This document shows, piece by piece, positions 1-64,000 of a stretch of DNA of 64,000 bases. The notes under the pieces were generated by a model that saw nothing but the letters and a program-made list of their open reading frames with translations, was not told the origin of the DNA and did not search any database. The DNA lies in contig JAAQTN010000008.1 of NCBI GenBank assembly GCA_011742915.1, positions 62,001 through 126,000 of the forward strand. Direction: 5' to 3'. How positions within the stretch are numbered: the stretch's first letter is position 1; each line of letters opens with the position of its first letter. The DNA is from Billgrantia desiderata. Its GTDB lineage: Bacteria > Pseudomonadota > Gammaproteobacteria > Pseudomonadales > Halomonadaceae. The position numbers and the translations under genes were made by a program.

Positions 1-987
1 CCACCAACCCCAGAAGAAGATCGTCCACCACATTTTCCATTCGTTGGCCTCTTCACCGGCGAAGGCATAGGTGTTGAAGCTCATGGCCACGAAGCTGGAA
101 AGGTAGTCGCCGGCGTTGTTCACCGCCATGTCGAGCAGTTGCAGGGTGTGGCCCTGAAACAGCACGAACAGCAGCAGCGCGAGCGCCAGCAGCATGTTGA
201 ACTCCGACAGCCGGCGGATGCCCTTCTCCACCCCGCTGACCACCGAGATGGTGGCGAGCACCACCACCAGCGCGATCAGGATGATCTGCACCGAGAGGCT
301 CTCGGGCACGTCGAACATGTAGGCCAGGCCGTAGTTGAGCTGCATCACGCCGATGCCGAGGCTGGTGGCAATGCCGAATACGGTGGAGATCACCGCGGTG
401 ATGTCCACGGCGTTGCCGATGGGGCCGTGGATGCGCTTGCCCAGCAGCGGGTAGAGCGCGCTGCGGATGGCCAGCGGCAGGCGGTGGCGATAGCTGAAGT
501 AGGCCAGCGCCATGCCCATCAGCACGTAGAGCCCCCAGCCGGAGAGCCCCCAGTGCATGAAGGTCTGGACCACGGCGGCGCGCATGGCCTCCTGGCTTTC
601 GGGAGTCAGCTCCGGCGGCATCAGGTAGTGGGCCACCGGCTCGGCGACGCTGAAGAACAGCAGGTCGATGCCGATGCCGGCGGCGAACAGCATGGCCGCC
701 CAGGAGAGCGTCGAGAACTCCGGTCGTGAGTGGTCGGGACCGAGACGGATGCGACCGAAGCGCGACATGCCGATGGCGATCACGAAGACCAGGTAGGCCA
801 GCACCGCCAGCATGTAGTACCAGCCGAAGGTTTCGCTGACCCAGGCCAGGCCGGCATCGAAGAAGGCGCCGGCCTGTTCGGTGAAGGTCATGGTGAGCAC
901 GAGAAAGACCAGAATGCCGGCCATCGAGCCGTGGAAGACCACGGGGTTGAGCCGATCGCGACGCTCGCTGGGTAGGTTCTGCGCCAT
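1..987 (-). CDS. betT: BetT-type BCCT choline transporter, partial (C-terminus beyond window edge)
   Basis: The 329 visible codons encode the N-terminal part of a betaine/choline/carnitine transporter of the inner membrane, which imports choline as a glycine-betaine precursor. Visible family features are the early segment RDRLNPVVFHG, the GIGIDLLFFSVAEPV stretch, FSYRHRLPLAIRSALYP, and the BCCT tryptophan motif WWTIFFWGWW at the truncated end. Several hydrophobic helices are evident. From memory it is closer to E. coli BetT than to BetP. I chose the ATG at 987 because GGAG lies about 9 nt upstream; an in-frame ATG at 1002 has a weaker ribosome site. The gene runs off the left edge, so any long cytoplasmic C-terminal tail cannot be seen. 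A BetI-like palindrome upstream supports choline rather than ectoine as the substrate class. Confidence 0.85.
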   Translation of the reverse strand, partial: MAQNLPSERRDRLNPVVFHGSMAGILVFLVLTMTFTEQAGAFFDAGLAWVSETFGWYYMLAVLAYLVFVIAIGMSRFGRIRLGPDHSRPEFSTLSWAAMLFAAGIGIDLLFFSVAEPVAHYLMPPELTPESQEAMRAAVVQTFMHWGLSGWGLYVLMGMALAYFSYRHRLPLAIRSALYPLLGKRIHGPIGNAVDITAVISTVFGIATSLGIGVMQLNYGLAYMFDVPESLSVQIILIALVVVLATISVVSGVEKGIRRLSEFNMLLALALLLFVLFQGHTLQLLDMAVNNAGDYLSSFVAMSFNTYAFAGEEANEWKMWWTIFFWGWW

Positions 988-1220
988 GTAGGCGAACTCC
1001 ATTCCGAAGTGAATGAACCTTTCCGCCAATCCCTGTCGAGACGTGCTCTGGATTGTTTTGCAACAATCGAAAGCACGCCTGAGGACCATTCAATGCTTCA
1101 GACCTGACGGAACCGTCGGCGACTACCGAAGCCGAAAGGAGACCGTTCGTACGCCGCTGCGGCGGAATTGGAATGATGGCGTCAGGGCTGACAACTTCAT
1201 GGCGGAAAGCCGCTCTTATT

Positions 1221-1240
1221 TTTGAATGAACGTTCAAATA
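1221..1240. promoter_or_regulatory. BetI-like operator palindrome
   Basis: The palindrome TGAACGTTCA is centred between 1231 and 1232 and embedded in an AT-rich context (TTTGAATGAACGTTCAAATA). It resembles the TetR-family BetI operators I recall from bet gene promoters (core TTGAACGTTCAA). It lies about 235 bp upstream of betT and about 250 bp upstream of dctP in the divergent intergenic region. Choline-relieved repression of betT is the likely role, but this is inference. Confidence 0.5.
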
Positions 1241-1273
1241 AAATACGCGCTTTGCCTGTGCCCTTCAACCCTG

Positions 1274-1348
1274 CGTTAACAGATTCGGGCAAAACGTTAA
1301 CGAGTCTACGCAAAGTTAGCTTGCAGGCTTACTTACCCCAGCTATACC
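1274..1348 (+). promoter_or_regulatory. Candidate control region of the TRAP operon
   Basis: Two CGTTAAC elements start at 1274 and 1295, exactly 21 bp (two helical turns) apart. They are followed by a weak promoter-like pair: TTGCAG at 1321-1326 and TATACC at 1343-1348, with a 16-nt spacer. This lies in the 483-bp divergent region 1004-1486, which has no convincing gene. Apart from the BetI-like site and these elements I see nothing else notable in that stretch. The assignment rests on spacing and position only. Confidence 0.3.
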
Positions 1349-1486
1349 TGATGTAACCGACTGCAAGTCAGGGAACATGCACGCTATGCCAGTATCGGCA
1401 TGGATGCTTTCGGGAAGACCGCTCGGACCGGTGCCGGCTCGTGCGGGCAAGAAGTACAACGATAACGCTTGTTTCCGGAGTATCTG

Positions 1487-2686
1487 ATGGCTCAAGAAAA
1501 GAAAACGCCCGCGGCCCAGGCCGGCGGGCAGAGCGCCAGCGACAGCAAATCCACCACCGACACCTCGCGTCGTCGTTTCCTCACGGGATCGGCAGCGGCC
1601 GTGGGGGCCGGGGCGGCCGCCGCGGTGGGCTTCCCCAGTATCGCCGTGGCTCAGACCACTACGCTGCGCTTCCAGAGCACCTGGCCCAACCAGGATATCT
1701 TCCACGAGTTCGCTGCCGACTACGTGCGCATCGTCAACGAGATGTCCGGCGGTCGCCTGCGGCTCAACCTGCTGCCGGCCGGTGCCGTGGTCGGAGCGCT
1801 GCAGTTGCAGGATGCGGTGATCTCCGGCGCGCTCGACGGCGGCCATGGCGTGACGGCCTACTGGTACGGCAAGCACAAGGCCTTCTCGCTGTTCGGCACG
1901 CCACCACCCTTCGGTTGGGATGCCCATCAGTTCCTTGCCTGGTACTGGACCGGCGGCGGCATGGAGCTCTACGGCGAGTTGCTGGAGATGCTCGAGCTGC
2001 CGCTGGTGGGCTACCAGACCGGCCCCATGCCTACCCAGGCACTGGGCTGGTTCAAGGAGCCGATTCGCAGCGCCGACGACCTGCGCGGTCTCAAGTACCG
2101 CACCGTGGGCCTGGCGGCCGACCTGATGCGCGAGTTCGGCGCGGCCGTGACCATCATGGGCGGGGGCGACATCGTGCCGGCCATGGACCGCGGCCTGCTC
2201 GACGGCGCCGAGTTCAACAACCCCTCGTCGGACCGGCTGCTCGGCTTCCCCGACGTCAGCAAGACCTGGATGCTGCGCAGCTATCACCAGGATTGCGAGG
2301 CTTTCGAGATCATCTTCAACAGGAACCGGCACGACAGCCTGCCCGAGGAGTTCCAGGCCATTCTGCAGTATGCCGCCAAGGCGGCCTCTTCCGAGATGTA
2401 CTGGAAGGCCATGGAGCGCTATCCGCGCGATCTCAACGGTATGCGCGAACAGCAGGGAGTACAGACCTACATCACACCCGACTCGGTGCTGCAGGCCCAG
2501 CTCGAAGCGTGGGACAAGGTGATCGAGAACGAGTCCCGCGACGAGTTCTTCAAGAAGGTGGTGGACCACCAGCGGGAGTACTGTGAGCGGGTCGTGGGCT
2601 ACCACCTCGAGCACACCACCCCCAAGGAGCCGGCCTACGTGCACTTCTACGGCAAGTCGCCAACCGACACCTCAACCATCCTGTGA
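1487..2686 (+). CDS. TRAP transporter substrate-binding protein (DctP/TakP-like), Tat-exported
   Basis: This 399-residue protein is the periplasmic solute receptor of the dctPQM operon. The N-terminus carries a twin-arginine signal: SRRRFLTGS followed by an Ala/Gly-rich hydrophobic stretch ending near AVAQ, so export is probably by Tat as a folded protein. The mature part starts TTTLRFQSTWP and has the DctP fold pattern, with a ligand-contact region near KYRTVGLAADLMREFG and a GAEFNNPSSD segment. It looks like the TakP/2-oxo-acid or organic-acid branch. It does not resemble TeaA of the H. elongata ectoine TRAP system as I recall it. The start is the ATG at 1487, with CCGGAG 6 nt upstream; an in-frame TTG at 1469 is less likely. 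The substrate is unknown. Confidence 0.88.
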   Translation: MAQEKKTPAAQAGGQSASDSKSTTDTSRRRFLTGSAAAVGAGAAAAVGFPSIAVAQTTTLRFQSTWPNQDIFHEFAADYVRIVNEMSGGRLRLNLLPAGAVVGALQLQDAVISGALDGGHGVTAYWYGKHKAFSLFGTPPPFGWDAHQFLAWYWTGGGMELYGELLEMLELPLVGYQTGPMPTQALGWFKEPIRSADDLRGLKYRTVGLAADLMREFGAAVTIMGGGDIVPAMDRGLLDGAEFNNPSSDRLLGFPDVSKTWMLRSYHQDCEAFEIIFNRNRHDSLPEEFQAILQYAAKAASSEMYWKAMERYPRDLNGMREQQGVQTYITPDSVLQAQLEAWDKVIENESRDEFFKKVVDHQREYCERVVGYHLEHTTPKEPAYVHFYGKSPTDTSTIL

Positions 2687-2783
2687 GCCGCCGGGCCTGC
2701 GGGCCCGGTTCGGCATGTTGCCCCGGAGCAGGACGTTGCCGGGTTCATGTTCCGTCCTGCGCCACCCCGGTGGGTGGCGCAGG
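2687..2783 (+). terminator. Tandem intercistronic hairpins between dctP and dctQ
   Basis: Two stable stem-loops follow the dctP stop. The first pairs CCGGGCC (2691-2697) with GGCCCGG (2702-2708), extended by outer GCCG/CGGC. The second is a perfect 11-bp stem, CCTGCGCCACC (2756-2766) with its complement at 2773-2783 and a 6-nt loop. Neither has a U-tract, so attenuation or mRNA 3'-end protection seems more likely than full termination. Such structures commonly let the binding protein be made in excess over the membrane subunits. Confidence 0.6.
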
Positions 2784-2800
2784 GATGGTGAGAGGTGACC

Positions 2801-3397
2801 ATGCGTTTCGTGTTCTTCATCGACCATCTCAGCACCTGGGTGGGCAAGACCTTTGCCTGGGCGATTCTGATCCTCACGCTGGTGGTGAGCTACGAGGTCT
2901 TCATGCGCTATGCCATGGGGGCGCCGACCACCTGGGCCTACGACACCAGCTACATGCTCTACGGTACCCTGTTCATGATGAGCGGCGCCTATGCGCTGGC
3001 TCACAACGCCCACGTGCGGGCCGACGTGGTGTCGCGCTACTTCCCCACCCGCGTCCAGGCCGGGCTGGAGCTCGCGCTCTACCTGCTGTTCTTCTACCCC
3101 GGCATCTTCGCGCTGCTGTTCTACGGCTGGGACTTCTTCGCCATCTCCTACCGTCAGAACGAGCACAGCTCCTATACGCCCGGTGGCCCGCCCATCTGGC
3201 CCTACAAGTTCGTGATTCCCGCCTGCGCGGCGCTGTTGGCCCTGCAGGGGGTGGCGGAAGTGACCCGCTGCGTGATGTGCCTCATGCACGGCAAGTGGCC
3301 GCGCCGGCTGGGTGACGTGGAGGAGATCGCCATTCCCATCAACAAGGAGGCGGAGATCAAGGCCGCCCAGGAACAGTCAGGGGAGCCCCGCCAATGA
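2801..3397 (+). CDS. TRAP transporter small membrane subunit (DctQ family)
   Basis: This 198-residue integral membrane protein shows four hydrophobic segments, roughly residues 15-35, 45-65, 88-110 and 133-155. The DctQ-type region between the first two helices reads SYEVFMRYAMGAPTTWAYD. It pairs with the large subunit encoded next, forming the inner-membrane complex that uses the sodium gradient to take up solute delivered by the upstream binding protein. ATG 2801 is preceded by GAGAGG at a 5-nt spacing; a GTG two codons earlier is a poorer start. The charged C-terminal tail (EEIAIPINKEAEIKAAQEQ) is cytoplasmic by prediction. Its stop overlaps the start of the next gene by 4 nt (ATGA), indicating translational coupling. 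Confidence 0.9.
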   Translation: MRFVFFIDHLSTWVGKTFAWAILILTLVVSYEVFMRYAMGAPTTWAYDTSYMLYGTLFMMSGAYALAHNAHVRADVVSRYFPTRVQAGLELALYLLFFYPGIFALLFYGWDFFAISYRQNEHSSYTPGGPPIWPYKFVIPACAALLALQGVAEVTRCVMCLMHGKWPRRLGDVEEIAIPINKEAEIKAAQEQSGEPRQ

Positions 3398-4713
3398 GCG
3401 AGCCGGAAATCGGTATCCTGATGCTGGGCATGTTGATCGTGCTGATCATGCTCGGCTTTCCCATCGCCTTCACGCTGATCGCCATGGGCATCGGCTTCGG
3501 CTACTTCGCCATCGGCGACATCATTTTCTCGCTGCTGGTGCAGCGTGCCTACGGCGTGATGTCCAACGACGTGCTGATCGCCGTGCCGCTGTTCCTGTTC
3601 ATGGGCTACATGGTGGAGCGGGCCAACATCCTCGACCGGCTGTTCGCCAGCCTGCAGCTTGCCGCTCGCGGCATGCCCGCCTCGCTGGCGGTGGCCAGCT
3701 TGATCACCTGTGCGCTGTTCGCCACCGCCACCGGCATCGTCGGTGCCGTGGTCACGCTGATGGGGCTGCTGGCGTTGCCCGCCATGCTCAACGCCGGCTA
3801 CGACAAGCGCATGTCGAGCGGCGTGATCTGTGCCGGGGGCTGCCTCGGTATTCTGATCCCGCCGAGCATCATGCTGATCCTCTACGGGGCGATGGCCGGC
3901 GTCTCGGTGGTACGTCTGTATGCCGCGGCGCTGATTCCCGGGTTGCTGCTGGCGGGGCTGTACATCGTCTACGTGATGGGGCGGGCGATGATCAACCCCA
4001 AGGTGGCGCCCAAGCTGCCGGCGGAGAAGCTCGACGTGCCGCTGGGAGAGGTCTACCGGGGCCTGCTGACCTCCTTCGTGCCGCTGTTCGTGCTGATCAT
4101 GTCGGTGCTGGGGGCGATCCTCTTCGGCCTGGCCACGCCTCACGAAGCTGCGGGTATCGGTGCGCTGGGCGCCATCCTGCTGGCGGCGGCCTACCGCCAG
4201 CTGACCCTGGCGCGGCTGCGCGAGGCGGTGTTTCTCACCGCGCGTACCAGCGCCATGGTGTGCTGGCTGTTCGTCGGCTCGTGGATCTTCTCTTCGGTGT
4301 TCTCGCTGCTCGACGGCCATTCCCTCATCGAGCACTGGATCAGCGGCATGTCGCTGACGCCGCTGCAGTTCCTGCTGCTGGCGCAACTGCTGATCTTCAT
4401 CCTCGGCTGGCCGCTGGAATGGACCGAGATCATCATCATCTTCGTGCCGATCTTCCTGCCGCTGCTGCACTTGTTCGGCATCGACCCGCTGTTCTTCGGC
4501 GTGCTGGTGGCGCTCAACATCCAAACCTCGTTCCTGACGCCACCCATGGCGATGTCGGCCTTCTACCTGAAGGGCATCTCGCCCAAGGGCATCGAGCTCA
4601 ACGACATCTTCATCGGCATCGCCCCGTTCCTGCTGCTGGTGTTCGTGGCCATGTTCATTCTCTACATGGTGCCGAGTATCGTCTTCTGGCTGCCGGGGGT
4701 GCTCTACAACTGA
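3394..4713 (+). CDS. TRAP transporter large permease (DctM family)
   Basis: The 439-residue protein is the transport subunit of the TRAP system, with about 11-12 predicted membrane helices across its whole length. Family-typical segments include GFPIAFTLIAMGIGFGYFAIGD near the N-terminus, the GGCLGILIPPSIMLILYG motif in the middle and LNIQTSFLTPPMAMSAFYLKG near the C-terminus; the proline-containing re-entrant motifs are characteristic of DctM. It overlaps dctQ by 4 nt and ends the operon before a strong terminator. Together dctPQM form a complete three-component importer. No enzyme gene is co-transcribed, so the substrate cannot be read from context. Confidence 0.92.
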   Translation: MSEPEIGILMLGMLIVLIMLGFPIAFTLIAMGIGFGYFAIGDIIFSLLVQRAYGVMSNDVLIAVPLFLFMGYMVERANILDRLFASLQLAARGMPASLAVASLITCALFATATGIVGAVVTLMGLLALPAMLNAGYDKRMSSGVICAGGCLGILIPPSIMLILYGAMAGVSVVRLYAAALIPGLLLAGLYIVYVMGRAMINPKVAPKLPAEKLDVPLGEVYRGLLTSFVPLFVLIMSVLGAILFGLATPHEAAGIGALGAILLAAAYRQLTLARLREAVFLTARTSAMVCWLFVGSWIFSSVFSLLDGHSLIEHWISGMSLTPLQFLLLAQLLIFILGWPLEWTEIIIIFVPIFLPLLHLFGIDPLFFGVLVALNIQTSFLTPPMAMSAFYLKGISPKGIELNDIFIGIAPFLLLVFVAMFILYMVPSIVFWLPGVLYN

Positions 4714-4739
4714 TAGCGAAGATGCCAGAAGAAACGCAG

Positions 4740-4764
4740 CGGGCCCGGCGCAATGCCGGGCCCG
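4740..4764. terminator. Hairpin terminator between convergent dctM and spy
   Basis: A perfect 10-bp GC stem, CGGGCCCGGC (4740-4749), pairs with 4755-4764 around a 5-nt loop and is followed by TTCGTAT. It lies between the convergent dctM and spy-like genes and could serve both directions. Confidence 0.8.
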
Positions 4765-4793
4765 TTCGTATCGCACCTGGTGCGGCTTGGCGA

Positions 4794-5438
4794 TCAGCCG
4801 CGGCCGTGATGCTTGTGGCCTTTGTGCTTGCCTGATTTCATGAACGCTTCGAGAGCGTCGATCTGCTCTTCGGTGAGCACTTCCGTCAGGGCTTCACGAT
4901 GTTCGTCGCGCAGTTCCTGCCACGCTTCGCGGCGCTCCTCGCGGGAGTCGAACTCCTGGCCGCGCAGCTCCTGCATGTCGGCATACAGGGATTCGCGCAG
5001 TTCGGTCAGCCGCTCGCGCTCCTCGTCGGAGAGCTCCCAGCTGTCGACCAGAGTGGTCAGGCGCTGCTGCATGCTCTGACGACGCTCACCGCCACGCTCG
5101 GCGCGGTGCTCCTGGCGCATTTCGCGCTTGGCCTCGCGCAGGGCTTCACGCTGCTCCTCGTCGAGGATCTCGTCCATGCGCTCGCGGTGCTGCTCGTGCA
5201 GCTCGCGCAGCGCCTGCATGTGCTCATCGTGGGCCTCTTCCAGGGCGCTGCGGGTCTCCTCGTCGAGTCCGGCACGCTCGAACAGCGCCTGGCGCCGCTC
5301 CTGGAAACGTTCCTGGCGTTGCTCGTGCCAGCCGCCTTCGCCCTGTCCGGGAGCGGCCACCGCAGCCAGCGACATGGGGGCGATGGCGACGGCGAGCAGG
5401 GCGGGCATCAGCATGTTTCGGGTAATGGTACGGCGCAT
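4794..5438 (-). CDS. Spy/CpxP-like periplasmic LTxxQ-motif chaperone
   Basis: The 214-residue product begins with a signal peptide (MRRTITRNMLMPALLAVAIA, cleavage probably near AVAA). The rest is a highly charged, almost entirely helical Glu/Arg/Gln-rich mature chain with three related repeats of about 50 residues. The last repeat contains the diagnostic LTEEQ motif. The C-terminus is a basic, His-rich tail (KHKGHKHHGRG) that might bind metal. Spy-family proteins are ATP-independent periplasmic chaperones induced by envelope stress. The gene lies directly downstream of a BaeSR-like system, which controls spy in E. coli. The ATG at 5438 has AAGGAG 8 nt upstream; a longer reading frame to 5516 lacks a ribosome site and would bury the signal peptide. 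Confidence 0.85.
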   Translation of the reverse strand: MRRTITRNMLMPALLAVAIAPMSLAAVAAPGQGEGGWHEQRQERFQERRQALFERAGLDEETRSALEEAHDEHMQALRELHEQHRERMDEILDEEQREALREAKREMRQEHRAERGGERRQSMQQRLTTLVDSWELSDEERERLTELRESLYADMQELRGQEFDSREERREAWQELRDEHREALTEVLTEEQIDALEAFMKSGKHKGHKHHGRG

Positions 5439-5488
5439 GCGAGTGACTCCTTCACGTTGAGTGGATGCTTGCAGTGTCGTACGGCCCT

Positions 5489-5516
5489 GTGCAATCAACT
5501 TGCAGCAATCGTGCAA
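5489..5516 (-). promoter_or_regulatory. Triple direct repeat, candidate response-regulator box upstream of spy
   Basis: Three hexamers on the plus strand, GTGCAA (5489), TTGCAG (5500) and GTGCAA (5511), are spaced exactly 11 bp apart. This is the layout expected for dimers of OmpR/PhoB-family regulators. The block starts 51 nt upstream of the spy start codon. The 11-mer GTGCAATCAAC at 5489 differs at one base from GTGCAAGCAAC upstream of the efflux operon (12177), pointing to a shared regulator, plausibly the BaeR-like protein. Confidence 0.6.
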
Positions 5517-5593
5517 CTACAAAGGCTCGTCGTCGTTCGACAGGACAACCTGGCTTGGATTCCATCGTCGGCCGAATGGGCAGGCAGGGACGC

Positions 5594-6313
5594 TCACTCT
5601 TCAGGCTGATACTTGTAGCCCACTCCGTAGACAGAACGAATGATCTCGCGCTCGGGCCAGATGTCGGCGATCTTGCGCCGGAGCTTCTTGACGTGGCTAT
5701 CCACGGTGCGCTCGGAGACGATGCGATGATCGCGGTACATGCGGTCCATCAGCTGGTCGCGGGTGAAGATGCGGCCGGGGGCCTGCATCATCACCTTGAG
5801 CAGTTGATATTCCACCGCGGTAAGCCCCAGGTCCTGGCCGTCGGCCAGCGCGCGCCAGCCCTCGTCGTCGAGGGTGAGCTGGCTGCCGCCGGCCGCGGCG
5901 GGGTCGCGCAGCGCCTGGCTGCGCCGCAGCACCGCCTTGACCCGGGCCACCACCTCGCGCGGGCTGAAGGGCTTGCAGATGTAGTCGTCGGCGCCGAGCT
6001 CCAGGCCCAGCAGGCGGTCGACCTCCTCGACCCGCGCCGTGAGCATGATGATGGCAATGCCGGGCCAGCGCTGGCGAATCTCGCGACACAGGGTGAGGCC
6101 GTCGGTGCCGGGTAGCATCAGGTCGAGCAGCACCAGGGCGGGCAGCCGTTCCTCGCCGGCTTGCTCATTCAGCCATGGCAGCACCTGATCGCCATGATCG
6201 ATGTGGCGGGTGGCAAAGCCGCTGCCCTCCAGGTAGTCGGCTACCAGACGGGCGATCTTGGGTTCGTCCTCGACGATCAGCAGGGTGTCGCGTGGGGCGT
6301 CGGAGTCATGCAT
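5594..6313 (-). CDS. baeR: OmpR-family response regulator, BaeR-like
   Basis: The 239-residue two-domain regulator has an N-terminal receiver domain (about residues 10-125). Visible are the acidic pocket VEDEP, phosphoacceptor Asp64 in [11 protein letters not shown], Thr92 in LTAR and Lys114 in CKPF. A winged-helix DNA-binding domain follows (about residues 140-235), with [15 protein letters not shown] as the recognition region and the terminal VYGVGYKY strand. The gene follows its sensor kinase by 12 nt, and GAGGAAAGG precedes the start. The order pump, kinase, regulator, spy matches the logic of E. coli mdtABCD-baeSR and spy, so BaeR is the best analogy. CpxR- or RstA-type alternatives cannot be excluded from sequence alone. 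Confidence 0.9.
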
Positions 6314-6325
6314 GGGCGCCTTTCC

Positions 6326-7753
6326 TCATGGGGTTCGCTCGTCGGCCATCAGGGCCGGAAACTCGAGCGTCCAGCATAACCCACCCAGCGGCGAGGGTGA
6401 GGCCTGCATGGTGCCGCCGTGACTCTTGACTAGAGCGCTGGCGATGGAGAGTCCCAGCCCGCTGCCGCCGCTGGCGCGACTGCGCGAGCCCTCGACCCGG
6501 TAGAGGCGTTCGGTGAGTCGCTCCAGCGATGCCTCGGGTACGCCGGGAGGGCTGTCCTGCCAGATCACGCGCACTCGCTCTGCGTCCTGAGTCAGGCTGA
6601 CGTCCAACTGGCCCGGCGAGGTGGTGTAGGCACAGCTGTTGTCGAGCAGGTTGGTCCACAGCTGGCGCAGGCGCCGGGTGTCGCCGCGGATCCAGGCCGG
6701 GCCCTGGATCGAGGTGGTGAGCGTCATGCCGCAATCCCCGAGCCAGCCGCTGGCTTCCTCGAGGCGCGAGGCCAGGCTGGCTGCCAGGTCGAGCGGTGCC
6801 AGCTGCACCTCGAGGGCGCCGGCATCGCTCTGGGAGAGCAGGCGCAGGTCGGCCACCAGGCGCTCGAGCTGACCCACCTCCTGGGACAGCGAGTGAAGGT
6901 TGTCTTCATTGAAGGGACGGATGCCGTCCTGCATGGCCTCGATCTCGCCGCGCAGCACCGCCAGCGGCGTGCGCAGCTCGTGGGCGATGTCCGACACCCA
7001 GCGCGAGCGCGCCTCGCGGCTTGCCTCCAGGGTGGCGGCCAGCATGTTGAAGTCGCGGGCCAAACGCGAGAGTTCGTCGCGGCCGCGTTCCGGCAGGCGG
7101 GCGCTGTAGTCGCCTTCGATCAGGCTGCGCGTGGCCAGCGCCATGCTGCGGGTGCGACGGCCCAGCCACCAGGCCAGCCCACCGGCCAGCAGCAGCGAGG
7201 CCAGGCCGAGGGAGGCGACGATGATGCCCAGATTGCGCTGCTGGCGCGCGAGGAAGATACGGTCCATGCGCGCCATCAACTGCTGCGGCGGACGGTAGCC
7301 CAGGGTGCCGACCCGCTGACCGCGGTACTCGATGGGCAGCCAGTGGAGCTCCGAGGCCATTTCCTGGTCGTCCGGGGGCAGGCCGATCACCGGCAGGCCC
7401 TCGGCATCGTGCAGCACGAAGTCGCGGGCATCGCCCAGGCGACGTTCGATCCCCTGGGGTGGCTGACGCTCGCCCGGCCACAGCTGCTGGCGCACCAGCC
7501 GCTCCCAGGCCGGCGGCGAGTCGCGCAGCCACTGCCAGCCGTTGCGACGCGCCCACTCCTGGCCCAGCCCCTCGGCCAGGGTTTCGGCACGCTGCGCCTG
7601 GGTGGTCTCGAGATAGTCGAGAAAGCCCCGGTCGAGGCTGCGCGATACCGACAGGAAGACCAGCCCGGCGATCGCCACGTTGACCGACAGGATGATGACG
7701 AACAGCTTGACGCCCAGACGAGAGAACGGGGCGCGGAGCAGACGCGGCCTCAT
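6326..7753 (-). CDS. baeS: Envelope-stress sensor histidine kinase, BaeS-like
   Basis: The 475-residue membrane kinase has a first membrane helix (about 13-35), a periplasmic sensor region of about 135 residues, a second helix (about 174-196) and a HAMP linker (about 197-248). The DHp domain contains the phosphorylated His258 in VSDIAHELRTPL. The C-terminal ATPase domain shows the N box (WTNLLDNSCAYT) and G box (SGGSGLGLSI). The N-box sequence DNSCAYT is close to that of E. coli BaeS. The ATG at 7753 overlaps the stop of the RND gene (ATGA), so the kinase is translationally coupled to the pump; a longer frame to 7798 would extend into the pump gene and has no ribosome site. It probably senses periplasmic damage and phosphorylates the adjacent regulator. 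Confidence 0.9.
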   Translation of the reverse strand: MRPRLLRAPFSRLGVKLFVIILSVNVAIAGLVFLSVSRSLDRGFLDYLETTQAQRAETLAEGLGQEWARRNGWQWLRDSPPAWERLVRQQLWPGERQPPQGIERRLGDARDFVLHDAEGLPVIGLPPDDQEMASELHWLPIEYRGQRVGTLGYRPPQQLMARMDRIFLARQQRNLGIIVASLGLASLLLAGGLAWWLGRRTRSMALATRSLIEGDYSARLPERGRDELSRLARDFNMLAATLEASREARSRWVSDIAHELRTPLAVLRGEIEAMQDGIRPFNEDNLHSLSQEVGQLERLVADLRLLSQSDAGALEVQLAPLDLAASLASRLEEASGWLGDCGMTLTTSIQGPAWIRGDTRRLRQLWTNLLDNSCAYTTSPGQLDVSLTQDAERVRVIWQDSPPGVPEASLERLTERLYRVEGSRSRASGGSGLGLSIASALVKSHGGTMQASPSPLGGLCWTLEFPALMADERTP

Positions 7754-10700
7754 CGGGTCGTCTCCTGAGTGGTAACGGTAGTGGTCAGGCGTTCCCATCG
7801 CTCGCGCAGCCCCTCAAGCATCAGATAGAGACAGGGTACCAGCACCAGCAGGATCACGGTGGCGAACAGCATGCCGAAGCCCAGCGAGATGGCCATGGGA
7901 ATCATGAAGCGGGCCTGGCGCGAGGTCTCGAAGATCATCGGCGCCAGCCCCAGGAAGGTGGTCAGGGTGGTCATCATGATCGGACGCAGACGCCGGGTCG
8001 CCGCGGCGACGATCGCCTCGCGGGCGCCGAAGCCCTCGCGCCGGCGCCGGTTGGCGTAGTCGATCAGCACCAGGGCGTCGTTGATCACCACCCCCGAAAG
8101 CGCCAGCATGCCCATCAGACTGATCACCGAGAGGCCGAAGCCCATGATGGCATGGCCTGCCATGGCGCCGATCACGCCGAAGGGAATCGCTGCCAGCACC
8201 AGCAGCGGCTGCAGGTAGCTGCGAAACGGTATCGCCAGCAGCGCGTACAGCGCGATCAGCGTCAGCCAGGTAGCCTGGGTCAGGGCCGAGACGTTCTCGG
8301 CGGTTTCCTGCTGGCGACCGCCCAATGTCAGCTCGAGTCCCGGCCAGGCCGCCTGCAGGGCGGGGAAGACGTCCGCCTGCAGGGTAGCCACCACCTGGTT
8401 GATCTGCGCGTCGCTGTCGGTATCGGCGGTGACGCTGATCTGACGCCTGCCGTCGACGCGCTGCAGCGTGGTCGCTGCGCGGCCGAGGTGGATCTCGGCG
8501 ATGCGTGCAAGCGGCACCACCTGACCATCCGGCGTGCGAATCGGCAACTGGTGGAGGTGGCCCAGACTGTCGCGCTCCTCGCTGGGCAGGCGCACCGCGA
8601 CGCTGATCTCGTGGCGCCCGACGAACTGCTCGATGGCGGTGACGCCCTGCAGCGGGCCGCGCAGCTGCGCGGCCAGGTCGGCGCCGGTGAGACCCAGCGC
8701 CCGGCCTTCCGGCGCCAGGCGCAGTTCGAGCTGCGGCTTGCCGTCGGCCAGACCGCTGTCGATGTCGGTCAGGCCCTCGAACTCGGTCAGCTCGTCGGCC
8801 AGCCGGGTGGCGGCGGCTTCCAGCGCGCGGCTGTCGGGGTGGGAGAGGCGCAGGGTGAGGCCGGCGCCGGCGCCCGGGCCGCCGAAATCCGACTCGAAGC
8901 GCACCGCTTGGGCGCCCATGATGTCGCCGGCCTCTTCGCGCCACTCCCGCGCGACTCGCGACGGCGGCCAGGCGTCGAGGGTGTCGCGCTCGATGGTCAG
9001 GCGCACGTTCAGACGGTCGCCATCGATCTGGGCGCGGCTGGCGGCGAAGCGCGGTCCGTCATCGCGTTCGCTCAGCGCCATGGCGGCATCGAGCAGCTGA
9101 TCGCGAATGCGGCGATCGTCGGCGATGGGGCTGCCCACCGGCAGGGTCACCGTGGCCTGAACCCGGTCGGACTCTACCCGCGGCATCAGCGAGAAGCCCA
9201 TGCGACCGCTCATGCTCCAGGCGATGGCCAGGGTCAGCACGGCGACGGCCAGGCTCACGGTGAGCAGGCGCTGATTCAGGGCGTGCTGCAGGAACGGCTC
9301 GAAGCGCTGCTGGGTGAAATGCGTCAGGCCGTTCTGCAGGGTACGGCGCAGGCGGTCCAGCGGCCTGAGCCAGGGCGCCGGCTCGCGGCCCCCGGCGCGA
9401 TGGGCCAGGTGCGCAGGCAGAATGAACAGCGCTTCCAGCCACGACACCAGGAATACCGTGACCACCACCACCGGGATGACGGCGAAGATCATGCCCAGGA
9501 AGCCCGGCAGGAACAGCAGCGGCATGAAGGCGACGATGTTGGAGAGGATGGCGAAGGAGATCGGCACCGCCATCTCGCGGGCGCCACGCACGGCGGCTTC
9601 GCGCAGGGAGTGGCCCTGCTCGCGATAGCTGTGGATGTTCTCGCCCACCATGATGGCGTCGTCGACGACGATGCCCAGCGCGATGATGAAGGCGAACATC
9701 GACATCATGTTGATCGACACGCCCAGCCACGGCAGGAACAGCATGGCGCCGAGGAAGGCGGTGGGGATGCCCAGGGTGACCCAGAACGCCAGCCGCGCCT
9801 CGAGGAACAGCGCCATCAGCACCAGCACCAGGGCCAGGCCCAGCCAGGCGTTCTTCAGCAGCAGGTCGAGGCGGTCGCGATAGATCTCCGAGGTGTCCTG
9901 GGACACGCTCAGATAGACCCCTTCGGGCAGGCCGGCCCGCAGCCGTTCGAGCTGGGCGTGCACGGCGTCGGAAATGCCGATCGGGGTCTGGTTGCCGATC
10001 TGGTAGACGTCGAGGCTGAGCGCTGGGGCGCCGTTGAACAACACCTCGCGATCGCTCTCGGCGAAGCCGTCCATCACCCGGGCGATGTCGCCCAGGCGCA
10101 GTTGGCCGCCGTCGGCGGTGCCGACCAGCGGCAGCTCGGCGAACTCGCGGGCATCGTCGCGGCGTCCCTGGTAGCGGATCAGCCATTCACCCTCGGCGGT
10201 GGCCAGCCGGCCGCTGGCGAGATCCAGTGCCTCGTCGGCGATGCGCGAGGCCAGCCCGCGATGGTCGAGGCCATGGCGGTGCATGGCCTCTTCGTCGAGC
10301 AGGATCTGCACCTCACGCTCGCGGTTGCCCGCCAGCTCCACCCGCGAGATGCCGGAGGCGGCCTGCAGCTCGGCGCGCAGATCCTCGGCCACATCGTGCA
10401 GCAGCCGCTCGTCGACCCAGCCGTGCACCTGCAGGCTCATCACGCTGCGCGAGCGGCCGGCAAGACTGAAGCGCGGCGGGTCGGCGGCAGCGGGCAGGTT
10501 GGTGATGGCGTTGATCGCCTGCTGGATGTCCTGATAGGCACGCATCACGTCGACCCCGTCGATCAGGCTCAGCGAGACGCGCCCGGCGCCCTCGTTGGCG
10601 GTGGCGGTCATCTCGTCGATGCCGTCGACGTCGGCCAGGGCCGCTTCCATGGGCAGCAGCAGGCTGCGCTCCACCTCTTCGGGCGTGGCGCCGGGATAGC

Positions 10701-10857
10701 CGATCGCCACGTGGACGATCTCCAGCTCGAACTCGGGGAACACCTCCTTCTTGATCGTCATCGACGCCAGCAGGCCACCGACGATCAGCAGCACCATCAG
10801 CAGGTTGGGGGCGACGCCGTGATTGACCATCCAGGCGATGGGGCCACGGCGCGTCAT
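7750..10857 (-). CDS. RND-family efflux transporter (inner-membrane pump)
   Basis: The 1035-residue protein has the AcrB/MdtB architecture: a helix at the N-terminus (about 12-32), a large periplasmic loop, five helices (about 337-480), a second periplasmic loop, and a final helix block ending near 1010. The proton-relay acidic pair is present as Asp399-Asp400 in ALGIVVDDAIMVGENI. The second half carries the corresponding SGVVINDALVLIDY segment. It should exchange protons for toxic solutes and needs the co-encoded fusion protein plus a TolC-like outer-membrane channel, which is not in this window. Sequence style (KKEVFPEFELEIVHVAI) suggests a less-studied RND subgroup rather than AcrB itself. 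Both flanking genes overlap it by 4 nt. Cargo is unknown. Confidence 0.92.
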   Translation of the reverse strand: MTRRGPIAWMVNHGVAPNLLMVLLIVGGLLASMTIKKEVFPEFELEIVHVAIGYPGATPEEVERSLLLPMEAALADVDGIDEMTATANEGAGRVSLSLIDGVDVMRAYQDIQQAINAITNLPAAADPPRFSLAGRSRSVMSLQVHGWVDERLLHDVAEDLRAELQAASGISRVELAGNREREVQILLDEEAMHRHGLDHRGLASRIADEALDLASGRLATAEGEWLIRYQGRRDDAREFAELPLVGTADGGQLRLGDIARVMDGFAESDREVLFNGAPALSLDVYQIGNQTPIGISDAVHAQLERLRAGLPEGVYLSVSQDTSEIYRDRLDLLLKNAWLGLALVLVLMALFLEARLAFWVTLGIPTAFLGAMLFLPWLGVSINMMSMFAFIIALGIVVDDAIMVGENIHSYREQGHSLREAAVRGAREMAVPISFAILSNIVAFMPLLFLPGFLGMIFAVIPVVVVTVFLVSWLEALFILPAHLAHRAGGREPAPWLRPLDRLRRTLQNGLTHFTQQRFEPFLQHALNQRLLTVSLAVAVLTLAIAWSMSGRMGFSLMPRVESDRVQATVTLPVGSPIADDRRIRDQLLDAAMALSERDDGPRFAASRAQIDGDRLNVRLTIERDTLDAWPPSRVAREWREEAGDIMGAQAVRFESDFGGPGAGAGLTLRLSHPDSRALEAAATRLADELTEFEGLTDIDSGLADGKPQLELRLAPEGRALGLTGADLAAQLRGPLQGVTAIEQFVGRHEISVAVRLPSEERDSLGHLHQLPIRTPDGQVVPLARIAEIHLGRAATTLQRVDGRRQISVTADTDSDAQINQVVATLQADVFPALQAAWPGLELTLGGRQQETAENVSALTQATWLTLIALYALLAIPFRSYLQPLLVLAAIPFGVIGAMAGHAIMGFGLSVISLMGMLALSGVVINDALVLIDYANRRRREGFGAREAIVAAATRRLRPIMMTTLTTFLGLAPMIFETSRQARFMIPMAISLGFGMLFATVILLVLVPCLYLMLEGLRERWERLTTTVTTQETTR

Positions 10858-12107
10858 GAACGGGACTCCCGACGTTCACCGGCCGGACGCTCGCTGTCGG
10901 CGATGCGTGTGCGTAGGCGCATGCCGGTACGCGGCTGGCCCAGTTGCGAGGTGACCACTCGTTCGCCGTCCTCGAGGCCGTCGGCGATCAGCACCCGCGT
11001 CTCGCCGCGATGGATCACGTTCACCGTGCGGCGGCGCAGACGCTCCTCCTCGTCGAGCAGCCACAGCTCGTCACCCGGACGCAGGGCGGCGGCAGGCAGC
11101 ACGAACAGGCCGTCCTGCGCGCGCGCCTCGAACTCCAGGCGCACCACGTCGCCCAGGCGCAGGGCCGGTGCGCCGTTGTCGAGCCCCAGCGGGTCGTCGA
11201 CCGCCACCAGCAACTGGGCCTGCAGGCCCTGTTCCTCCAGCGCCGGCAGGACGGCGATCACCTCGCCGCGGCGGGTCTCGCCGCCGGGCCAGGTGCGTGT
11301 CGAGAGCGTCACGCCGCTGCCAGCTCCGTTGGCGTCGGCGGCGTGCAGCCAGCCCAGCGCTTCGCCGGGCAGCGAGACACGAACCCAGAAGCGCGAGACG
11401 TCGACCAGATGCAACAGCTCGGTGCCGTTGTTCACCATGCTGCCGCTGCCCAGCAGACGCGATTGCACCATCCCCCGCCAGGGGGCGATGAGGGTGGCCC
11501 GCTCCAGCTCCAGCCGCGCCCGGTCGCGAGCGGCACGGGCGCGCTCCACTTCGGCCTCGGCCTGACGCAGCTGCGGCTGGCGCAGCACCAGCGCGCGGCG
11601 CTCGGCGGAGAGCTCGCGACCGAAACTGCGATACTCCGTCTCGGCGCGCTGCTGCTCGCCGCGCTCCATGGCCAGTGCCGCCTCGGCCTGGGCCAGCGCG
11701 GCCTCGGCCTCGCGCAGAGCCAGACGCAGGTCGGCATCGTCGAGTCGTGCCAGCACGCTGCCGGCCTCGACCACGCGGCCGGGTAGCGCTGCGTCAGTGA
11801 ATTCGAGCAGCTCGCCGCTCACGCGGCTGGCCAGGTGCGCCTCGCGCTCGGCGATCACCCGACCGAAGCCGTACAGCGCTGGCGCGGCCGCCTGACGCTG
11901 TGCCAGTACGGTGTCCACCAGCGGGGCGGGCGGTTCGACCGGTGCCCGACGCTCGATGCGGGGCGGCTGCGAGACCAGCCACCAGGCCCCGGCCGCGCCT
12001 GCCGCCAGCACCAGCACGGCCAGCAGAGCGCCCAAGGTCAAGCGCCCCCGTTGGCGGCGGCCGGTGCGACCGGGAGTAGACATGGAGAACAGAGGGAAGG
12101 CTGGCAT
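10854..12107 (-). CDS. RND efflux periplasmic adaptor (membrane fusion protein)
   Basis: The product (417 residues from ATG 12107, or 409 from ATG 12083) has a single N-terminal membrane anchor (GALLAVLVLAAGAAGAWWLV). A split lipoyl domain (near GRVIAEREAHLASRVSGELLEF and ATLIAPWRGMVQSRLL) is separated by a long helical hairpin rich in Ala, Glu and Arg. Beta-barrel and membrane-proximal domains follow. This is the HlyD/AcrA adaptor fold that bridges the pump to an outer-membrane channel. It is the first gene of the unit; its stop overlaps the RND start (ATGA). The start codon is uncertain because no strong ribosome site is visible. A response-regulator-like repeat lies 70-88 nt upstream of 12107, so the whole pump-kinase-regulator operon may be autoregulated. 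Confidence 0.88.
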   Translation of the reverse strand: MPAFPLFSMSTPGRTGRRQRGRLTLGALLAVLVLAAGAAGAWWLVSQPPRIERRAPVEPPAPLVDTVLAQRQAAAPALYGFGRVIAEREAHLASRVSGELLEFTDAALPGRVVEAGSVLARLDDADLRLALREAEAALAQAEAALAMERGEQQRAETEYRSFGRELSAERRALVLRQPQLRQAEAEVERARAARDRARLELERATLIAPWRGMVQSRLLGSGSMVNNGTELLHLVDVSRFWVRVSLPGEALGWLHAADANGAGSGVTLSTRTWPGGETRRGEVIAVLPALEEQGLQAQLLVAVDDPLGLDNGAPALRLGDVVRLEFEARAQDGLFVLPAAALRPGDELWLLDEEERLRRRTVNVIHRGETRVLIADGLEDGERVVTSQLGQPRTGMRLRTRIADSERPAGERRESRS

Positions 12108-12176
12108 CGTGGGCTCGTGGCGAAGGGTGGGCCCATGCAGCATCTCGCAAGGCGATGCAGCCAATGGTCATGAAGT

Positions 12177-12195
12177 GTGCAAGCAACGTGCAAGC
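12177..12195 (-). promoter_or_regulatory. Direct repeat, candidate response-regulator box upstream of the efflux operon
   Basis: Two perfect copies of GTGCAAGC begin at 12177 and 12188, an 11-bp period, in the 114-bp gap between the LacI gene and the adaptor gene. The repeat unit GTGCAAGCAAC matches the spy-upstream unit at 10 of 11 positions. Both blocks have the same orientation and a similar distance to their gene. Confidence 0.6.
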
Positions 12196-12221
12196 GAGCC
12201 CGCTATTTGACGAATCTGCTC

Positions 12222-13277
12222 TTAGGGGCAGGTCTCGCCGAGAATCATCTCGGTCGTCAGCAGGCGTGAATGGCTCGGCTCCAGGCCCAGGATCATGCGC
12301 GCCGCCAGACGGCCTTTCTCGCTGCTCTCCTGGCGCACCGTGGTCAGCCGCGGAGCCCGATACTGGCCCTCGGCGATACCGTCGAAGCCGATCAGACACA
12401 GGTCGTCGGGAATGCGCAGGCCGCGCTGCTCGGCCAGGGTCAGAGCGGTCAGGGCGATACGGTCCGACATGCACAGCAGCAGGTCGGGGCGCTCGGCGTC
12501 GGGCAGATCGAGAATCTCCTTGATCACCGGGGCGCACACCTCGAAGGTGTTCTCCTCCACGTTCCACATCGGGATCCGTTCGAGGTCGAAGTCGTGCTTT
12601 TCCAGAGCGGCATGAAAGCCGGCCAGCCGCGAGCGGGTAATGGTGAGTTCGGCCGAGAGCAGGGTGTACTGCGGATCGATTCTTCCATTGCAGGGTTCCG
12701 CCGTGAGGCGCAGGTTGACGATGCCCGGTCGCTTGCGTGGGGCGGCCGTCAGCGCGTGGTCGGCGATCTCGAAGCAGGAAGGTTCGTTGTCGACATGAAT
12801 CGAAGGATGGCCCGCCACGTTGAAGTCGACCGCCACCAGCGCGGCGTGGAGGGGCAGCGAGTCGAACAGCTCGGCGGAGGGCATCAGACCGTAGACGATG
12901 AAGCCATCGGCCATGCTTGCCGAGTCGACCAGCTGGCAATTGACCTGCCGCGCCGAGAGCAGCAGCAGGGTATGGCCCTGGCTGTCGAGCACCTCGGCCA
13001 CGCCGGAGAGGAACTCGCTGGAAACCGCATCGTTGAGGCTGTAGGTAAGACTCTCGGCCAGAACCACCGCGATGATGCGCGAACGCCCGGTACGCAGGCT
13101 GCGTGCCTTGGCGTCGGGGCCGCGATAGCCCAGCCGCTTGGCCTCGGCGAGAATGCGCTCGCGCAGACCGGGCGAGAGCTGGTCGGGCCGGTTGAAGGCA
13201 TTGGATATGGTGGCGGTGGAGACGCCGAGCTCGCGGGCCAGATCCTTGAGTGTGATACGGCGGGCCGGTGGCGACAC
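12222..13277 (-). CDS. LacI-family transcriptional regulator, probably of the alpha-glucoside operon
   Basis: The 351-residue regulator starts with a classic LacI helix-turn-helix (ITLKDLARELGVSTATISNAFN) and hinge helix region (RIIAVVLAE follows). A periplasmic-binding-protein-like effector domain covers the rest, including LLLCMSDRIALTALTLAEQRG and DDLCLIGFDGI. I chose GTG 13277 because AGGA lies about 8-10 nt upstream and places the DNA-binding helix at the usual distance from the N-terminus. An ATG at 13313 would add 12 residues. It lies directly downstream of the sugar ABC operon on the same strand, so a repressor responding to the imported disaccharide is the natural reading. LacI-type operator candidates lie at 13354-13367 and 19340-19353. 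Confidence 0.85.
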   Translation of the reverse strand: MSPPARRITLKDLARELGVSTATISNAFNRPDQLSPGLRERILAEAKRLGYRGPDAKARSLRTGRSRIIAVVLAESLTYSLNDAVSSEFLSGVAEVLDSQGHTLLLLSARQVNCQLVDSASMADGFIVYGLMPSAELFDSLPLHAALVAVDFNVAGHPSIHVDNEPSCFEIADHALTAAPRKRPGIVNLRLTAEPCNGRIDPQYTLLSAELTITRSRLAGFHAALEKHDFDLERIPMWNVEENTFEVCAPVIKEILDLPDAERPDLLLCMSDRIALTALTLAEQRGLRIPDDLCLIGFDGIAEGQYRAPRLTTVRQESSEKGRLAARMILGLEPSHSRLLTTEMILGETCP

Positions 13278-13353
13278 GATTATTTTCCTGCTAATGAGTA
13301 CGGCGCCCAGCATACCGCCCCGGCCGTGGCCGGGACAGTACCGCCGTCTATTT

Positions 13354-13367
13354 TTGTAACGCTACCA
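13354..13367. promoter_or_regulatory. Possible LacI-type operator upstream of the regulator gene
   Basis: TTGTAACGCTACCA is an imperfect palindrome with the CG centre typical of LacI-family sites (five of seven half-site positions match). It sits between the ATPase stop codon and the regulator start, where autoregulation would act. It does not fit the core as well as the site upstream of the binding-protein gene. Confidence 0.35.
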
Positions 13368-13372
13368 TGGTC

Positions 13373-14479
<1,107 letters not shown>

Positions 14480-14491
14480 TCGATTCATCCT

Positions 14492-14508
14492 CGGCCGCTA
14501 TACGGCCG
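14492..14508 (-). promoter_or_regulatory. Small intercistronic hairpin upstream of the ATPase gene
   Basis: A perfect 6-bp palindromic stem (CGGCCG at 14492-14497 and 14503-14508) with a 5-nt loop sits just before the ribosome site of the ATPase gene. It could tune translation or mRNA stability. There is no U-tract. Confidence 0.35.
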
Positions 14509-14555
14509 GTCGTTGTTGTCAAGACATTGCCACTACGCAGCCTGAAAAGGCACTC

Positions 14556-16166
14556 CTAGAACCGGAAATAGGCGGCTTGGTACGGTGGTAAATGCAACCT
14601 GCCGCCGCTCACCTCGTACTGGAAGCCGTGCTCCTGCAGCGCCTCGCGCACCTCGGGCAGCGTGGCACTCTGGGGCTGGCCGGTGAGGTTGAAGACGCAC
14701 AGCAGCCTGTCGCTGCCACGCTGACGGGTGAAGGCGACCAGCGCTTCGCCCAGGTCGAGCAGCGTCATGTCGCCGTCGAACAGGGCCGGATGCTGGTGGC
14801 GGAAGCGCAGCAGGCGGCGGGTGGCGTTGAGCATCGAGTCCGGCTCATCCTGCTGGCGTGCCACCGACATGGCCAGGTGCGGTTCGGCCACCGGCAGCCA
14901 CGGCTCCACGTCAGAGAAACCGGCCAGCGGGGTATCGTCCCAGGGCATCGGCGTGCGGCAGCCGTCGCGGCCCTTGAAGTCAGGCCACAGTGGCAGGCCG
15001 TAGGGGTCCTGAATGCGCTCGAAGGGCACCTCGGCCTCGGGCAGACCGAGCTCCTCGCCCTGGTACAGACAGACGCTGCCACGCAGCGAGAAGAGCAGGG
15101 CCAGCGCCACGCGGGGATAGGCGAAGGCGCACTCTTCGCTGCCCCAGCGAGTGGCGCTGCGCACCACGTCGTGATTGGACAGCGCCCAGCACGGCCAGGC
15201 ATCGCCGGCGAACTGCTGGAAGCGCTCGAGCACGCCGCGAATGTAGTCCGGCGAGCGCGGTGCGTTGAGCAGGTCGAAGGTATAGGCCATGTGCAGCTTG
15301 TCGCCGCCCGAGGTGTACTCGGCCATGCGCTCCAGCGGCGTGTCGTCGCCGATCTCGCCCACCGTGGTGGTGCCGGGGTACTCGTCCATCAGCGCCCGCA
15401 GCTCGCGCAGGAACTCGACGTTCTCGGGGCGGCTGATGTCGTAGATGTGGCGCTGCCAGGTATAGGGGTTCTCCTTGGGCGCGCCCAGCGTGCGGGTGGC
15501 GTCGATGGTCAGCGCCGGGTTGCTGCGCAGGTGCTGGTCGTGGAAGTAGAAGTTGACCGTGTCGAGGCGGAAGCCGTCGACCCCCAGCTCCAGCCAGAAG
15601 CGCATGTTGTCGAGCTGGGCGGCGCGCACCTCGGGGTTGTGGAAGTTGAGGTCGGGCTGGCTCGACAGGAAGTTGTGCAGGTAGTACTGCTGACGCCGGC
15701 TGTCGAAGGTCCAGGCCGGTCCGCCGAAGATCGACAGCCAGTTGTTGGGCGCGGTGCCGTCCGGGTTGGGGTCGGCCCACACGTACCAGTCGGCACGCGG
15801 GTTGTCGCGATTCATGCGGCTCTCCTGGAACCAGGGGTGCTGGTCCGAGGTGTGGCTGATCACCTGGTCGATGATCACCTTGAGGCCGAGTGCATGGGCG
15901 CGTTCCAGCAGCGCCTTGAAGTCCGCCAGGGTGCCGAACAGGGGGTCGACGTCGCGATAATTGCTGATGTCGTAACCGAAGTCGCGCATCGGTGAGGTGA
16001 AGAAGGGCGACAGCCAGATGCCGTCCACGCCCAGCGAGGCGACGTAATCGAGTCGCTCGGTGATGCCGGGCAGATCGCCGACGCCGTCGCCGTTGCTGTC
16101 CATGAAGCTGCGCGGGTAGATCTGGTAGATGACGCCGCCGCGCCACCAGAAGGTGTTGTCTTGCAT
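14556..16166 (-). CDS. GH13 alpha-glucosidase (HaG-like, intracellular)
   Basis: The 536-residue (beta/alpha)8 enzyme hydrolyses, and may transfer, alpha-glucosyl units from small substrates delivered by the co-encoded importer. The catalytic triad is visible: nucleophile Asp202 in GFRLDTVNF, acid/base Glu271 in TVGEIGDD and Asp333 in LSNHDVVRS. Numbering and local sequence agree with what I remember of the Halomonas sp. H11 alpha-glucosidase (Asp202 and Glu271), a transglucosylating enzyme activated by monovalent cations. There is no signal peptide, consistent with action after uptake. ATG 16166 is preceded by AAGGAAA; an upstream in-frame ATG at 16184 is less well placed. It lies between the permease genes and the ATPase gene of the ABC importer. 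Confidence 0.93.
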   Translation of the reverse strand: MQDNTFWWRGGVIYQIYPRSFMDSNGDGVGDLPGITERLDYVASLGVDGIWLSPFFTSPMRDFGYDISNYRDVDPLFGTLADFKALLERAHALGLKVIIDQVISHTSDQHPWFQESRMNRDNPRADWYVWADPNPDGTAPNNWLSIFGGPAWTFDSRRQQYYLHNFLSSQPDLNFHNPEVRAAQLDNMRFWLELGVDGFRLDTVNFYFHDQHLRSNPALTIDATRTLGAPKENPYTWQRHIYDISRPENVEFLRELRALMDEYPGTTTVGEIGDDTPLERMAEYTSGGDKLHMAYTFDLLNAPRSPDYIRGVLERFQQFAGDAWPCWALSNHDVVRSATRWGSEECAFAYPRVALALLFSLRGSVCLYQGEELGLPEAEVPFERIQDPYGLPLWPDFKGRDGCRTPMPWDDTPLAGFSDVEPWLPVAEPHLAMSVARQQDEPDSMLNATRRLLRFRHQHPALFDGDMTLLDLGEALVAFTRQRGSDRLLCVFNLTGQPQSATLPEVREALQEHGFQYEVSGGRLHLPPYQAAYFRF

Positions 16167-16188
16167 GGGGTTTCCTTGATGCATGGGT

Positions 16189-17030
16189 TTACCCTTTCAC
16201 CGCACCGGCCGTCAGTCCCGAGACGATGCGCCGCTGGAAGATGATCACCAGCACCACCAGCGGTACCGTCACCACCACCGAAGCGGCCATGATCGGCGCC
16301 CAGGGCAGCTCGTAGGCGCTGCCGCCGGAGAGCAGGGCGATCGCCACCGGTACCGTGCGCTGGCTGTCGGTCAGGGTGAAGGTCAGGGCGAAGAGGAACT
16401 CGTTCCAGGCGGCAATGAAGGCGAGCAGCCCGGTGGTCGCCATGGCCGGCCACATCAGCGGCAGGAACACCTTGGTGATGGTCACCCAGGGCGTGGCGCC
16501 GTCCATGATCGCGGCCTCCTCGAGCTCCAGGGGCAGCTGGCGCATGAAGGTGGTCAGCACCCACACGGTGAAGGGCAGGGTGAAGATGGTGTAGCTCAGG
16601 ATCAGCCCGCCCGGGTTGTTGTAGAGGTTGAGCGCGCGGATCACCTCGAACAGGCCCGAGAGCACCGCCACCTGCGGGAACATCGACACGCCGAGGATGA
16701 TCAGCAGCACCGAGGTGCGGCCGCGAAAGCGTACCCGCCCCAGGGCGTAGGAGGCGGTGATGCCCAGCAGCAGCGCGATGAACACCACGCTGGTGGCAAC
16801 CAGGATCGAGTTGAAGATCGCCTGCAGGAAGCTGCGCTGGGAGAAGATCTGCGCGTAGTTGGCAAGCGTGGCTCGCGTGGGCCACAGCTCGACCCGGAAC
16901 AGGTCGCCGGAAGGCGTGAAGGAGGTCTTGATGGCGTAGTAGAACGGGAATACCGCGACCACCACGATCAAGGCCACCAGCAGCCAGAAGCCGGCACGCG
17001 CTGCGAGTTTGGAAAGCTGGCGCGAGGTCA

Positions 17031-17031
<1 letters not shown>
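16189..17031 (-). CDS. ABC sugar permease, MalG/ThuG-like
   Basis: The 280-residue inner-membrane permease has six predicted helices and the cytoplasmic EAA loop EEAAIMDGATPWVTITKVFLP that docks on the ATPase. The N-terminal pattern (FPFYYAIKTSFTPSGDLF) and the C-terminal segment ending GLTAGAVKG are characteristic of the CUT1 family; the terminal SGLTAGAVKG motif is typical of MalG-class permeases. Its start codon overlaps the stop of the partner permease. It forms the translocation channel with that partner for alpha-glucoside import. Confidence 0.92.
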
Positions 17032-18008
<977 letters not shown>

Positions 18009-18027
18009 GGCGGGCTCCTGAAGGGGG

Positions 18028-19293
18028 TTACCAGTTGCGGCGCTTGAGACGGGCCAGCTCGTGGTCCAGGTCGCTCATCGCCTGCTCGCCGCTGCGGTTG
18101 CCGGAGAGCACGTCGTGAGTGGCGCTGAAGAAGGCGTTGCTGACGCGGCCATAGGCATCGCCGGTGGGGGCCGAAGGCCGCGCCACGGCATTGACGAAGG
18201 TCTCGTAGAGTTCGCCGAAGAAGGGCACTGCCTCGAGTACTTCGTCATCCTGGTAGAGTGCTTCGAGGGTCGGGTTGTAGGCACCCTCGATGGCGCGCCG
18301 CTTCTGCTCCTCTTCGCCGGCCAGGAAGGCCACCAGATCGGCGGCGAGCTCAGGGTTCTCGCTGTAGCGCGACACCGCCAGGTTCCAGCCGCCCAGCGTG
18401 GCGGCAGTGCTGCCGTCGCCGCTGTAGGGCAGTTGGGTCACGCCCACTTTGCCGCGTACCTCGCTGCCCTCGCTCTGAGCCAGCGCCCAGGCATAGGGCC
18501 AGTTACGCATGAACACGGCGTTGCCGCCCTGGAACACGCCGCGGGCCTCTTCCTCGGTGTAGTTGAGTACGCCGTTGGGCGAGATGTCGCCGATCCAGGA
18601 GGCGGCAAGGTCCAGTGCTGCGGCGGCCTGCGGGTTGTTGATGGTGATCTCGCCGTCCTGGTCGACGATGGTGCCGCCACCGTGACTGGCCACCCACTCC
18701 AGGGCGTTGCAGGTCAGCCCCTCGTAGGCGCGGCCCTGGAAGACGAAGCCATGCATACGGCTGTTGCCTGCCTCGCGCTCGGCGTTCTGGATCTCGCGGG
18801 CGACTTCAGTCAGCTCTTCCCAGGTTTCCGGCGGCTCGAAGCCGTACTGCTCGAGCAGGTCGGCGCGGTAGTAGAGCACGCCGGCATCGGTGAACCAGGG
18901 CATCGCGACCAGGCGGTCGTCGATGGTGTTGTTCTCGACGATGGCGGAGAAGTGCCCTTCACCGGCGTCGTCGCCCAGCACTTCGCGCAGGTCGAGCAGA
19001 TGGTTGGCGAGCAGGCCCGGCCATACGACGTCGATCTGCATGATGTCGATGTCGGTGGAGTTGGCGGAGAGGATCTGCTGGTAGAGCGACAGGCGTTCGG
19101 TGGAGGAGTTGGGGGTCGAGACCACGTCGACGCTGTAACCGGTCTTCTCTTCCCACGCCCGCACGCCCTGCTGGCAGAGCTGCAGTTCGGCGCCCACGGC
19201 ACCGCAGGAAATGGTCAGGTCGGCGGCCTGGGCGTGACTGAAGCTGGCGGCTCCGGCAACGACGAGGGTGGAGAGCAACGTCTTCTTGTACAT
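18028..19293 (-). CDS. ABC alpha-glucoside substrate-binding protein, ThuE-like
   Basis: This 421-residue periplasmic protein has a Sec signal peptide (KKTLLSTLVVAGAASFSHAQA) and the two-lobe fold of family 1 extracellular solute-binding proteins. Recognisable segments are LTISCGAVGAELQLCQQG at the mature N-terminus, DIMQIDVVWPGLLANHLLDL, MPWFTDAGVLYYRADLLEQYG and NAVFMRNWPYAW. The style fits the trehalose/maltose-binding ThuE group. It is the first gene of the operon and is preceded by a LacI-type operator candidate. The exact sugar (trehalose, maltose, sucrose or glucosylglycerol) cannot be decided from sequence; the co-encoded alpha-glucosidase favours a small alpha-glucoside. Confidence 0.9.
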   Translation of the reverse strand: MYKKTLLSTLVVAGAASFSHAQAADLTISCGAVGAELQLCQQGVRAWEEKTGYSVDVVSTPNSSTERLSLYQQILSANSTDIDIMQIDVVWPGLLANHLLDLREVLGDDAGEGHFSAIVENNTIDDRLVAMPWFTDAGVLYYRADLLEQYGFEPPETWEELTEVAREIQNAEREAGNSRMHGFVFQGRAYEGLTCNALEWVASHGGGTIVDQDGEITINNPQAAAALDLAASWIGDISPNGVLNYTEEEARGVFQGGNAVFMRNWPYAWALAQSEGSEVRGKVGVTQLPYSGDGSTAATLGGWNLAVSRYSENPELAADLVAFLAGEEEQKRRAIEGAYNPTLEALYQDDEVLEAVPFFGELYETFVNAVARPSAPTGDAYGRVSNAFFSATHDVLSGNRSGEQAMSDLDHELARLKRRNW

Positions 19294-19339
19294 GCAGGTA
19301 TCCTTGTCGGCTTGTTGTTATCGATGGCGGCTGAGGAGA

Positions 19340-19353
19340 CTTAAACGATTAAG
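19340..19353. promoter_or_regulatory. LacI-type operator upstream of the alpha-glucoside operon
   Basis: CTTAAACGATTAAG has perfect 5-bp arms (CTTAA/TTAAG) around ACGA. It fits the LacI-family core AANCGNTT exactly. It lies 47-60 nt upstream of the binding-protein start codon, where a bound repressor would block the promoter. The adjacent LacI gene is the likely partner. Confidence 0.5.
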
Positions 19354-19461
19354 ATCGTTCGCCGCTCAGTTAGCCGTTTCTGCCTGGAGAGTTCAACCTA
19401 GACTTTCGGCTAACAGTGGGCTTGGCGCTTGCCGTTGCTTCCTGAGCATAGCTCCCGCGGC

Positions 19462-20388
19462 TCACAGCGACAGGAAGAACAGGATCAGCGGCGGCGACAG
19501 CAGCGAGAGGATGAAGCCGCTGACCACGGCGATGGGCACGCAGGCCACGCCACCGTGCTGCTGGATCACCGGCAGGGTGAAGTCCATGGAGGTCGCGCCG
19601 CCGTAGCCGATGGCCAGGGGCGCGTGGCGCTTGATGAACAGCGGGATCAGGATGAAGGCCAGCAGCTCGCGGCTGAGATCGTTGAAGAAGGCCACTCCGC
19701 CGAACACGGGGCCGAGCTGATCGCCGACCAGGATCGCCGAGAGCGAATACCAGCCGAAGCCCGATGCCATCGCCAGGCCCTCGTTCCAGCTCAGCGACAG
19801 CAGGGGAGCGGCGAGCAAGCCGCCGATCAGCGAACTCACGGCCAGAGTCATGGCAATGGCCAGCCCGTGGCGGTTGAGCAGGATCTGGCGCAGCGGCATG
19901 CCGGAGTTGCGCAACTGACAGCCAATCAGCGCCAGTAGCACGTAGAGCACCCATTCGGCCAGAAGCTCGGCATGCTGAAAGATGGCATCGCCGCCCAGCC
20001 AGGCAAGCGCCAGGCCGATCAGCACGCCGCCCGCCACCACCGCCACCAGGGCCAGGGAGCCGGCCAGTGCGGCCAGTTTGGTGGTAGGCGCATTGGCCAC
20101 CACCGGGGAGGGTCCCATGCGCAGGGCCAGACGCTGCGACAGCCACCCCAGCGCCAGCAGGTTGCAGGCGGTGATCACCGTGAACAGAGTCAGTGCCTGT
20201 CCGCCCATGCGCGACAGCTCGCGGCCCAGCTCGTCCAGCCCCGCCAGGCTGATGCCCATCAACAGCAGAATGACATAGACCGAAGCGCTGACGCCGCGAT
20301 TGATGACGGCCAGAACGTCGGGACTTCGCACCGGCACCAGATAGCCCAGCACCAGTGGCAGCAGCACGATCAAAAGCCCCGACAGCAT
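19462..20388 (-). CDS. lysO: LysO-family L-lysine exporter (formerly YbjE/DUF340)
   Basis: The 308-residue membrane protein has about eight hydrophobic helices. It contains the LysO signature regions SGFGWYSLSAILVGDQLGP and GYGGATSMDFTLPVIQ. In E. coli LysO exports L-lysine and toxic lysine analogues. The ATG at 20388 is preceded by AAGGA at a 7-nt spacing; the ATG at 20403 has no comparable site. Neighbouring genes (DUF3108 and NAD salvage upstream on the same strand, the sugar importer downstream) give no extra functional hint. No lysine riboswitch is evident in the short upstream gap of about 84 nt. Confidence 0.85.
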   Translation of the reverse strand: MLSGLLIVLLPLVLGYLVPVRSPDVLAVINRGVSASVYVILLLMGISLAGLDELGRELSRMGGQALTLFTVITACNLLALGWLSQRLALRMGPSPVVANAPTTKLAALAGSLALVAVVAGGVLIGLALAWLGGDAIFQHAELLAEWVLYVLLALIGCQLRNSGMPLRQILLNRHGLAIAMTLAVSSLIGGLLAAPLLSLSWNEGLAMASGFGWYSLSAILVGDQLGPVFGGVAFFNDLSRELLAFILIPLFIKRHAPLAIGYGGATSMDFTLPVIQQHGGVACVPIAVVSGFILSLLSPPLILFFLSL

Positions 20389-20472
20389 GGCGATTTCCTT
20401 CATCCCGGCCGCTCAGGGCGGCGAAAACCGCCAACTCTACCAGGCTTTCGTGCCCGGCGCCGGGTCTCGTGC

Positions 20473-21156
20473 TCAGTCGGTCCTGAGTGAGGTCAGGGTG
20501 AGCCGGCTGCGGCGCTCGCCGTCGCGCTGGTAATCCACTGCCAGCAGCAGGCCGGGGTACTCGGGGTGGAAGTGAAACACCATACTGCGCTCCGGCGTGT
20601 CCGGCTCCCTGACTTCTACCTTGAGCGCCTGGAACTCGCCGGCGGGCAACTGCAGTACGTCGGTGCCGAGCAGGCGGTAGTCGAGGGTCTCCTCGCGGCC
20701 GCGGTGATCCTGGTAGACCAGGCGGCAGGTATCGCGCTCGCAGCCGCCGTTCAGGGCGCGTCGCGAGAGTTCGATCAGAGCGGCCTGGCGGTCCGGCAGC
20801 TCGGCCAGTTCGCTGCTGCCCAGACGATAGTTGCCGCCCACACCGAACAGCGAGTAGCCGCTGGCGTAGTTCACCGAATGCACGCCCTCAGGCGTGACGA
20901 TGAAACGGCTGCGCTCGTTGCCTCGGGCCACGGCGATGGCGGCCTGCATGCGGCTCTGCCAATGGCCGCTCTCCCGAGTCAGGTCATGCTCGATGGTGGC
21001 GTTGGGCCAGCCCCTCACTTCCAGGCGGTAACTGGCGCTGAACGGCTGCAGTTGCGCGTCGGGCTGGGGCGCGGCCGCCACGGCCTTGACCGGAAGCCAG
21101 GCCAGCAGCAGAACGGAGAGAGTCAGACGAGCCAGGGCTCGTGATGATGGTGTCAT
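20473..21156 (-). CDS. Exported DUF3108-domain protein
   Basis: The 227-residue protein starts with a signal peptide (LTLSVLLLAWLPVKAVAA). The remainder is a beta-rich DUF3108 domain, recognised from FSASYRLEVRGWPNATIEHDL, the RGNERSRFIVTPEGV stretch and the closing VDYQRDGERRSRLTLTSL strand. Members of this family are periplasmic or outer-membrane-associated beta-sheet proteins of unknown function. Two cysteines close together (GGCERDTCRLVY) may form a disulfide. It is followed by lysO on the same strand with an 84-nt gap. Function cannot be assigned. Confidence 0.8.
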   Translation of the reverse strand: MTPSSRALARLTLSVLLLAWLPVKAVAAAPQPDAQLQPFSASYRLEVRGWPNATIEHDLTRESGHWQSRMQAAIAVARGNERSRFIVTPEGVHSVNYASGYSLFGVGGNYRLGSSELAELPDRQAALIELSRRALNGGCERDTCRLVYQDHRGREETLDYRLLGTDVLQLPAGEFQALKVEVREPDTPERSMVFHFHPEYPGLLLAVDYQRDGERRSRLTLTSLRTD

Positions 21157-21228
21157 GTCGGGAACCGTTTGGCTGTTGGCGACAGTAGCTGTGAACCTCG
21201 CCAGCCCACCGGGTTCCGTGATGCACGG

Positions 21229-22593
21229 TTATTCCATGCTTTGCCTGGTGAAAGCGGCCAGGCTCTCCAGCGCCGGGCTCAGGATGACCGGATAGGCGGC
21301 GTCATCGTGAGGCTCCAGTCGACGCAGCCGCTCGGGTAGCCGAGGCAAGATGGCGGCGACCCGTTCGCGGGCTCGGCCTGCATCGCCCATGTGGGCCTCA
21401 TCCAGCCGGCCATGGCGCACCAGCGGCACCAGCAGCGGCTCGGCATCCGGAATGACTTCCTCGCGCCGGGCGATGATATCGCCGGTGACGTTGCCCTGTT
21501 GGTCCCGTCGACGGAACAGCTGCTTGCGCCCGGGCAGGTTGACCTTGCCGGTCGAGTGCTTGACCCGGGGCACGCCGGCATACTCCACCAGCTTGTAGGA
21601 GAGGTCTAGCACCGGGGCATCGGCCGAGACGCCCATGGCGGTGCCGACACCGAAGGCATCGATCGGCGCGCCGGCATCGAGCAGAGTGGCGATCTCGTAT
21701 TCGTCCAGGCCGCTGCTGGCGATGATCTTGACATGCGTCTGGCCGGCTGCGTCGAGCAGCGTGCGGGAGCGTCGGGCGAGTTCGCCGAGATCGCCGGAGT
21801 CCAGGCGGATGGCCTCGATGCGCAGATCCGGCTCCTCCTGAAGCAGTTCGATGACCTGACGCACACCTTCGAGGGTGTCGTGGGTGTCCACCAGCAGCGT
21901 GGTACCGGGAAAATGCCGGGCGAAGGCACGGAACGCGTTAGTCTCGCTGTCGTGAGCGAGGATATAGCTGTGCGCCATGGTGCCGCTCAGTTGCAGGTCA
22001 TGCCGCAGGCCGCCCAGCACGTTGCTGGTCCCGGACAGACCCGCCGTGCGGTAGGCGCGTATGCCACGCACGGCGGCATCGACACCGTGCATGCGGCGCA
22101 GGCCGAAGTCCACCACCGGGCGGCCGCGCGCCGCCATTACGATACGCACGGCCTTGGAGGCCAGTACCGTCTCGAGCTGCACCAGATTCATGAGCAGGCT
22201 CTCGATCAACTGCGCTTCCGCAATAGGGGCGTCCACCTCCAGCAGCGGTTCGTTGGGGAACACCGGCGTGCCCTCGGGTAGCGTCCAGATATCGCCGCTG
22301 AAGCGCCATTCGCCGAGCCAGGCGAGGAATTCGGGGTGGAAGCGACCTGTCGCAGCGAGGCGCCTCAGCACCGCTGGGGTGAACCGCAGCCGACTGATCG
22401 TTGCCGCGGCGTGCTGCTGGCCACAGGCGAGCATGAAGCGGCGCGTGGAAGGCATCTTGCGAAAGAACAGGCTGAAGGTGGCCCGCTCCCGCATCGACTC
22501 CTTCCAGTAGGCCTCGAGCATGGTCAATTGGTACAGGTCGGTCAGCAGTGCCAGCTCGTCGTCCTCGACCTGCAGCGGAGTCGCCTCACTCAT
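21229..22593 (-). CDS. pncB: Nicotinate phosphoribosyltransferase
   Basis: The 454-residue enzyme joins nicotinate to PRPP with ATP hydrolysis to give nicotinate mononucleotide in the Preiss-Handler NAD salvage route. Family landmarks are the N-terminal LLTDLYQLTMLEAYW, the middle PVVDFGLRRMHG, TSNVLGG, the TMAHSYILAH segment with the histidine likely phosphorylated during catalysis, and RLDSGDLGELAR in the PRPP-binding half. Its start overlaps the stop of the nicotinamidase gene by 4 nt (ATGA), so the two consecutive salvage steps are translationally coupled. Cytosolic. Confidence 0.93.
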   Translation of the reverse strand: MSEATPLQVEDDELALLTDLYQLTMLEAYWKESMRERATFSLFFRKMPSTRRFMLACGQQHAAATISRLRFTPAVLRRLAATGRFHPEFLAWLGEWRFSGDIWTLPEGTPVFPNEPLLEVDAPIAEAQLIESLLMNLVQLETVLASKAVRIVMAARGRPVVDFGLRRMHGVDAAVRGIRAYRTAGLSGTSNVLGGLRHDLQLSGTMAHSYILAHDSETNAFRAFARHFPGTTLLVDTHDTLEGVRQVIELLQEEPDLRIEAIRLDSGDLGELARRSRTLLDAAGQTHVKIIASSGLDEYEIATLLDAGAPIDAFGVGTAMGVSADAPVLDLSYKLVEYAGVPRVKHSTGKVNLPGRKQLFRRRDQQGNVTGDIIARREEVIPDAEPLLVPLVRHGRLDEAHMGDAGRARERVAAILPRLPERLRRLEPHDDAAYPVILSPALESLAAFTRQSME

Positions 22594-23153
22594 TTTCGTA
22601 CTTCGATGCCGGCTTCTTCTAGCTCGCGCCGGCAGTGGCCGCGGGCGTCCGGCGCAACCGTCGCCGTGAGTGCATCGAGCACGATCACGTAGAAACCCTC
22701 ACGACGCGCCGCCAGCGCGGTGGCCCTGACGCAGACGTCCATGGCCAGCCCGCAGACTGCGACGCGTACGATGCCGCGCTCGCGCAGGTAGTCGGCCAGG
22801 CCGGTGCCCTCGAAGGCGGAGTAAGCGTCGGAGTCGAAGGCAGTGGCCTTGCTCAGACGTATGACGTCGTCGGGCAGGGACAACTGGGGGTGGAAACCTG
22901 CCCCCGGGGTGTCCTGCACGCAGTGCACAGGCCAGTGGCCGCCGCGATGTACGAAGCTCATGTGGTCGACGGGATGCCAGTCCCGCGAGGCCACCACCAG
23001 CGCACCGGCGCGCCTGGCGGCATCGATTTCGGCATTGATGCCTGGCACCAGCGCGCTCCCCCCTTTAACGGGCAGGGCCCCGCCCTCGCAGAAGTCGTTC
23101 TGCATGTCGACGACCAGCAGTGCGGTATCGGGTCCGTACTCCACCTTGGCCAT
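22590..23153 (-). CDS. pncA: Nicotinamidase
   Basis: The 187-residue isochorismatase-fold hydrolase converts nicotinamide to nicotinate and ammonia, feeding the next gene's enzyme. The catalytic triad is visible as Asp16 (LLVVDMQNDF), Lys102 (RLSKATAFDSD) and Cys141 (GLAMDVCVRAT). The metal-binding set is Asp58, His60 and His64 in DWHPVDHMSF. ATG 23153 follows a strong GGAGG. It overlaps pncB by 4 nt. Confidence 0.94.
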   Translation of the reverse strand: MAKVEYGPDTALLVVDMQNDFCEGGALPVKGGSALVPGINAEIDAARRAGALVVASRDWHPVDHMSFVHRGGHWPVHCVQDTPGAGFHPQLSLPDDVIRLSKATAFDSDAYSAFEGTGLADYLRERGIVRVAVCGLAMDVCVRATALAARREGFYVIVLDALTATVAPDARGHCRRELEEAGIEVRK

Positions 23154-23297
23154 GACGTACCTCCAGCAGATCACGAATGGTAACTGACAGCGTATGCCTT
23201 TAGCGGTCTTCGTTGTAGGAAGGTCAAGCAGATTTCCGCGGCGCGGCGAAAAGAATGATGACGGTCAAATTCCAGGACGAATGGCGAACTCCGGTTT

Positions 23298-23324
23298 TCA
23301 AGATTCCCGCTGCGCGGCCGAAGA
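23298..23324 (+). promoter_or_regulatory. Sigma-28 (FliA)-type promoter of the chemoreceptor gene
   Basis: TCAAGATT, an 11-nt spacer and GCCGAAGA match the flagellar sigma-28 consensus (TAAAGTTT-N11-GCCGATAA) at six of eight positions in each half with exact spacing. It lies about 120 nt upstream of the chemoreceptor start in a 290-bp intergenic stretch, where nothing else stands out. Confidence 0.55.
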
Positions 23325-23443
23325 AGCCTTCGCGCGCCGACAGGCAGCGCCACGACGGCCGACGGATATCACAACTACAACGGCATGCTACGCCAGCCAC
23401 GTCCCGACTCCCGATATCTTCGAGCTTGGCAGGGTTCCAACAC

Positions 23444-25444
23444 ATGAAAAACCTCCTTCACCGCATTCCAGTGTCACGCAAGTTCATGCTTGTGCTGGCA
23501 CTGCCCCTTTGCATCATCGTCTGGCTGGCCGCGAGCGGCATCATGGACAGACAACAAGTTGCCAACAACATGCAGCAGGTCGACCGCTTCACCGGTCTGT
23601 CGGTGCAGCTCGGTGGTCTGATACACGAGCTGCAGGTGGAGCGCGGCCTGTCGGTCGGCTTCATCGGTAGCCGCGGCGAGGCCTTCGGCACGCGGCTGGC
23701 CGCCCAGCGTGGCCTGGTCGACGAGCAGATCGAGGCCTATCGCGCAGCCTGGACCGGCATCGATGTGGGTGGCGACGTCGGTATTACCCAGCGACAGCAG
23801 GAGATCGATGCGCTGCTGGCTGAGGTGGCCGATAAGCGTCGCCAGGTAGATGCCCTCGAGATTGGCGGGCTCGATGCCCTTGATTACTACACCGACATCA
23901 ACGCATACCTGACCGAGATCGTGGGGCGGCTGAGTTCGCTGAGCAATGCCGGCGAGCTCTCCCGTGGCTTGGGTGCCTATTACTCCCTGCTCGAGCTCAA
24001 GGAGACGGCGGGTATAGAGCGGGCGCTGTTGGCCAGCGCTTTCGCCGCCAACAGCATGTCACAGGATGTCTATTTCCGCTTTCTCCGCCTGCTCGGCGAA
24101 GAGGAAGCGTTCGAGGAGAGCTTCCTCATCCAGGCCGACGCCGAGATGTGGGCTCGGTATCGTGCCGCCACCACCGAACACGAGGCCAATGGCGAGCTGA
24201 CCATGATGCGCCAGATCGCCATGCGTCAAGGCATCGACGGCGGCTATGGCATTCGCGCGGAACGCTGGTTTGACGCCCAGACCGGCAAGCTGGAGCGGCT
24301 GCGCGCAGTGGAGCTGGCGCTGGCCGACTATGTACAGGTCCGTGCCCATGGTCTGGCAAGCGAGGCTCGCATTGGGCTATGGACGTTCGCCGGTCTGGCC
24401 CTGGCGGCCATTCTGGTCTCCGTCGTGCTTTCCATCCTGCTGGTGCGCAGCATGGTCGTGCCCCTGCGCCGGGCGCTTGCCCTGATCGAGTCGCGCGGCG
24501 GCGATCTGACCCAGCGGCTGGCAGTACCCGGCAGCGACGAGCTGTCGCGGCTCTATGCTGCCTTCAATCACTCAACGGACAGCATGGAAGCACTGGTGGC
24601 TTCGATTCAGCAGGGGGCACGCGGCGTAGGCTCGGCCAGCGGCGAGATCGCCCAGGGCAACGAGGATCTGGCCAGTCGTACCGAGGAGCAGTCCGCCTCG
24701 CTGGTGGAAACCGCCACCAGCATGGAGCAGATGACCTCCACCGTGCGTCAGTCCGCCGACAATGCGCGCCAGGCCAACAGCATGACGGAGCAGGCAGTGG
24801 CCCAGGCCGAGCAGGCCAGCCGGGTGGCCGAGGAGGCGCGCCAGGCCATGCAGCAGATCTTCGAGGCCAACCGGCAGGTCACGGCCATCGTCGAAGCCAT
24901 CGACGGCATCGCCTTCCAGACCAATCTGCTGGCGCTCAATGCCTCGGTCGAGGCCGCCCGCGCCGGCGAGCACGGGCGCGGCTTCGCCGTGGTGGCCGGT
25001 GAAGTACGCAAGCTGGCCAGCCGCAGCGCCGAAGAGGCCGAGCGCATTCGCCAACTGATCGGCAACACCACTCAGAGGGTGGAGGCGGGCAACGGCCTGG
25101 TGGGGCGTACCTTCGAGGCGTTGACCGCCATCTCCCAGGACGTGCGCCGAGTCTCCGATCTGGTGGCGGAGATCTCCTCGGCCAGCGTCGAGCAGTCGGC
25201 GGGTATCGAGCAGATCAATCAGGCCGTGGCCCAGCTCGAGGCCACCACCCAGCAGAACGCGGCGCTGGTCGAGCAGGTCGCCACCGCGAGCCGTTCGCTG
25301 GACGACCAGGCCGGAGAGATGGCCAGACTGATCTCCCGCTTCCGCGTCAGCGACAGCCTGGGGCAGCCCGCGTCGATGATGGAAGTCTCGGATGTATCGC
25401 GGCTCGAGTATCGCGGCATGGAGCGCTTGCCCCAGCCGGCTTGA
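23444..25444 (+). CDS. Methyl-accepting chemotaxis protein with NIT sensor domain
   Basis: The 666-residue receptor has membrane helix 1 (about 14-33), a helical periplasmic domain of about 275 residues, helix 2 (about 311-331), a HAMP domain and a long cytoplasmic signalling coiled coil. The periplasmic domain looks like a NIT (nitrate/nitrite-sensing) domain from [20 protein letters not shown] and its paired-helix pattern. The highly conserved hairpin tip [33 protein letters not shown] binds CheA/CheW. No C-terminal CheR-tethering pentapeptide is visible. ATG 23444 was chosen because the upstream extension to 23255 is non-hydrophobic and lies over the sigma-28-like promoter. The ligand is unknown; NIT domains bind nitrate in some proteins only. 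Confidence 0.92.
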
Positions 25445-25465
25445 ACCGGCAGCGACGATAGCAGC

Positions 25466-25488
25466 GGCGGGCCAAGGGCCCGCCGTTT
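25466..25488. terminator. Rho-independent terminator after the chemoreceptor gene
   Basis: A perfect 8-bp stem, GGCGGGCC (25466-25473) with 25477-25484, and an AAG loop is followed by GTTTCAGTT. It sits between the convergent chemoreceptor and reductase genes. Confidence 0.75.
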
Positions 25489-25519
25489 CAGTTACTGCCG
25501 GCGCAGGCCGGCGTCGATA

Positions 25520-26455
25520 TCAGTAGCCCGCTTCGGGGTCGACGCTCTCCACTTCGTCGCCGGCCTCGAAGGCGCGGATCGCCTCTGCCACCTGATCGAC
25601 GGCCTCGTCCAGCGGGGTCGGCCCGGCCATGTGCGGCGTCACCCAGATGCGCGGATGCCGCCACAGCGGGCTCGATTCGGGCAGCGGCTCCTCGGGGAAG
25701 GCGTCGAGGATGGCGCCACGCAGCCGGCCTTCCCGTTCGCCTTCACCCAGCGCTGCGAGCAGCGCCGCCTCGTCGATCAGGCTGCCGCGGCCAGGGTTGA
25801 TCAGGCTGGCGCCTTCGGGCAGGGCGACGAGTGCCGCAGCATTGATGATATGGCGGGTCGAGTTGGTGCCGGGCAGCAGCAGCACCAGGGTGCGAACCTG
25901 GCCGAGCAGCTCGACCAGGCCCTCGTCGCCGTGGTGGCAGGTAATGCCCTCGAGCGACTTGGGCGAGCGGCTCCAGCCGTGCACGGGAAAACCGTCGGCG
26001 GCGATCATGGCGGCCACCCTGGCGCCGATGGCGCCAAGGCCGAGCACGCCCACCGGCCAGTCGCGCTTGGCAGTGACGTTATGCTCATGCCATTCCCGAC
26101 TCGCCTGCTGGCGGCGGTAGCGGTCGAAGTCGCGCTGAAAGTGCAGCACCCCATAGCGCACGTAGTCGCCGATCAGCTCGGCCATGCCGGCATCGCGCAG
26201 CTTGACGATGGGTACGCCCGCGGGCAGCGCCGGATTGCTCAGCAGGGCATCCACGCCCGCTCCCAGGTTGACGATGCCGCGGGCGCGGGTCTGTTCGGCG
26301 AGCAGTGCCTCGGGGGGCTTCCACACCGCCAGGTAGTCGGCATCGCGGCGCTTGTCGGCAGGGTCGTCGGCGGTGACGATCTCGGCACCGGGCAGCCGGT
26401 CGGCCAGGGCATCGCGCCAGGCCTCGATGTCGTCGATGTGAAGCAATATGCGCAT
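25520..26455 (-). CDS. ghrA: GhrA-type glyoxylate/hydroxypyruvate reductase
   Basis: The 311-residue member of the D-isomer-specific 2-hydroxyacid dehydrogenase family should reduce glyoxylate or hydroxypyruvate with NAD(P)H. The Rossmann motif is VGVLGLGAIGARVA. The catalytic set is Arg in NPGRGSLID, Glu in DAFPEEPLPE and His in WVTPHMAGPT. The layout and the terminal Gly-Tyr resemble E. coli GhrA. It lies 30 nt downstream of the MocR regulator gene on the same strand and is probably co-transcribed with it, which could tie it to the ectoine-linked regulon, though no ectoine step needs this reaction. Cytosolic. Confidence 0.87.
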   Translation of the reverse strand: MRILLHIDDIEAWRDALADRLPGAEIVTADDPADKRRDADYLAVWKPPEALLAEQTRARGIVNLGAGVDALLSNPALPAGVPIVKLRDAGMAELIGDYVRYGVLHFQRDFDRYRRQQASREWHEHNVTAKRDWPVGVLGLGAIGARVAAMIAADGFPVHGWSRSPKSLEGITCHHGDEGLVELLGQVRTLVLLLPGTNSTRHIINAAALVALPEGASLINPGRGSLIDEAALLAALGEGEREGRLRGAILDAFPEEPLPESSPLWRHPRIWVTPHMAGPTPLDEAVDQVAEAIRAFEAGDEVESVDPEAGY

Positions 26456-26485
26456 GACGGCTCCTTTCTCGGTAGACGATGGCTC

Positions 26486-27892
26486 TCAATAGACGATCTG
26501 CATCATGGGCGGCGGCGCCTCGTCGAGCAGCACGGCCAGACGCTTGAGCCCCTCTTCGAGGCGGGCAATGTCCTGCTCGGCGCCAAGGCTCACCCGGATG
26601 CGCCTGGGCGGCGGGGTCTGCTCCACCATGAACGGCACCGCCGTGGTGATGGCCAGTCCCTCCTGTTCCGCCTGCTGCTGCAGCTCCTCGGCGCGCCAGG
26701 CGTCGGGCAGGGAAATCCACACGTGCAGGCTGGTGGGGCGTGACTCCAGGGCATGATGGCCGAGCAGGCGCTGGGCAAGCTGCTGACGTTCGCCCAGCAG
26801 GCTGCGCTGTTCGGCAGCCAGGGTCTCGACGGTGCCGTCGGCCAGCCAGCGGTCGGCGATCTCGAAGATCAGCGGCGTTGCCATCCAGGTGGTCGCACGC
26901 ATGCGCGGCAGCACATGGTGCAGCTGGCCGCGCGGCACGGTGAGGTAGCCGGCACGCAGGCCCGGCACGGTGACCTTGGTCAGGCTGGTGACGTGGAAGC
27001 TCAACTGCGGGATGCGCGCCGCGACGGGGGTGAATCCCGGGGCTTCCAGCAGCGCATGCACGTCGTCCTCGATCAGCCACACCCGGTGTCGCGCCAGCAC
27101 CTCGGCCACGGCGTCGCGGCGCGCCTCGCTCATGGTCGCTCCGGTGGGGTTGAGCTGGGTCGGGGTCAGGTAGAGCGCGCGCGGCTTGAAGCGCTGGCAG
27201 GCCAGCTCCAGCGCTTCCGGCACGATGCCCTCGGCGTCGATGGCGATGCCGCGCAGCTGGAATCCCAGCGTGCGCGACAGGGCGATCAGGCCGTGATCGG
27301 TGAGCGCCTCGGTCAGCACCAGGTCGCCGTGCTGCACTACGCTGGAAATCGCCAGCATCAGTCCGTGGGCGGCGCCGTTGCAGAGAATGCGGTCGTCCAT
27401 CTCGCCGGGTACGTGCAGGCGCGACTGCAGCCAGGCGCTGGCGCGCTCGCGCTGGTGAGCGAGGCCGGCGATGGGGCGGCAGGCGCTGATCACTTCGGGG
27501 CTGGCCAGTTCGGCCAGCTCGGCCAGGGTGTGGCGAAAACGCAAATGATGGCTCGGTGGGCATACCGGGTGGGCGATCGACAGATCGATCAGCGGGCTCT
27601 CGTGACGTGCTTCGTGACCACGCAGATAGGCCGACTCGCGGGCGTCGTCCAGCGCATTGATCCAGGTGCCGCTGCCCACCCGGGCTTGCACCAGTCCCAT
27701 CCTCTCGGCCTGGGCATAGGCCCGTGACACGGTCTGGACGCTGACCCCCAGACTCTCGGCCAGTTGGCGATGGGGCGGCAACCGGGTGCCGGGCACGAGT
27801 TCACCCTGGCGCACCGCTTCCGAGAGAGCGCGAGCGATGGCCAAATACTTGGGGCCCGTATCCGTCAGGTACGGGGTTAGGTCAATCGTCAT
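26486..27892 (-). CDS. enuR: MocR/GntR-family PLP-binding regulator, EnuR candidate
   Basis: The 468-residue chimeric regulator has an N-terminal GntR winged helix (about residues 15-80, LPPHRQLAESLGVSVQTVSRAYAQAE). Fused to it is a type-I aminotransferase-like domain with the PLP lysine Lys306 in SLTKVTVPGLRAGY and LTPTQLNPTGATMSEARR. It is divergently transcribed from doeA. EnuR of marine Proteobacteria is a MocR protein that represses ectoine-catabolic genes and senses diaminobutyrate-type intermediates through PLP bound at a similarly placed lysine (Lys302 as I recall). Position and architecture make this the likely ectoine-responsive regulator. PdxR or another MocR paralogue is the alternative. 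The gene symbol is an inference from context. Confidence 0.75.
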   Translation of the reverse strand: MTIDLTPYLTDTGPKYLAIARALSEAVRQGELVPGTRLPPHRQLAESLGVSVQTVSRAYAQAERMGLVQARVGSGTWINALDDARESAYLRGHEARHESPLIDLSIAHPVCPPSHHLRFRHTLAELAELASPEVISACRPIAGLAHQRERASAWLQSRLHVPGEMDDRILCNGAAHGLMLAISSVVQHGDLVLTEALTDHGLIALSRTLGFQLRGIAIDAEGIVPEALELACQRFKPRALYLTPTQLNPTGATMSEARRDAVAEVLARHRVWLIEDDVHALLEAPGFTPVAARIPQLSFHVTSLTKVTVPGLRAGYLTVPRGQLHHVLPRMRATTWMATPLIFEIADRWLADGTVETLAAEQRSLLGERQQLAQRLLGHHALESRPTSLHVWISLPDAWRAEELQQQAEQEGLAITTAVPFMVEQTPPPRRIRVSLGAEQDIARLEEGLKRLAVLLDEAPPPMMQIVY

Positions 27893-27961
27893 GATTCAAT
27901 AAAGCCTTTGACCGCCAGCCAAGGGGGGATGCTACTATCAGCTTAGCGGCATTGAACTGGG

Positions 27962-27997
27962 ATTGTCATGTTTTCCGCCAAAATCGATCATGACAAT
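27962..27997. promoter_or_regulatory. Inverted repeat in the enuR-doeA divergent promoter region
   Basis: ATTGTCATG (27962-27970) and its perfect complement CATGACAAT (27989-27997) are separated by 18 bp, giving a centre-to-centre distance of 27 bp. The 213-bp intergenic region separates the MocR regulator from doeA. A promoter-like pair TTGACC/TACTAT (27908-27938, 19-nt spacer) lies upstream. The repeat is the best candidate operator for the MocR protein. Confidence 0.5.
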
Positions 27998-28105
27998 TTT
28001 GGGCCGGTCCTTTCACCCCTGACCGCGATGACCGACTATCCGATGGCCCGGCTTTCTTCTGCAGCGAAGAGGGCCGGTTCTTGGTGATTTTATGGCGAGT
28101 GGCCC

Positions 28106-29305
28106 ATGACTCAGGTATCCCTGTCCTTCACTCGTGAGGAATATGCCAGCCGGCTGTGGAAGGTGCGGGCCGAAATGGCCAGTCGAGGGATCGACGTGCT
28201 GGTGATCAGTGACCCGTCCAACATGGCCTGGCTGACGGGCTATGATGGCTGGTCCTTCTACGTGCACCAGTGCGTGCTGGTGGGGCTGGAGGGCGAACCG
28301 GTGTGGTACGGCCGGCGCATGGACGCCAATGGGGCGCTGCGCACCTGCTGGATCGATCCGGACAACATCACCTACTACCCCGACTACTACGTCCAGAACC
28401 CGGACATGCACCCCATGGATTACCTGGCCCAGTCGATCATGCCCGATCGCGGCTGGCATCAGGGCGTGGTAGGGCTGGAGATGGACAACTACTACTTCTC
28501 GGCCAAGGCCTACCAGAGCCTGCTGCGCGAACTGCCCCATGCGCGCTTCATGGACGCCAACTCGCTGGTCAACTGGTGCCGTGCGATCAAGTCGCCCCAG
28601 GAGATCGCCTACATGCGGGTCGCAGGCAAGATCGTCGAGGGCATGCACTCTCGCATTCTCGAGGTGATCGAGCCCGGCCTGCCCAAGAGCAAGCTGGTCT
28701 CGGAGATCTACCGTGTCGGTATCGAGGGCTGGGTCGACGAGAACGGCAAGGTGCACGGCGGCGACTACCCCGCCATCGTGCCCATGCTGCCCACCGGCAA
28801 GGATGCGGCGGCACCTCACCTGACCTGGGACGACACGCCGTTCCGCAAGGGGGAAGGGACCTTCTTCGAGATCGCCGGGGTGTTCAAGCGCTACCATGCG
28901 CCGCTGTCGCGCACGGTATTCCTGGGCCGGCCGCCGCGGGACTTCGTGCGTGCCGAGTCGGCGCTGCTCGAGGGTATCGAGAACGGCCTGGCCGTGGCCA
29001 AGCCCGGCAATCGCACCGCCGACATCGCCATGGCCCTGGGCGCGGCGATGGACAAGTACGGCTTCGACCGCGGCGGTGCCCGCTGCGGCTACCCCATCGG
29101 CATCAGCTACCCGCCGGACTGGGGCGAGCGCACCATGAGCCTGCGTCCCTCCGACGAGACCGTTCTCGAGCCGGGCATGACCTTTCACTTCATGCCGGGC
29201 CTGTGGCAGGACGACTGGGGGCTCGAGATTACCGAGAGCATTCTGATCACCGAGACCGGCTGCGAAGCGCTGGCCAATTTTCCGCGCCAGCTTTTCGTGC
29301 GTTGA
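28106..29305 (+). CDS. doeA: Ectoine hydrolase
   Basis: The 399-residue enzyme (same length as H. elongata DoeA) opens the tetrahydropyrimidine ring of ectoine to N-acetyl-2,4-diaminobutyrate, the first catabolic step. It has the two-domain creatinase/M24 'pita-bread' fold: an N-terminal creatinase-like domain (to about residue 160, WLTGYDGWSFYVHQC) and a C-terminal catalytic domain (EIAYMRVAGKIVEGMHSRI, FFEIAGVFKRYHAPLSRTV, MTFHFMPGLWQDDWGLEITES). A full metallopeptidase ligand set is not evident, as expected for a hydrolase of this subgroup. It precedes doeB and doeX. A divergent MocR gene and the inverted repeat upstream suggest inducible control. Cytosolic. Confidence 0.95.
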   Translation: MTQVSLSFTREEYASRLWKVRAEMASRGIDVLVISDPSNMAWLTGYDGWSFYVHQCVLVGLEGEPVWYGRRMDANGALRTCWIDPDNITYYPDYYVQNPDMHPMDYLAQSIMPDRGWHQGVVGLEMDNYYFSAKAYQSLLRELPHARFMDANSLVNWCRAIKSPQEIAYMRVAGKIVEGMHSRILEVIEPGLPKSKLVSEIYRVGIEGWVDENGKVHGGDYPAIVPMLPTGKDAAAPHLTWDDTPFRKGEGTFFEIAGVFKRYHAPLSRTVFLGRPPRDFVRAESALLEGIENGLAVAKPGNRTADIAMALGAAMDKYGFDRGGARCGYPIGISYPPDWGERTMSLRPSDETVLEPGMTFHFMPGLWQDDWGLEITESILITETGCEALANFPRQLFVR

Positions 29306-29315
29306 GCCCGGAGTA

Positions 29316-29448
29316 CAGCCAACGGCGGGGCGCCGGGGGCAAACCGAAGAGGAGGTCTTTTGCCAGGGAAGGCAAAAGTAGCGTACAGGGAAGTATTCAC
29401 AGCGCCTCCTCGCAGGTTTGCCGCCGGGCGAGCCCCGTGTCACGGCTG
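29316..29448. repeat. Palindromic intergenic element between doeA and doeB
   Basis: The 199-bp gap contains an imperfect inverted repeat whose arms (about 29316-29355 and 29404-29448) share GGCAAACC and GAGGAGG blocks in opposite orientation. Inside are a perfect 8-bp stem, CTTTTGCC (29357-29364) with 29371-29378, and the core TACAGGGAAGTATTCAC. The layout resembles dispersed repetitive intergenic elements that I associate with Halomonas and related genomes, but copy number cannot be tested here. It could attenuate doeB expression relative to doeA. Confidence 0.55.
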
Positions 29449-29504
29449 TAATGGCCCTGAGAATAGAATCGCGACAATCTGCACAAGAATATGGAGTGCA
29501 CCCA

Positions 29505-30518
29505 ATGACCAAGCGCCCAAGCCCTATTTCCGCTACCGTCGACTTCGACGCCGACGGCGTCCAGCACGGTTTCCTCAAGCTGCCGATCTCCACCGACGAG
29601 TCGGCCTGGGGGGCGGTGATGATTCCGGTGACCGTGGTCAAGAACGGCGAGGGCCCCACGGCGCTGCTGACCGGCGGCAACCACGGCGACGAGTACGAGG
29701 GCATCACTGCGCTGCTGAAGCTGTCGAGCTCGCTGCGTGCCGAGGACGTGAGCGGTCGCGTGATCATCGTGCCGATGATGAACATGCCGGCGGCCATGGC
29801 CGGCAAGCGCACCTCGCCGATGGATGGCGGCAACCTCAACCGCAGCTTTCCGGGCGACCCCGACGGCACGGTGACCGAGAAGATCGCCGACTACTTCACC
29901 CGGGTCATGACGCCGATGTGCGACGTGGTGCTCGACCTGCACTCCGGCGGGCGTACCCTGGACATCATTCCCTTCGGCGCCTCCCACGTGCTCGACGATC
30001 CCGAGCAGCAGCGCCAGGCGCTGGAGGGCGCCAAGGCGTTCGGCGCCCCCTACGCCATGATGATGTTCGAACTCGATGCCGCGGCGCTGTTCGATACCGC
30101 GGTGGAGAGTCAGGGCAAGATCTTCGTCGCCACCGAGCTGGGTGGTGGCGGCACCTCGACGCCCGAGAGTCTGGCCCTCACCGAGCGGGGCGTGCGCAAT
30201 TTCCTGATCCACTTCGGCCTGCTTCAGGGCAAGGTGGAGATGCCCGCCGAGCCGCAGGTCTATCTCGACATGCCCGACGCCAGTTGCTACGTGCAGAGCG
30301 AGCACAGCGGTCTGCTCGAGCTGACCCTGGCGCTGGGCGACAGGGTGGAGAAGGGCCAGGTGATCGCCCGCGTTTACGACATGACCCGCAGCGGTGCGGC
30401 ACCGGTCGAGTACCATGCCGGGCGTGACGGCATCCTGGCAGCGCGGCGTTTCCCCGCGCTGGTCAACATGGGTGACACCATTGCCGTGATTGCCGACGTG
30501 GTCGATTCCCTCGGCTGA
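29505..30518 (+). CDS. doeB: N-acetyl-L-2,4-diaminobutyrate deacetylase
   Basis: The 337-residue AstE/AspA-like zinc deacylase (M14 superfamily) removes acetate from the DoeA product to give 2,4-diaminobutyrate. Zinc ligands are visible as His60 and Glu63 in GGNHGDEYEG and His146 in DLHSGG. Substrate-binding residues are likely in GGNLNRSFPGD. The C-terminal beta domain carries the VEKGQVIARVYD biotinyl-like strand seen in this family. ATG 29505 is preceded by GGAG at 8 nt; the open frame extends upstream to 29418 into the palindromic element and is not used here. DoeA and DoeB homologues (EutD/EutE) form a complex in marine bacteria, so their adjacency fits. Confidence 0.95.
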   Translation: MTKRPSPISATVDFDADGVQHGFLKLPISTDESAWGAVMIPVTVVKNGEGPTALLTGGNHGDEYEGITALLKLSSSLRAEDVSGRVIIVPMMNMPAAMAGKRTSPMDGGNLNRSFPGDPDGTVTEKIADYFTRVMTPMCDVVLDLHSGGRTLDIIPFGASHVLDDPEQQRQALEGAKAFGAPYAMMMFELDAAALFDTAVESQGKIFVATELGGGGTSTPESLALTERGVRNFLIHFGLLQGKVEMPAEPQVYLDMPDASCYVQSEHSGLLELTLALGDRVEKGQVIARVYDMTRSGAAPVEYHAGRDGILAARRFPALVNMGDTIAVIADVVDSLG

Positions 30519-30572
30519 ATCCGCGTCGCTCTGCCGATGACAAGGCCGATCCGCCGTTAACAAGAGAAAACG

Positions 30573-31049
30573 ATGAAGCTCGATCGATACGACCTGAAGA
30601 TTCTCGAGATCCTGTCCCGCGATGGACGCATCACCAAGTCGAAGCTGGCCGAGGCCATCAACCTCTCGGTCAGCCCGTGCTGGGAGCGGGTGCGGCGGCT
30701 GGAGAAGGCCGGCATCATCGAGGGTTACGGTGCGCGCATCAATCCCGATGCGCTGGTCAAGCGCACCCCGGTGTGGGTGCAGATCGAGCTCAAGCAGCAC
30801 AATGCCGAGAGCTTCGCCCGCTTCGAGGCGCTGGTCCACGAAACCCCCGAGGTCACCGAATGCGTGGCGGTGGGCGGCGGGGTCGATTACCTGATGAAGG
30901 TCGAGGCCGACTCCGTCGATGCCTACCAGCGTCTCATCGACGCCTGGCTCACCTCGGACGTCGGCATCGAGCGCTATTTCACCTACATCGTGACCAAGGC
31001 GGTCAAACGCCCCGCGCCGGGCCTGGCGCGGAGCGACTTTCTCAGTTGA
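30573..31049 (+). CDS. doeX: Lrp/AsnC-family regulator DoeX
   Basis: The 158-residue regulator has an N-terminal helix-turn-helix (DGRITKSKLAEAINLSVSPCWERVRRLEKAGII) and a C-terminal RAM ligand-binding domain (VTECVAVGGGVDYLMKVEADSVDAYQRLI). DoeX in H. elongata lies directly after doeAB and binds upstream DNA of the doe genes; position and length here agree. With the MocR gene upstream, this locus appears to have two dedicated regulators. It follows doeB by 54 nt and is probably part of the doeABX transcript. Diaminobutyrate or a related amino acid is the plausible effector, by inference. Confidence 0.92.
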   Translation: MKLDRYDLKILEILSRDGRITKSKLAEAINLSVSPCWERVRRLEKAGIIEGYGARINPDALVKRTPVWVQIELKQHNAESFARFEALVHETPEVTECVAVGGGVDYLMKVEADSVDAYQRLIDAWLTSDVGIERYFTYIVTKAVKRPAPGLARSDFLS

Positions 31050-31090
31050 TTTAGGCTGGAGCCGCTGCTGGCGCGGTCTCCAACGCGAAC

Positions 31091-31157
31091 TCAACGTTGA
31101 TACCCTGAGTAGAATCATGGCATAAGCTAAAAGCGAGAGTGAGCCGACGGTTCACTC
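31091..31157. promoter_or_regulatory. Palindrome and hairpin upstream of the four-gene module
   Basis: The 196-bp gap after doeX holds the perfect palindrome TCAACGTTGA (31091-31100) and a stem-loop in which GAGTGAGCC (31137-31145) pairs with 31149-31157, allowing one G-U pair. The first may be an operator for the downstream module and the second a terminator for doeX or a leader hairpin. No U-tract follows. Confidence 0.35.
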
Positions 31158-31245
31158 AGCCGGGCGATCTTCCGGCATGTCATCGCGGTGCCGGACGAGT
31201 TGGTTAGCGCCCAGAGACAAGATCGCCTGACGTAGAGAGATGCCC

Positions 31246-32115
31246 ATGTCCTACTTCACCATTGCCGGGGTGCAGATGCAGGCCCTGCATCACGGTGACA
31301 ATACCGAGGCCATGCGCCACCGGGTCGACGCGCTGATGAGTCGCTTTCCCCAGGTGCAGATGGTTCTGTTCAGCGAGCTGATGCCGCTCGGCGCTTCGCC
31401 ACACCACGCCCACCCATTGCCCAGCCATGTCGAGCAGTTCTTCTGCCAGCTCGCCGAGCAGTACCGTATCTGGCTGATTCCCGGCTCCATGTTCGAACGC
31501 ACCGAGAGCGGTATCTACAACACCTTGTCGGTGATCGATCCGAGCGGCCAGGTGGTGGCGCGTTACCGCAAGATGTTCCCCTTCCGCCCCTACGAGGCCG
31601 GCGTGGAGAGCGGCACGGAGTTCGTCGTCTTCGACGTGCCCAACGTCGGTCGTTTCGGTGTGTCGATCTGCTACGACATGTGGTTCCCCGAGACCACCCG
31701 AACCCTGGCCGCCATGGGCGCCGAGGTGATTCTACACCCCACCATGACCGATACCATCGACCGCGACATCGAGCTTTCCATCGCCCGCACCAACGCCGCG
31801 GTCAACCAGTGCTACTTCTTCGACATCAACGGTGCCGGCGCCCTCGGCAACGGCCGTTCCATCGTGGTGGGCCCCTCTGGCGACGTGATCCATCAGGCCG
31901 GCACCGGTGAGGAGATCATGCCCATCGAGGTCGACTTCAGTCGGGTGCGGCGCGAGCGCGAGACGGGCCTGCGCGGCCTGGGGCAACCGCTCAAGAGCTT
32001 CCGCGACCGTCAGGTGGATTTCTCGGTCTACCGCTTCGAGCATGGTCCCTCGCCGTTTCTTGCCAGCCTGGGGCCGCTGGCCAAGCCGCAGCGCACCGAT
32101 ATCGAAGAGTATTGA
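31246..32115 (+). CDS. Nitrilase-superfamily carbon-nitrogen hydrolase (amidase)
   Basis: This 289-residue cytosolic hydrolase has the full Glu-Lys-Cys triad: Glu44 in LFSELMPLG, Lys109 in ARYRKMFPF and Cys142 in VSICYDMWFPE. The GRSIVVGPSGDVI segment is the usual C-terminal sheet. Family members hydrolyse linear amides such as N-carbamoylputrescine, omega-amides or formamide. The substrate here is unknown. ATG 31246 has GAGAG 6 nt upstream; ATG 31240 overlaps that site. It is the first gene of a four-gene set (31246-37603) lying between doeX and doeC. Activity on an amide made or consumed by the following ligase and Ntn enzyme is an inference from gene order. Confidence 0.88.
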   Translation: MSYFTIAGVQMQALHHGDNTEAMRHRVDALMSRFPQVQMVLFSELMPLGASPHHAHPLPSHVEQFFCQLAEQYRIWLIPGSMFERTESGIYNTLSVIDPSGQVVARYRKMFPFRPYEAGVESGTEFVVFDVPNVGRFGVSICYDMWFPETTRTLAAMGAEVILHPTMTDTIDRDIELSIARTNAAVNQCYFFDINGAGALGNGRSIVVGPSGDVIHQAGTGEEIMPIEVDFSRVRRERETGLRGLGQPLKSFRDRQVDFSVYRFEHGPSPFLASLGPLAKPQRTDIEEY

Positions 32116-32264
32116 CCCTTCAGGAGGTCGTCATGCGGGAGTTCCTGTTGCGCCTGATTCGGCTGTTGCAGCGGAGCTTCCCGTCGCGGGGCTCCACTGC
32201 GGCATTGGCCGCCGGTACAGGCCGCGCCGATGCTATCCCTTCCGTCATCGATGGAGCGAAAACA

Positions 32265-33737
32265 ATGAACAAGATCAACAACATTGCCGACGTTCGCCGT
32301 CATTTTCGCAACAACAAGGAGCCGGTCTACTTCATCTCGGCGACCAACTTCAACCTGCTCGGTATCGGCGACTGGGTGGGCAACTTCCGGCACATCAACT
32401 ACATCGACTGCTTCGACGGTCAGCAGCGCAACGTCTTCGTGCCCAAGGAGAAATTCCCGCGCGACTTCGAGAGCATCGAGGACATCAACAACTACCTGCT
32501 CGAACACAAGGAGGTGATCGACTTCATCCAGTCGCGGGCCAGCGGCGACGATGCCGGGGTAGCCGCCTTCCTGATGTTCGACGAGCATACCGAGGAGATC
32601 TGCCGGCAGCTCGGCCTGCGGGTCGCCTTCCCGCCGGCGGAGCTGCGCTCGCGCATGGACAACAAGATCGAGACGGTACGTATCGGCAACAAGGCCGGAG
32701 TGCCCAGCGTGCCCAACGTGCTGGCTAGGGTCGGCAGCTACCAGGAGTTGCTCGAGGTCAGCCGTGAGCTGGGCGACGACCTGGTGGTGCAGACCGCCTA
32801 CGGCGACTCCGGTCACACCACCTTCTTCATCGCCAGCGAAGACGACTACTACAAGCACGCCGAGGAGATCGAGGCCGAGCCCGAGGTCAAGATCATGAAG
32901 CGCATCAACTGCCGCGGCTCGGCCATCGAGGCCTGCGCCACCCGCTGCGGCACCGTGGTGGGGCCGTTGATGACCGAACTGGTGGGCTTCAAGTCGTTGA
33001 CTCCCTACAAGGGCGGCTGGTGCGGCAACGAGATGTTCGCCGGCGCCTTCAGCCAGGAGATCCGCGACAAGGCCCGCGAATACACCTTCAAGTTCGGCGA
33101 GGCCCTGCGCGAAGAAGGCTACCGCGGCTACTTCGAGCTCGACTTCCTGATCGACATGGACAACGGCGAGGTCTACCTGGGCGAACTCAACCCGCGGGTC
33201 ACCGGCGCCAGCTCGCTGACCAACGTGGCGGCCTTCGCCCACTCCGACATCCCGCTGTTCCTGTTCCACCTGCTGGAGTTCTCCGACGTCGAGTTCGATC
33301 TCGACATCGAGGAGATCAACGAGCGCTGGTCGCACCCCGACAGCGTCGACAGCTGGAGCCAGCTGGTGATCAAGCACACCGACGAGAGCGTCGATCTGCT
33401 CACCCGGGCGCCGCGTACCGGGGTGTGGACGCTGGGCGCGGACAACCGCATCGCCTATGACCACTACAGCTATCACCCCCATGCCGCCGAGAACGAGCGC
33501 GAGGCCTTCTTCCTGCGTATCAGCGGGCCGGGCGACTTCCGCTACGAGGGCGCCGACCTGGGCATCCTGATCACCCGGGGTCGCCTGATGGACGACGACT
33601 TCCAGCTCACCGAGCGGGCCAAGGCCTGGATCGAGGGCATTCGCGGCGAATACGCCGGCCAGCCGCTGCAGGACCCGCTGGTGGAGGAGGTCGCGGTGAG
33701 TCACGCCATCGGCGGCGGCAACTTCAAGATCCTATGA
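32265..33737 (+). CDS. ATP-grasp ligase of unknown substrate
   Basis: The 490-residue protein has an ATP-grasp fold. Nucleotide-binding lysines are likely in MDNKIETVRIGNKAGVPSVP and EVKIMKRINCRGSA, with a glycine-rich loop region AYGDSGHTTFFI. Metal ligands and the catalytic end lie in GYFELDFLID and YLGELNPRVTGASSLT, the pattern of carboxylate-amine ligases and biotin-carboxylase-like enzymes. It lacks a biotin carrier domain. It should activate a carboxylate as an acyl phosphate and join it to an amine or amino acid. ATG 32265 has GGAG 8 nt upstream. An in-frame ATG at 32133 with a much stronger AGGAGG site would add 44 basic, low-complexity residues. The stop overlaps the next gene (ATGA), so ligase and C45 enzyme are coupled. 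Confidence 0.82.
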   Translation: MNKINNIADVRRHFRNNKEPVYFISATNFNLLGIGDWVGNFRHINYIDCFDGQQRNVFVPKEKFPRDFESIEDINNYLLEHKEVIDFIQSRASGDDAGVAAFLMFDEHTEEICRQLGLRVAFPPAELRSRMDNKIETVRIGNKAGVPSVPNVLARVGSYQELLEVSRELGDDLVVQTAYGDSGHTTFFIASEDDYYKHAEEIEAEPEVKIMKRINCRGSAIEACATRCGTVVGPLMTELVGFKSLTPYKGGWCGNEMFAGAFSQEIRDKAREYTFKFGEALREEGYRGYFELDFLIDMDNGEVYLGELNPRVTGASSLTNVAAFAHSDIPLFLFHLLEFSDVEFDLDIEEINERWSHPDSVDSWSQLVIKHTDESVDLLTRAPRTGVWTLGADNRIAYDHYSYHPHAAENEREAFFLRISGPGDFRYEGADLGILITRGRLMDDDFQLTERAKAWIEGIRGEYAGQPLQDPLVEEVAVSHAIGGGNFKIL

Positions 33738-34762
33738 ACGGCGAAGTCGAGCGGCACCACCAGGCGCGGCGAGGGGAGATGGAGAAAGCGCTGGTCTTTC
33801 GTACCCTGCAGGAGGAGACGCCGGGGCCCAAGTGGCGATCGCTGTTCGATTACCATTGGCCGGCCTACGAGGCGTGGTACCTGGCCGAGGGGGAGCGTGA
33901 GCGGCCGGGTTACCTGAGCTGCTACAACGCCCTGCGTCGGCACATGCCGGAACTGCTGGACACTTACCGGGCGCTGTGCGAGCTGGCCGGGGGCGGCGAT
34001 CTGGCGGCGCGCTTTCTCAGTCTCTACCAGCCGCCGCCGTACATCACCGGCTGTTCCCAGGCGGTGCTGGTGCGCCATGGCGCGCCGGTGCTGGCGCGCA
34101 ACTACGACTACCCGCCCGAGCTGTGCGAGGGCACGGTGCTGTACACCCGCTGGAACGGACGCGGCGTGATCGCCATGACCGACTGCCTGTGGGGCGTGCT
34201 GGATGGCATGAACGAGGCGGGGCTGGCCGTGTCGCTGGCCTTCGGCGGACGCAAGGCGGTGGGCGAGGGCTTCGGCGCGCCGATCATCCTGCGCTATCTG
34301 CTGGAGTTCTGCGACAGCGTGCCCCAGGCCGCCGAGGTGCTGGCCCGGGTGCCCAGCCACATGGCCTACAACGTCACCCTGACCGATGCCGCGGGACGCT
34401 ATGTCACGGCGATGATCGCCCCCGACCAGCGGGCCAGCATCCGCCGGGTGGCGGTGGCCACCAACCACCAGAAGAAGATCGAGTGGTACGCCCATGCACT
34501 GGCCTCGGAAACCCTGATCCGCGAGCGCCAGCTGTCGATCCTGGTGGACGACCCGGCCACCAGCGAGGCGCGCCTGCTCGACGCCTTCGCCGCACCGCCG
34601 TTGTTTCGCCGCGACTACGCACGCGGGCTCGGCACCATCTACACCGCCGCCTACTGGCCGCTGTCGGGACGGATCAGCTATCGCTGGCCGCAGCAGCGTC
34701 TGGAACTGGCCTTCGAGCATTTTCCCGAACAGCAGTTGAGGGTCCGTTACGGCCCCAGGTAG
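33734..34762 (+). CDS. C45-family Ntn hydrolase/acyltransferase
   Basis: The 342-residue protein resembles the acyl-CoA:isopenicillin-N/6-APA acyltransferase family. The likely autoprocessing site is Gly106-Cys107 in PPYITGCSQAVL, where Cys107 would become the N-terminal nucleophile. Downstream segments LARNYDYPPE and AMTDCLWGVLDGMNEAGLAVSLAFGGR are typical of the Ntn core. Such enzymes hydrolyse or transfer acyl groups on amides and peptides. It starts within the stop codon of the ATP-grasp gene, so the two products probably act consecutively on one molecule. No signal peptide is visible. Conjugate formation followed by acyl transfer or release is plausible; nothing in the sequence fixes the substrate. 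Confidence 0.8.
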   Translation: MNGEVERHHQARRGEMEKALVFRTLQEETPGPKWRSLFDYHWPAYEAWYLAEGERERPGYLSCYNALRRHMPELLDTYRALCELAGGGDLAARFLSLYQPPPYITGCSQAVLVRHGAPVLARNYDYPPELCEGTVLYTRWNGRGVIAMTDCLWGVLDGMNEAGLAVSLAFGGRKAVGEGFGAPIILRYLLEFCDSVPQAAEVLARVPSHMAYNVTLTDAAGRYVTAMIAPDQRASIRRVAVATNHQKKIEWYAHALASETLIRERQLSILVDDPATSEARLLDAFAAPPLFRRDYARGLGTIYTAAYWPLSGRISYRWPQQRLELAFEHFPEQQLRVRYGPR

Positions 34763-34825
34763 CGTAGCCGCGGTATCGCGCAGGCGCCGCGGGAACAATA
34801 ACGACAAAGAGGGATGGGTGTCGCC

Positions 34826-37603
34826 ATGAACGAAAGCAGCCATACCGAAACGCCCTATACCGCGCTGGGCTTCTATCACAAGATCTCCCAGCTGCGCGCC
34901 GACACCTGGAACGCGCTCAAGCGCGACCTGGGACAGCTGGTGCGGCTCAACGACGAGAGCCGGGCACGTAACCTGATCAAGGCGATCGACGTCAAGCTGA
35001 CGCGCCTCGAGATCATCGAGGACTACCACGCCTTTCCCTCCAAGGAGGACTTCCGTCACCTCTGGGCGCTGTTCGACCGTGAGGAGTACGTGCTGCTGGA
35101 GAAGGTGGTCAAGCGGCTGGTGCGGGCGCTGATCAGCGAATCCTACCGTCGCCGCCACGTCGATCTCTCCGAGACCGATGCCGACGCCGAGGATCTCGAG
35201 ACCCTTGATGCCCTGGCGCAGCTGCGCCATGGGCATCCGGCCTCCAACAGCTCGGCCCAGCCCTATTTCGAGCTGCTGATCGTCGACAATCTCTCGTCCC
35301 AGGAAGAGGAGGTGGTGCGCGAGGCGTTCCATAGCCTGCGCCGGCCCGAGGACCGCTTCGTCTACGACGTGGTCACCGTACGCAGCTTCGAGGACGCCCT
35401 GATCGCGGTGCTGGTCAATCCCAACATCCAGGCCTGTCTGATCCGCTACGAGTTTCCCTACAAGTCCAAGTACAACCTCAGTGCGCTGCGCAACTACCTG
35501 GAGGGGCTCTCGGAGCAGGAGCTGGAGCACCAGTCGGAGGCCGAGCGCAGCATCCTGCTCAGCTCGATGATCCACGAGCTGCGCCCCGAGATCGATCAGT
35601 TCCTGGTCACCAGCGGCGACGTCGAGGCCACGGCGAGCCGCGACATCCGCCACTTCAACCGCATCTTCTATCGCGAGACCGACTACATCGAGCAGCACCA
35701 CACCATCCTGCGTGCCATCGACAGCCGCTACCGCACGCCGTTCTTCGACGCCCTGCGCGAATACAGCAAGAAGCCCACCGGGGTGTTCCACGCCATGCCC
35801 ATCTCGCGCGGCAAGTCGGTGACCCGCTCGCACTGGGCGGGGCACATGATCGACTTCTACGGCATCAACATCTTCCTCGCCGAGACCTCGGCCACCTCGG
35901 GCGGCCTCGATTCGCTGCTGCAGCCCTACGGTCCGATCAAGAAGGCCCAGGAGTACGCCGCCCGCGCCTTCGGGGCGCGCCAGAGCTTCTTCGTCACCAA
36001 CGGCACCTCGACGGCCAACAAGATCGTGGTGCAGGCGCTGGTCAAGCCCCGCGACATCGTGCTGATCGACCGCGACTGCCACAAGTCGCACCACTACGGC
36101 ATGGTGCTGGCGGGTGCCCACGTCAGCTACCTGGACTCCTATCCGCTCAACGATTACTCGATGTACGGCGCGGTGCCGCTGCGCGAGATCAAGAAGACGC
36201 TGCTGGAGTACAAGCGCGCCGGTCAGCTCCACCGGGTCAAGATGCTGCTGCTGACCAACTGCACCTTCGACGGCGTGGTCTACAACGTGCGTCGGGTGAT
36301 GGAGGAGTGCCTGGCGATCAAGCCCGACCTGGTGTTCCTGTGGGACGAGGCGTGGTTCGCCTTCGCCACCTTCAACCCCACCTACCGGCCGCGTACCGCC
36401 ATGCACGCTGCGCGCACCCTGCGCGAGCGCTACCGCAGCGAGGCCTACCGCGAGGAGTATGCGGCGTGGAAGGCGGAGTTCGATGCGCTCGACCCCGACG
36501 ACGATGCCACCTGGCTCGAGCGCCGGCTGCTGCCCGACCCGGAGACGGTGCGCATCCGCGCCTATGCCACCCACTCCACCCACAAGACCCTGACCTCGCT
36601 GCGCCAGGGCTCGATGATCCATGTCTGGGACCAGGACTTCCGCCAGAAGGTCGAGGCGCCGTTCCACGAGGCCTACATGACGCATACCTCCACCTCGCCC
36701 AACTATCAGATTGTGGCGTCGCTGGACGTTGGGCGCATGCAGGCCGAGATGGAGGGCTTCGAGCTGGTTCATGCCCAGGTGGAGGCGGCACTGTCGCTGC
36801 GCGAGCAGCTCTACACCCATCCGCTGCTGCAGAAGTACTTCCGGGTACTCAAGAACAGCGACATGGTGCCCGCCGAGTATCGTGAGTCGGGGGTCGAGTC
36901 CTACTTCGACCCGGTGACCGGCTGGAACCAGATGGAGGAGGCGTGGGCGCGGGACGAGTTCGTGGTCGATCCCACCCGGGTGACCATCGCCATCGGCAAC
37001 ACCGGGGTCGACGGCGACGCCTTCAAGAACGAATACCTGATGAACAAGTACGGCATTCAGATCAACAAGACCTCGCGCAACACCGTGCTGTTCATGACCA
37101 ACATCGGCACCACCCGCGGCTCCATCGCCTACCTGCTCGACGTGCTGATCAAGCTGGCCAAGGAGTTCGAGTACCGCTGGGAGGAGAGCAGCCGGCCCGA
37201 GCGCAAGATCATCGAACGCCGGGTGCATTCGCTGACCCAGGAGCTGCCGCCGCTGCCCGACTTCAGCCGCTTCCACGACGCCTTCCGCCAGTGCCCCGAG
37301 ACCCCCGAGGGCGACATTCGACGTGCCTACTTCCTCAGCTACGACGAGGAGAACACCGAGTACCTGCGCTTCGACAACGGCGAACTCCAGGCCGAGATGC
37401 GCGCCGGCCGCGACGTGGTCTCGGCCAGCTTCGTGATTCCCTATCCGCCGGGCTTCCCGGTGCTGGTGCCGGGGCAGGTGATCAGCGAGGAGATCCTCCA
37501 CTTCCTGCAGGCGCTCGACGTCAAGGAGATCCACGGCTACCGGCCGGAGCTGGGCCTGATCGTGTTCACCGAAGAGGCGCTGGCCGCGCCGCCGGAGACC
37601 TGA
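34826..37603 (+). CDS. Large PLP-dependent Orn/Lys/Arg-type decarboxylase
   Basis: The 925-residue protein belongs to the fold-type I basic amino-acid decarboxylases. The PLP lysine is Lys587 in ATHSTHKTLTSLRQGSM; cofactor contacts include FFVTNGTSTANKIV, DRDCHKSHHYG and LVFLWDEAWFAF. The wing-domain region (about 150-290, FELLIVDNLSSQEEEVV) and the C-terminal domain (FVIPYPPGFPVLVPGQVI) are present. It is about 200 residues longer than usual LdcC/SpeF/AdiA enzymes because of an N-terminal helical extension (about 1-140) rich in Arg, Lys and Glu. It should make an amine from a basic amino acid; which one is unclear. It ends the module before a terminator. ATG 34826 is preferred; ATG 34814 sits too close to the ribosome site. 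Confidence 0.88.
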   Translation: MNESSHTETPYTALGFYHKISQLRADTWNALKRDLGQLVRLNDESRARNLIKAIDVKLTRLEIIEDYHAFPSKEDFRHLWALFDREEYVLLEKVVKRLVRALISESYRRRHVDLSETDADAEDLETLDALAQLRHGHPASNSSAQPYFELLIVDNLSSQEEEVVREAFHSLRRPEDRFVYDVVTVRSFEDALIAVLVNPNIQACLIRYEFPYKSKYNLSALRNYLEGLSEQELEHQSEAERSILLSSMIHELRPEIDQFLVTSGDVEATASRDIRHFNRIFYRETDYIEQHHTILRAIDSRYRTPFFDALREYSKKPTGVFHAMPISRGKSVTRSHWAGHMIDFYGINIFLAETSATSGGLDSLLQPYGPIKKAQEYAARAFGARQSFFVTNGTSTANKIVVQALVKPRDIVLIDRDCHKSHHYGMVLAGAHVSYLDSYPLNDYSMYGAVPLREIKKTLLEYKRAGQLHRVKMLLLTNCTFDGVVYNVRRVMEECLAIKPDLVFLWDEAWFAFATFNPTYRPRTAMHAARTLRERYRSEAYREEYAAWKAEFDALDPDDDATWLERRLLPDPETVRIRAYATHSTHKTLTSLRQGSMIHVWDQDFRQKVEAPFHEAYMTHTSTSPNYQIVASLDVGRMQAEMEGFELVHAQVEAALSLREQLYTHPLLQKYFRVLKNSDMVPAEYRESGVESYFDPVTGWNQMEEAWARDEFVVDPTRVTIAIGNTGVDGDAFKNEYLMNKYGIQINKTSRNTVLFMTNIGTTRGSIAYLLDVLIKLAKEFEYRWEESSRPERKIIERRVHSLTQELPPLPDFSRFHDAFRQCPETPEGDIRRAYFLSYDEENTEYLRFDNGELQAEMRAGRDVVSASFVIPYPPGFPVLVPGQVISEEILHFLQALDVKEIHGYRPELGLIVFTEEALAAPPET

Positions 37604-37716
37604 GCGCCGCGCGCAGAAAAAAACGCAACTTAGCTCTGGAGGACAAAAAAAAGCGCACTTGCCCTGCCGGTTAACGAAAAGTCCCGCCCCGGGTTTGCCC
37701 TTACCCTGTAGCCATC

Positions 37717-37745
37717 GAGCAGCCGCCGGCTGCTCTGTCGTTTTG
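37717..37745 (+). terminator. Terminator after the decarboxylase gene
   Basis: GAGCAGCC (37717-37724) pairs perfectly with 37728-37735 around a GCC loop, and TGTCGTTTT follows. It separates the four-gene module from doeC, arguing that doeC has its own promoter in the 188-bp gap. That gap also has two A-runs near 37616 and 37646. Confidence 0.65.
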
Positions 37746-37791
37746 CCACAGCCGGCCCGTGAGCGAGGGGCCGGTGTCAGGGGAGGTGCCC

Positions 37792-39291
37792 ATGAACATG
37801 AAGCTGACCAATACACTGTCCACCATGCTCGATGATCCGCGTCTGTTTCGTCAGCACGCCTATGTGAACGGCAAATGGACCCACGGCGACGGCGGCCGTG
37901 AGGAGACGGTGTTCGATCCTGCCACCGGCGAGGTCATCGGCTACATCCCCTGGCTCGAGGCGCATCAGATCCGTGAAGCGGTAGACGCCGCCGATGCCGC
38001 CTTCGTGCACTGGCGTGCGCTGCGTGCAGACGAGCGCGCCGAGCGGCTCATGGCCTGGCACGACCTGCTGCAGGCCCACCGCGAGGACCTCGCCATCATC
38101 ATGACCCTGGAGCAGGGCAAGCCGCTGCCCGACGCCCGCGGCGAGGTGGAGTACGGCGCCAGCTTCGTGCGCTGGTTCGCCGAGGAGGGCAAGCGCACCT
38201 TCGGCGAGACCATTCCCAGCCACATCCCCAACGCCGCCCTGGGCACGCTCAAGGAGCCGGTGGGCATCGCCGCGCTGATCACGCCGTGGAACTTCCCGCT
38301 GGCGATGATCACGCGCAAGGCCGCCGCCGCCCTGGCCGCCGGCTGCACCGTGGTGGTCAAGCCGGCCGGCGAGACGCCGTTCTCGGCGCTGGCACTGGCC
38401 GAGCTGGCCGAGCGTGCCGGCATTCCGGCAGGCGTGTTCAACGTGGTACTGGGCGAGCCCGCCGAGGTCTCGAAAATTCTATGTGCTGAAGAGCGGGTCA
38501 AGGCGCTATCCTTCACCGGTTCCACCCGGGTCGGCCGGCTGCTGCTCGAGCAGAGTGCCCAGACGGTGAAGCGCGTGTCGCTGGAGCTCGGCGGCAACGC
38601 CCCGTTCATCGTCGGCCCCGACATGGACCCCAAGGAGGCGGCCTTTGCCGCGGTGGCGGCCAAGTTCCAGACCGCCGGTCAGGACTGCCTGGCGGCCAAC
38701 CGCATCCTGGTGCACGAGTCGATCCACGACGAGTTCGTCGAACACTTCGCCGAGCGCATGGCGGCATTGACCGTGGGCAACGGCATGGAGAGCGAGGTCG
38801 ACCTGGGGCCGCTGATCCATCGTCAGGCGGTGGACAAGGCGGCGGCCATCGTCGACGACGCCATCTCCCGTGGCGCCACGCTGGTGGCCGGCGACCAGAC
38901 CCGGGCACCGGGAGAGAACTTCTTCATGCCCACGCTGCTCACCGGCGTGACCCCGCAGATGAAGGTATGGCGCGAGGAGAACTTCGCCCCGGTGGCCGGC
39001 GTGACCGCCTACCGCGACGACGACGAAGTGATCGAGATGGCCAACGACACCGAGTACGGCCTGGCGGCCTATGTCTACACCCACGACATCCGCCGCATCT
39101 GGAAGCTGCTGCGGGCGCTGGAGTACGGCATGGTCAGCGTCAACTCGGTGAAGATGACCGGCCCGCCCGTGCCCTTCGGCGGCGTCAAGCAGTCGGGGCT
39201 GGGCCGCGAGGGCGGCATCACCGGGATCGATGAGTATCTCGAGACCAAGTATTACTGCCTGGGGGCTTTGGGGTCCGTATCGGGGAGCTGA
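37792..39291 (+). CDS. doeC: Aspartate-semialdehyde dehydrogenase of ectoine catabolism
   Basis: The 499-residue NAD(P)-dependent aldehyde dehydrogenase oxidises aspartate semialdehyde, the DoeD product, to aspartate. Catalytic Cys299 lies in TAGQDCLAANRI, the general base Glu265 in LELGGNAPF, and the cofactor region in PWNFPLAMITRKAAAALAAG. It resembles GabD-type succinate-semialdehyde dehydrogenases, as DoeC does; the neighbouring doeD supports the ectoine role. ATG 37792 follows GGAGG at a 5-nt spacing. It lies downstream of a terminator, so it probably starts a doeC-doeD unit. Cytosolic. Confidence 0.92.
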   Translation: MNMKLTNTLSTMLDDPRLFRQHAYVNGKWTHGDGGREETVFDPATGEVIGYIPWLEAHQIREAVDAADAAFVHWRALRADERAERLMAWHDLLQAHREDLAIIMTLEQGKPLPDARGEVEYGASFVRWFAEEGKRTFGETIPSHIPNAALGTLKEPVGIAALITPWNFPLAMITRKAAAALAAGCTVVVKPAGETPFSALALAELAERAGIPAGVFNVVLGEPAEVSKILCAEERVKALSFTGSTRVGRLLLEQSAQTVKRVSLELGGNAPFIVGPDMDPKEAAFAAVAAKFQTAGQDCLAANRILVHESIHDEFVEHFAERMAALTVGNGMESEVDLGPLIHRQAVDKAAAIVDDAISRGATLVAGDQTRAPGENFFMPTLLTGVTPQMKVWREENFAPVAGVTAYRDDDEVIEMANDTEYGLAAYVYTHDIRRIWKLLRALEYGMVSVNSVKMTGPPVPFGGVKQSGLGREGGITGIDEYLETKYYCLGALGSVSGS

Positions 39292-39301
39292 AGCGAGAGG
39301 A

Positions 39302-39490
39302 AGCGCCAGCGCATCCCATCTCGCGATGCCCAAGGGCGAAACCCTGACGCTGCGTTTGCGGCTTGCGCGTCGGACCGGATCAAGGTCCCTCTTGCCGGTC
39401 CTCGATCGACATCCCTGTCGATCGCCGCGCGCCGCTGCACTTGCGCCAGCGCCCTTGGGTAGATATCGCTCGTTGGCTTGCCCTGGCGCT
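39302..39490. repeat. Palindromic intergenic element between doeC and doeD
   Basis: The 268-bp gap is largely an imperfect inverted repeat. AGCGCCAG (39302-39309) faces CTGGCGCT (39483-39490), and CCCAAGGGCG (39329-39338) faces CGCCCTTGGG (39450-39459). The centre has a perfect 9-bp stem, CGATCGACA (39403-39411) with 39416-39424 and a TCCC loop. The core ACAGGGATGT on the minus strand resembles the core of the doeA-doeB element. A dispersed, RNA-structured repeat is likely, but copy number is not known. No protein-coding sense is evident. Confidence 0.6.
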
Positions 39491-39559
39491 GGGCCAGCGA
39501 CGTCATAACGAATTGAACATCTCCCCGCTGCGGCGGGGCATTGGAGAAGAGAGAGCATA

Positions 39560-40984
39560 ATGAACCAGCAGCACCGCGATCTGATCGAGCGCGACCGCAA
39601 GGTCACCTTCCACGCCTCCACCCACCTGCGCGATTTCGCCCATGGCGATGCGCCGGGCCGGGTGATCACCGGCGGCAAGGGCATCCACATCGTCGACAAG
39701 GACGGCCGCGAGTTCATCGACGGCTTCGCCGGGCTGTACTGCGTCAACATCGGCTACGGCCGCACCGAGGTGGCCGAGGCGATCTATCAGCAGGCGCTGG
39801 AGCTCTCGTACTATCACACCTACGTGGGCCACTCCAACGAGCCGCAGATCGCGCTCTCCGAGAAGATCATCGCGCTCGCCGGCCCCGGCATGTCCAAGGT
39901 CTACTACGGCCTCGGCGGCAGTGACGCCAACGAGACCCAGCTCAAGATCGTGCGCTACTACAACAACGTGCTCGGTCGCCCGCAGAAGAAGAAGGTGATC
40001 TCGCGTCAGCGCGGCTACCACGGCTCGGGCCTGGCCACCGGCTCGCTGACCGGCCTCAAGGCGTTCCACGACCAGTTCGACCTGCCGCTGGCGGGCATCC
40101 TGCACACCGAGGCGCCGTACTACTACCACCGCGCAGCCGAGCAGGAAGGTATGAGCGAGCGCGAGTTCTCCCAGTTCTGCGCGCAGAAGCTGGAAGAGAT
40201 GATCCTGGCCGAAGGCCCCGACACCGTGGCCGCCTTCATCGGCGAGCCGGTGCTCGGCACCGGCGGCATCGTGCCGCCGCCGGAAGGCTACTGGGAGGCG
40301 ATCCAGGCCGTGCTGGCCAAGTACGACGTGCTGCTGATCGCTGACGAAGTGGTGTGCGGCTTCGGTCGTATCGGCGCCGATTTCGGCAGCCACCACTACG
40401 GCATCAAGCCCGACCTGATCACCGTCGCCAAGGGCCTGACCAGCGCCTACCAGCCGCTCTCCGGCGTGATCGTCGGCGACCGCGTATGGAGCGTGCTGGA
40501 GCAGGGCACCGGCCAGTACGGCCCCATCGGCCACGGCTGGACCTACTCCGGTCACGCCCTGGGCTGCGCCGCGGCGCTGGCCAACCTGGCGATCATCGAG
40601 CGCGAGGGGCTGACCCGGAACGCCGCCGAAACCGGCGCCTACCTGCAGCAGCGGATGCAGGCCGCCTTCGGCGAGCATCCCATCGTCGGCAACGTGCGCG
40701 GCGTGGGCATGCTGGCGGCGCTGGAGTTCTCGGTCGACCCTGCCCGGCGCGCGCACTTCGACGCCGCGCACAAGGTCGGTCCGCGCATCGCCGCGGCGGC
40801 GCTGGACGAGAACCTGATCGCCCGCGCCATGCCCCAGGGCGACATCCTCGGCTTCGCGCCGCCGCTGGTGGCGACCCCTGCCGAGATCGACGAGATCGTC
40901 GCCCGCGCCGAGCGTGCGGTGAACAAGGTCACCGACCAGCTGGTGCGCGAAGGCGTGGTCAAGGCCGCCATGTCGGTGAGCTGA
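39560..40984 (+). CDS. doeD: Diaminobutyrate transaminase of ectoine catabolism
   Basis: The 474-residue class-III PLP aminotransferase converts 2,4-diaminobutyrate to aspartate semialdehyde. Lys291 in TVAKGLTSAYQPLSG is the Schiff-base lysine, the cofactor Asp lies in LLIADEVVCGFGRIG, and YYGLGGSDANETQLK is the phosphate-binding region. Length and gene order match H. elongata DoeD. It differs from the biosynthetic EctB class in running in the catabolic direction. It follows doeC across a palindromic element and ends before a strong terminator. Cytosolic. Confidence 0.93.
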   Translation: MNQQHRDLIERDRKVTFHASTHLRDFAHGDAPGRVITGGKGIHIVDKDGREFIDGFAGLYCVNIGYGRTEVAEAIYQQALELSYYHTYVGHSNEPQIALSEKIIALAGPGMSKVYYGLGGSDANETQLKIVRYYNNVLGRPQKKKVISRQRGYHGSGLATGSLTGLKAFHDQFDLPLAGILHTEAPYYYHRAAEQEGMSEREFSQFCAQKLEEMILAEGPDTVAAFIGEPVLGTGGIVPPPEGYWEAIQAVLAKYDVLLIADEVVCGFGRIGADFGSHHYGIKPDLITVAKGLTSAYQPLSGVIVGDRVWSVLEQGTGQYGPIGHGWTYSGHALGCAAALANLAIIEREGLTRNAAETGAYLQQRMQAAFGEHPIVGNVRGVGMLAALEFSVDPARRAHFDAAHKVGPRIAAAALDENLIARAMPQGDILGFAPPLVATPAEIDEIVARAERAVNKVTDQLVREGVVKAAMSVS

Positions 40985-41033
40985 GCCGTACTGCCGAGTC
41001 GAATCGGCAAGCGCTCAGTATGTCTGGCCACGA

Positions 41034-41062
41034 GCGCCGCGGGTAATGCCCGCGGCGCTTTG
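41034..41062 (+). terminator. Rho-independent terminator after doeD
   Basis: A perfect 10-bp stem, GCGCCGCGGG (41034-41043) with 41049-41058, and a TAATG loop is followed by TTTGCTT. It closes the doeC-doeD unit. Confidence 0.85.
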
Positions 41063-41139
41063 CTTGGCTGGGCCTGTCCTTCTCTTCTAGGCTGAAAGCG
41101 CCAAGTCTCTCGCCACGAGCCAAGCAACCGGATCTGCCA

Positions 41140-42144
41140 ATGTCGACCTCTGCTCACGGGGTTACCCTCGCTTCCATCTACCAGGCGCGACGTCGCATCG
41201 CCGGTCAGGCGCTGCGCACGCCGCTGGTCCGCTCCCACGCGCTTTCCGAGCGTTTCGATGCCGATATCCTGCTCAAGCTGGAAACCCTTCAGCCCAGCGG
41301 GGCGTTCAAGCTGCGCGGTGCCGCCAACATGATCGCCGCGCTGATCGAGCGTCACGGTTGCGATGCCCTGGAGGCCGGGGTGGTCACGGCCTCGACCGGC
41401 AACCACGGCCGCGCGGTGGCGTACGCGGCGGCACGGCTCGGCGTGCCGGCGACGATCTGCCTGTCGCGCCTGGTACCGGCCAACAAGGTGGCCGCCATCG
41501 AGGCGCTGGGCGCCGAGGTCAGGCGCGTGGGCGAGAGTCAGGACGAGGCCTTCGGCGAGGTCGAGCGGCTGATCCGCGAACGCGGCATGACGCTGATTCC
41601 GCCCTTTGACGACCCGCTGATCGCAGCCGGCCAGGGCACCATCGGCCTGGAGCTGATGGAGGACGCGCCGGATCTCGACCGGGTGATCGTCGGTCTCTCC
41701 GGCGGTGGGCTGCTGGGGGGCATCGGCGCGGCGGTGAAGGCCATCCGCCCCGAGGCCCGCATCACCGGCGTCAGCCTCTCCCGCGGCGCGGCCATGTGGC
41801 AGAGTCTGCAGGCTGGGCGTCCCGTGGCGGTCGAAGAGGTGGAGAGTCTGGCCGACTCGCTGGGCGGCGGTATCGGCCTCGACAATCGCTGCACGTTCAG
41901 CCTGGTGCGCGAGGTGATGGACGAGCACTACCAGGTCTCGGAGGCGGCCATCGCCCAGGCCATGGTCGACATCCTCGAGCACGAGAAGCTGCTGGTGGAA
42001 GGGGCCGCTGCGGTGGGGCTGGCGGCGCTTGCGGAGCATGGTATCGAGGTGCGCGGCCAGCGGGTGGCGCTGATCCTGTCGGGCAACGGCGTGGCGCTGG
42101 AGACGCTGGATCGGGCGCGCCGAATCGCCGCTGGTCGAGTTTGA
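41140..42144 (+). CDS. eutB: Hydroxyectoine-utilisation dehydratase EutB (PLP, threonine-dehydratase family)
   Basis: The 334-residue fold-type II PLP enzyme has Lys57 in PSGAFKLRGA as the cofactor lysine and a glycine-rich phosphate loop SGGGLLGGIGAA. It resembles serine/threonine dehydratases, but its pairing with an ornithine-cyclodeaminase-like gene identifies the EutBC pair of ectoine/hydroxyectoine loci. In published models EutB acts on a hydroxylated intermediate; the exact step is still debated. EutA, the usual third partner, is not in this window. Downstream eutC is 23 nt away and probably co-transcribed. Simple threonine dehydratase activity is the alternative. Confidence 0.85.
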   Translation: MSTSAHGVTLASIYQARRRIAGQALRTPLVRSHALSERFDADILLKLETLQPSGAFKLRGAANMIAALIERHGCDALEAGVVTASTGNHGRAVAYAAARLGVPATICLSRLVPANKVAAIEALGAEVRRVGESQDEAFGEVERLIRERGMTLIPPFDDPLIAAGQGTIGLELMEDAPDLDRVIVGLSGGGLLGGIGAAVKAIRPEARITGVSLSRGAAMWQSLQAGRPVAVEEVESLADSLGGGIGLDNRCTFSLVREVMDEHYQVSEAAIAQAMVDILEHEKLLVEGAAAVGLAALAEHGIEVRGQRVALILSGNGVALETLDRARRIAAGRV

Positions 42145-42167
42145 CGTGCAGTCTTCAAGGAGGAGAG

Positions 42168-43118
42168 ATGAAGCTCTATCAACGTGACGAAATCGAAGCG
42201 GTGGTGGGTATCGACGACGAGGCGCTGCGCCAGGTGGAGGCGGGCTTCGCCGCGCTGGGGCGCGGCGAGGTGGTACAGCCGCCGATCCTGTCGATGGCCA
42301 TGGAGGAGTTCAATAGCGAGGTCGACGTCAAGACGGCCCATATCAAGGGGTGGGAACGTTATGCGATCAAGGTCAGCAGCGGCGCCTTCGACAATCCCAA
42401 GCGCGGCCTGCCGAGCCTGAGCGGCCTGATGATGCTGTTCTCCGCCGAGACCGGCCGGGTCGAGGCGGTGCTGTTCGACGAAGGCTACCTGACGATGGTG
42501 CGCACCGCCCTGGCCGGGGCCATCGCCGCCAAGCATCTGTCCCGCGAGGACAGCCGTCGGGTCGGGGTGATCGGCGCCGGCGAGCAGGCGCGGCGGCAGG
42601 TGGAAGCACTGCGCCTGGTGCGCAACGTCGATACCCTGGACGTCTGGGCGCGCCGCCGCGAAGCGGCCGAGGCCTACGCCGAGGAGATGCGCAGCCAGGG
42701 CCTCACCGTCACCGTGCGCGATAGCGTGCACACCGCCTGCCAGCAGGCCGACATCATCGTCACCGCCACGCCGTCGCGGGAGCCGCTGTTGAACGCCGGC
42801 GACCTGCCCGAGGGCGTGCATGTCACCGCCATGGGCTCGGACAGCCCCGACAAGCGCGAGCTGGACGAATCGGTACTGACCCGGGCCGACGCCTTCGTCT
42901 GCGACAGCCGGGCGCAGAGCGAGCAAAACGGGGAACTCAAGGTCTTTGCCAACGCGGGGCGCGAGCCGCCATTCCAGGTATACGAGCTGGGCCGGGTGAT
43001 CGAACGGGGGGAGCGGCTGCGGAATTCCGAGGCGACCATCACCGTGTGCGATCTCACCGGCACCGGCGTGCAGGACACCGCCATTGCCAACTTCGCCCTC
43101 TCTCGGCTGGCGGGGTAA
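42168..43118 (+). CDS. eutC: EutC, ornithine cyclodeaminase/mu-crystallin family
   Basis: The 316-residue NAD(P)-binding protein has the family Rossmann motif VGVIGAGEQARRQVEALRLV, the SAETGRVEAVLFDEGYLTMVRT substrate region and VTAMGSDSPDKRELD. In hydroxyectoine loci EutC works with EutB. The sequence cannot distinguish a reductase from a cyclodeaminase role. ATG 42168 is preceded by the very strong AAGGAGGAGAG. A longer frame upstream overlaps eutB and is not supported. Confidence 0.87.
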   Translation: MKLYQRDEIEAVVGIDDEALRQVEAGFAALGRGEVVQPPILSMAMEEFNSEVDVKTAHIKGWERYAIKVSSGAFDNPKRGLPSLSGLMMLFSAETGRVEAVLFDEGYLTMVRTALAGAIAAKHLSREDSRRVGVIGAGEQARRQVEALRLVRNVDTLDVWARRREAAEAYAEEMRSQGLTVTVRDSVHTACQQADIIVTATPSREPLLNAGDLPEGVHVTAMGSDSPDKRELDESVLTRADAFVCDSRAQSEQNGELKVFANAGREPPFQVYELGRVIERGERLRNSEATITVCDLTGTGVQDTAIANFALSRLAG

Positions 43119-43207
43119 GCGGCAGGGTATCTCCGCGGGCACGCCTTGAGCCCGAACGCAGCCGCCCCCATGCTTGGGGTGACGAAACGCAACGAGGAGC
43201 GCAGCGG

Positions 43208-43891
43208 ATGGCAACGGTACTCGCCTTCGATGTTTACGGTACCCTGATCGATACCCATGGCGTGGTCGCTGAACTGGAAGAGCGGCTCGGCAGGAACGGC
43301 AGGGCGGAGCTGGCCGCGGAGTTCTCGCGGCGCTGGCGCGACAAGCAGCTGGAGTACAGCTTCCGCCGCGGCCTGATGGGAGCCTACGTGACCTTCGGCC
43401 AGTGCACCCGCGAGGCATTGGACTTCACCGACCGCGCCCTGCAGACGCAGCTGTCGGACGTCGACAAGGACCACCTGATGTCGGTCTACGGACGTCTGCC
43501 GGCCTTTGCCGAGGCCGCCGGTGCATTGAAGCGACTGGCGGCGAGCGGCATGCGCTGCGTGGCCTTTTCCAACGGCACCCTCGAAGCGGTCAGCGGCCTG
43601 CTGGAACAGGCCGGAATAGGCGAATGCTTCGAGGCGGTGATCAGCGTCGATGAGGTCAAGCGATTCAAGCCCGACCCCGCCGTCTACGCTCATCTGCGCA
43701 ACCGCCTCGACGTCGCTCCCGGCGACACCTGGCTGATCTCGAGCAACCCCTTCGACGTGATCGGCGCGCGCCATGCCGGACTGCATGCCGCCTGGGTGCG
43801 GCGCAGCCTCGATGCCCCCTTCGATCCCTGGGGCATCGAGCCGGACCTGACCGTCACCGATCTGGATGCGCTTTCCGACCGCCTGGGCTGA
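43208..43891 (+). CDS. HAD-superfamily hydrolase, haloacid dehalogenase type II
   Basis: The 227-residue protein has the haloacid dehalogenase core: nucleophile Asp8 in AFDVYGTLID, the motif II Ser in AFSNGTLEAV, Lys in VKRFKPDPAVY and acidic motif IV residues near LISSNPFDVIGA. Type II 2-haloacid dehalogenases share this pattern, but many relatives are phosphatases, so substrate is open. ATG 43208 has GAGGAG 8 nt upstream. It is 89 nt downstream of eutC on the same strand and may belong to the same transcript. It is convergent with the MFS gene. Confidence 0.85.
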   Translation: MATVLAFDVYGTLIDTHGVVAELEERLGRNGRAELAAEFSRRWRDKQLEYSFRRGLMGAYVTFGQCTREALDFTDRALQTQLSDVDKDHLMSVYGRLPAFAEAAGALKRLAASGMRCVAFSNGTLEAVSGLLEQAGIGECFEAVISVDEVKRFKPDPAVYAHLRNRLDVAPGDTWLISSNPFDVIGARHAGLHAAWVRRSLDAPFDPWGIEPDLTVTDLDALSDRLG

Positions 43892-43945
43892 AGGCTTTCC
43901 GACTTGAGCTGAAGGCTCTCGGACCGGCTGGGCTGGGTAAGCACG

Positions 43946-45244
43946 CTATTCCCGCTGGCGGTACGCCTCGATCAGCCGCTGGCGTTCCTGCTCCTCGTAG
44001 AAGCTGGGGTCGTCGAACAGGTCGGGCTGGGAGTCGTCGAAGATCATCTCCAGCGCCAGCGGGCTGGTCTGGGTCATCGGCTCGAAGTGGGCAGGATGGC
44101 CGTAGACCAGATCGGAAACGTGGCGACGGCGATACAGGGCATAAGCGCCGAGCACGGCCAGCACCGCGGCGATGTACAAGGGCAGCGCCTGGGGGCCCAG
44201 CACGCCCATCAGGGCCCCGGCGACGATGGGCGCCAGGGCGCTGCCCGCCCCCTGGGTCACCAGCATGTCGGCCGAGGCCGAAACCACCTCTTCGGGATGC
44301 AGCTGATCGATCAGTTGTGCCACCGCCAGCGGGTAGATGGCGAAGGAGAAGCCGCCCCACAGGAAGAACAGGCCCAGCAGGGCGACCTGGTTGGGGGCGA
44401 AGGGCATCAGCGCGGCGAGCGCCGCGGCGGCGATCACCACCCAGGTCAGCACCTGAGAGCGGTCGTGCTTGTCGGAGAAGCGGCCGATGGGCAGCTGCAG
44501 CAGCGCGCCTCCCAGGATAGTCACGCTCATCAGCGTACCCACGTCGCCGGCGCTCCAGCCCAACTGGCGGGCATAGAGCGGCGCCATGCCCCAGAAGGCG
44601 CCCATGGCCAGCCCCGACAGCACCGAGGCCGTGACCGACAACGGCGCGAAGCCGATCAAAGCCTTGAGGCTGCTCTTGGCGTTTTCAGGCACGGTGGGCT
44701 GCTGGCGCCGGGTCATGGTGATCGGCAGCAGCGCCCAGCTGATCAGGATGGCCGTCACGGCAAACAGCAGAAAACCACCGGGCGTATCCAGGCGCAGGAT
44801 CTGCTGGGCAGCGGCAATCGCGCCGAGGTTGACCAGCATGTAGGTGGCGAACACGCGGCCGCGCTCGTGGCTGGCCGCCTGACCGTTGAGCCAGCTCTCG
44901 ATCACAGTCATCAGGGTGACGAAGGCCAGGCCGTAGAAGAAGCGCAGCACGATCCACACCCAGGGGTCGACGAAGATGATGTGCAGCAGCGCGCCCGAGG
45001 CGCACAGCGCGGCACAGAAGGCGAAGGTGCGAATGTGTCCGGCGCGACGAATCAAGCGGCTGCTGACCCAGGTACCGCAGGTGAAGCCGACGAAGTAGGC
45101 CGACATGATCACGCCCACTATGGTGGACGAGAATCCCTCGTCGGTGCCGCGCAGGGTCAGCAGCGTATTGATCAGGCCGTTGCCCAGCAGCAGCAGGGCA
45201 ACGCTCCAGAGAATCGAACGGACCGGTTGCAGCATGGCCAGCAT
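43946..45244 (-). CDS. MFS transporter, YcaD-like
   Basis: The 432-residue protein has about 12 predicted helices in two halves, with the MFS loop motif in RFSDKHDRSQVL (second half) and VSSRLIRRAGHIRTF (first half). The cytoplasmic C-terminal tail of about 50 residues is acidic (FDDSQPDLFDDPSFYEEQERQ). Overall pattern resembles the uncharacterised YcaD group. ATG 45244 is preceded by AAGGAG; the open frame extends far upstream into glgB and is rejected. It follows glgB by 44 nt on the same strand, so read-through from the glycogen/trehalose operon is possible. Substrate unknown. Confidence 0.85.
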   Translation of the reverse strand: MLAMLQPVRSILWSVALLLLGNGLINTLLTLRGTDEGFSSTIVGVIMSAYFVGFTCGTWVSSRLIRRAGHIRTFAFCAALCASGALLHIIFVDPWVWIVLRFFYGLAFVTLMTVIESWLNGQAASHERGRVFATYMLVNLGAIAAAQQILRLDTPGGFLLFAVTAILISWALLPITMTRRQQPTVPENAKSSLKALIGFAPLSVTASVLSGLAMGAFWGMAPLYARQLGWSAGDVGTLMSVTILGGALLQLPIGRFSDKHDRSQVLTWVVIAAAALAALMPFAPNQVALLGLFFLWGGFSFAIYPLAVAQLIDQLHPEEVVSASADMLVTQGAGSALAPIVAGALMGVLGPQALPLYIAAVLAVLGAYALYRRRHVSDLVYGHPAHFEPMTQTSPLALEMIFDDSQPDLFDDPSFYEEQERQRLIEAYRQRE

Positions 45245-45288
45245 GCCATCTCTCCTTACTTCCGTGTTGAAGTCGTGAGTGTGTTCCC

Positions 45289-47520
45289 CTACCTCGCCAG
45301 CGGCCGCAGAACGATCACCGCCAGCGGCGGCAGGGTCAGCTCCAGGCTTGCCGGCTGGCCGTGCAGCGACTGCTCGGCGGCCTCGAGGCGGCCCAGGTTG
45401 CCCAGGTTCGAACCGCCATAGCACGCCGCGTCGCTGTTGATGATCTCTTCCCAGGCGCCGGCTCGCGGCACCCCGACCCGGTAATCGTGCCGTGGCACAG
45501 GGGTCATGTTGGCCACTATCAGCAGCGGTGCTCCCTGGGCATCGCAGCGCAGCCAGGCGAACACGCTGTTGGCGTGGTCGTTGCCGATGACCCAGACGAA
45601 ACCGGCCGGATCGCAGTCGCCCTGGTGCAGCGCCGGCAGCTCGCGATACAGACGGTTGAGATCCCCCAGCAGCAGCCTGACGCCGGCGTGGCGCGGCTCA
45701 TCGAGCAGCCACCAGTCGAGCTCGCGGTCGTGATCCCATTCACGCCACTGGCCGAACTCGCAGCCCATGAACAGCAGCTTCTTGCCCGGCTGGGTCCACA
45801 GTGTGGCGAGGTAGGCGCGTAGGTTGGCGAACTTCTGCCACTCGTCGCCGGGCATCTTGTCGAGCAGCGCGCGCTTGCCGTGAACCACCTCGTCATGGGA
45901 GATCGGCAGCACGAAGCGCTCGGAGTAAGCGTAGACCTGAGGAAAGGTCATGTTGTGGTGGCCATGGCAGCGGTATAAGGGATCCTCCACCATGTAGCAC
46001 AGAGTGTCGTGCATCCAGCCGAGGTTCCACTTGTAGGCGAAGCCGAGCCCGCCCTCGGCCACCGGCCGGGTCACATCGGGCCAGGCGGTCGACTCCTCGG
46101 CGATGACGGCGGCGTCGGGAAACTCCTCGGCGACCACGGCATTGAGGTGACGCAGGAAATCGAGTGCCTCGAGGTTCTCGTGCCCGCCATGGCGATTGGG
46201 AATCCACTCGCCGTCGCGCCGCGAGTAGTTGCGGTAGATCATCGAGGCCACCGCATCCACGCGCAGGGCGTCGATGTGGTAGTGCCTGAGCCAGTGCAGG
46301 GCGGAAGAGAGCATGAAGCCGTGCACCTCGCGCCGGCCCAGGTTGTAGATGTAAGTGTCCCAGTCCTGATGGAAGCCCTCGTAGGGGTGCTCGTACTCGT
46401 ACAGGGCGGTGCCGTCGAAGCGCGCCAGACCGTGGGCGTCGGTGGGAAAGTGGGCCGGCACCCAGTCGAGGATCACGCCTAGCCCCGCCCGGTGGCAGGC
46501 GTCGACGAAGTAAGCGAAATCCGCCGGCGAGCCGTGGCGTGCGGTGGGGGCGAACAGCCCCAGCGGCTGATAACCCCAGGAGCCGCCGAAGGGATGCTCC
46601 ATGATCGGCAGCAGCTCGATGTGGGTGAAGCCCATCTCGCTCACGTAGGGGATCAGCTGCTCGGCCAGCTCCCGCCAGTCGTAGAGCTCGCCCTCGTTGC
46701 CGCCGTGCTTGCGCCACGAGGCGGCGTGAACTTCGTAGATGGCGATCGGCCGGTCGGGGGCTAACGTCTCGCCACGCCGGGCGAGCCAGGCCTCGTCGTG
46801 CCATTCGAAGCTCTCGATGTCGGCCACTCTGGAGGCGGTGCCGGGTGGCAGCTCGCTGGCCAGCGCCACCGGATCGGCCTTGTGCACCACCTGCTCCTGG
46901 GCATTCACCAGCTCGTACTTGTAGACTTCACCCGGCTGCAGGCGCGGCACGAACAGCTCCCACACGCCGGCCTGGTGGCGCAGGCGCATGGGATGGCGGC
47001 GACCGTCCCAGCCGTTGAAGGCGCCGATCACCGAGACGCGCCGGGCATTGGGCGCCCACACGGCGAAGCGCACGCCTGCCACGCCGTCGATCTCCATGAG
47101 TTGGGCACCCAGGCAGCGGCCGAGATCGCGATGAGTTCCCTCGCCGATCAGGTGCAGGTCGATGTCACCGAGCAGGAGACCGAAGCTGTAGGGGTCTTCC
47201 GTCTCCTGAACGCCGTCGGACCAGTGAATGCGCAGCCGGTAGGCGAAGGCCTCGTCCAGCGCGATGACGAACAGCCCCGGCGTGCCGAGCTCGCTGAGCT
47301 GCCCCTCGATACGCTCGCTGTCCCGCCGCAGGACCTCCACCCCCTGGGCGCCGGGCAGGTAGACCCTGAGCGCGTACCCGTCTCCCTGGGCATGCATCCC
47401 CAGCACCGCAAAAGGGTCGGGATGGCGGCCGTTTGCCAGGGCCTCGGCATCGCTGCGGGGCAGGGCGGCGTTCGCTTGCCGGTCATTCGGCTGCGTTTTC
47501 CTCTCCATCAGTTCCGTCAT
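45289..47520 (-). CDS. glgB: 1,4-alpha-glucan branching enzyme
   Basis: The 743-residue GH13 enzyme cuts alpha-1,4 chains and re-attaches them as alpha-1,6 branches. The N-terminal half carries two carbohydrate-binding-like domains (including [23 protein letters not shown]). Catalytic residues are seen in [14 protein letters not shown] (nucleophile Asp), [11 protein letters not shown] (Glu) and [10 protein letters not shown] (Asp). ATG 47520 follows GGAAGG. It is the last gene of the glgA-treZ-malQ-treY-DUF2934-glgX-glgB operon and lies 28 nt downstream of glgX. Confidence 0.95.
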
Positions 47521-47548
47521 GGGCCCTTCCGTTGGGGGGTGTTCGTGT

Positions 47549-49732
<2,184 letters not shown>

Positions 49733-49821
49733 CGTCCGTCGTCCTTGATCGCAGTGGGCGGCTTACCCGCTATCGTGCTGCTTGACGCATCACCCGCTTC
49801 CTTTCTCTCTTGCTTGCGGGG

Positions 49822-50541
49822 TCACTTCTTGCGGGTTTTCGAGCGGCTGCCCGCTGCGGCCTTCTTGCCCGCGGGCGAGTCGGCTGCTGCCTTGGGTTTC
49901 GCCACCCCGGTCGTCTTGCTTTGCCGCTTGGCCGTCTTGCCCGGCACCTGGGCGGTGTCGCCGGTGTCGGGCTGGGTCAGGCCATCGCTCTCGCGGCGCG
50001 GCTTGCGGGTGCGCCTGGCCGTGGCGGATTGCGGCGGTAGCGGCTCCATGGGCCCCGGGCCGGGCTCCGCCGAGGCTTCCGGAGCCTCAGTGCCGCCGCG
50101 ATTGGCGACCTCCTGGTCCTGGGCGCCGGTACTGGTCGCCTCCTCGGCCGGCAACGGGCGGGTCGAGGCCGCGGTGGGTTCGGGCTCGTCCGGGGCCGGG
50201 CCGGGGCTAGCGCGATCCTGCACCGGGACGTCCTGGGCCACGTCGCGGTCGTCGCGGTAGGGCAGTTCGTCGAAGTCGGGTTCACCGTCGGGGGGCTCCA
50301 GCGGCAGCCGATTCTCATCGATGCCCCTCTCGTCATCCTCCAGCGGCAGGTCGTTCTCGAGAATGGGGGGCTCGTCAACCGGCTCGCCGACCTCCTCGAG
50401 TTCGGCGTCCATGCCCGCGGCCTGCTCCGCGGCGACGATCTTCAGTGCCATGTCCCAGTGGCGCTGCTGCTGCCCTTCGGGGCGCCCTTCCGATTCCCAG
50501 ATTTCGTAGGCCAGGTTCCGTACGCGCTCTTCGTCAGCCAT
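49822..50541 (-). CDS. DUF2934 protein with Lys/Pro/Ala-rich histone-like tail
   Basis: The 239-residue protein starts with a DUF2934 domain (about residues 3-40, VRNLAYEIWESEGRPEGQQ). This is followed by a long acidic, proline-rich disordered region (about 45-165) and a basic Lys/Arg/Ala tail ending AAAGSRSKTRKK, reminiscent of histone H1-like bacterial proteins. It starts 1 nt after the treY stop codon, clearly inside the glycogen/trehalose operon. DUF2934 genes are often found beside glg/tre genes in stress-related loci, but the function is unknown. The split charge distribution (acidic middle, basic end) is striking and may mediate nucleic-acid or protein binding. Confidence 0.8.
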   Translation of the reverse strand: MADEERVRNLAYEIWESEGRPEGQQQRHWDMALKIVAAEQAAGMDAELEEVGEPVDEPPILENDLPLEDDERGIDENRLPLEPPDGEPDFDELPYRDDRDVAQDVPVQDRASPGPAPDEPEPTAASTRPLPAEEATSTGAQDQEVANRGGTEAPEASAEPGPGPMEPLPPQSATARRTRKPRRESDGLTQPDTGDTAQVPGKTAKRQSKTTGVAKPKAAADSPAGKKAAAGSRSKTRKK

Positions 50542-50542
50542 C

Positions 50543-53344
50543 CTAGCTCTCCCTTTGCCTGTGCGTGTCTCGTAGGTAGACGCCGACGGGAAAATCCCTC
50601 AGCAGTTCCCCGGCGGCGACAGTCTCCATCGTTACTGTCAGGGTGGTACCGGTCAGCGCGCTTTGCCAAGCGCCACGTGCCTCCTCGGGCAGGCAGATGC
50701 CGCTGTCGCCCCACTGCGCCGGTGGCACCAGGGGGCGGTCGGCGTCCGTCAGCAGCCCCGCAGTCAGCCGTGGCACGACGACCAGCAGCTGTCGGTCGGC
50801 GTGGCGGCGCAGGAACGCCACCAGGCGTTCCTCATGCCTGCCGGTGGTGGCCAGCGGTTGGTAGTCGCCGTGAACGAACAGCCCGCGCTGCTCGTGACGC
50901 AGCGCCAGCAGACGTGCGATCAGCGTCTGCTTGACGGCGCCGTGGCGCCAGTCGGCCAGCGCCGCCTGAGGGGCGCTGTGTTCATCGAGAGCTGCCAGGC
51001 GAGCGGCGTGATCGACCGGGCGACGATTGTCGGGATCGACCAGGCTGTAGTCCCAGAATTCGCAGCCTTGGTAGAGATCGGGAATGCCGGGTACGGTCAG
51101 GCGCAGCGCCGTCTGAACCAGGCCGTTGAGCGCGCCCGGCAGATCGAGCTCGCGGGCCGCCGCTTCGATCTCGCGGCACAGCTCGGGGGTGGCCAGGAGG
51201 CCCTGCAGATAATCGCGGCAGGCGCTCTCGTAGGCCTCGTCGGGCCACAGCCAGTGGGTGCGCAGCTTGGCTTCGCGCACCGCCTTCTGCTGCCACTGAG
51301 CCAGGCGTTCGGCGAACTCGCGCATGCCGTCGTCGTCGTGACGCGAGAGCGTCGGCGGCCAGGCGCCGAGCAGCAGCTGGTAGAGAATCAGCTCATCGCC
51401 GGGGCTGGGGGCCGGGCCCGAGGGCAGCACCTGGCGCAACGGGGCGGTCAGCTCGCGCCAGCGTTCGACGCGGGTGGCGAAGGCGGCGGAGTTTTCACTC
51501 AGCGCGGCAAGACGCGCCCGCACGTCTTCACCGCGCTTGTGATCGTGGGTGGCGGTGGCGACCAGGCCGTGGGGGAAGTGGCGCGCGCGCCAGGCGTTGG
51601 CATCGTGGAACCGGCGCGGCGAGTGGCTGAAATGCTCGCCGTCGAAGCCGACGTCGTTACGCGAGATCAAGGCCGCGCTGCGATAACCGGCGGTGTCCTC
51701 CACGGCCTTGGCGGCCACCGGCGAGGTGAGCTGCTGGAAGCGCACGATGGCGCGCTGGCGCAGCCAGCGCTCCTCTGTGTCCTCGGCGTCGGCGGGGGCT
51801 TCGCCGCCCAGCCAGCGCTCGAGCCAGGTCAGCACGACGGCATCGGGCGGGCTCAGCGCCGTGCGGGCACCGGCCATGGCCTGATCGAAGAAGCAGGCGT
51901 CGAGTTCCGGGCGGCCGCCATCGTCGGCGTAGGTGCGGTAGACCGGGAAATGCACGATCAGCGCCTCGAGCGCCCGACGCAGGGCGGCCAGGGTGACGTC
52001 GCGGCTCGCCAGGCGGTGGCGGGCCACGGCGTGCAGAGCACGAACGCAGGCCTCGAATTCGCTGACCAGCAGGGTGTGCAGCACCTCGCGGCGGGCCTGG
52101 CGCACCTCGTCCAGAAAGTCGTCGCTGCGCCCGCTGATGCGGCGCCACAGCTCGCGCAGCGGCTGGGCTCCGGCGGGGTCGTGCTGCAGGGCCGAGACCT
52201 GATTCATCAGCTCGTAACCGGTAGTGCCGTCGACGCCCCAGTCGCGGTGCAGGGTCTCGTCGGCGGCCAGTATCTTCTCGACGAAGATCGCCACGTGGCG
52301 TACCGCGTCCGGCGGGCGTCGCTTCTGGGCCTCGCCCAGGCGGGCCCGCAGACGGCGGCAGTAGCCGCGTGGATCGGCCAGGCCGTCGATATGGTCGATG
52401 CGCAACCCGTCGACCCAGCCCTGTTCCACCAGGCGCAGCGGCAGGGCGTGCACCGCTTCGAACACCTCGGGCTGCTCGATGCGCAGCCCGCCGAGTTCGG
52501 TGATGTCGAAGAAGCGGCGCCAGTTGATCTCGTCGGTGCCGGTTCGCCACCAGGCCAGGCGATAATGTTGCTGATCCAGCAGGTCGTGCAGGCGAATGGC
52601 GCCGCCGCGGGTGCTGCCGTCGAACAAGCCCAGGGCATGGGCCAGCGCTCGCTCGGCGGCCGGGTCCGCCAGTGCCTGACGCAGCTCGCGGCGACACTCG
52701 GCCACGGCGGTATAGGCGTCGTCGCGCTGCCGCAGGGCGTCGAAACGCGGTGCCAGGTCCCAGAGTGCAGCGTGCTCGGCCAGGCCCAGGATGTCGCCGT
52801 AGCGGCGCGGATCGAGAGGAAAGCGATGCTCGTGATAGGCCACGTGGAAGGCGCTGGTTTCCGGGTCGTGGCGCAGTGAAAGCTCGCCGCCGTGCAAGGC
52901 GTCGGCATAGGGCTCGCCGAGGAAAGGCAGCAGCACCTTGCCGCGCAGCAGCGGGTCGGGGGAGTGCCAGTCGATGTCGAAGAAGCCGGCGAAAGGGCTC
53001 GCCTGGCCCCACGCCAGTACATCCTGCCACCAGGGGTTCTGCGAGCCGCCGACCGCCACATGGTTGGGCACGATGTCCAGAATCAGGCCCATGCCGTGGG
53101 CGCGCAGGCGCGATACCAGCCGCTCCAGCGCCGCCTCGCCGCCGAGTTCGGGGTCGATGCGGGTAGGGTCGATGCCGTCATAGCCATGGGGCGAGCCGCT
53201 GCGGGACATCTGCAGCGGCGAGGCATAGACATGACTGATGCCGAGCCTGGCATAGTAGCCGACCCATTCGGCGGCCTCGTCGAGGGTGAAGCCGCGATGG
53301 AATTGCAGGCGCACGGTGGCGCGAATGTCACTCATCGCCATCAT
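50543..53344 (-). CDS. treY: Maltooligosyltrehalose synthase
   Basis: The 933-residue GH13 enzyme isomerises the reducing end of maltooligosaccharides to a trehalosyl unit. The N-terminal RATVRLQFHRGFTLDEAAEW and VYASPLQMSRSGSPHGYD are hallmarks of TreY. Catalytic segments are GLRIDHIDGLADP (nucleophile Asp) and FVEKILAADE (Glu). It is followed by the DUF2934 gene with a 1-nt gap and overlaps malQ by 17 nt at its start; ATG 53344 has GGAG 7 nt upstream, with other in-frame ATGs at 53341 and 53335. Its product is the substrate of TreZ. Confidence 0.95.
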   Translation of the reverse strand: MMAMSDIRATVRLQFHRGFTLDEAAEWVGYYARLGISHVYASPLQMSRSGSPHGYDGIDPTRIDPELGGEAALERLVSRLRAHGMGLILDIVPNHVAVGGSQNPWWQDVLAWGQASPFAGFFDIDWHSPDPLLRGKVLLPFLGEPYADALHGGELSLRHDPETSAFHVAYHEHRFPLDPRRYGDILGLAEHAALWDLAPRFDALRQRDDAYTAVAECRRELRQALADPAAERALAHALGLFDGSTRGGAIRLHDLLDQQHYRLAWWRTGTDEINWRRFFDITELGGLRIEQPEVFEAVHALPLRLVEQGWVDGLRIDHIDGLADPRGYCRRLRARLGEAQKRRPPDAVRHVAIFVEKILAADETLHRDWGVDGTTGYELMNQVSALQHDPAGAQPLRELWRRISGRSDDFLDEVRQARREVLHTLLVSEFEACVRALHAVARHRLASRDVTLAALRRALEALIVHFPVYRTYADDGGRPELDACFFDQAMAGARTALSPPDAVVLTWLERWLGGEAPADAEDTEERWLRQRAIVRFQQLTSPVAAKAVEDTAGYRSAALISRNDVGFDGEHFSHSPRRFHDANAWRARHFPHGLVATATHDHKRGEDVRARLAALSENSAAFATRVERWRELTAPLRQVLPSGPAPSPGDELILYQLLLGAWPPTLSRHDDDGMREFAERLAQWQQKAVREAKLRTHWLWPDEAYESACRDYLQGLLATPELCREIEAAARELDLPGALNGLVQTALRLTVPGIPDLYQGCEFWDYSLVDPDNRRPVDHAARLAALDEHSAPQAALADWRHGAVKQTLIARLLALRHEQRGLFVHGDYQPLATTGRHEERLVAFLRRHADRQLLVVVPRLTAGLLTDADRPLVPPAQWGDSGICLPEEARGAWQSALTGTTLTVTMETVAAGELLRDFPVGVYLRDTHRQRES

Positions 53345-55457
53345 CCGCAGTCTCCGGTGTCGTGACCGCCTGCGCCGCCTGGCGGCGAGCCATGGCCAAC
53401 TGCTCCAGCCGATCTCTCACTTCGGTGGAGGCGAACAGGCGTGCGGTGGCATCGGGCAGGCGCCGCCGCCAGTTGGGGTGCTCGTCGAGGGTACCCGGGA
53501 GGTTGGCCTGCTCCTCCAGTCCCAGGGCGTCTTCCACCGGCAGCAGCGTGAGCGGCGCCGGGGTCAGCCCCAACTGCTGCGCGCCGGCATCCAGCACCTG
53601 CGACACGGGCAGCTCGGTAGCTTCCAGCACGGTAGAGGAAGCCAGTGGATCCAGCAGGCCGAAAGCCCGAGCCAGGCGTGCCCGGTCGCTGCGGCGCTCG
53701 GCCTGCTCGCCGTCGGCATCACGGCCTTCGCCCAGCAGGCCCAGGCGGTCGCGCCACTCGATGTCGCGCCCCGCCCACCAGCCCGCCAAAGTGGGCAGAT
53801 CGTGGGTCGTGCTGGTGGCGATGGCGTCCCGCGACCACTGCGCCGGCGGCAGGAAACCGCCATCGTCATCGCGCTCGAACCACAGCACGCGCATGCCGAG
53901 AATGCCGTGGCGCGCCAGCCGCTGACGAAAGCCGGGGGGAACGGTGCCCAGGTCCTCGCCGATGACGATGGCGCGGTGACGCCAGGACTCCAGCGCCACC
54001 AGCCGCAGCAGATCGTCGAACGGATAGCGCACGTAGCCGCCCGCGGTAGGGGCCTTGCCGTGGGGCACCAGCCACAGGCGCATGAGGCCCATCACGTGGT
54101 CGATGCGCAGCCCCCCGGCGTGGGCGAAACCGGCGCGCAGCATGTCGATGAAGCTGCGAAACCCCGAGCGCACCAGGCCCTGGGGCGAGAAGGGCGCAAG
54201 GCCCCAGTCCTGGCCGTGCACGTTGAAGGCGTCCGGCGGGGCGCCGATCGACAGGCCTTCGAGCATCTCCGCCTGGCGGCTCCAGGCCTGGCTGCCCGCT
54301 GCATCGGCGCCCACCGCCAGGTCGGCGATCAGTCCCACCGTCATGCCGGCCTCCCGGGCCGAGGCCTGGGCGCGGGCGAGGCCTTCGCTTACCAGCCATT
54401 GCAGGAAGGCGTGAAACTCGACGTCGCGAGCATCCACCTCGGCGAAGCGCGCCACTTCCGGACCGGTCGGGTCGCGTAGTTCCCCGGGCCATTGGCGCCA
54501 GTCGAGAATGCCGAGCCGCTGCTGCAGCGCTTCGAAGCGGCAGTGGTGCTCGAGCGTCGAGCCCCCGCGTTGGCGAAAGGCCGCCAGGGCCTGGCGAAGC
54601 CTGACTGCCTTCGCATCCTCACGCTGCATCAGGTCCTCGCACAAGGCCCGCAGCCAGGTCAGTTTGGCAATGGCCGCAGCGGGCCAGTCGAGCAGCGGTT
54701 CCGCTTCGAGCCGCGGCAGGGCATCGTTCACGCCGCTGATATCCTTGGCGCGCTTGACCGGCTCCTCGCCGAGCAGGGCTTCCGGTGCCGCATGCAGCAC
54801 GTTGTAGAGCAGCCGGCTGGAGGGGGCGTAGGGGCTGTAGCGCGTCACGTCGGCGCTGAACATGGCGTGGGTCGGGCTGATCGCCACGGCTGCGGCACCG
54901 GCCTCGGCGGCATGCCGTACCAGCCGCTCCAGCGCCAGGGTGTCGCCGATGCCGCCGTCGCCGGGCCGACGCAGGGCGTAGAGCTGCGCGGCAAGGCCCC
55001 ACTGGCGCGGTGTCTCGCTGTCGCAGGCGTCGGCCAGCGTGAAGCAGCGCGGCGGGGCCACGGCCAGGGTCCGCACGCTGTCGCCGATCTGCAGCCGGTG
55101 GTAGCCGGGTGTCTCGACGGGAGGCAGTTTGCCCGCTCGCGGGAGCCGCCCCTCGCGACGCTCGCCGTTTTCCAGAACGAGAACGTAGCGAGTGCCTTCA
55201 GGGAGGACGGAAGGCAGCGCCGTGCCCCTGCCCTGCTCGGCGGTGATCAGCGGTGGCCAATGTGCGGGAGAAGCAGGAGGGCGCAACCGTTCCAGGCTGG
55301 CGTCGATCTCGCTGGCATTCTCGGCGGGGAAACCCAGGCCCGCCAACAGCTCCCGCCGGGTGGCGTCGTCGAGCCGGTGTGTGCATCCTTTGCTGTCCTG
55401 CCACTCGCCGATCAGACCGGCGGCCTCGGTCAGCGCATCCAGGCGTTCCTCGCTCAT
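53328..55457 (-). CDS. malQ: 4-alpha-glucanotransferase (amylomaltase)
   Basis: The 709-residue GH77 enzyme disproportionates maltooligosaccharides, extending short chains so TreY can use them. Catalytic motifs are LRIDHVMGLMRLW (nucleophile Asp), VIGEDLGTVP (Glu) and TTHDLPTLAGWW (Asp). The extra N-terminal region of about 130 residues is the MalQ bacterial extension. ATG 55457 has GAGGAG 8 nt upstream and overlaps the treZ stop codon (ATGA). Cytosolic. Confidence 0.94.
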   Translation of the reverse strand: MSEERLDALTEAAGLIGEWQDSKGCTHRLDDATRRELLAGLGFPAENASEIDASLERLRPPASPAHWPPLITAEQGRGTALPSVLPEGTRYVLVLENGERREGRLPRAGKLPPVETPGYHRLQIGDSVRTLAVAPPRCFTLADACDSETPRQWGLAAQLYALRRPGDGGIGDTLALERLVRHAAEAGAAAVAISPTHAMFSADVTRYSPYAPSSRLLYNVLHAAPEALLGEEPVKRAKDISGVNDALPRLEAEPLLDWPAAAIAKLTWLRALCEDLMQREDAKAVRLRQALAAFRQRGGSTLEHHCRFEALQQRLGILDWRQWPGELRDPTGPEVARFAEVDARDVEFHAFLQWLVSEGLARAQASAREAGMTVGLIADLAVGADAAGSQAWSRQAEMLEGLSIGAPPDAFNVHGQDWGLAPFSPQGLVRSGFRSFIDMLRAGFAHAGGLRIDHVMGLMRLWLVPHGKAPTAGGYVRYPFDDLLRLVALESWRHRAIVIGEDLGTVPPGFRQRLARHGILGMRVLWFERDDDGGFLPPAQWSRDAIATSTTHDLPTLAGWWAGRDIEWRDRLGLLGEGRDADGEQAERRSDRARLARAFGLLDPLASSTVLEATELPVSQVLDAGAQQLGLTPAPLTLLPVEDALGLEEQANLPGTLDEHPNWRRRLPDATARLFASTEVRDRLEQLAMARRQAAQAVTTPETADDGDE

Positions 55458-57268
55458 GCGCAAAGCTCCTCGTCGCCAGGACCAGGGCGCAGCCAGGCGA
55501 CGGCGCAGCTGGCCGGCAGGCTGCCGCTCTCGGTGGCCACCGCCGCGCCGTCGCGGGTCTCGTAAAGGCGCCGTCCGATGCCGAAGGCGGAGGTGGCCAC
55601 CGCCTGCTGGCTCAGGTTCACGGCAATGACCAACTGGCTGTCGTCGTTCATTTGCCAGCGGGCCACCACGGCCTTGTCGCCCAGCGGCTCGGCGCCCAGG
55701 GCACGGGCGCCGTCGAGCCGCGGCACGATCTCTTCATGGCGAATTGCCAGCAGGTGCCGAACGTAGGCCAGCCGGTCGGCATGGGGTGGCGTCCCCCGGC
55801 TGTCGAAGTCGGGGCGCGACGCCGCGAAGGTCGACTCGGCGTTGGGGTCGGGGATGGCTTCCCGCCTGGCCGGGTCCTGGAAGGCGCTGAAGGCGGCGAA
55901 CTCGGCGCGGCGACCCTCGCGCACGGCCTCGGCCAGCTCGGCACGATGATCGGTGAAGAACAGGAACGGCCGCTCGCTGGCCCACTCCTCGCCCATGAAC
56001 AGCAGCGGCACCATGGGCGAGAGCAGCAGCAGCAGCGTAGCGGCTTCGAGGGCCTGGGGCTCGGCGAGCCGGGTCAGACGTTCGCCCAGGGCGCGGTTGC
56101 CCACCTGGTCGTGATTCTGCAGGAAGGCGACGAAGGCGCTTGGCGGCAGGTGGGCGCTGGGGGTGCCTCGCGGCGTGCCGTCGCGGGTGGGGTCACCTTG
56201 ATAGACGAAGCCCTCGCTCAGGCAGCGCACCAGCTTCTGCGTCGGTTCGTCGGCAAATTCGCCGTAGTAACCCTCGCGCTCCCCGGTGAGCAGCACGTGC
56301 ATGACGTTGTGCCAGTCGTCGTTCCACTGGGCGGTGAAGCGGCCCGGCCCGAGCAGCTCGGCGTCGTTGTGCTCATTCTCCAGCACCAGATGCACGTGAC
56401 GATTGGCGTCGAGGTGGCTGCGCAGCGTCTCGGCCAGCTCGACCAGGAAGTCGCGCTCGCCGATGGCGTGTACCGCATCGAGGCGCAGGCCGTCGAAGCG
56501 GTACTCGTCGAGCCACATCAGCGCGTTCTCGATGAAGAAACGCCGCACCATGGGCTGTCGGAAGTCGATGGCCGGCCCCCAGGGGGTATCGCGGTCGTGG
56601 CGAAAGAAGGCCTCGGCGTAGCGCGGCAGGTAATTGCCGTCGGGGCCGAAGTGGTTGTACACCACGTCGAGAAACACCATCAGGCCCAAGCCGTGAGCAT
56701 CGTCGACGAAGGCCTTGAGCGCGTCCGGGTCGCCGTAGGCCTCGTCCACGGCGTAGGGCAGTACGCCGTCGTAGCCCCAGTTGCGCGAGCCGGGAAAGGC
56801 CGCCACCGGCATCAGCTCGACTGCAGTGACGCCGAGCTCGGCCAGGTAGGGCAGCTGCCGGCGCGCCGCCTCCAGTCCGCCTAGAGCACCCAGGTGCAGC
56901 TCGTAAAGCACCGTCTCGTGCCACGGCCGGCCCAGCCAGTCGGCATGCCGCCAGGCATGCCGAAAAGGATCGACGACCAGGCTCGGCCCGTCGATGCCAC
57001 CTGCCTGGGCGCGGGAGGCGGGGTCGGCCACCAGGATGCCCTCGGCGTCGTCGTCGAGATGGATACGATAGCGATAGCGGGTGCCGTGGTCGCACTCGGC
57101 CTCGCCGACGAAGCGTCCTTCGCCGGCCTGGATCATGGCGAGCGGCGCCTGCCCTTCCACTTCCAGCTCGACCCGGCGGGCGCTTGGCGCCCAGAGCGCG
57201 AAGCGGGTCCATTGCGGGCCCAGTACCTGGGCGCCGAAGCTGTATTCGAATCGAGTGACTGCGTTCAT
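55454..57268 (-). CDS. treZ: Maltooligosyltrehalose trehalohydrolase
   Basis: The 604-residue GH13 enzyme releases trehalose from maltooligosyltrehalose, the TreY product. It has an N-terminal CBM48-like domain (WTRFALWAPSARRVELEVEG) and catalytic motifs GLRLDAVHAI (nucleophile Asp), LVLENEHND (Glu) and LQNHDQVGNR (Asp). Start and stop each overlap neighbours (glgA and malQ) as ATGA. With TreY it gives a complete ATP-independent route from glucan to trehalose, a compatible solute in halotolerant bacteria. Confidence 0.95.
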   Translation of the reverse strand: MNAVTRFEYSFGAQVLGPQWTRFALWAPSARRVELEVEGQAPLAMIQAGEGRFVGEAECDHGTRYRYRIHLDDDAEGILVADPASRAQAGGIDGPSLVVDPFRHAWRHADWLGRPWHETVLYELHLGALGGLEAARRQLPYLAELGVTAVELMPVAAFPGSRNWGYDGVLPYAVDEAYGDPDALKAFVDDAHGLGLMVFLDVVYNHFGPDGNYLPRYAEAFFRHDRDTPWGPAIDFRQPMVRRFFIENALMWLDEYRFDGLRLDAVHAIGERDFLVELAETLRSHLDANRHVHLVLENEHNDAELLGPGRFTAQWNDDWHNVMHVLLTGEREGYYGEFADEPTQKLVRCLSEGFVYQGDPTRDGTPRGTPSAHLPPSAFVAFLQNHDQVGNRALGERLTRLAEPQALEAATLLLLLSPMVPLLFMGEEWASERPFLFFTDHRAELAEAVREGRRAEFAAFSAFQDPARREAIPDPNAESTFAASRPDFDSRGTPPHADRLAYVRHLLAIRHEEIVPRLDGARALGAEPLGDKAVVARWQMNDDSQLVIAVNLSQQAVATSAFGIGRRLYETRDGAAVATESGSLPASCAVAWLRPGPGDEELCA

Positions 57269-58881
57269 CCGGCTTGTTGCACCTCCACGTCTGCTTCGTT
57301 GCAGATGCGCCGATAGAGCTGCGTGTAAGGCGCGATAGACTGACGCCAGTGGTAGCGCCCGGTCATGGCGGCCCGGCGCATGGCGTAGAACAGCTCGGTG
57401 GAGTGGTAGACCGAGAAGGCCTGCTGGAGCGCCTGCATGAAGCTGGCCAGATTGGCGCCCTCGAACAGGAACCCGGTCACGCCGTTCTCGATGGTATCGG
57501 CCAACCCCCCGGTGCGATGAGCGATGGGCAACGAGCCGAAGCGCTGGGCATACATCTGACTGAGACCGCATGGTTCGAAGCGCGACGGCATCAGCAGGAA
57601 GTCGCTGCCGGCGTAGATGCAGCGGGCTTCGTACTCGTCGAAGCCGATGTAGGTTCCCACGGCCCCCGGATAGCGCTCCGCCAGCCGATCCAGCTGTGCC
57701 TCCACGCGGCGCTCGCCGCTGCCGATGAAGACCAGTTGACCACCGGCCTGGACGATGCTGGGGGCGGCCTCGATGACCAGGTCGACCCCCTTCTGGTGCA
57801 CCATGCGCGAGACCATGGCGAACAGCGGGCCGGCGCTGGGCGCCAGGCCGAAGCGGTGGCGCACGTAATCGGCATTGGCGCGTTTGCCGCGCCAGTCGTT
57901 GGCCGAGAAGGCCTGCACCAGATGAGCGTCGGTGCGCGGGTCCCAGGAGTCGTCGATACCGTTGGGAATACCGCTGAGCCGCCCTTGCTGCGCCTTGCAG
58001 CGTAGCAGCCCATCCAGGCCGCAGCCGAACTCCGGCGTGGTGATCTCCCGCGCATAGGTGGCGCTCACCGTGGTCACGTGGGAGGCGTAGACGATGCCCG
58101 CCTTCATGAAGGAGAGCCTGTCGTAATACTCGACCCCTTCGATATGAAAGGCACTTTCGGGAATGCCCAGCGCCGCGCAGCGCGATCTGTCGAAGAGCCC
58201 CTGATAGGCCAGGTTATGGATGGTGAAGACACTCGGGACCTTGTGTCCCATCCACGCCAGATAGGCGGGGGCCAGGCCGCACGACCAATCGTTCAGATGC
58301 AGCAGTTGGGGCCGCCAGTCGAGCCCGGCCTGGCCGGCAGCGATCTGGGCGGCAGCCAGCGACAGCCTGGCGAAGCGTACGTCGTTGTCTTCCCAGCCGC
58401 CGCTGCCGTAGCCCCCGGGGCCGGTGCCATAGGGACCGCCATCGCGCTCGTAGAGCTCGGGGCAGAGCAGTACGTAGATCACCATGCCATCGGCACAGGT
58501 CATCTCGCCAAGCTCGCAGGCCGGCAGCCCGGCGTGAGCGGGCAAGCGACCGACGCGACGGATGTTGAGCGCCGAATTGCGAACTTCGCGGTAGGCCGGC
58601 ATGAGAATGCGAATGTCGTGGTGGGCCGCCAACGCCCGGGGCAGTGCCGAAGAGACGTCACCCAACCCGCCGACCTTGACGAAATCGGCTATTTCCGGGG
58701 TGACGAAGAGGATTCGCTGCGACGGGTGTCGTCCTTCGTTCCTGTCCCGAGGCAGGGCTGCGTCGCGTTCGCTCTTGACGTGATCGTCGAGCCTGATCTC
58801 CTCGAGGCGTGTGGTGAACGCGCGACTTCGAGGAACCGCTTTCGTATCGGAATCGATACCCTTCAATGCCACATTGCCCAT
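57265..58881 (-). CDS. glgA: Glycogen synthase with N-terminal extension
   Basis: The 537-residue GT5 enzyme transfers glucose from ADP-glucose (or UDP-glucose) to growing alpha-1,4-glucan. The nucleotide-sugar motif KVGGL (Lys69) sits in FVKVGGLGDVSSALPRAL; the C-terminal donor site includes FEPCGLSQMYAQRFGSLP and RTGGLADTI. E. coli GlgA has this lysine near residue 15, so about 54 extra residues precede the catalytic domain. ATG 58881 follows GGGAGGG at a slightly long spacing of about 10 nt, and no other ATG lies between it and the fold. It is the first gene of the glycogen/trehalose operon. No glgC is in the window. Confidence 0.92.
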   Translation of the reverse strand: MGNVALKGIDSDTKAVPRSRAFTTRLEEIRLDDHVKSERDAALPRDRNEGRHPSQRILFVTPEIADFVKVGGLGDVSSALPRALAAHHDIRILMPAYREVRNSALNIRRVGRLPAHAGLPACELGEMTCADGMVIYVLLCPELYERDGGPYGTGPGGYGSGGWEDNDVRFARLSLAAAQIAAGQAGLDWRPQLLHLNDWSCGLAPAYLAWMGHKVPSVFTIHNLAYQGLFDRSRCAALGIPESAFHIEGVEYYDRLSFMKAGIVYASHVTTVSATYAREITTPEFGCGLDGLLRCKAQQGRLSGIPNGIDDSWDPRTDAHLVQAFSANDWRGKRANADYVRHRFGLAPSAGPLFAMVSRMVHQKGVDLVIEAAPSIVQAGGQLVFIGSGERRVEAQLDRLAERYPGAVGTYIGFDEYEARCIYAGSDFLLMPSRFEPCGLSQMYAQRFGSLPIAHRTGGLADTIENGVTGFLFEGANLASFMQALQQAFSVYHSTELFYAMRRAAMTGRYHWRQSIAPYTQLYRRICNEADVEVQQAG

Positions 58882-58936
58882 GATGACAACCCTCCCTGTT
58901 GTGGCATGGCCAGACAATGTTCATGCAGCCTGTCTA

Positions 58937-59011
58937 CCCGGTTGGAGCCGCATCCGTATCGGCCAACCGGGAAAAACATAGTGCGACGCTGATGTCGTTG
59001 CCTAGGTATAG
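58937..59011 (-). promoter_or_regulatory. Leader inverted repeat and candidate promoter of the glycogen/trehalose operon
   Basis: CCCGGTTGG (58937-58945) and CCAACCGGG (58963-58971) form 9-bp inverted arms 56-90 nt upstream of glgA, with inner GCCG/CGGC pairing possible. Further upstream on the minus strand CTATACC (plus 59005-59011) resembles the stress sigma factor -10 element CTATACT. Sigma-S control would fit a stress operon but rests on this element only. Confidence 0.4.
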
Positions 59012-59411
59012 ACGATGAAATCTACCTTGGTGAAGTCGATCTCTCACTAACCTATGTAATCCAGGTATTGCCTCGACAGGCATGAAGACGGTGGGGCGGA
59101 GCATGGAAGGATACCTGTCGGAGCAGCAAGGTTTTTTTGATAACAGGCATGAAATACTTCCTCACCCGTCGACACAATGGAGAGCGACGGTGTGTGCCAT
59201 ATTGAACTCGATGCGATTTGTTATTTCGTCTTTTTGGGTAAATAAATGTGCCTGGAATATTTTTTTATATTTACGCAATGAGGTGAGAGAAGCGCGATCG
59301 AGAGGCAGGGCGCCACGCACTCAATCTCATCGCAGGCTCAAAAGTCGCAGGAGCGTGAGCCGGCATCACGGCAAGATGTTCGACAGCGTTGATTTTCCAA
59401 GGAGGTAGGTC
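59012..59411. other. AT-rich intergenic region between glgA and the SDR gene
   Basis: This 400-bp part of the 530-bp divergent gap is markedly AT-rich compared with the rest of the window, especially about 59215-59280 (runs of T and A, for example TTTTTTTATATTTA). A short open frame (59082-59408) has no ribosome site or recognisable domain and is not called. The region probably holds promoters for both flanking genes. AT-richness is compatible with nucleoid-protein binding. Confidence 0.45.
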
Positions 59412-60395
59412 ATGAAACGCAGCGAGTTACACGACGCGATCGTGGTCATCACCGGTGCATCGAGCGGCATCGGTCGCGCTACGGCGCATGCTTTCGCCCG
59501 CAGCGGAGCCACCGTGGTGCTGGCATCCCGGCGAGAATCTGCGCTGCAGGAGACGCTGCAGGAGTGCGAGCGGCTTGGCGGCCGTGGCATCGTCGTGCCC
59601 ACCGACGTGTGCGAGGCCGATCAGGTCGAGCGGCTGTGCGCCCAGGCGGTGGAGCGCTATGGGCGCATCGACGTCTGGATCAACAACGCCGCGGTGACGC
59701 TGTTCGGCCGCCTGGAGGAAACGCCGCGTGACGCCTTCGAAAAGGTGATCCAGACCAACCTGCTGGGCTGCGTCAACGGAGCGCGGGAAGCGATTCGCCA
59801 GTTTCGCGAGCAGGGTCATGGGCGGCTGATCAACGTCTCCTCGATGGTGGCCCACTCCGGTCAGCCCTTCACCAGTGCCTACGTGACCTCGAAATGGGGC
59901 ATTCGCGGCCTGTCGGAGTGCCTGCGCATGGAGCTCGCCGATGCGCCGGACATCCATGTTTCCACCATTCTGCCGGCCTCCATCGATACACCGCTGTTTC
60001 AGCGTGCGGCCAACTACGTGGGGCAGCCGGTCAAGGCCATGACGCCTGTCTATCCCCCGGAGAAGGTGGCGGCGGCCATCGTGCACGTGGCCAGGCACCC
60101 GATGCGCGAACACTTCGTCGGCAACTCGGGGCGTATGATGGCGGCGCTTCGCACGCTGGCACCGCCGCTCGGCGAAAAGATGATGGAACGCAAGGTGAAC
60201 AGCGACCACTTCGCCCAGGACCTGCCCGTCGAGCCCGGCTCGGGTAACCTGTTCCACTCGCGCGGAGACGGGGCCGTTCGCGGCGGCTGGATCGAGCGCG
60301 AACATGGCGGTACCAGCAGCGGCATGGGGCTGGCACTAGGGCTGGCGGCCGTGGTGGTGCCGCTGGCGATGTACGCCTATCACCGTCAAACCTGA
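59412..60395 (+). CDS. Short-chain dehydrogenase/reductase with C-terminal membrane segment
   Basis: The 327-residue classical SDR has the cofactor motif TGASSGIG (about 14-21), the NNAA motif (91-94), Asn115, and the catalytic Ser143/144, Tyr157 and Lys161 (YVTSK). The cofactor motif is followed by LASRRESAL, whose arginines favour NADP(H). A hydrophobic segment near the C-terminus (GMGLALGLAAVVVPLAMYAY) suggests membrane attachment, which is unusual for soluble SDRs. The gene precedes a 464-residue protein of unknown function by 91 nt. Substrate unknown. The upstream sequence AAGGAGG gives a strong ribosome site. Confidence 0.88.
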   Translation: MKRSELHDAIVVITGASSGIGRATAHAFARSGATVVLASRRESALQETLQECERLGGRGIVVPTDVCEADQVERLCAQAVERYGRIDVWINNAAVTLFGRLEETPRDAFEKVIQTNLLGCVNGAREAIRQFREQGHGRLINVSSMVAHSGQPFTSAYVTSKWGIRGLSECLRMELADAPDIHVSTILPASIDTPLFQRAANYVGQPVKAMTPVYPPEKVAAAIVHVARHPMREHFVGNSGRMMAALRTLAPPLGEKMMERKVNSDHFAQDLPVEPGSGNLFHSRGDGAVRGGWIEREHGGTSSGMGLALGLAAVVVPLAMYAYHRQT

Positions 60396-60423
60396 CGTCG
60401 CCTCACTGCCAAGCCTGACCGCC

Positions 60424-60446
60424 GGGAGCGACAGGATGTCGCTCCC
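60424..60446. terminator. Perfect hairpin after the SDR gene
   Basis: A 10-bp perfect stem, GGGAGCGACA (60424-60433) with 60437-60446, has a 3-nt loop and is followed by TTGGGATTTC. It is terminator-like without a clean U-tract. Its CGACAGGATGTCG centre resembles the core of the intergenic element at 39302-39490. Confidence 0.5.
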
Positions 60447-60486
60447 TTGGGATTTCGAATCACATCGCTGAAGACAGGAGTTTCTC

Positions 60487-61881
60487 ATGCGACCCAGTTC
60501 CCCTTCCTACATTGCCGATTTCGATTCCGCTACCGGCATGCTGCGTGCCACCTCCAACTACCTGCACGGTCAGGATTACCCCGGCCTGGGCAAGGGGCAT
60601 GCCATGGGCCGCATCGTGCAGGCGGCGAACTGGCTGCCGCAGGCGGCTCGCGAAGAGGTCTATGCGGTGGGCGGCGTGACCGAGGGGCACGCCCCCGACA
60701 AGCTCGATCAGGTCGATGCCGAAAAGGTGGCGGAGTGGATCACCGCCCGCTATCCCAAGCGGCGCTATCAGGCGGTGATGGTCGGCTCGGCCAGCGGCGC
60801 GCTGACGCATCTCTCCGCCGCCTTCGACATCCCCTGGCTGCCGCAGACCTTCTTCATCCCGGTGCGTCACCTCACGGGGGACAACGACGACCCGAAGAAG
60901 GCCATGGAGTTCGGTCGTCGCTATGCCCCCAAGCTGCTCGAAGCCAATCCGGATCTGCAGCTCCATCACATGCACGACGCCAATCAGGATCGCCTGATGG
61001 TGGAGTACATGGACTACTTTCGCGTCAAGCGGCTGACCCTGGGTCGGGCCTACGAGCGCTTTCTCGAGGCGAACCTCGAGCCGGGCGGCACCATCATAGT
61101 GACCGAGTGCGGCAGCAGCTGGCCGACGACCCGTATCGGCGAGCGCCACTTCTTCCAGCACGGGGCGCTGGGTGGCGCCACCGAAGAGGAGTTCCACCAC
61201 GGCAGCGAGCGGGTCGAGGAGTACCTGGAGCGCTATGATGCGCCGGTACGGCGCTGGGACTCGCCGGAGCCGGATGGCAGGAGCCCCGAGGCGGAGTGGG
61301 GCTTCGAGGCGGCGCTGCGCGACGACATCCTGCGCTTTGCCGCCCAGCACGGCTATCAGGTCAAGCGACTGATCTACGACGAGCCGGACTCCCTCAGCCC
61401 GATGGTGGCCGACTTCTACCGCGACTGGAACCGTGAACGGGGGCTCAAGGCCAATCGGGTACTGGTCGAGTCCTTCATCATGCTCGAGCCCTACTGGGCG
61501 CTGCGCACGGGCTCGGTGCCGTTCTGGATGAAGTTCAACATGAACCCCTCGGTGGACGCCATCGAGTCCTACCTCGATTCTCGTGAGCCCTTCGACGAGA
61601 TCAACCTGATGCTGTTCAACAACGGCGTCGAGGGGGTGGGGTTCCCGCAGATCGACCGCTGGCGGCAGGTGCTGGAGCGGGCCCGCAGGCAGGGTCAGTT
61701 CATAGGCGTCAGCGAGGAGCTGCACCCGCGGGACTTCGGTTCGCTGGGACGCTACTACCTCGAGACCCGGCAGAAGATAAAGGCGCGCTACCCGTTGCCG
61801 GGCCCGCTGCCGCTGGCGCGGCTGACCGACTACATGGAACGTCACGGTGAGCGCTACGACGTCGAACTGCTGGCGGCATGA
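60487..61881 (+). CDS. Conserved-looking 464-residue protein of unknown function
   Basis: I do not recognise this protein. It has no signal peptide or membrane helix and is probably cytosolic. Notable stretches are YQAVMVGSASGALTHLSAAFDIPWLPQTFF, suggesting an alpha/beta nucleotide- or substrate-binding core, LQLHHMHDANQDRLMVEYMDYFR, and EPGGTIIVTECGSSWPTTRIGERHFFQHG. Aromatic and acidic residues are abundant in the second half (LIYDEPDSLSPMVADFYRDWNRE, PYWALRTGSVPFWMKFNMNPS). Codon use and start context look like a real gene (ACAGGAG about 6 nt before ATG). It follows an SDR gene on the same strand, hinting at a shared metabolic role that cannot be named. Confidence 0.75.
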   Translation: MRPSSPSYIADFDSATGMLRATSNYLHGQDYPGLGKGHAMGRIVQAANWLPQAAREEVYAVGGVTEGHAPDKLDQVDAEKVAEWITARYPKRRYQAVMVGSASGALTHLSAAFDIPWLPQTFFIPVRHLTGDNDDPKKAMEFGRRYAPKLLEANPDLQLHHMHDANQDRLMVEYMDYFRVKRLTLGRAYERFLEANLEPGGTIIVTECGSSWPTTRIGERHFFQHGALGGATEEEFHHGSERVEEYLERYDAPVRRWDSPEPDGRSPEAEWGFEAALRDDILRFAAQHGYQVKRLIYDEPDSLSPMVADFYRDWNRERGLKANRVLVESFIMLEPYWALRTGSVPFWMKFNMNPSVDAIESYLDSREPFDEINLMLFNNGVEGVGFPQIDRWRQVLERARRQGQFIGVSEELHPRDFGSLGRYYLETRQKIKARYPLPGPLPLARLTDYMERHGERYDVELLAA

Positions 61882-61883
61882 GG

Positions 61884-61935
61884 CGGACAGCGTGGCCTGC
61901 TTCGGCCGCTGCGAGGACGAAGCAGGCCTGGTCCG
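61884..61935. terminator. Bidirectional hairpin between convergent genes
   Basis: GGCCTGCTTCG (61894-61904) pairs perfectly with 61918-61928 around a 13-nt loop, extended by CGGAC/GTCCG outside (61884-61888 and 61931-61935). It lies between the unknown protein and the convergent sulfurtransferase gene. Confidence 0.6.
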
Positions 61936-61964
61936 TTCGCGATCTGCACTTCGCCCGAGAGGGA

Positions 61965-62918
61965 TCAGTCCCTCATTTCTCCCACCGTCATGACGCCGCG
62001 GTCGGCCAGTTGCACCGGCCGGGCGTCGTCTCGGGTCCAGGCGGCCATGGAGCCATCGTACATGGTGGCATTCGTAAAGCCGCCCACCTCGCTCAACTGG
62101 AACCAACCGCTGGCGGCCCAATGACCGGTATTGCAGAAGGCGACGGTAGGGGCTTCCCGGTCCAGCCCCAGGGCGTCGATCGCCGCGGTCAAGCGTTCGG
62201 GCTCCAGGTACCAGGCGCCGTCGCGCTCTACCAGCGCATCATCATGGGGCAGGTTCACCGAGTCCGGGATGGTGCCCGGCGCACGGGTGGCTGGCGACTG
62301 CCGTGCTCCGCTGAAGAACTCCTCGGGGCGGGCATCAACCAGCTGCTCGCCGGCCTGCCGTGAGGCGTCGACCTCGGCGTCGCTTGCCAGCAGCTCCTCG
62401 CGCAGCGTTGCGGAGAAAGCGGTCGCCTCGGGCGGTTCGAGCGGACCGCTGGCGGTCTCGAACCCTTGCCGTTCCCAACCGGCGAAGCCGCCGTTGAGGA
62501 TCGCCACCTCGTCATGGCCCAGGGTCTTGAAGGTCCAGTAGACCCGGGTAGCGCTGGCGAAGTCGGTGGGGCCGGTGCCCGCCGGCACGACGATGACGGT
62601 GTCGCCGTTGTCGATGCCCAGGCCGCCGATCAGCCGTGCCAGATCGTCCACGTCCGGCATCAGGCCGGCCACGCCGTCGCGTTCTTCGCGCCAGCCATCC
62701 TCGGCGTAGTTGCTGTAGCGGCTGCCGGGAATGCGGGCGGCCTCGAAGGCGGTACGGTCGCCGCCGTCGTCGATGGTGGAGCGCACGTCGAGCACCACGA
62801 GACCTGCAGCGTTCAGATGCTCTTCCAGCCACTCGGCCTCGACCAGGGGAGAAGGGTGCATCGCCTGGGCGGTGCCGGCCATTGCCAGCGTGACTGCCAA
62901 GATCAGTGGAGTTCGCAT
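61965..62918 (-). CDS. Exported rhodanese-type sulfurtransferase, YnjE-like context
   Basis: The 317-residue protein has a signal peptide (MRTPLILAVTLAMAGTAQA) and two rhodanese domains. The N-terminal one (LVVLDVRSTIDDGG, RIPGSRY) has no active-site cysteine in its loop, while the C-terminal one carries Cys262 in FCNTGHWAASGWF, the persulfide-forming residue. Two-domain thiosulfate sulfurtransferases follow this plan. The cysteine loop CNTGHWA differs from the SseA-type CGSGVTA loop. It sits beside ABC genes resembling ynjD and ynjC; in E. coli the exported sulfurtransferase YnjE is encoded with ynjBCD. ATG 62918 follows GAGGAGG. Confidence 0.88.
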   Translation of the reverse strand: MRTPLILAVTLAMAGTAQAMHPSPLVEAEWLEEHLNAAGLVVLDVRSTIDDGGDRTAFEAARIPGSRYSNYAEDGWREERDGVAGLMPDVDDLARLIGGLGIDNGDTVIVVPAGTGPTDFASATRVYWTFKTLGHDEVAILNGGFAGWERQGFETASGPLEPPEATAFSATLREELLASDAEVDASRQAGEQLVDARPEEFFSGARQSPATRAPGTIPDSVNLPHDDALVERDGAWYLEPERLTAAIDALGLDREAPTVAFCNTGHWAASGWFQLSEVGGFTNATMYDGSMAAWTRDDARPVQLADRGVMTVGEMRD

Positions 62919-62993
62919 GAGCCCGTCCTCCTCGCTGGGGATGGATGAAAGCCTAGGCCGGTGGCAGCGGGGAGGCAACGTTGCGTCTTCGGC

Positions 62994-63629
62994 TCATTGG
63001 CCCAGCTCGATCACCCTGCCGCCGGCGTCCTCGGCATCCTCGCGGTCGTGGGTCACCAGCAGGCTGGGCAGCCCCGCCTCGCGCAGCCGGCCGAAGACCA
63101 GTCGGCGCATGTCGTGGCGCAGCTGCCTGTCGAGCTTCGAGAAGGGTTCGTCGAGCAGTACGGCACGCGGTTCGGAAAGCAGCAGGCGCATCAGCGCCAC
63201 GCGGGCCTTCTGGCCGCCGGAGAGGGTGGCCGGGTCGCGTGGCCCGAAGCCGGCCAGGCCGACCTGCGCCAGCGCCGTCTCGACCCTTGCCGCCTTGTCG
63301 GGTAGGGCGCGGGGCATGCCGAAGCGCAGGTTACCGGCCACCGAGAGATGCGGGAACAGCAGCGGGTCCTGGAACAGCAGGCCGATACCGCGGCGCTCCG
63401 CCGGCAGTCGAGTGATGTCGCTATCGTCGAGCAGTACCCGGCCGCTGGCCTGGAAGGCAGGTGCCAGGAAGCCGGCCAGGTATGCCAGCAGGGTCGACTT
63501 GCCCGATCCCGACGGTCCCATCACGGTAAACACCTCGCCGGGACCGATCTTGGCATCGAGCTCGAGCAGTGGATTGTCTTCCAGAGCGATGCGGACATCG
63601 TCAAGTACCAGGCGGTGGCCTGCAGTCAT
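62994..63629 (-). CDS. ynjD: ABC transporter ATPase, YnjD-like
   Basis: The 211-residue ATPase has Walker A GPSGSGKST, the Q-loop in IGLLFQDPLLFPHLSV, the signature LSGGQKARVAL, Walker B AVLLDEPFSKLD and His-switch VTHDREDA. Segments ITRLPAERRGIGLLFQD and DPATLSGGQKARVALMRLLL closely follow E. coli YnjD as I remember it. There is no TOBE domain. ATG 63629 overlaps the permease stop codon (ATGA). Gene order permease, ATPase, sulfurtransferase parallels ynjC-ynjD-ynjE. The substrate of Ynj systems is not established; thiamine- or sulfur-compound uptake has been suggested. Confidence 0.82.
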   Translation of the reverse strand: MTAGHRLVLDDVRIALEDNPLLELDAKIGPGEVFTVMGPSGSGKSTLLAYLAGFLAPAFQASGRVLLDDSDITRLPAERRGIGLLFQDPLLFPHLSVAGNLRFGMPRALPDKAARVETALAQVGLAGFGPRDPATLSGGQKARVALMRLLLSEPRAVLLDEPFSKLDRQLRHDMRRLVFGRLREAGLPSLLVTHDREDAEDAGGRVIELGQ

Positions 63630-64000
63630 GGTGCCCCCCTCATGTCGCGCCGATTGCGCCACAGCAGCCGTGGCAGCCCCACGGCGATGACGAAGCCTAC
63701 CAGCGGCAGGCTGGCCTGAACCATCGCCCACACGCCGATCACCCGACGATTGCCACCGGCGGCCAGCGACACCGCCTCGGTGGTCACGGTGGGCACACGG
63801 CCGGCACCCAGCAGCAGGGTGGGCAGGTACTGACCGATACTGACGGCCAGGCCCACGGCGGCGGCGGTGAGCAGCGGCGCCAGCAGCAGCGGCAGCCGCA
63901 CCCGCCAGAAGGCGCCGTTGCGCGAGGCGCCGAGACTCACCGCCAGCTGCGACCAGCGCGGGTCGAAGCGGCGGTAGCTCTCTGCGAGGGAGAGAAACAC
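63626..64000 (-). CDS. ynjC: ABC transporter permease, YnjC-like, partial (N-terminus beyond window)
   Basis: The visible 124 residues are the C-terminal part of an inner-membrane permease. An EAA-like docking loop (QLAVSLGASRNGAFWRVRLP) is followed by hydrophobic helices (LLAPLLTAAAVGLAVSIGQYLPTLLL and WAMVQASLPLVGFVIAVGLP). The reading frame continues past the window end, so no start can be given. Its stop overlaps the ATPase start by 4 nt. YnjC is the assignment by context; ThiP-type permeases are close relatives. Confidence 0.75.
   Translation of the reverse strand: MFLSLAESYRRFDPRWSQLAVSLGASRNGAFWRVRLPLLLAPLLTAAAVGLAVSIGQYLPTLLLGAGRVPTVTTEAVSLAAGGNRRVIGVWAMVQASLPLVGFVIAVGLPRLLWRNRRDMRGAP

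Follow-up and report, generated by a model that had tools for sequence, protein, structure and literature searches.

A patchily distributed four-enzyme cassette in the ectoine catabolic locus of Billgrantia desiderata, with a possible link to GABA metabolism

The window analysed here is a 64,000-nucleotide stretch of DNA from Billgrantia desiderata. In agreement with the preliminary description of this DNA, four neighbouring open reading frames were confirmed on the + strand, arranged head-to-tail between doeX and doeC, with doeA, doeB and doeX on one side and doeC, doeD, eutB and eutC on the other. The first encodes a nitrilase-superfamily amidase of 291 residues (AMID, 31240..32115, alternative ATG at 31246). 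It is followed by an ATP-grasp ligase of 490 residues (GRASP, 32265..33737), a C45-family Ntn acyltransferase/hydrolase of 342 residues, predicted to be autoproteolytic (C45, 33734..34762), and a PLP-dependent decarboxylase of the Orn/Lys/Arg fold-I class, 929 residues long (DCX, 34814..37603, alternative ATG at 34826). The ATGA overlap of C45 with the ligase gene, already noticed, is indeed present, C45 starting at 33734 and GRASP ending at 33737. The left border of the module is doeX (30573..31049, + strand), the final gene of the upstream doeABX block, as established from tblastn neighbours. The first gene 3′ of the module is doeC (37792..39291, + strand), found in 27 of the 28 genomes without GRASP. 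A terminator had been proposed before doeC, where the interval 37604..37791 (+ strand) carries an inverted repeat at 37717-37735. Including this one, three terminator-like sites were counted, as compared to a mean of 2.8 in shuffles. The repeat also occurs upstream of doeC in module-less relatives, clearly so in five of the seven displayed (L125-L129). Since it is present without the module, it is part of the doeC upstream region and not a module terminator, and this right border is not module-specific. In GC content the module (63.7-68.6%) resembles the doe genes (63.9-68.6%). PADLOC matched none of the four genes, and a defence system was rejected.

AMID matches Pfam CN_hydrolase with 117.6 bits (cut-off 23.2). 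The Glu-Lys-Cys triad of the nitrilase superfamily is present as Glu46, Lys111 and Cys144, invariant in all 37 aligned homologues; these are the residues previously described as an intact Glu44-Lys109-Cys142 triad, when counting starts at 31246. Against the N-carbamoylputrescine amidase model TIGR03381, AMID scores 81.6 bits, well under the cut-off of 410.25. C45 matches the C45 (AAT) Ntn family model and has the fold and the Gly-Cys nucleophile of that family, Cys107 being invariant (43/43) and Gly106 present in at least 90%. The fold is that of isopenicillin N acyltransferase, and the cysteine follows a glycine at the expected place; identity to that enzyme is however only about 14% and the genome context is unrelated.

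GRASP has the ATP-grasp fold and passes NCBIfam NF005096, a model named 'biotin carboxylase' (758.2 bits, cut-off 684). In biotin carboxylase, the bicarbonate/biotin motif is ExNxRxQVE with its last Glu. GRASP retains E307-N309-R311 and has Ala315 at the place of AccC E296, the motif being anchored by eye alone: HHalign aligned GRASP with AccC over GRASP residues 102-183 only, and its alignments with AccC and PurK are too weak for placing C-terminal residues. No biotin carrier protein or carboxyltransferase was found in the feature tables of three further loci (L118, L119, L123) or noticed among the window ORFs of at least 100 residues. In the structure tables for GRASP and C45, absence of a family does not exclude that family.

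DCX matches the major domain of the Orn/Lys/Arg decarboxylases (PF01276, OKR_DC_1) with 258.9 bits for a cut-off of 27. Its Lys591 aligns with AdiA Lys386 and is a lysine in 74 of 74 DCX rows; it is the PLP lysine earlier numbered Lys587, counting from 34826. The catalytic lysine and histidine are retained, and the acid of the putative pocket column is replaced. Asn751 (73 of 73 rows) occupies the column of E526 in CadA and LdcC and of E532 in SpeF, and Arg755 (72 of 73 rows) that of D575 in AdiA. Close Halomonadaceae account for many of these rows; a separate set of 11 rows, ten of them from other loci, agrees. In every one of the four E. coli decarboxylases of basic amino acids used for comparison, an acid stands in one of these two columns, where DCX has Asn and Arg. 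E526 of CadA and the corresponding acids presumably contact the substrate. The accessible part of PMC7866039 makes no mention of such a contact for CadA E526. DCX also stays far below the cut-offs of the specific NCBIfam models for lysine (215.3 versus 968 bits), arginine (196.8 versus 1167) and ornithine decarboxylases (180.4 versus 794). Because the acidic residue of the lysine, arginine and ornithine decarboxylases is lost, a basic amino acid is, judging from sequence, an unlikely substrate of DCX. The closest solved chains are 9n0n (E = 2.9e-251) and 9n0o (E = 3.8e-251), the mycobacterial amino acid decarboxylase Rv2531c, aligned over DCX residues 18-925, with Ile at the place of R755 in the displayed alignment. 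As far as the consulted part of PMC12910592 goes, Rv2531c likewise has no assigned function.

The distribution of the four genes was followed in 90 congeneric genomes. GRASP and C45 were each found in 62, DCX and AMID in 64, and the same 62 genomes hold all four. The genes are all-or-none, except in G235 and G262, two fragmented assemblies where DCX starts at a contig start. In 25 module-less congeners doeX lies immediately before doeC, and one of these still carries a scar left by the 3′ end of DCX; therefore the module was lost there. AMID-GRASP-C45-DCX is a patchily distributed, all-or-none four-enzyme cassette.

The position of the cassette had suggested a link to ectoine, diaminobutyrate or the DoeB product. 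Indeed, 38 of the 80 listed GRASP loci have the module between doeX and doeC, a position that would suit a branch off ectoine catabolism using diaminobutyrate or the DoeB product. Such a branch is nevertheless highly improbable, and we rejected it given the 25 empty doeX-doeC sites, the DCX scar and the carriers devoid of doe genes. In the other 42 listed loci, among them Marinobacter, alphaproteobacterial and planctomycete ones, nothing in flanks of up to 10 kb matches doeA, doeB or doeX at 60% or above, and within the 80 a doe-locus position of the module is confined to Halomonadaceae. H. elongata, as described in the portion of PMC3187862 available, degrades ectoine with a cluster that lacks the four genes. 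Moreover, the doeABX operon of H. elongata excludes doeC, which makes the doeX-doeC gap a plausible landing place. The doe locus can do without the module, the link of the module to ectoine or diaminobutyrate is mostly positional, and location inside the ectoine locus is here a poor guide to function.

GRASP loci number several hundred more than the 80 listed, to which the counts given refer. C45 accompanies GRASP in all 80 (3 partial), DCX does so in 71 (4 partial, of which 3 lie at the end of a contig) and AMID in 70; of the nine DCX-less loci, three are interrupted by a contig end. The four families are thus found together in distant genomes, where the preliminary description had proposed to look for them, and its claim of a single uncharacterised module of ligase, amide hydrolases and decarboxylase withstands the co-occurrence check that it had set itself and is upheld. 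Neighbours were counted in 49 listed loci, a set that omits 38 Halomonadaceae doe-locus loci because these share one context. A GABA-transaminase-like gene occurs in 11 of the 49, including the query's own locus, one contig-edge case and one weak 32% match; the two such proteins that were checked both score above the TIGR00700 cut-off. In an evenly drawn phylum sample, three of the seven carriers examined (G007, G083, G427) have the one GABA-transaminase homologue of their genome (E ≤ 1e-100) about 10 kb from GRASP, and none was found near GRASP in carriers G323 and G350. The window's own genome has its homologue on a different contig. The background rate for this gene comes from 18 chosen genomes, not from a random set. 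Genes for TAXI(-TRAP) transporters are present in 7 of the 49 loci and in two of seven further loci; two characterised TAXI proteins bind glutamate, according to the parts consulted of PMC11574862 and PMC12344293. In the DCX-less loci of Shinella, Labrys and Thiofilum, GRASP-C45 is surrounded by genes for the conversion of arginine to 4-guanidinobutyrate and GABA: AruI (passing NF005712), SpeB (passing TIGR01230), a D-amino-acid dehydrogenase, an ornithine-racemase-like protein and an aldehyde dehydrogenase. On the GRASP tree, this context requires a minimum of two changes. A GABA context is absent from the flanks of three Marinobacter loci (L041, L043, L044) and of L052, L064, L070 and L071. 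On a Rhizobium plasmid the module genes adjoin nif genes; neither AMID nor gabT was seen in the annotated Rhizobium locus L123. Overall, the recurring neighbours, found in a minority of loci, point to GABA.

We tentatively propose, as a possible rather than a probable reading, that the module is an amide-carrier route by which GABA is made and released, starting from substrates of the glutamyl or 4-guanidinobutyryl type. GRASP would join a carboxylic acid of the glutamate or 4-guanidinobutyrate type to an amine carrier X at the expense of ATP. DCX would then remove the alpha-carboxyl of the glutamyl part, turning gamma-glutamyl-X into 4-aminobutyryl-X. Amide cleavage by C45, and also by AMID if the amide is simple, would yield GABA, which GabT and GabD would carry to succinate. 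In the DCX-less Shinella, Labrys and Thiofilum loci the acid would come instead from arginine via 2-ketoarginine and 4-guanidinobutyrate. Any assignment of X, of a catabolic or biosynthetic direction or of the substrates is a guess, and it counts against this route that the need for a ligase ahead of decarboxylation is unexplained. The wider claim of a new multi-phylum pathway of this kind, nif-linked on the Rhizobium plasmid, with GRASP producing glutamyl-X, DCX aminobutyryl-X and C45 GABA, is rather doubtful; DCX would then be the first Orn/Lys/Arg-type decarboxylase acting on an acidic or gamma-glutamyl-amide substrate.

Two other readings must be weighed against the amide-carrier route. 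DCX might decarboxylate a basic amino acid, turning arginine into agmatine; GRASP would then cap the amine, as happens when gamma-glutamylputrescine is formed, and after an oxidation step C45 or AMID would take the cap off, leaving GABA. The class of DCX agrees with such a polyamine route, as do a SpeB-like agmatinase beside DCX in L068, which fits arginine or agmatine, the arginine genes of the DCX-less loci, and an acetylpolyamine-amidohydrolase-like ORF in L087, named by eye and matching no NCBIfam model. However, the Asn and Arg in place of the acids of the four E. coli enzymes, the scores far under the lysine, arginine and ornithine cut-offs, and a four-gene core with neither oxidase nor aldehyde dehydrogenase make us regard it as rather unlikely. 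Alternatively, a GABA-type amide serving as osmolyte, storage or signal compound could be the end product, with C45 as the acyltransferase and AMID and GabT ensuring turnover. A ligase together with a C45 acyltransferase fold, the presence of the module in many Halomonadaceae and the adjoining nif genes speak for biosynthesis, whereas the nearby transporters are importer-like by annotation (TAXI-TRAP; peptide-type ABC with a binding protein) and the recurring partners GabT, SpeB and AruI are catabolic; we consider it unlikely.

No description of the four-gene combination or of its pathway was found in open PubMed Central papers. The part consulted of the CATCH-N paper on the bacteroid arginine network (PMC7268258) does not mention the module genes; it reports SMa0684 as an antiporter, and SMa0680/0682 are reported as decarboxylases in what was available of PMC2912261 and others. 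Cyanophycin dipeptides were considered as well, and the literature search returned nothing relevant. The module points to a conserved, apparently undescribed pathway whose genes are now labelled 'biotin carboxylase', 'ornithine decarboxylase' and 'C45 peptidase', and it gives a genome context to the family of orphan decarboxylases to which Rv2531c belongs. Should the GABA reading hold, the module adds a further ATP-dependent amide route to GABA and a testable lead on rhizobial processing next to nif genes.

Among known systems, the Puu pathway of gamma-glutamylated putrescine combines ATP-dependent amide capping and later amide hydrolysis with GABA and GabT at its end, features that the amide-carrier route would share. 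PuuA is however glutamine-synthetase-like and PuuD a class I GATase, whereas the module has ATP-grasp and C45 enzymes and a core without oxidase. To our knowledge, the known route from arginine through 2-ketoarginine and 4-guanidinobutyrate to GABA (AruI, guanidinobutyrase), whose genes replace DCX in the Shinella, Labrys and Thiofilum loci, needs no ligase, C45 enzyme or amidase. In butirosin biosynthesis, BtrJ and BtrK likewise pair an ATP-grasp ligase with a PLP decarboxylase and convert a glutamyl unit into a GABA acyl unit; they use a carrier-protein thioester and a fold-III decarboxylase, whereas the decarboxylase of the module is of the fold-I class and no carrier protein was seen.

Four genes lie on the forward strand between doeX and doeC, in agreement with the preliminary description: a nitrilase-superfamily amidase (AMID, 31240-32115) with an invariant Glu-Lys-Cys triad, an ATP-grasp protein (GRASP, 32265-33737) bearing the NCBIfam name 'biotin carboxylase', an Ntn acyltransferase/hydrolase (C45, 33734-34762) overlapping the GRASP gene by ATGA, and a PLP decarboxylase of the Orn/Lys/Arg class (DCX, 34814-37603). 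The residue numbers assigned earlier match when alternative start codons are taken for counting. Folds were predicted, and a column change was observed in DCX. In one congener (G238), the module C45 carries an in-frame stop, and a second C45, 44% identical, is found elsewhere in the genome.

The genes of the module occur together. Among 90 congeners, GRASP and C45 were each detected in 62 genomes, DCX and AMID in 64; the same 62 carry all four genes and 26 carry none. Because the two remaining assemblies (G235 and G262) are fragmented, with DCX starting at a contig start, the missing middle of their module is probably an assembly gap. GRASP is rare in the phylum (7 of 200 genomes in one draw and 11 of 398 in another, the draws overlapping). 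A scan of a named genome collection gave at least 564 relatives, and the 80 best among them were retained as loci. Within these best 80, C45 is found in the same locus in all 80 (3 partial), DCX in 71 (4 partial) and AMID in 70, so that the families are shared across loci, as the co-occurrence check proposed earlier had asked. At L058, from an Osedax symbiont, the DCX piece ahead of GRASP amounts to just 8%. DCX is absent from L075 (Burkholderiales), where the C45 match covers just 42%. Decay or swaps are possible at both. In seven S. medicae plasmid records (H25-H31), the GRASP match is split in two, covers 40% of the query and falls under two hypothetical proteins, which suggests a broken gene.

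The surroundings were compared in 49 loci, made up of 42 non-doe loci and 7 on plasmids. All 49 have GRASP and C45, 39 have DCX and 35 have AMID. Neighbours include a GABA-transaminase-like gene (gabT, 11 loci), TAXI (7), SpeB (5) and AruI (5); these counts contain weak cases (gabT of L082, 32%; gabT of L074, at a contig edge; AruI of L087, 29%), and loci that supplied reference queries count themselves. Both gabT proteins tested exceed the GABA transaminase cut-off. Roseobacter ponti combines gabT, AMID, DCX, GRASP and C45 with a peptide-type ABC transporter. The DCX-less form of Shinella zoogloeoides comprises a permease, an agmatinase-like gene, 5-guanidino-2-oxopentanoate decarboxylase, ALDH, GRASP, C45, D-amino acid dehydrogenase, racemase and RidA; a gene for a CN hydrolase lies close by. 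On a plasmid of this species, the 'alanine racemase' at L118:15788-17575 is apparently a fusion, matching ornithine racemase over residues 4-354 and, weakly, arginase over 459-569. DCX, GRASP and C45 stand directly beside nifHDKEN on a plasmid of R. leguminosarum Vaf10 (L123). The three genes also occur, with a like transporter and amidase, on a plasmid of S. meliloti SM11 (L121). At both, they are followed by a peptide-type ABC transporter, amidase, RpiR regulator and serine hydrolase.

On the GRASP tree, the arginine-gene context requires at least 2 changes. Thiofilum stands apart from Shinella and Labrys, and the Rhizobium/Sinorhizobium DCX loci form a well-supported clade with the latter two (100/100), within which Labrys falls outside the grouping of these loci with Shinella (91/84, short of the starred level). 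Around a GRASP-C45 core that stays constant, DCX and the arginine genes therefore seem to substitute for one another. L045 (Halomonas salinarum) has the module at the doe locus, yet its GRASP branches with Marinobacter, apart from other Halomonadaceae (95/94). Because the contig of L079 (Oceanobacillus sp. HTM 045) is labelled Bacillota whereas its GRASP groups with alphaproteobacterial Minwuia, this locus is a mixed bin or a transfer.

Four of the 11 carriers in the 398-genome draw are the genome under study or belong to its genus, its family or Marinobacter. Around the module of the other seven, C45 and DCX are always found and AMID in five. gabT lies in the module neighbourhood in G007, G083 and G427 and elsewhere in the genome in G323; none was found at E <= 1e-100 in G350, and in G045 and G073 none lies in the 20 kb covered. 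A transaminase at E <= 1e-100 was found in 15 of 18 chosen genomes (single copy in 13 of these 15). It lies near the module in 11 of the 15, with contig positions read by eye in a set chosen partly for nearness, so that this is not a rate.

GABA-linked neighbours thus occur in a minority of loci. What the two informative gene contexts share is GABA, and an amide-carrier route centred on GABA is therefore tentatively favoured, although we infer its every substrate and its direction. GRASP would carry out a ligation, DCX would decarboxylate the glutamyl part, C45 and AMID would act in hydrolysis, and GabT/GabD would serve consumption. A polyamine route and a biosynthetic route are rival readings, each somewhat less probable.

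The module is independent of doe. It lies between doeX and doeC in 38 of the best 80 of at least 564 relatives, and these 38 are all Halomonadaceae with the four genes. The other 42 of these 80 gave no doeA, doeB or doeX match of at least 60% in flanks that reach 10 kb at most and are in some loci shortened by contig ends; a weak doeA-like match (25-27%) was seen in 4 of them. doeC is present in 27 of 28 GRASP-less congeners, directly preceded by doeX in 25 and by DCX in the other two (G235, G262). Given these 25 congeners and 42 loci, the link to ectoine catabolism that had been proposed is not supported, and the module is a dispensable passenger at the doe locus. At L051 (Billgrantia antri), doeX and AMID are set apart by some 7 kb of additional DNA.

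The terminator reported before doeC was not borne out either: shuffled sequence contains 2.8 such sites on average and 3 were counted here, this one included, and its inverted repeat is also found upstream of doeC in module-less relatives. The segment 37604-37790, with A-rich blocks and the inverted repeat, is kept in these relatives and is a likely regulatory region of doeCD. In L125, the module-less genome whose doeC stands closest to that studied here, a remnant of the DCX 3′ end (20 of 22 bases matching) still stands, in register, ahead of the doeC upstream region that the relatives have in common, a score reached by 0 of 20,000 spacer shuffles. The other 24 module-less loci reach at best 14-16 of the 22 bases anywhere in the locus. 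This scar indicates that the module was lost by deletion at least in the L125 lineage; in the remaining module-less lineages, either gain or loss may account for the pattern. In H. elongata, doeA, doeB, doeX, doeC and doeD follow one another without interruption (Helo_3665 to Helo_3661), and doeABX form one operon with doeC outside it (PMC3187862). The position of the module therefore corresponds to a border between transcripts in H. elongata.
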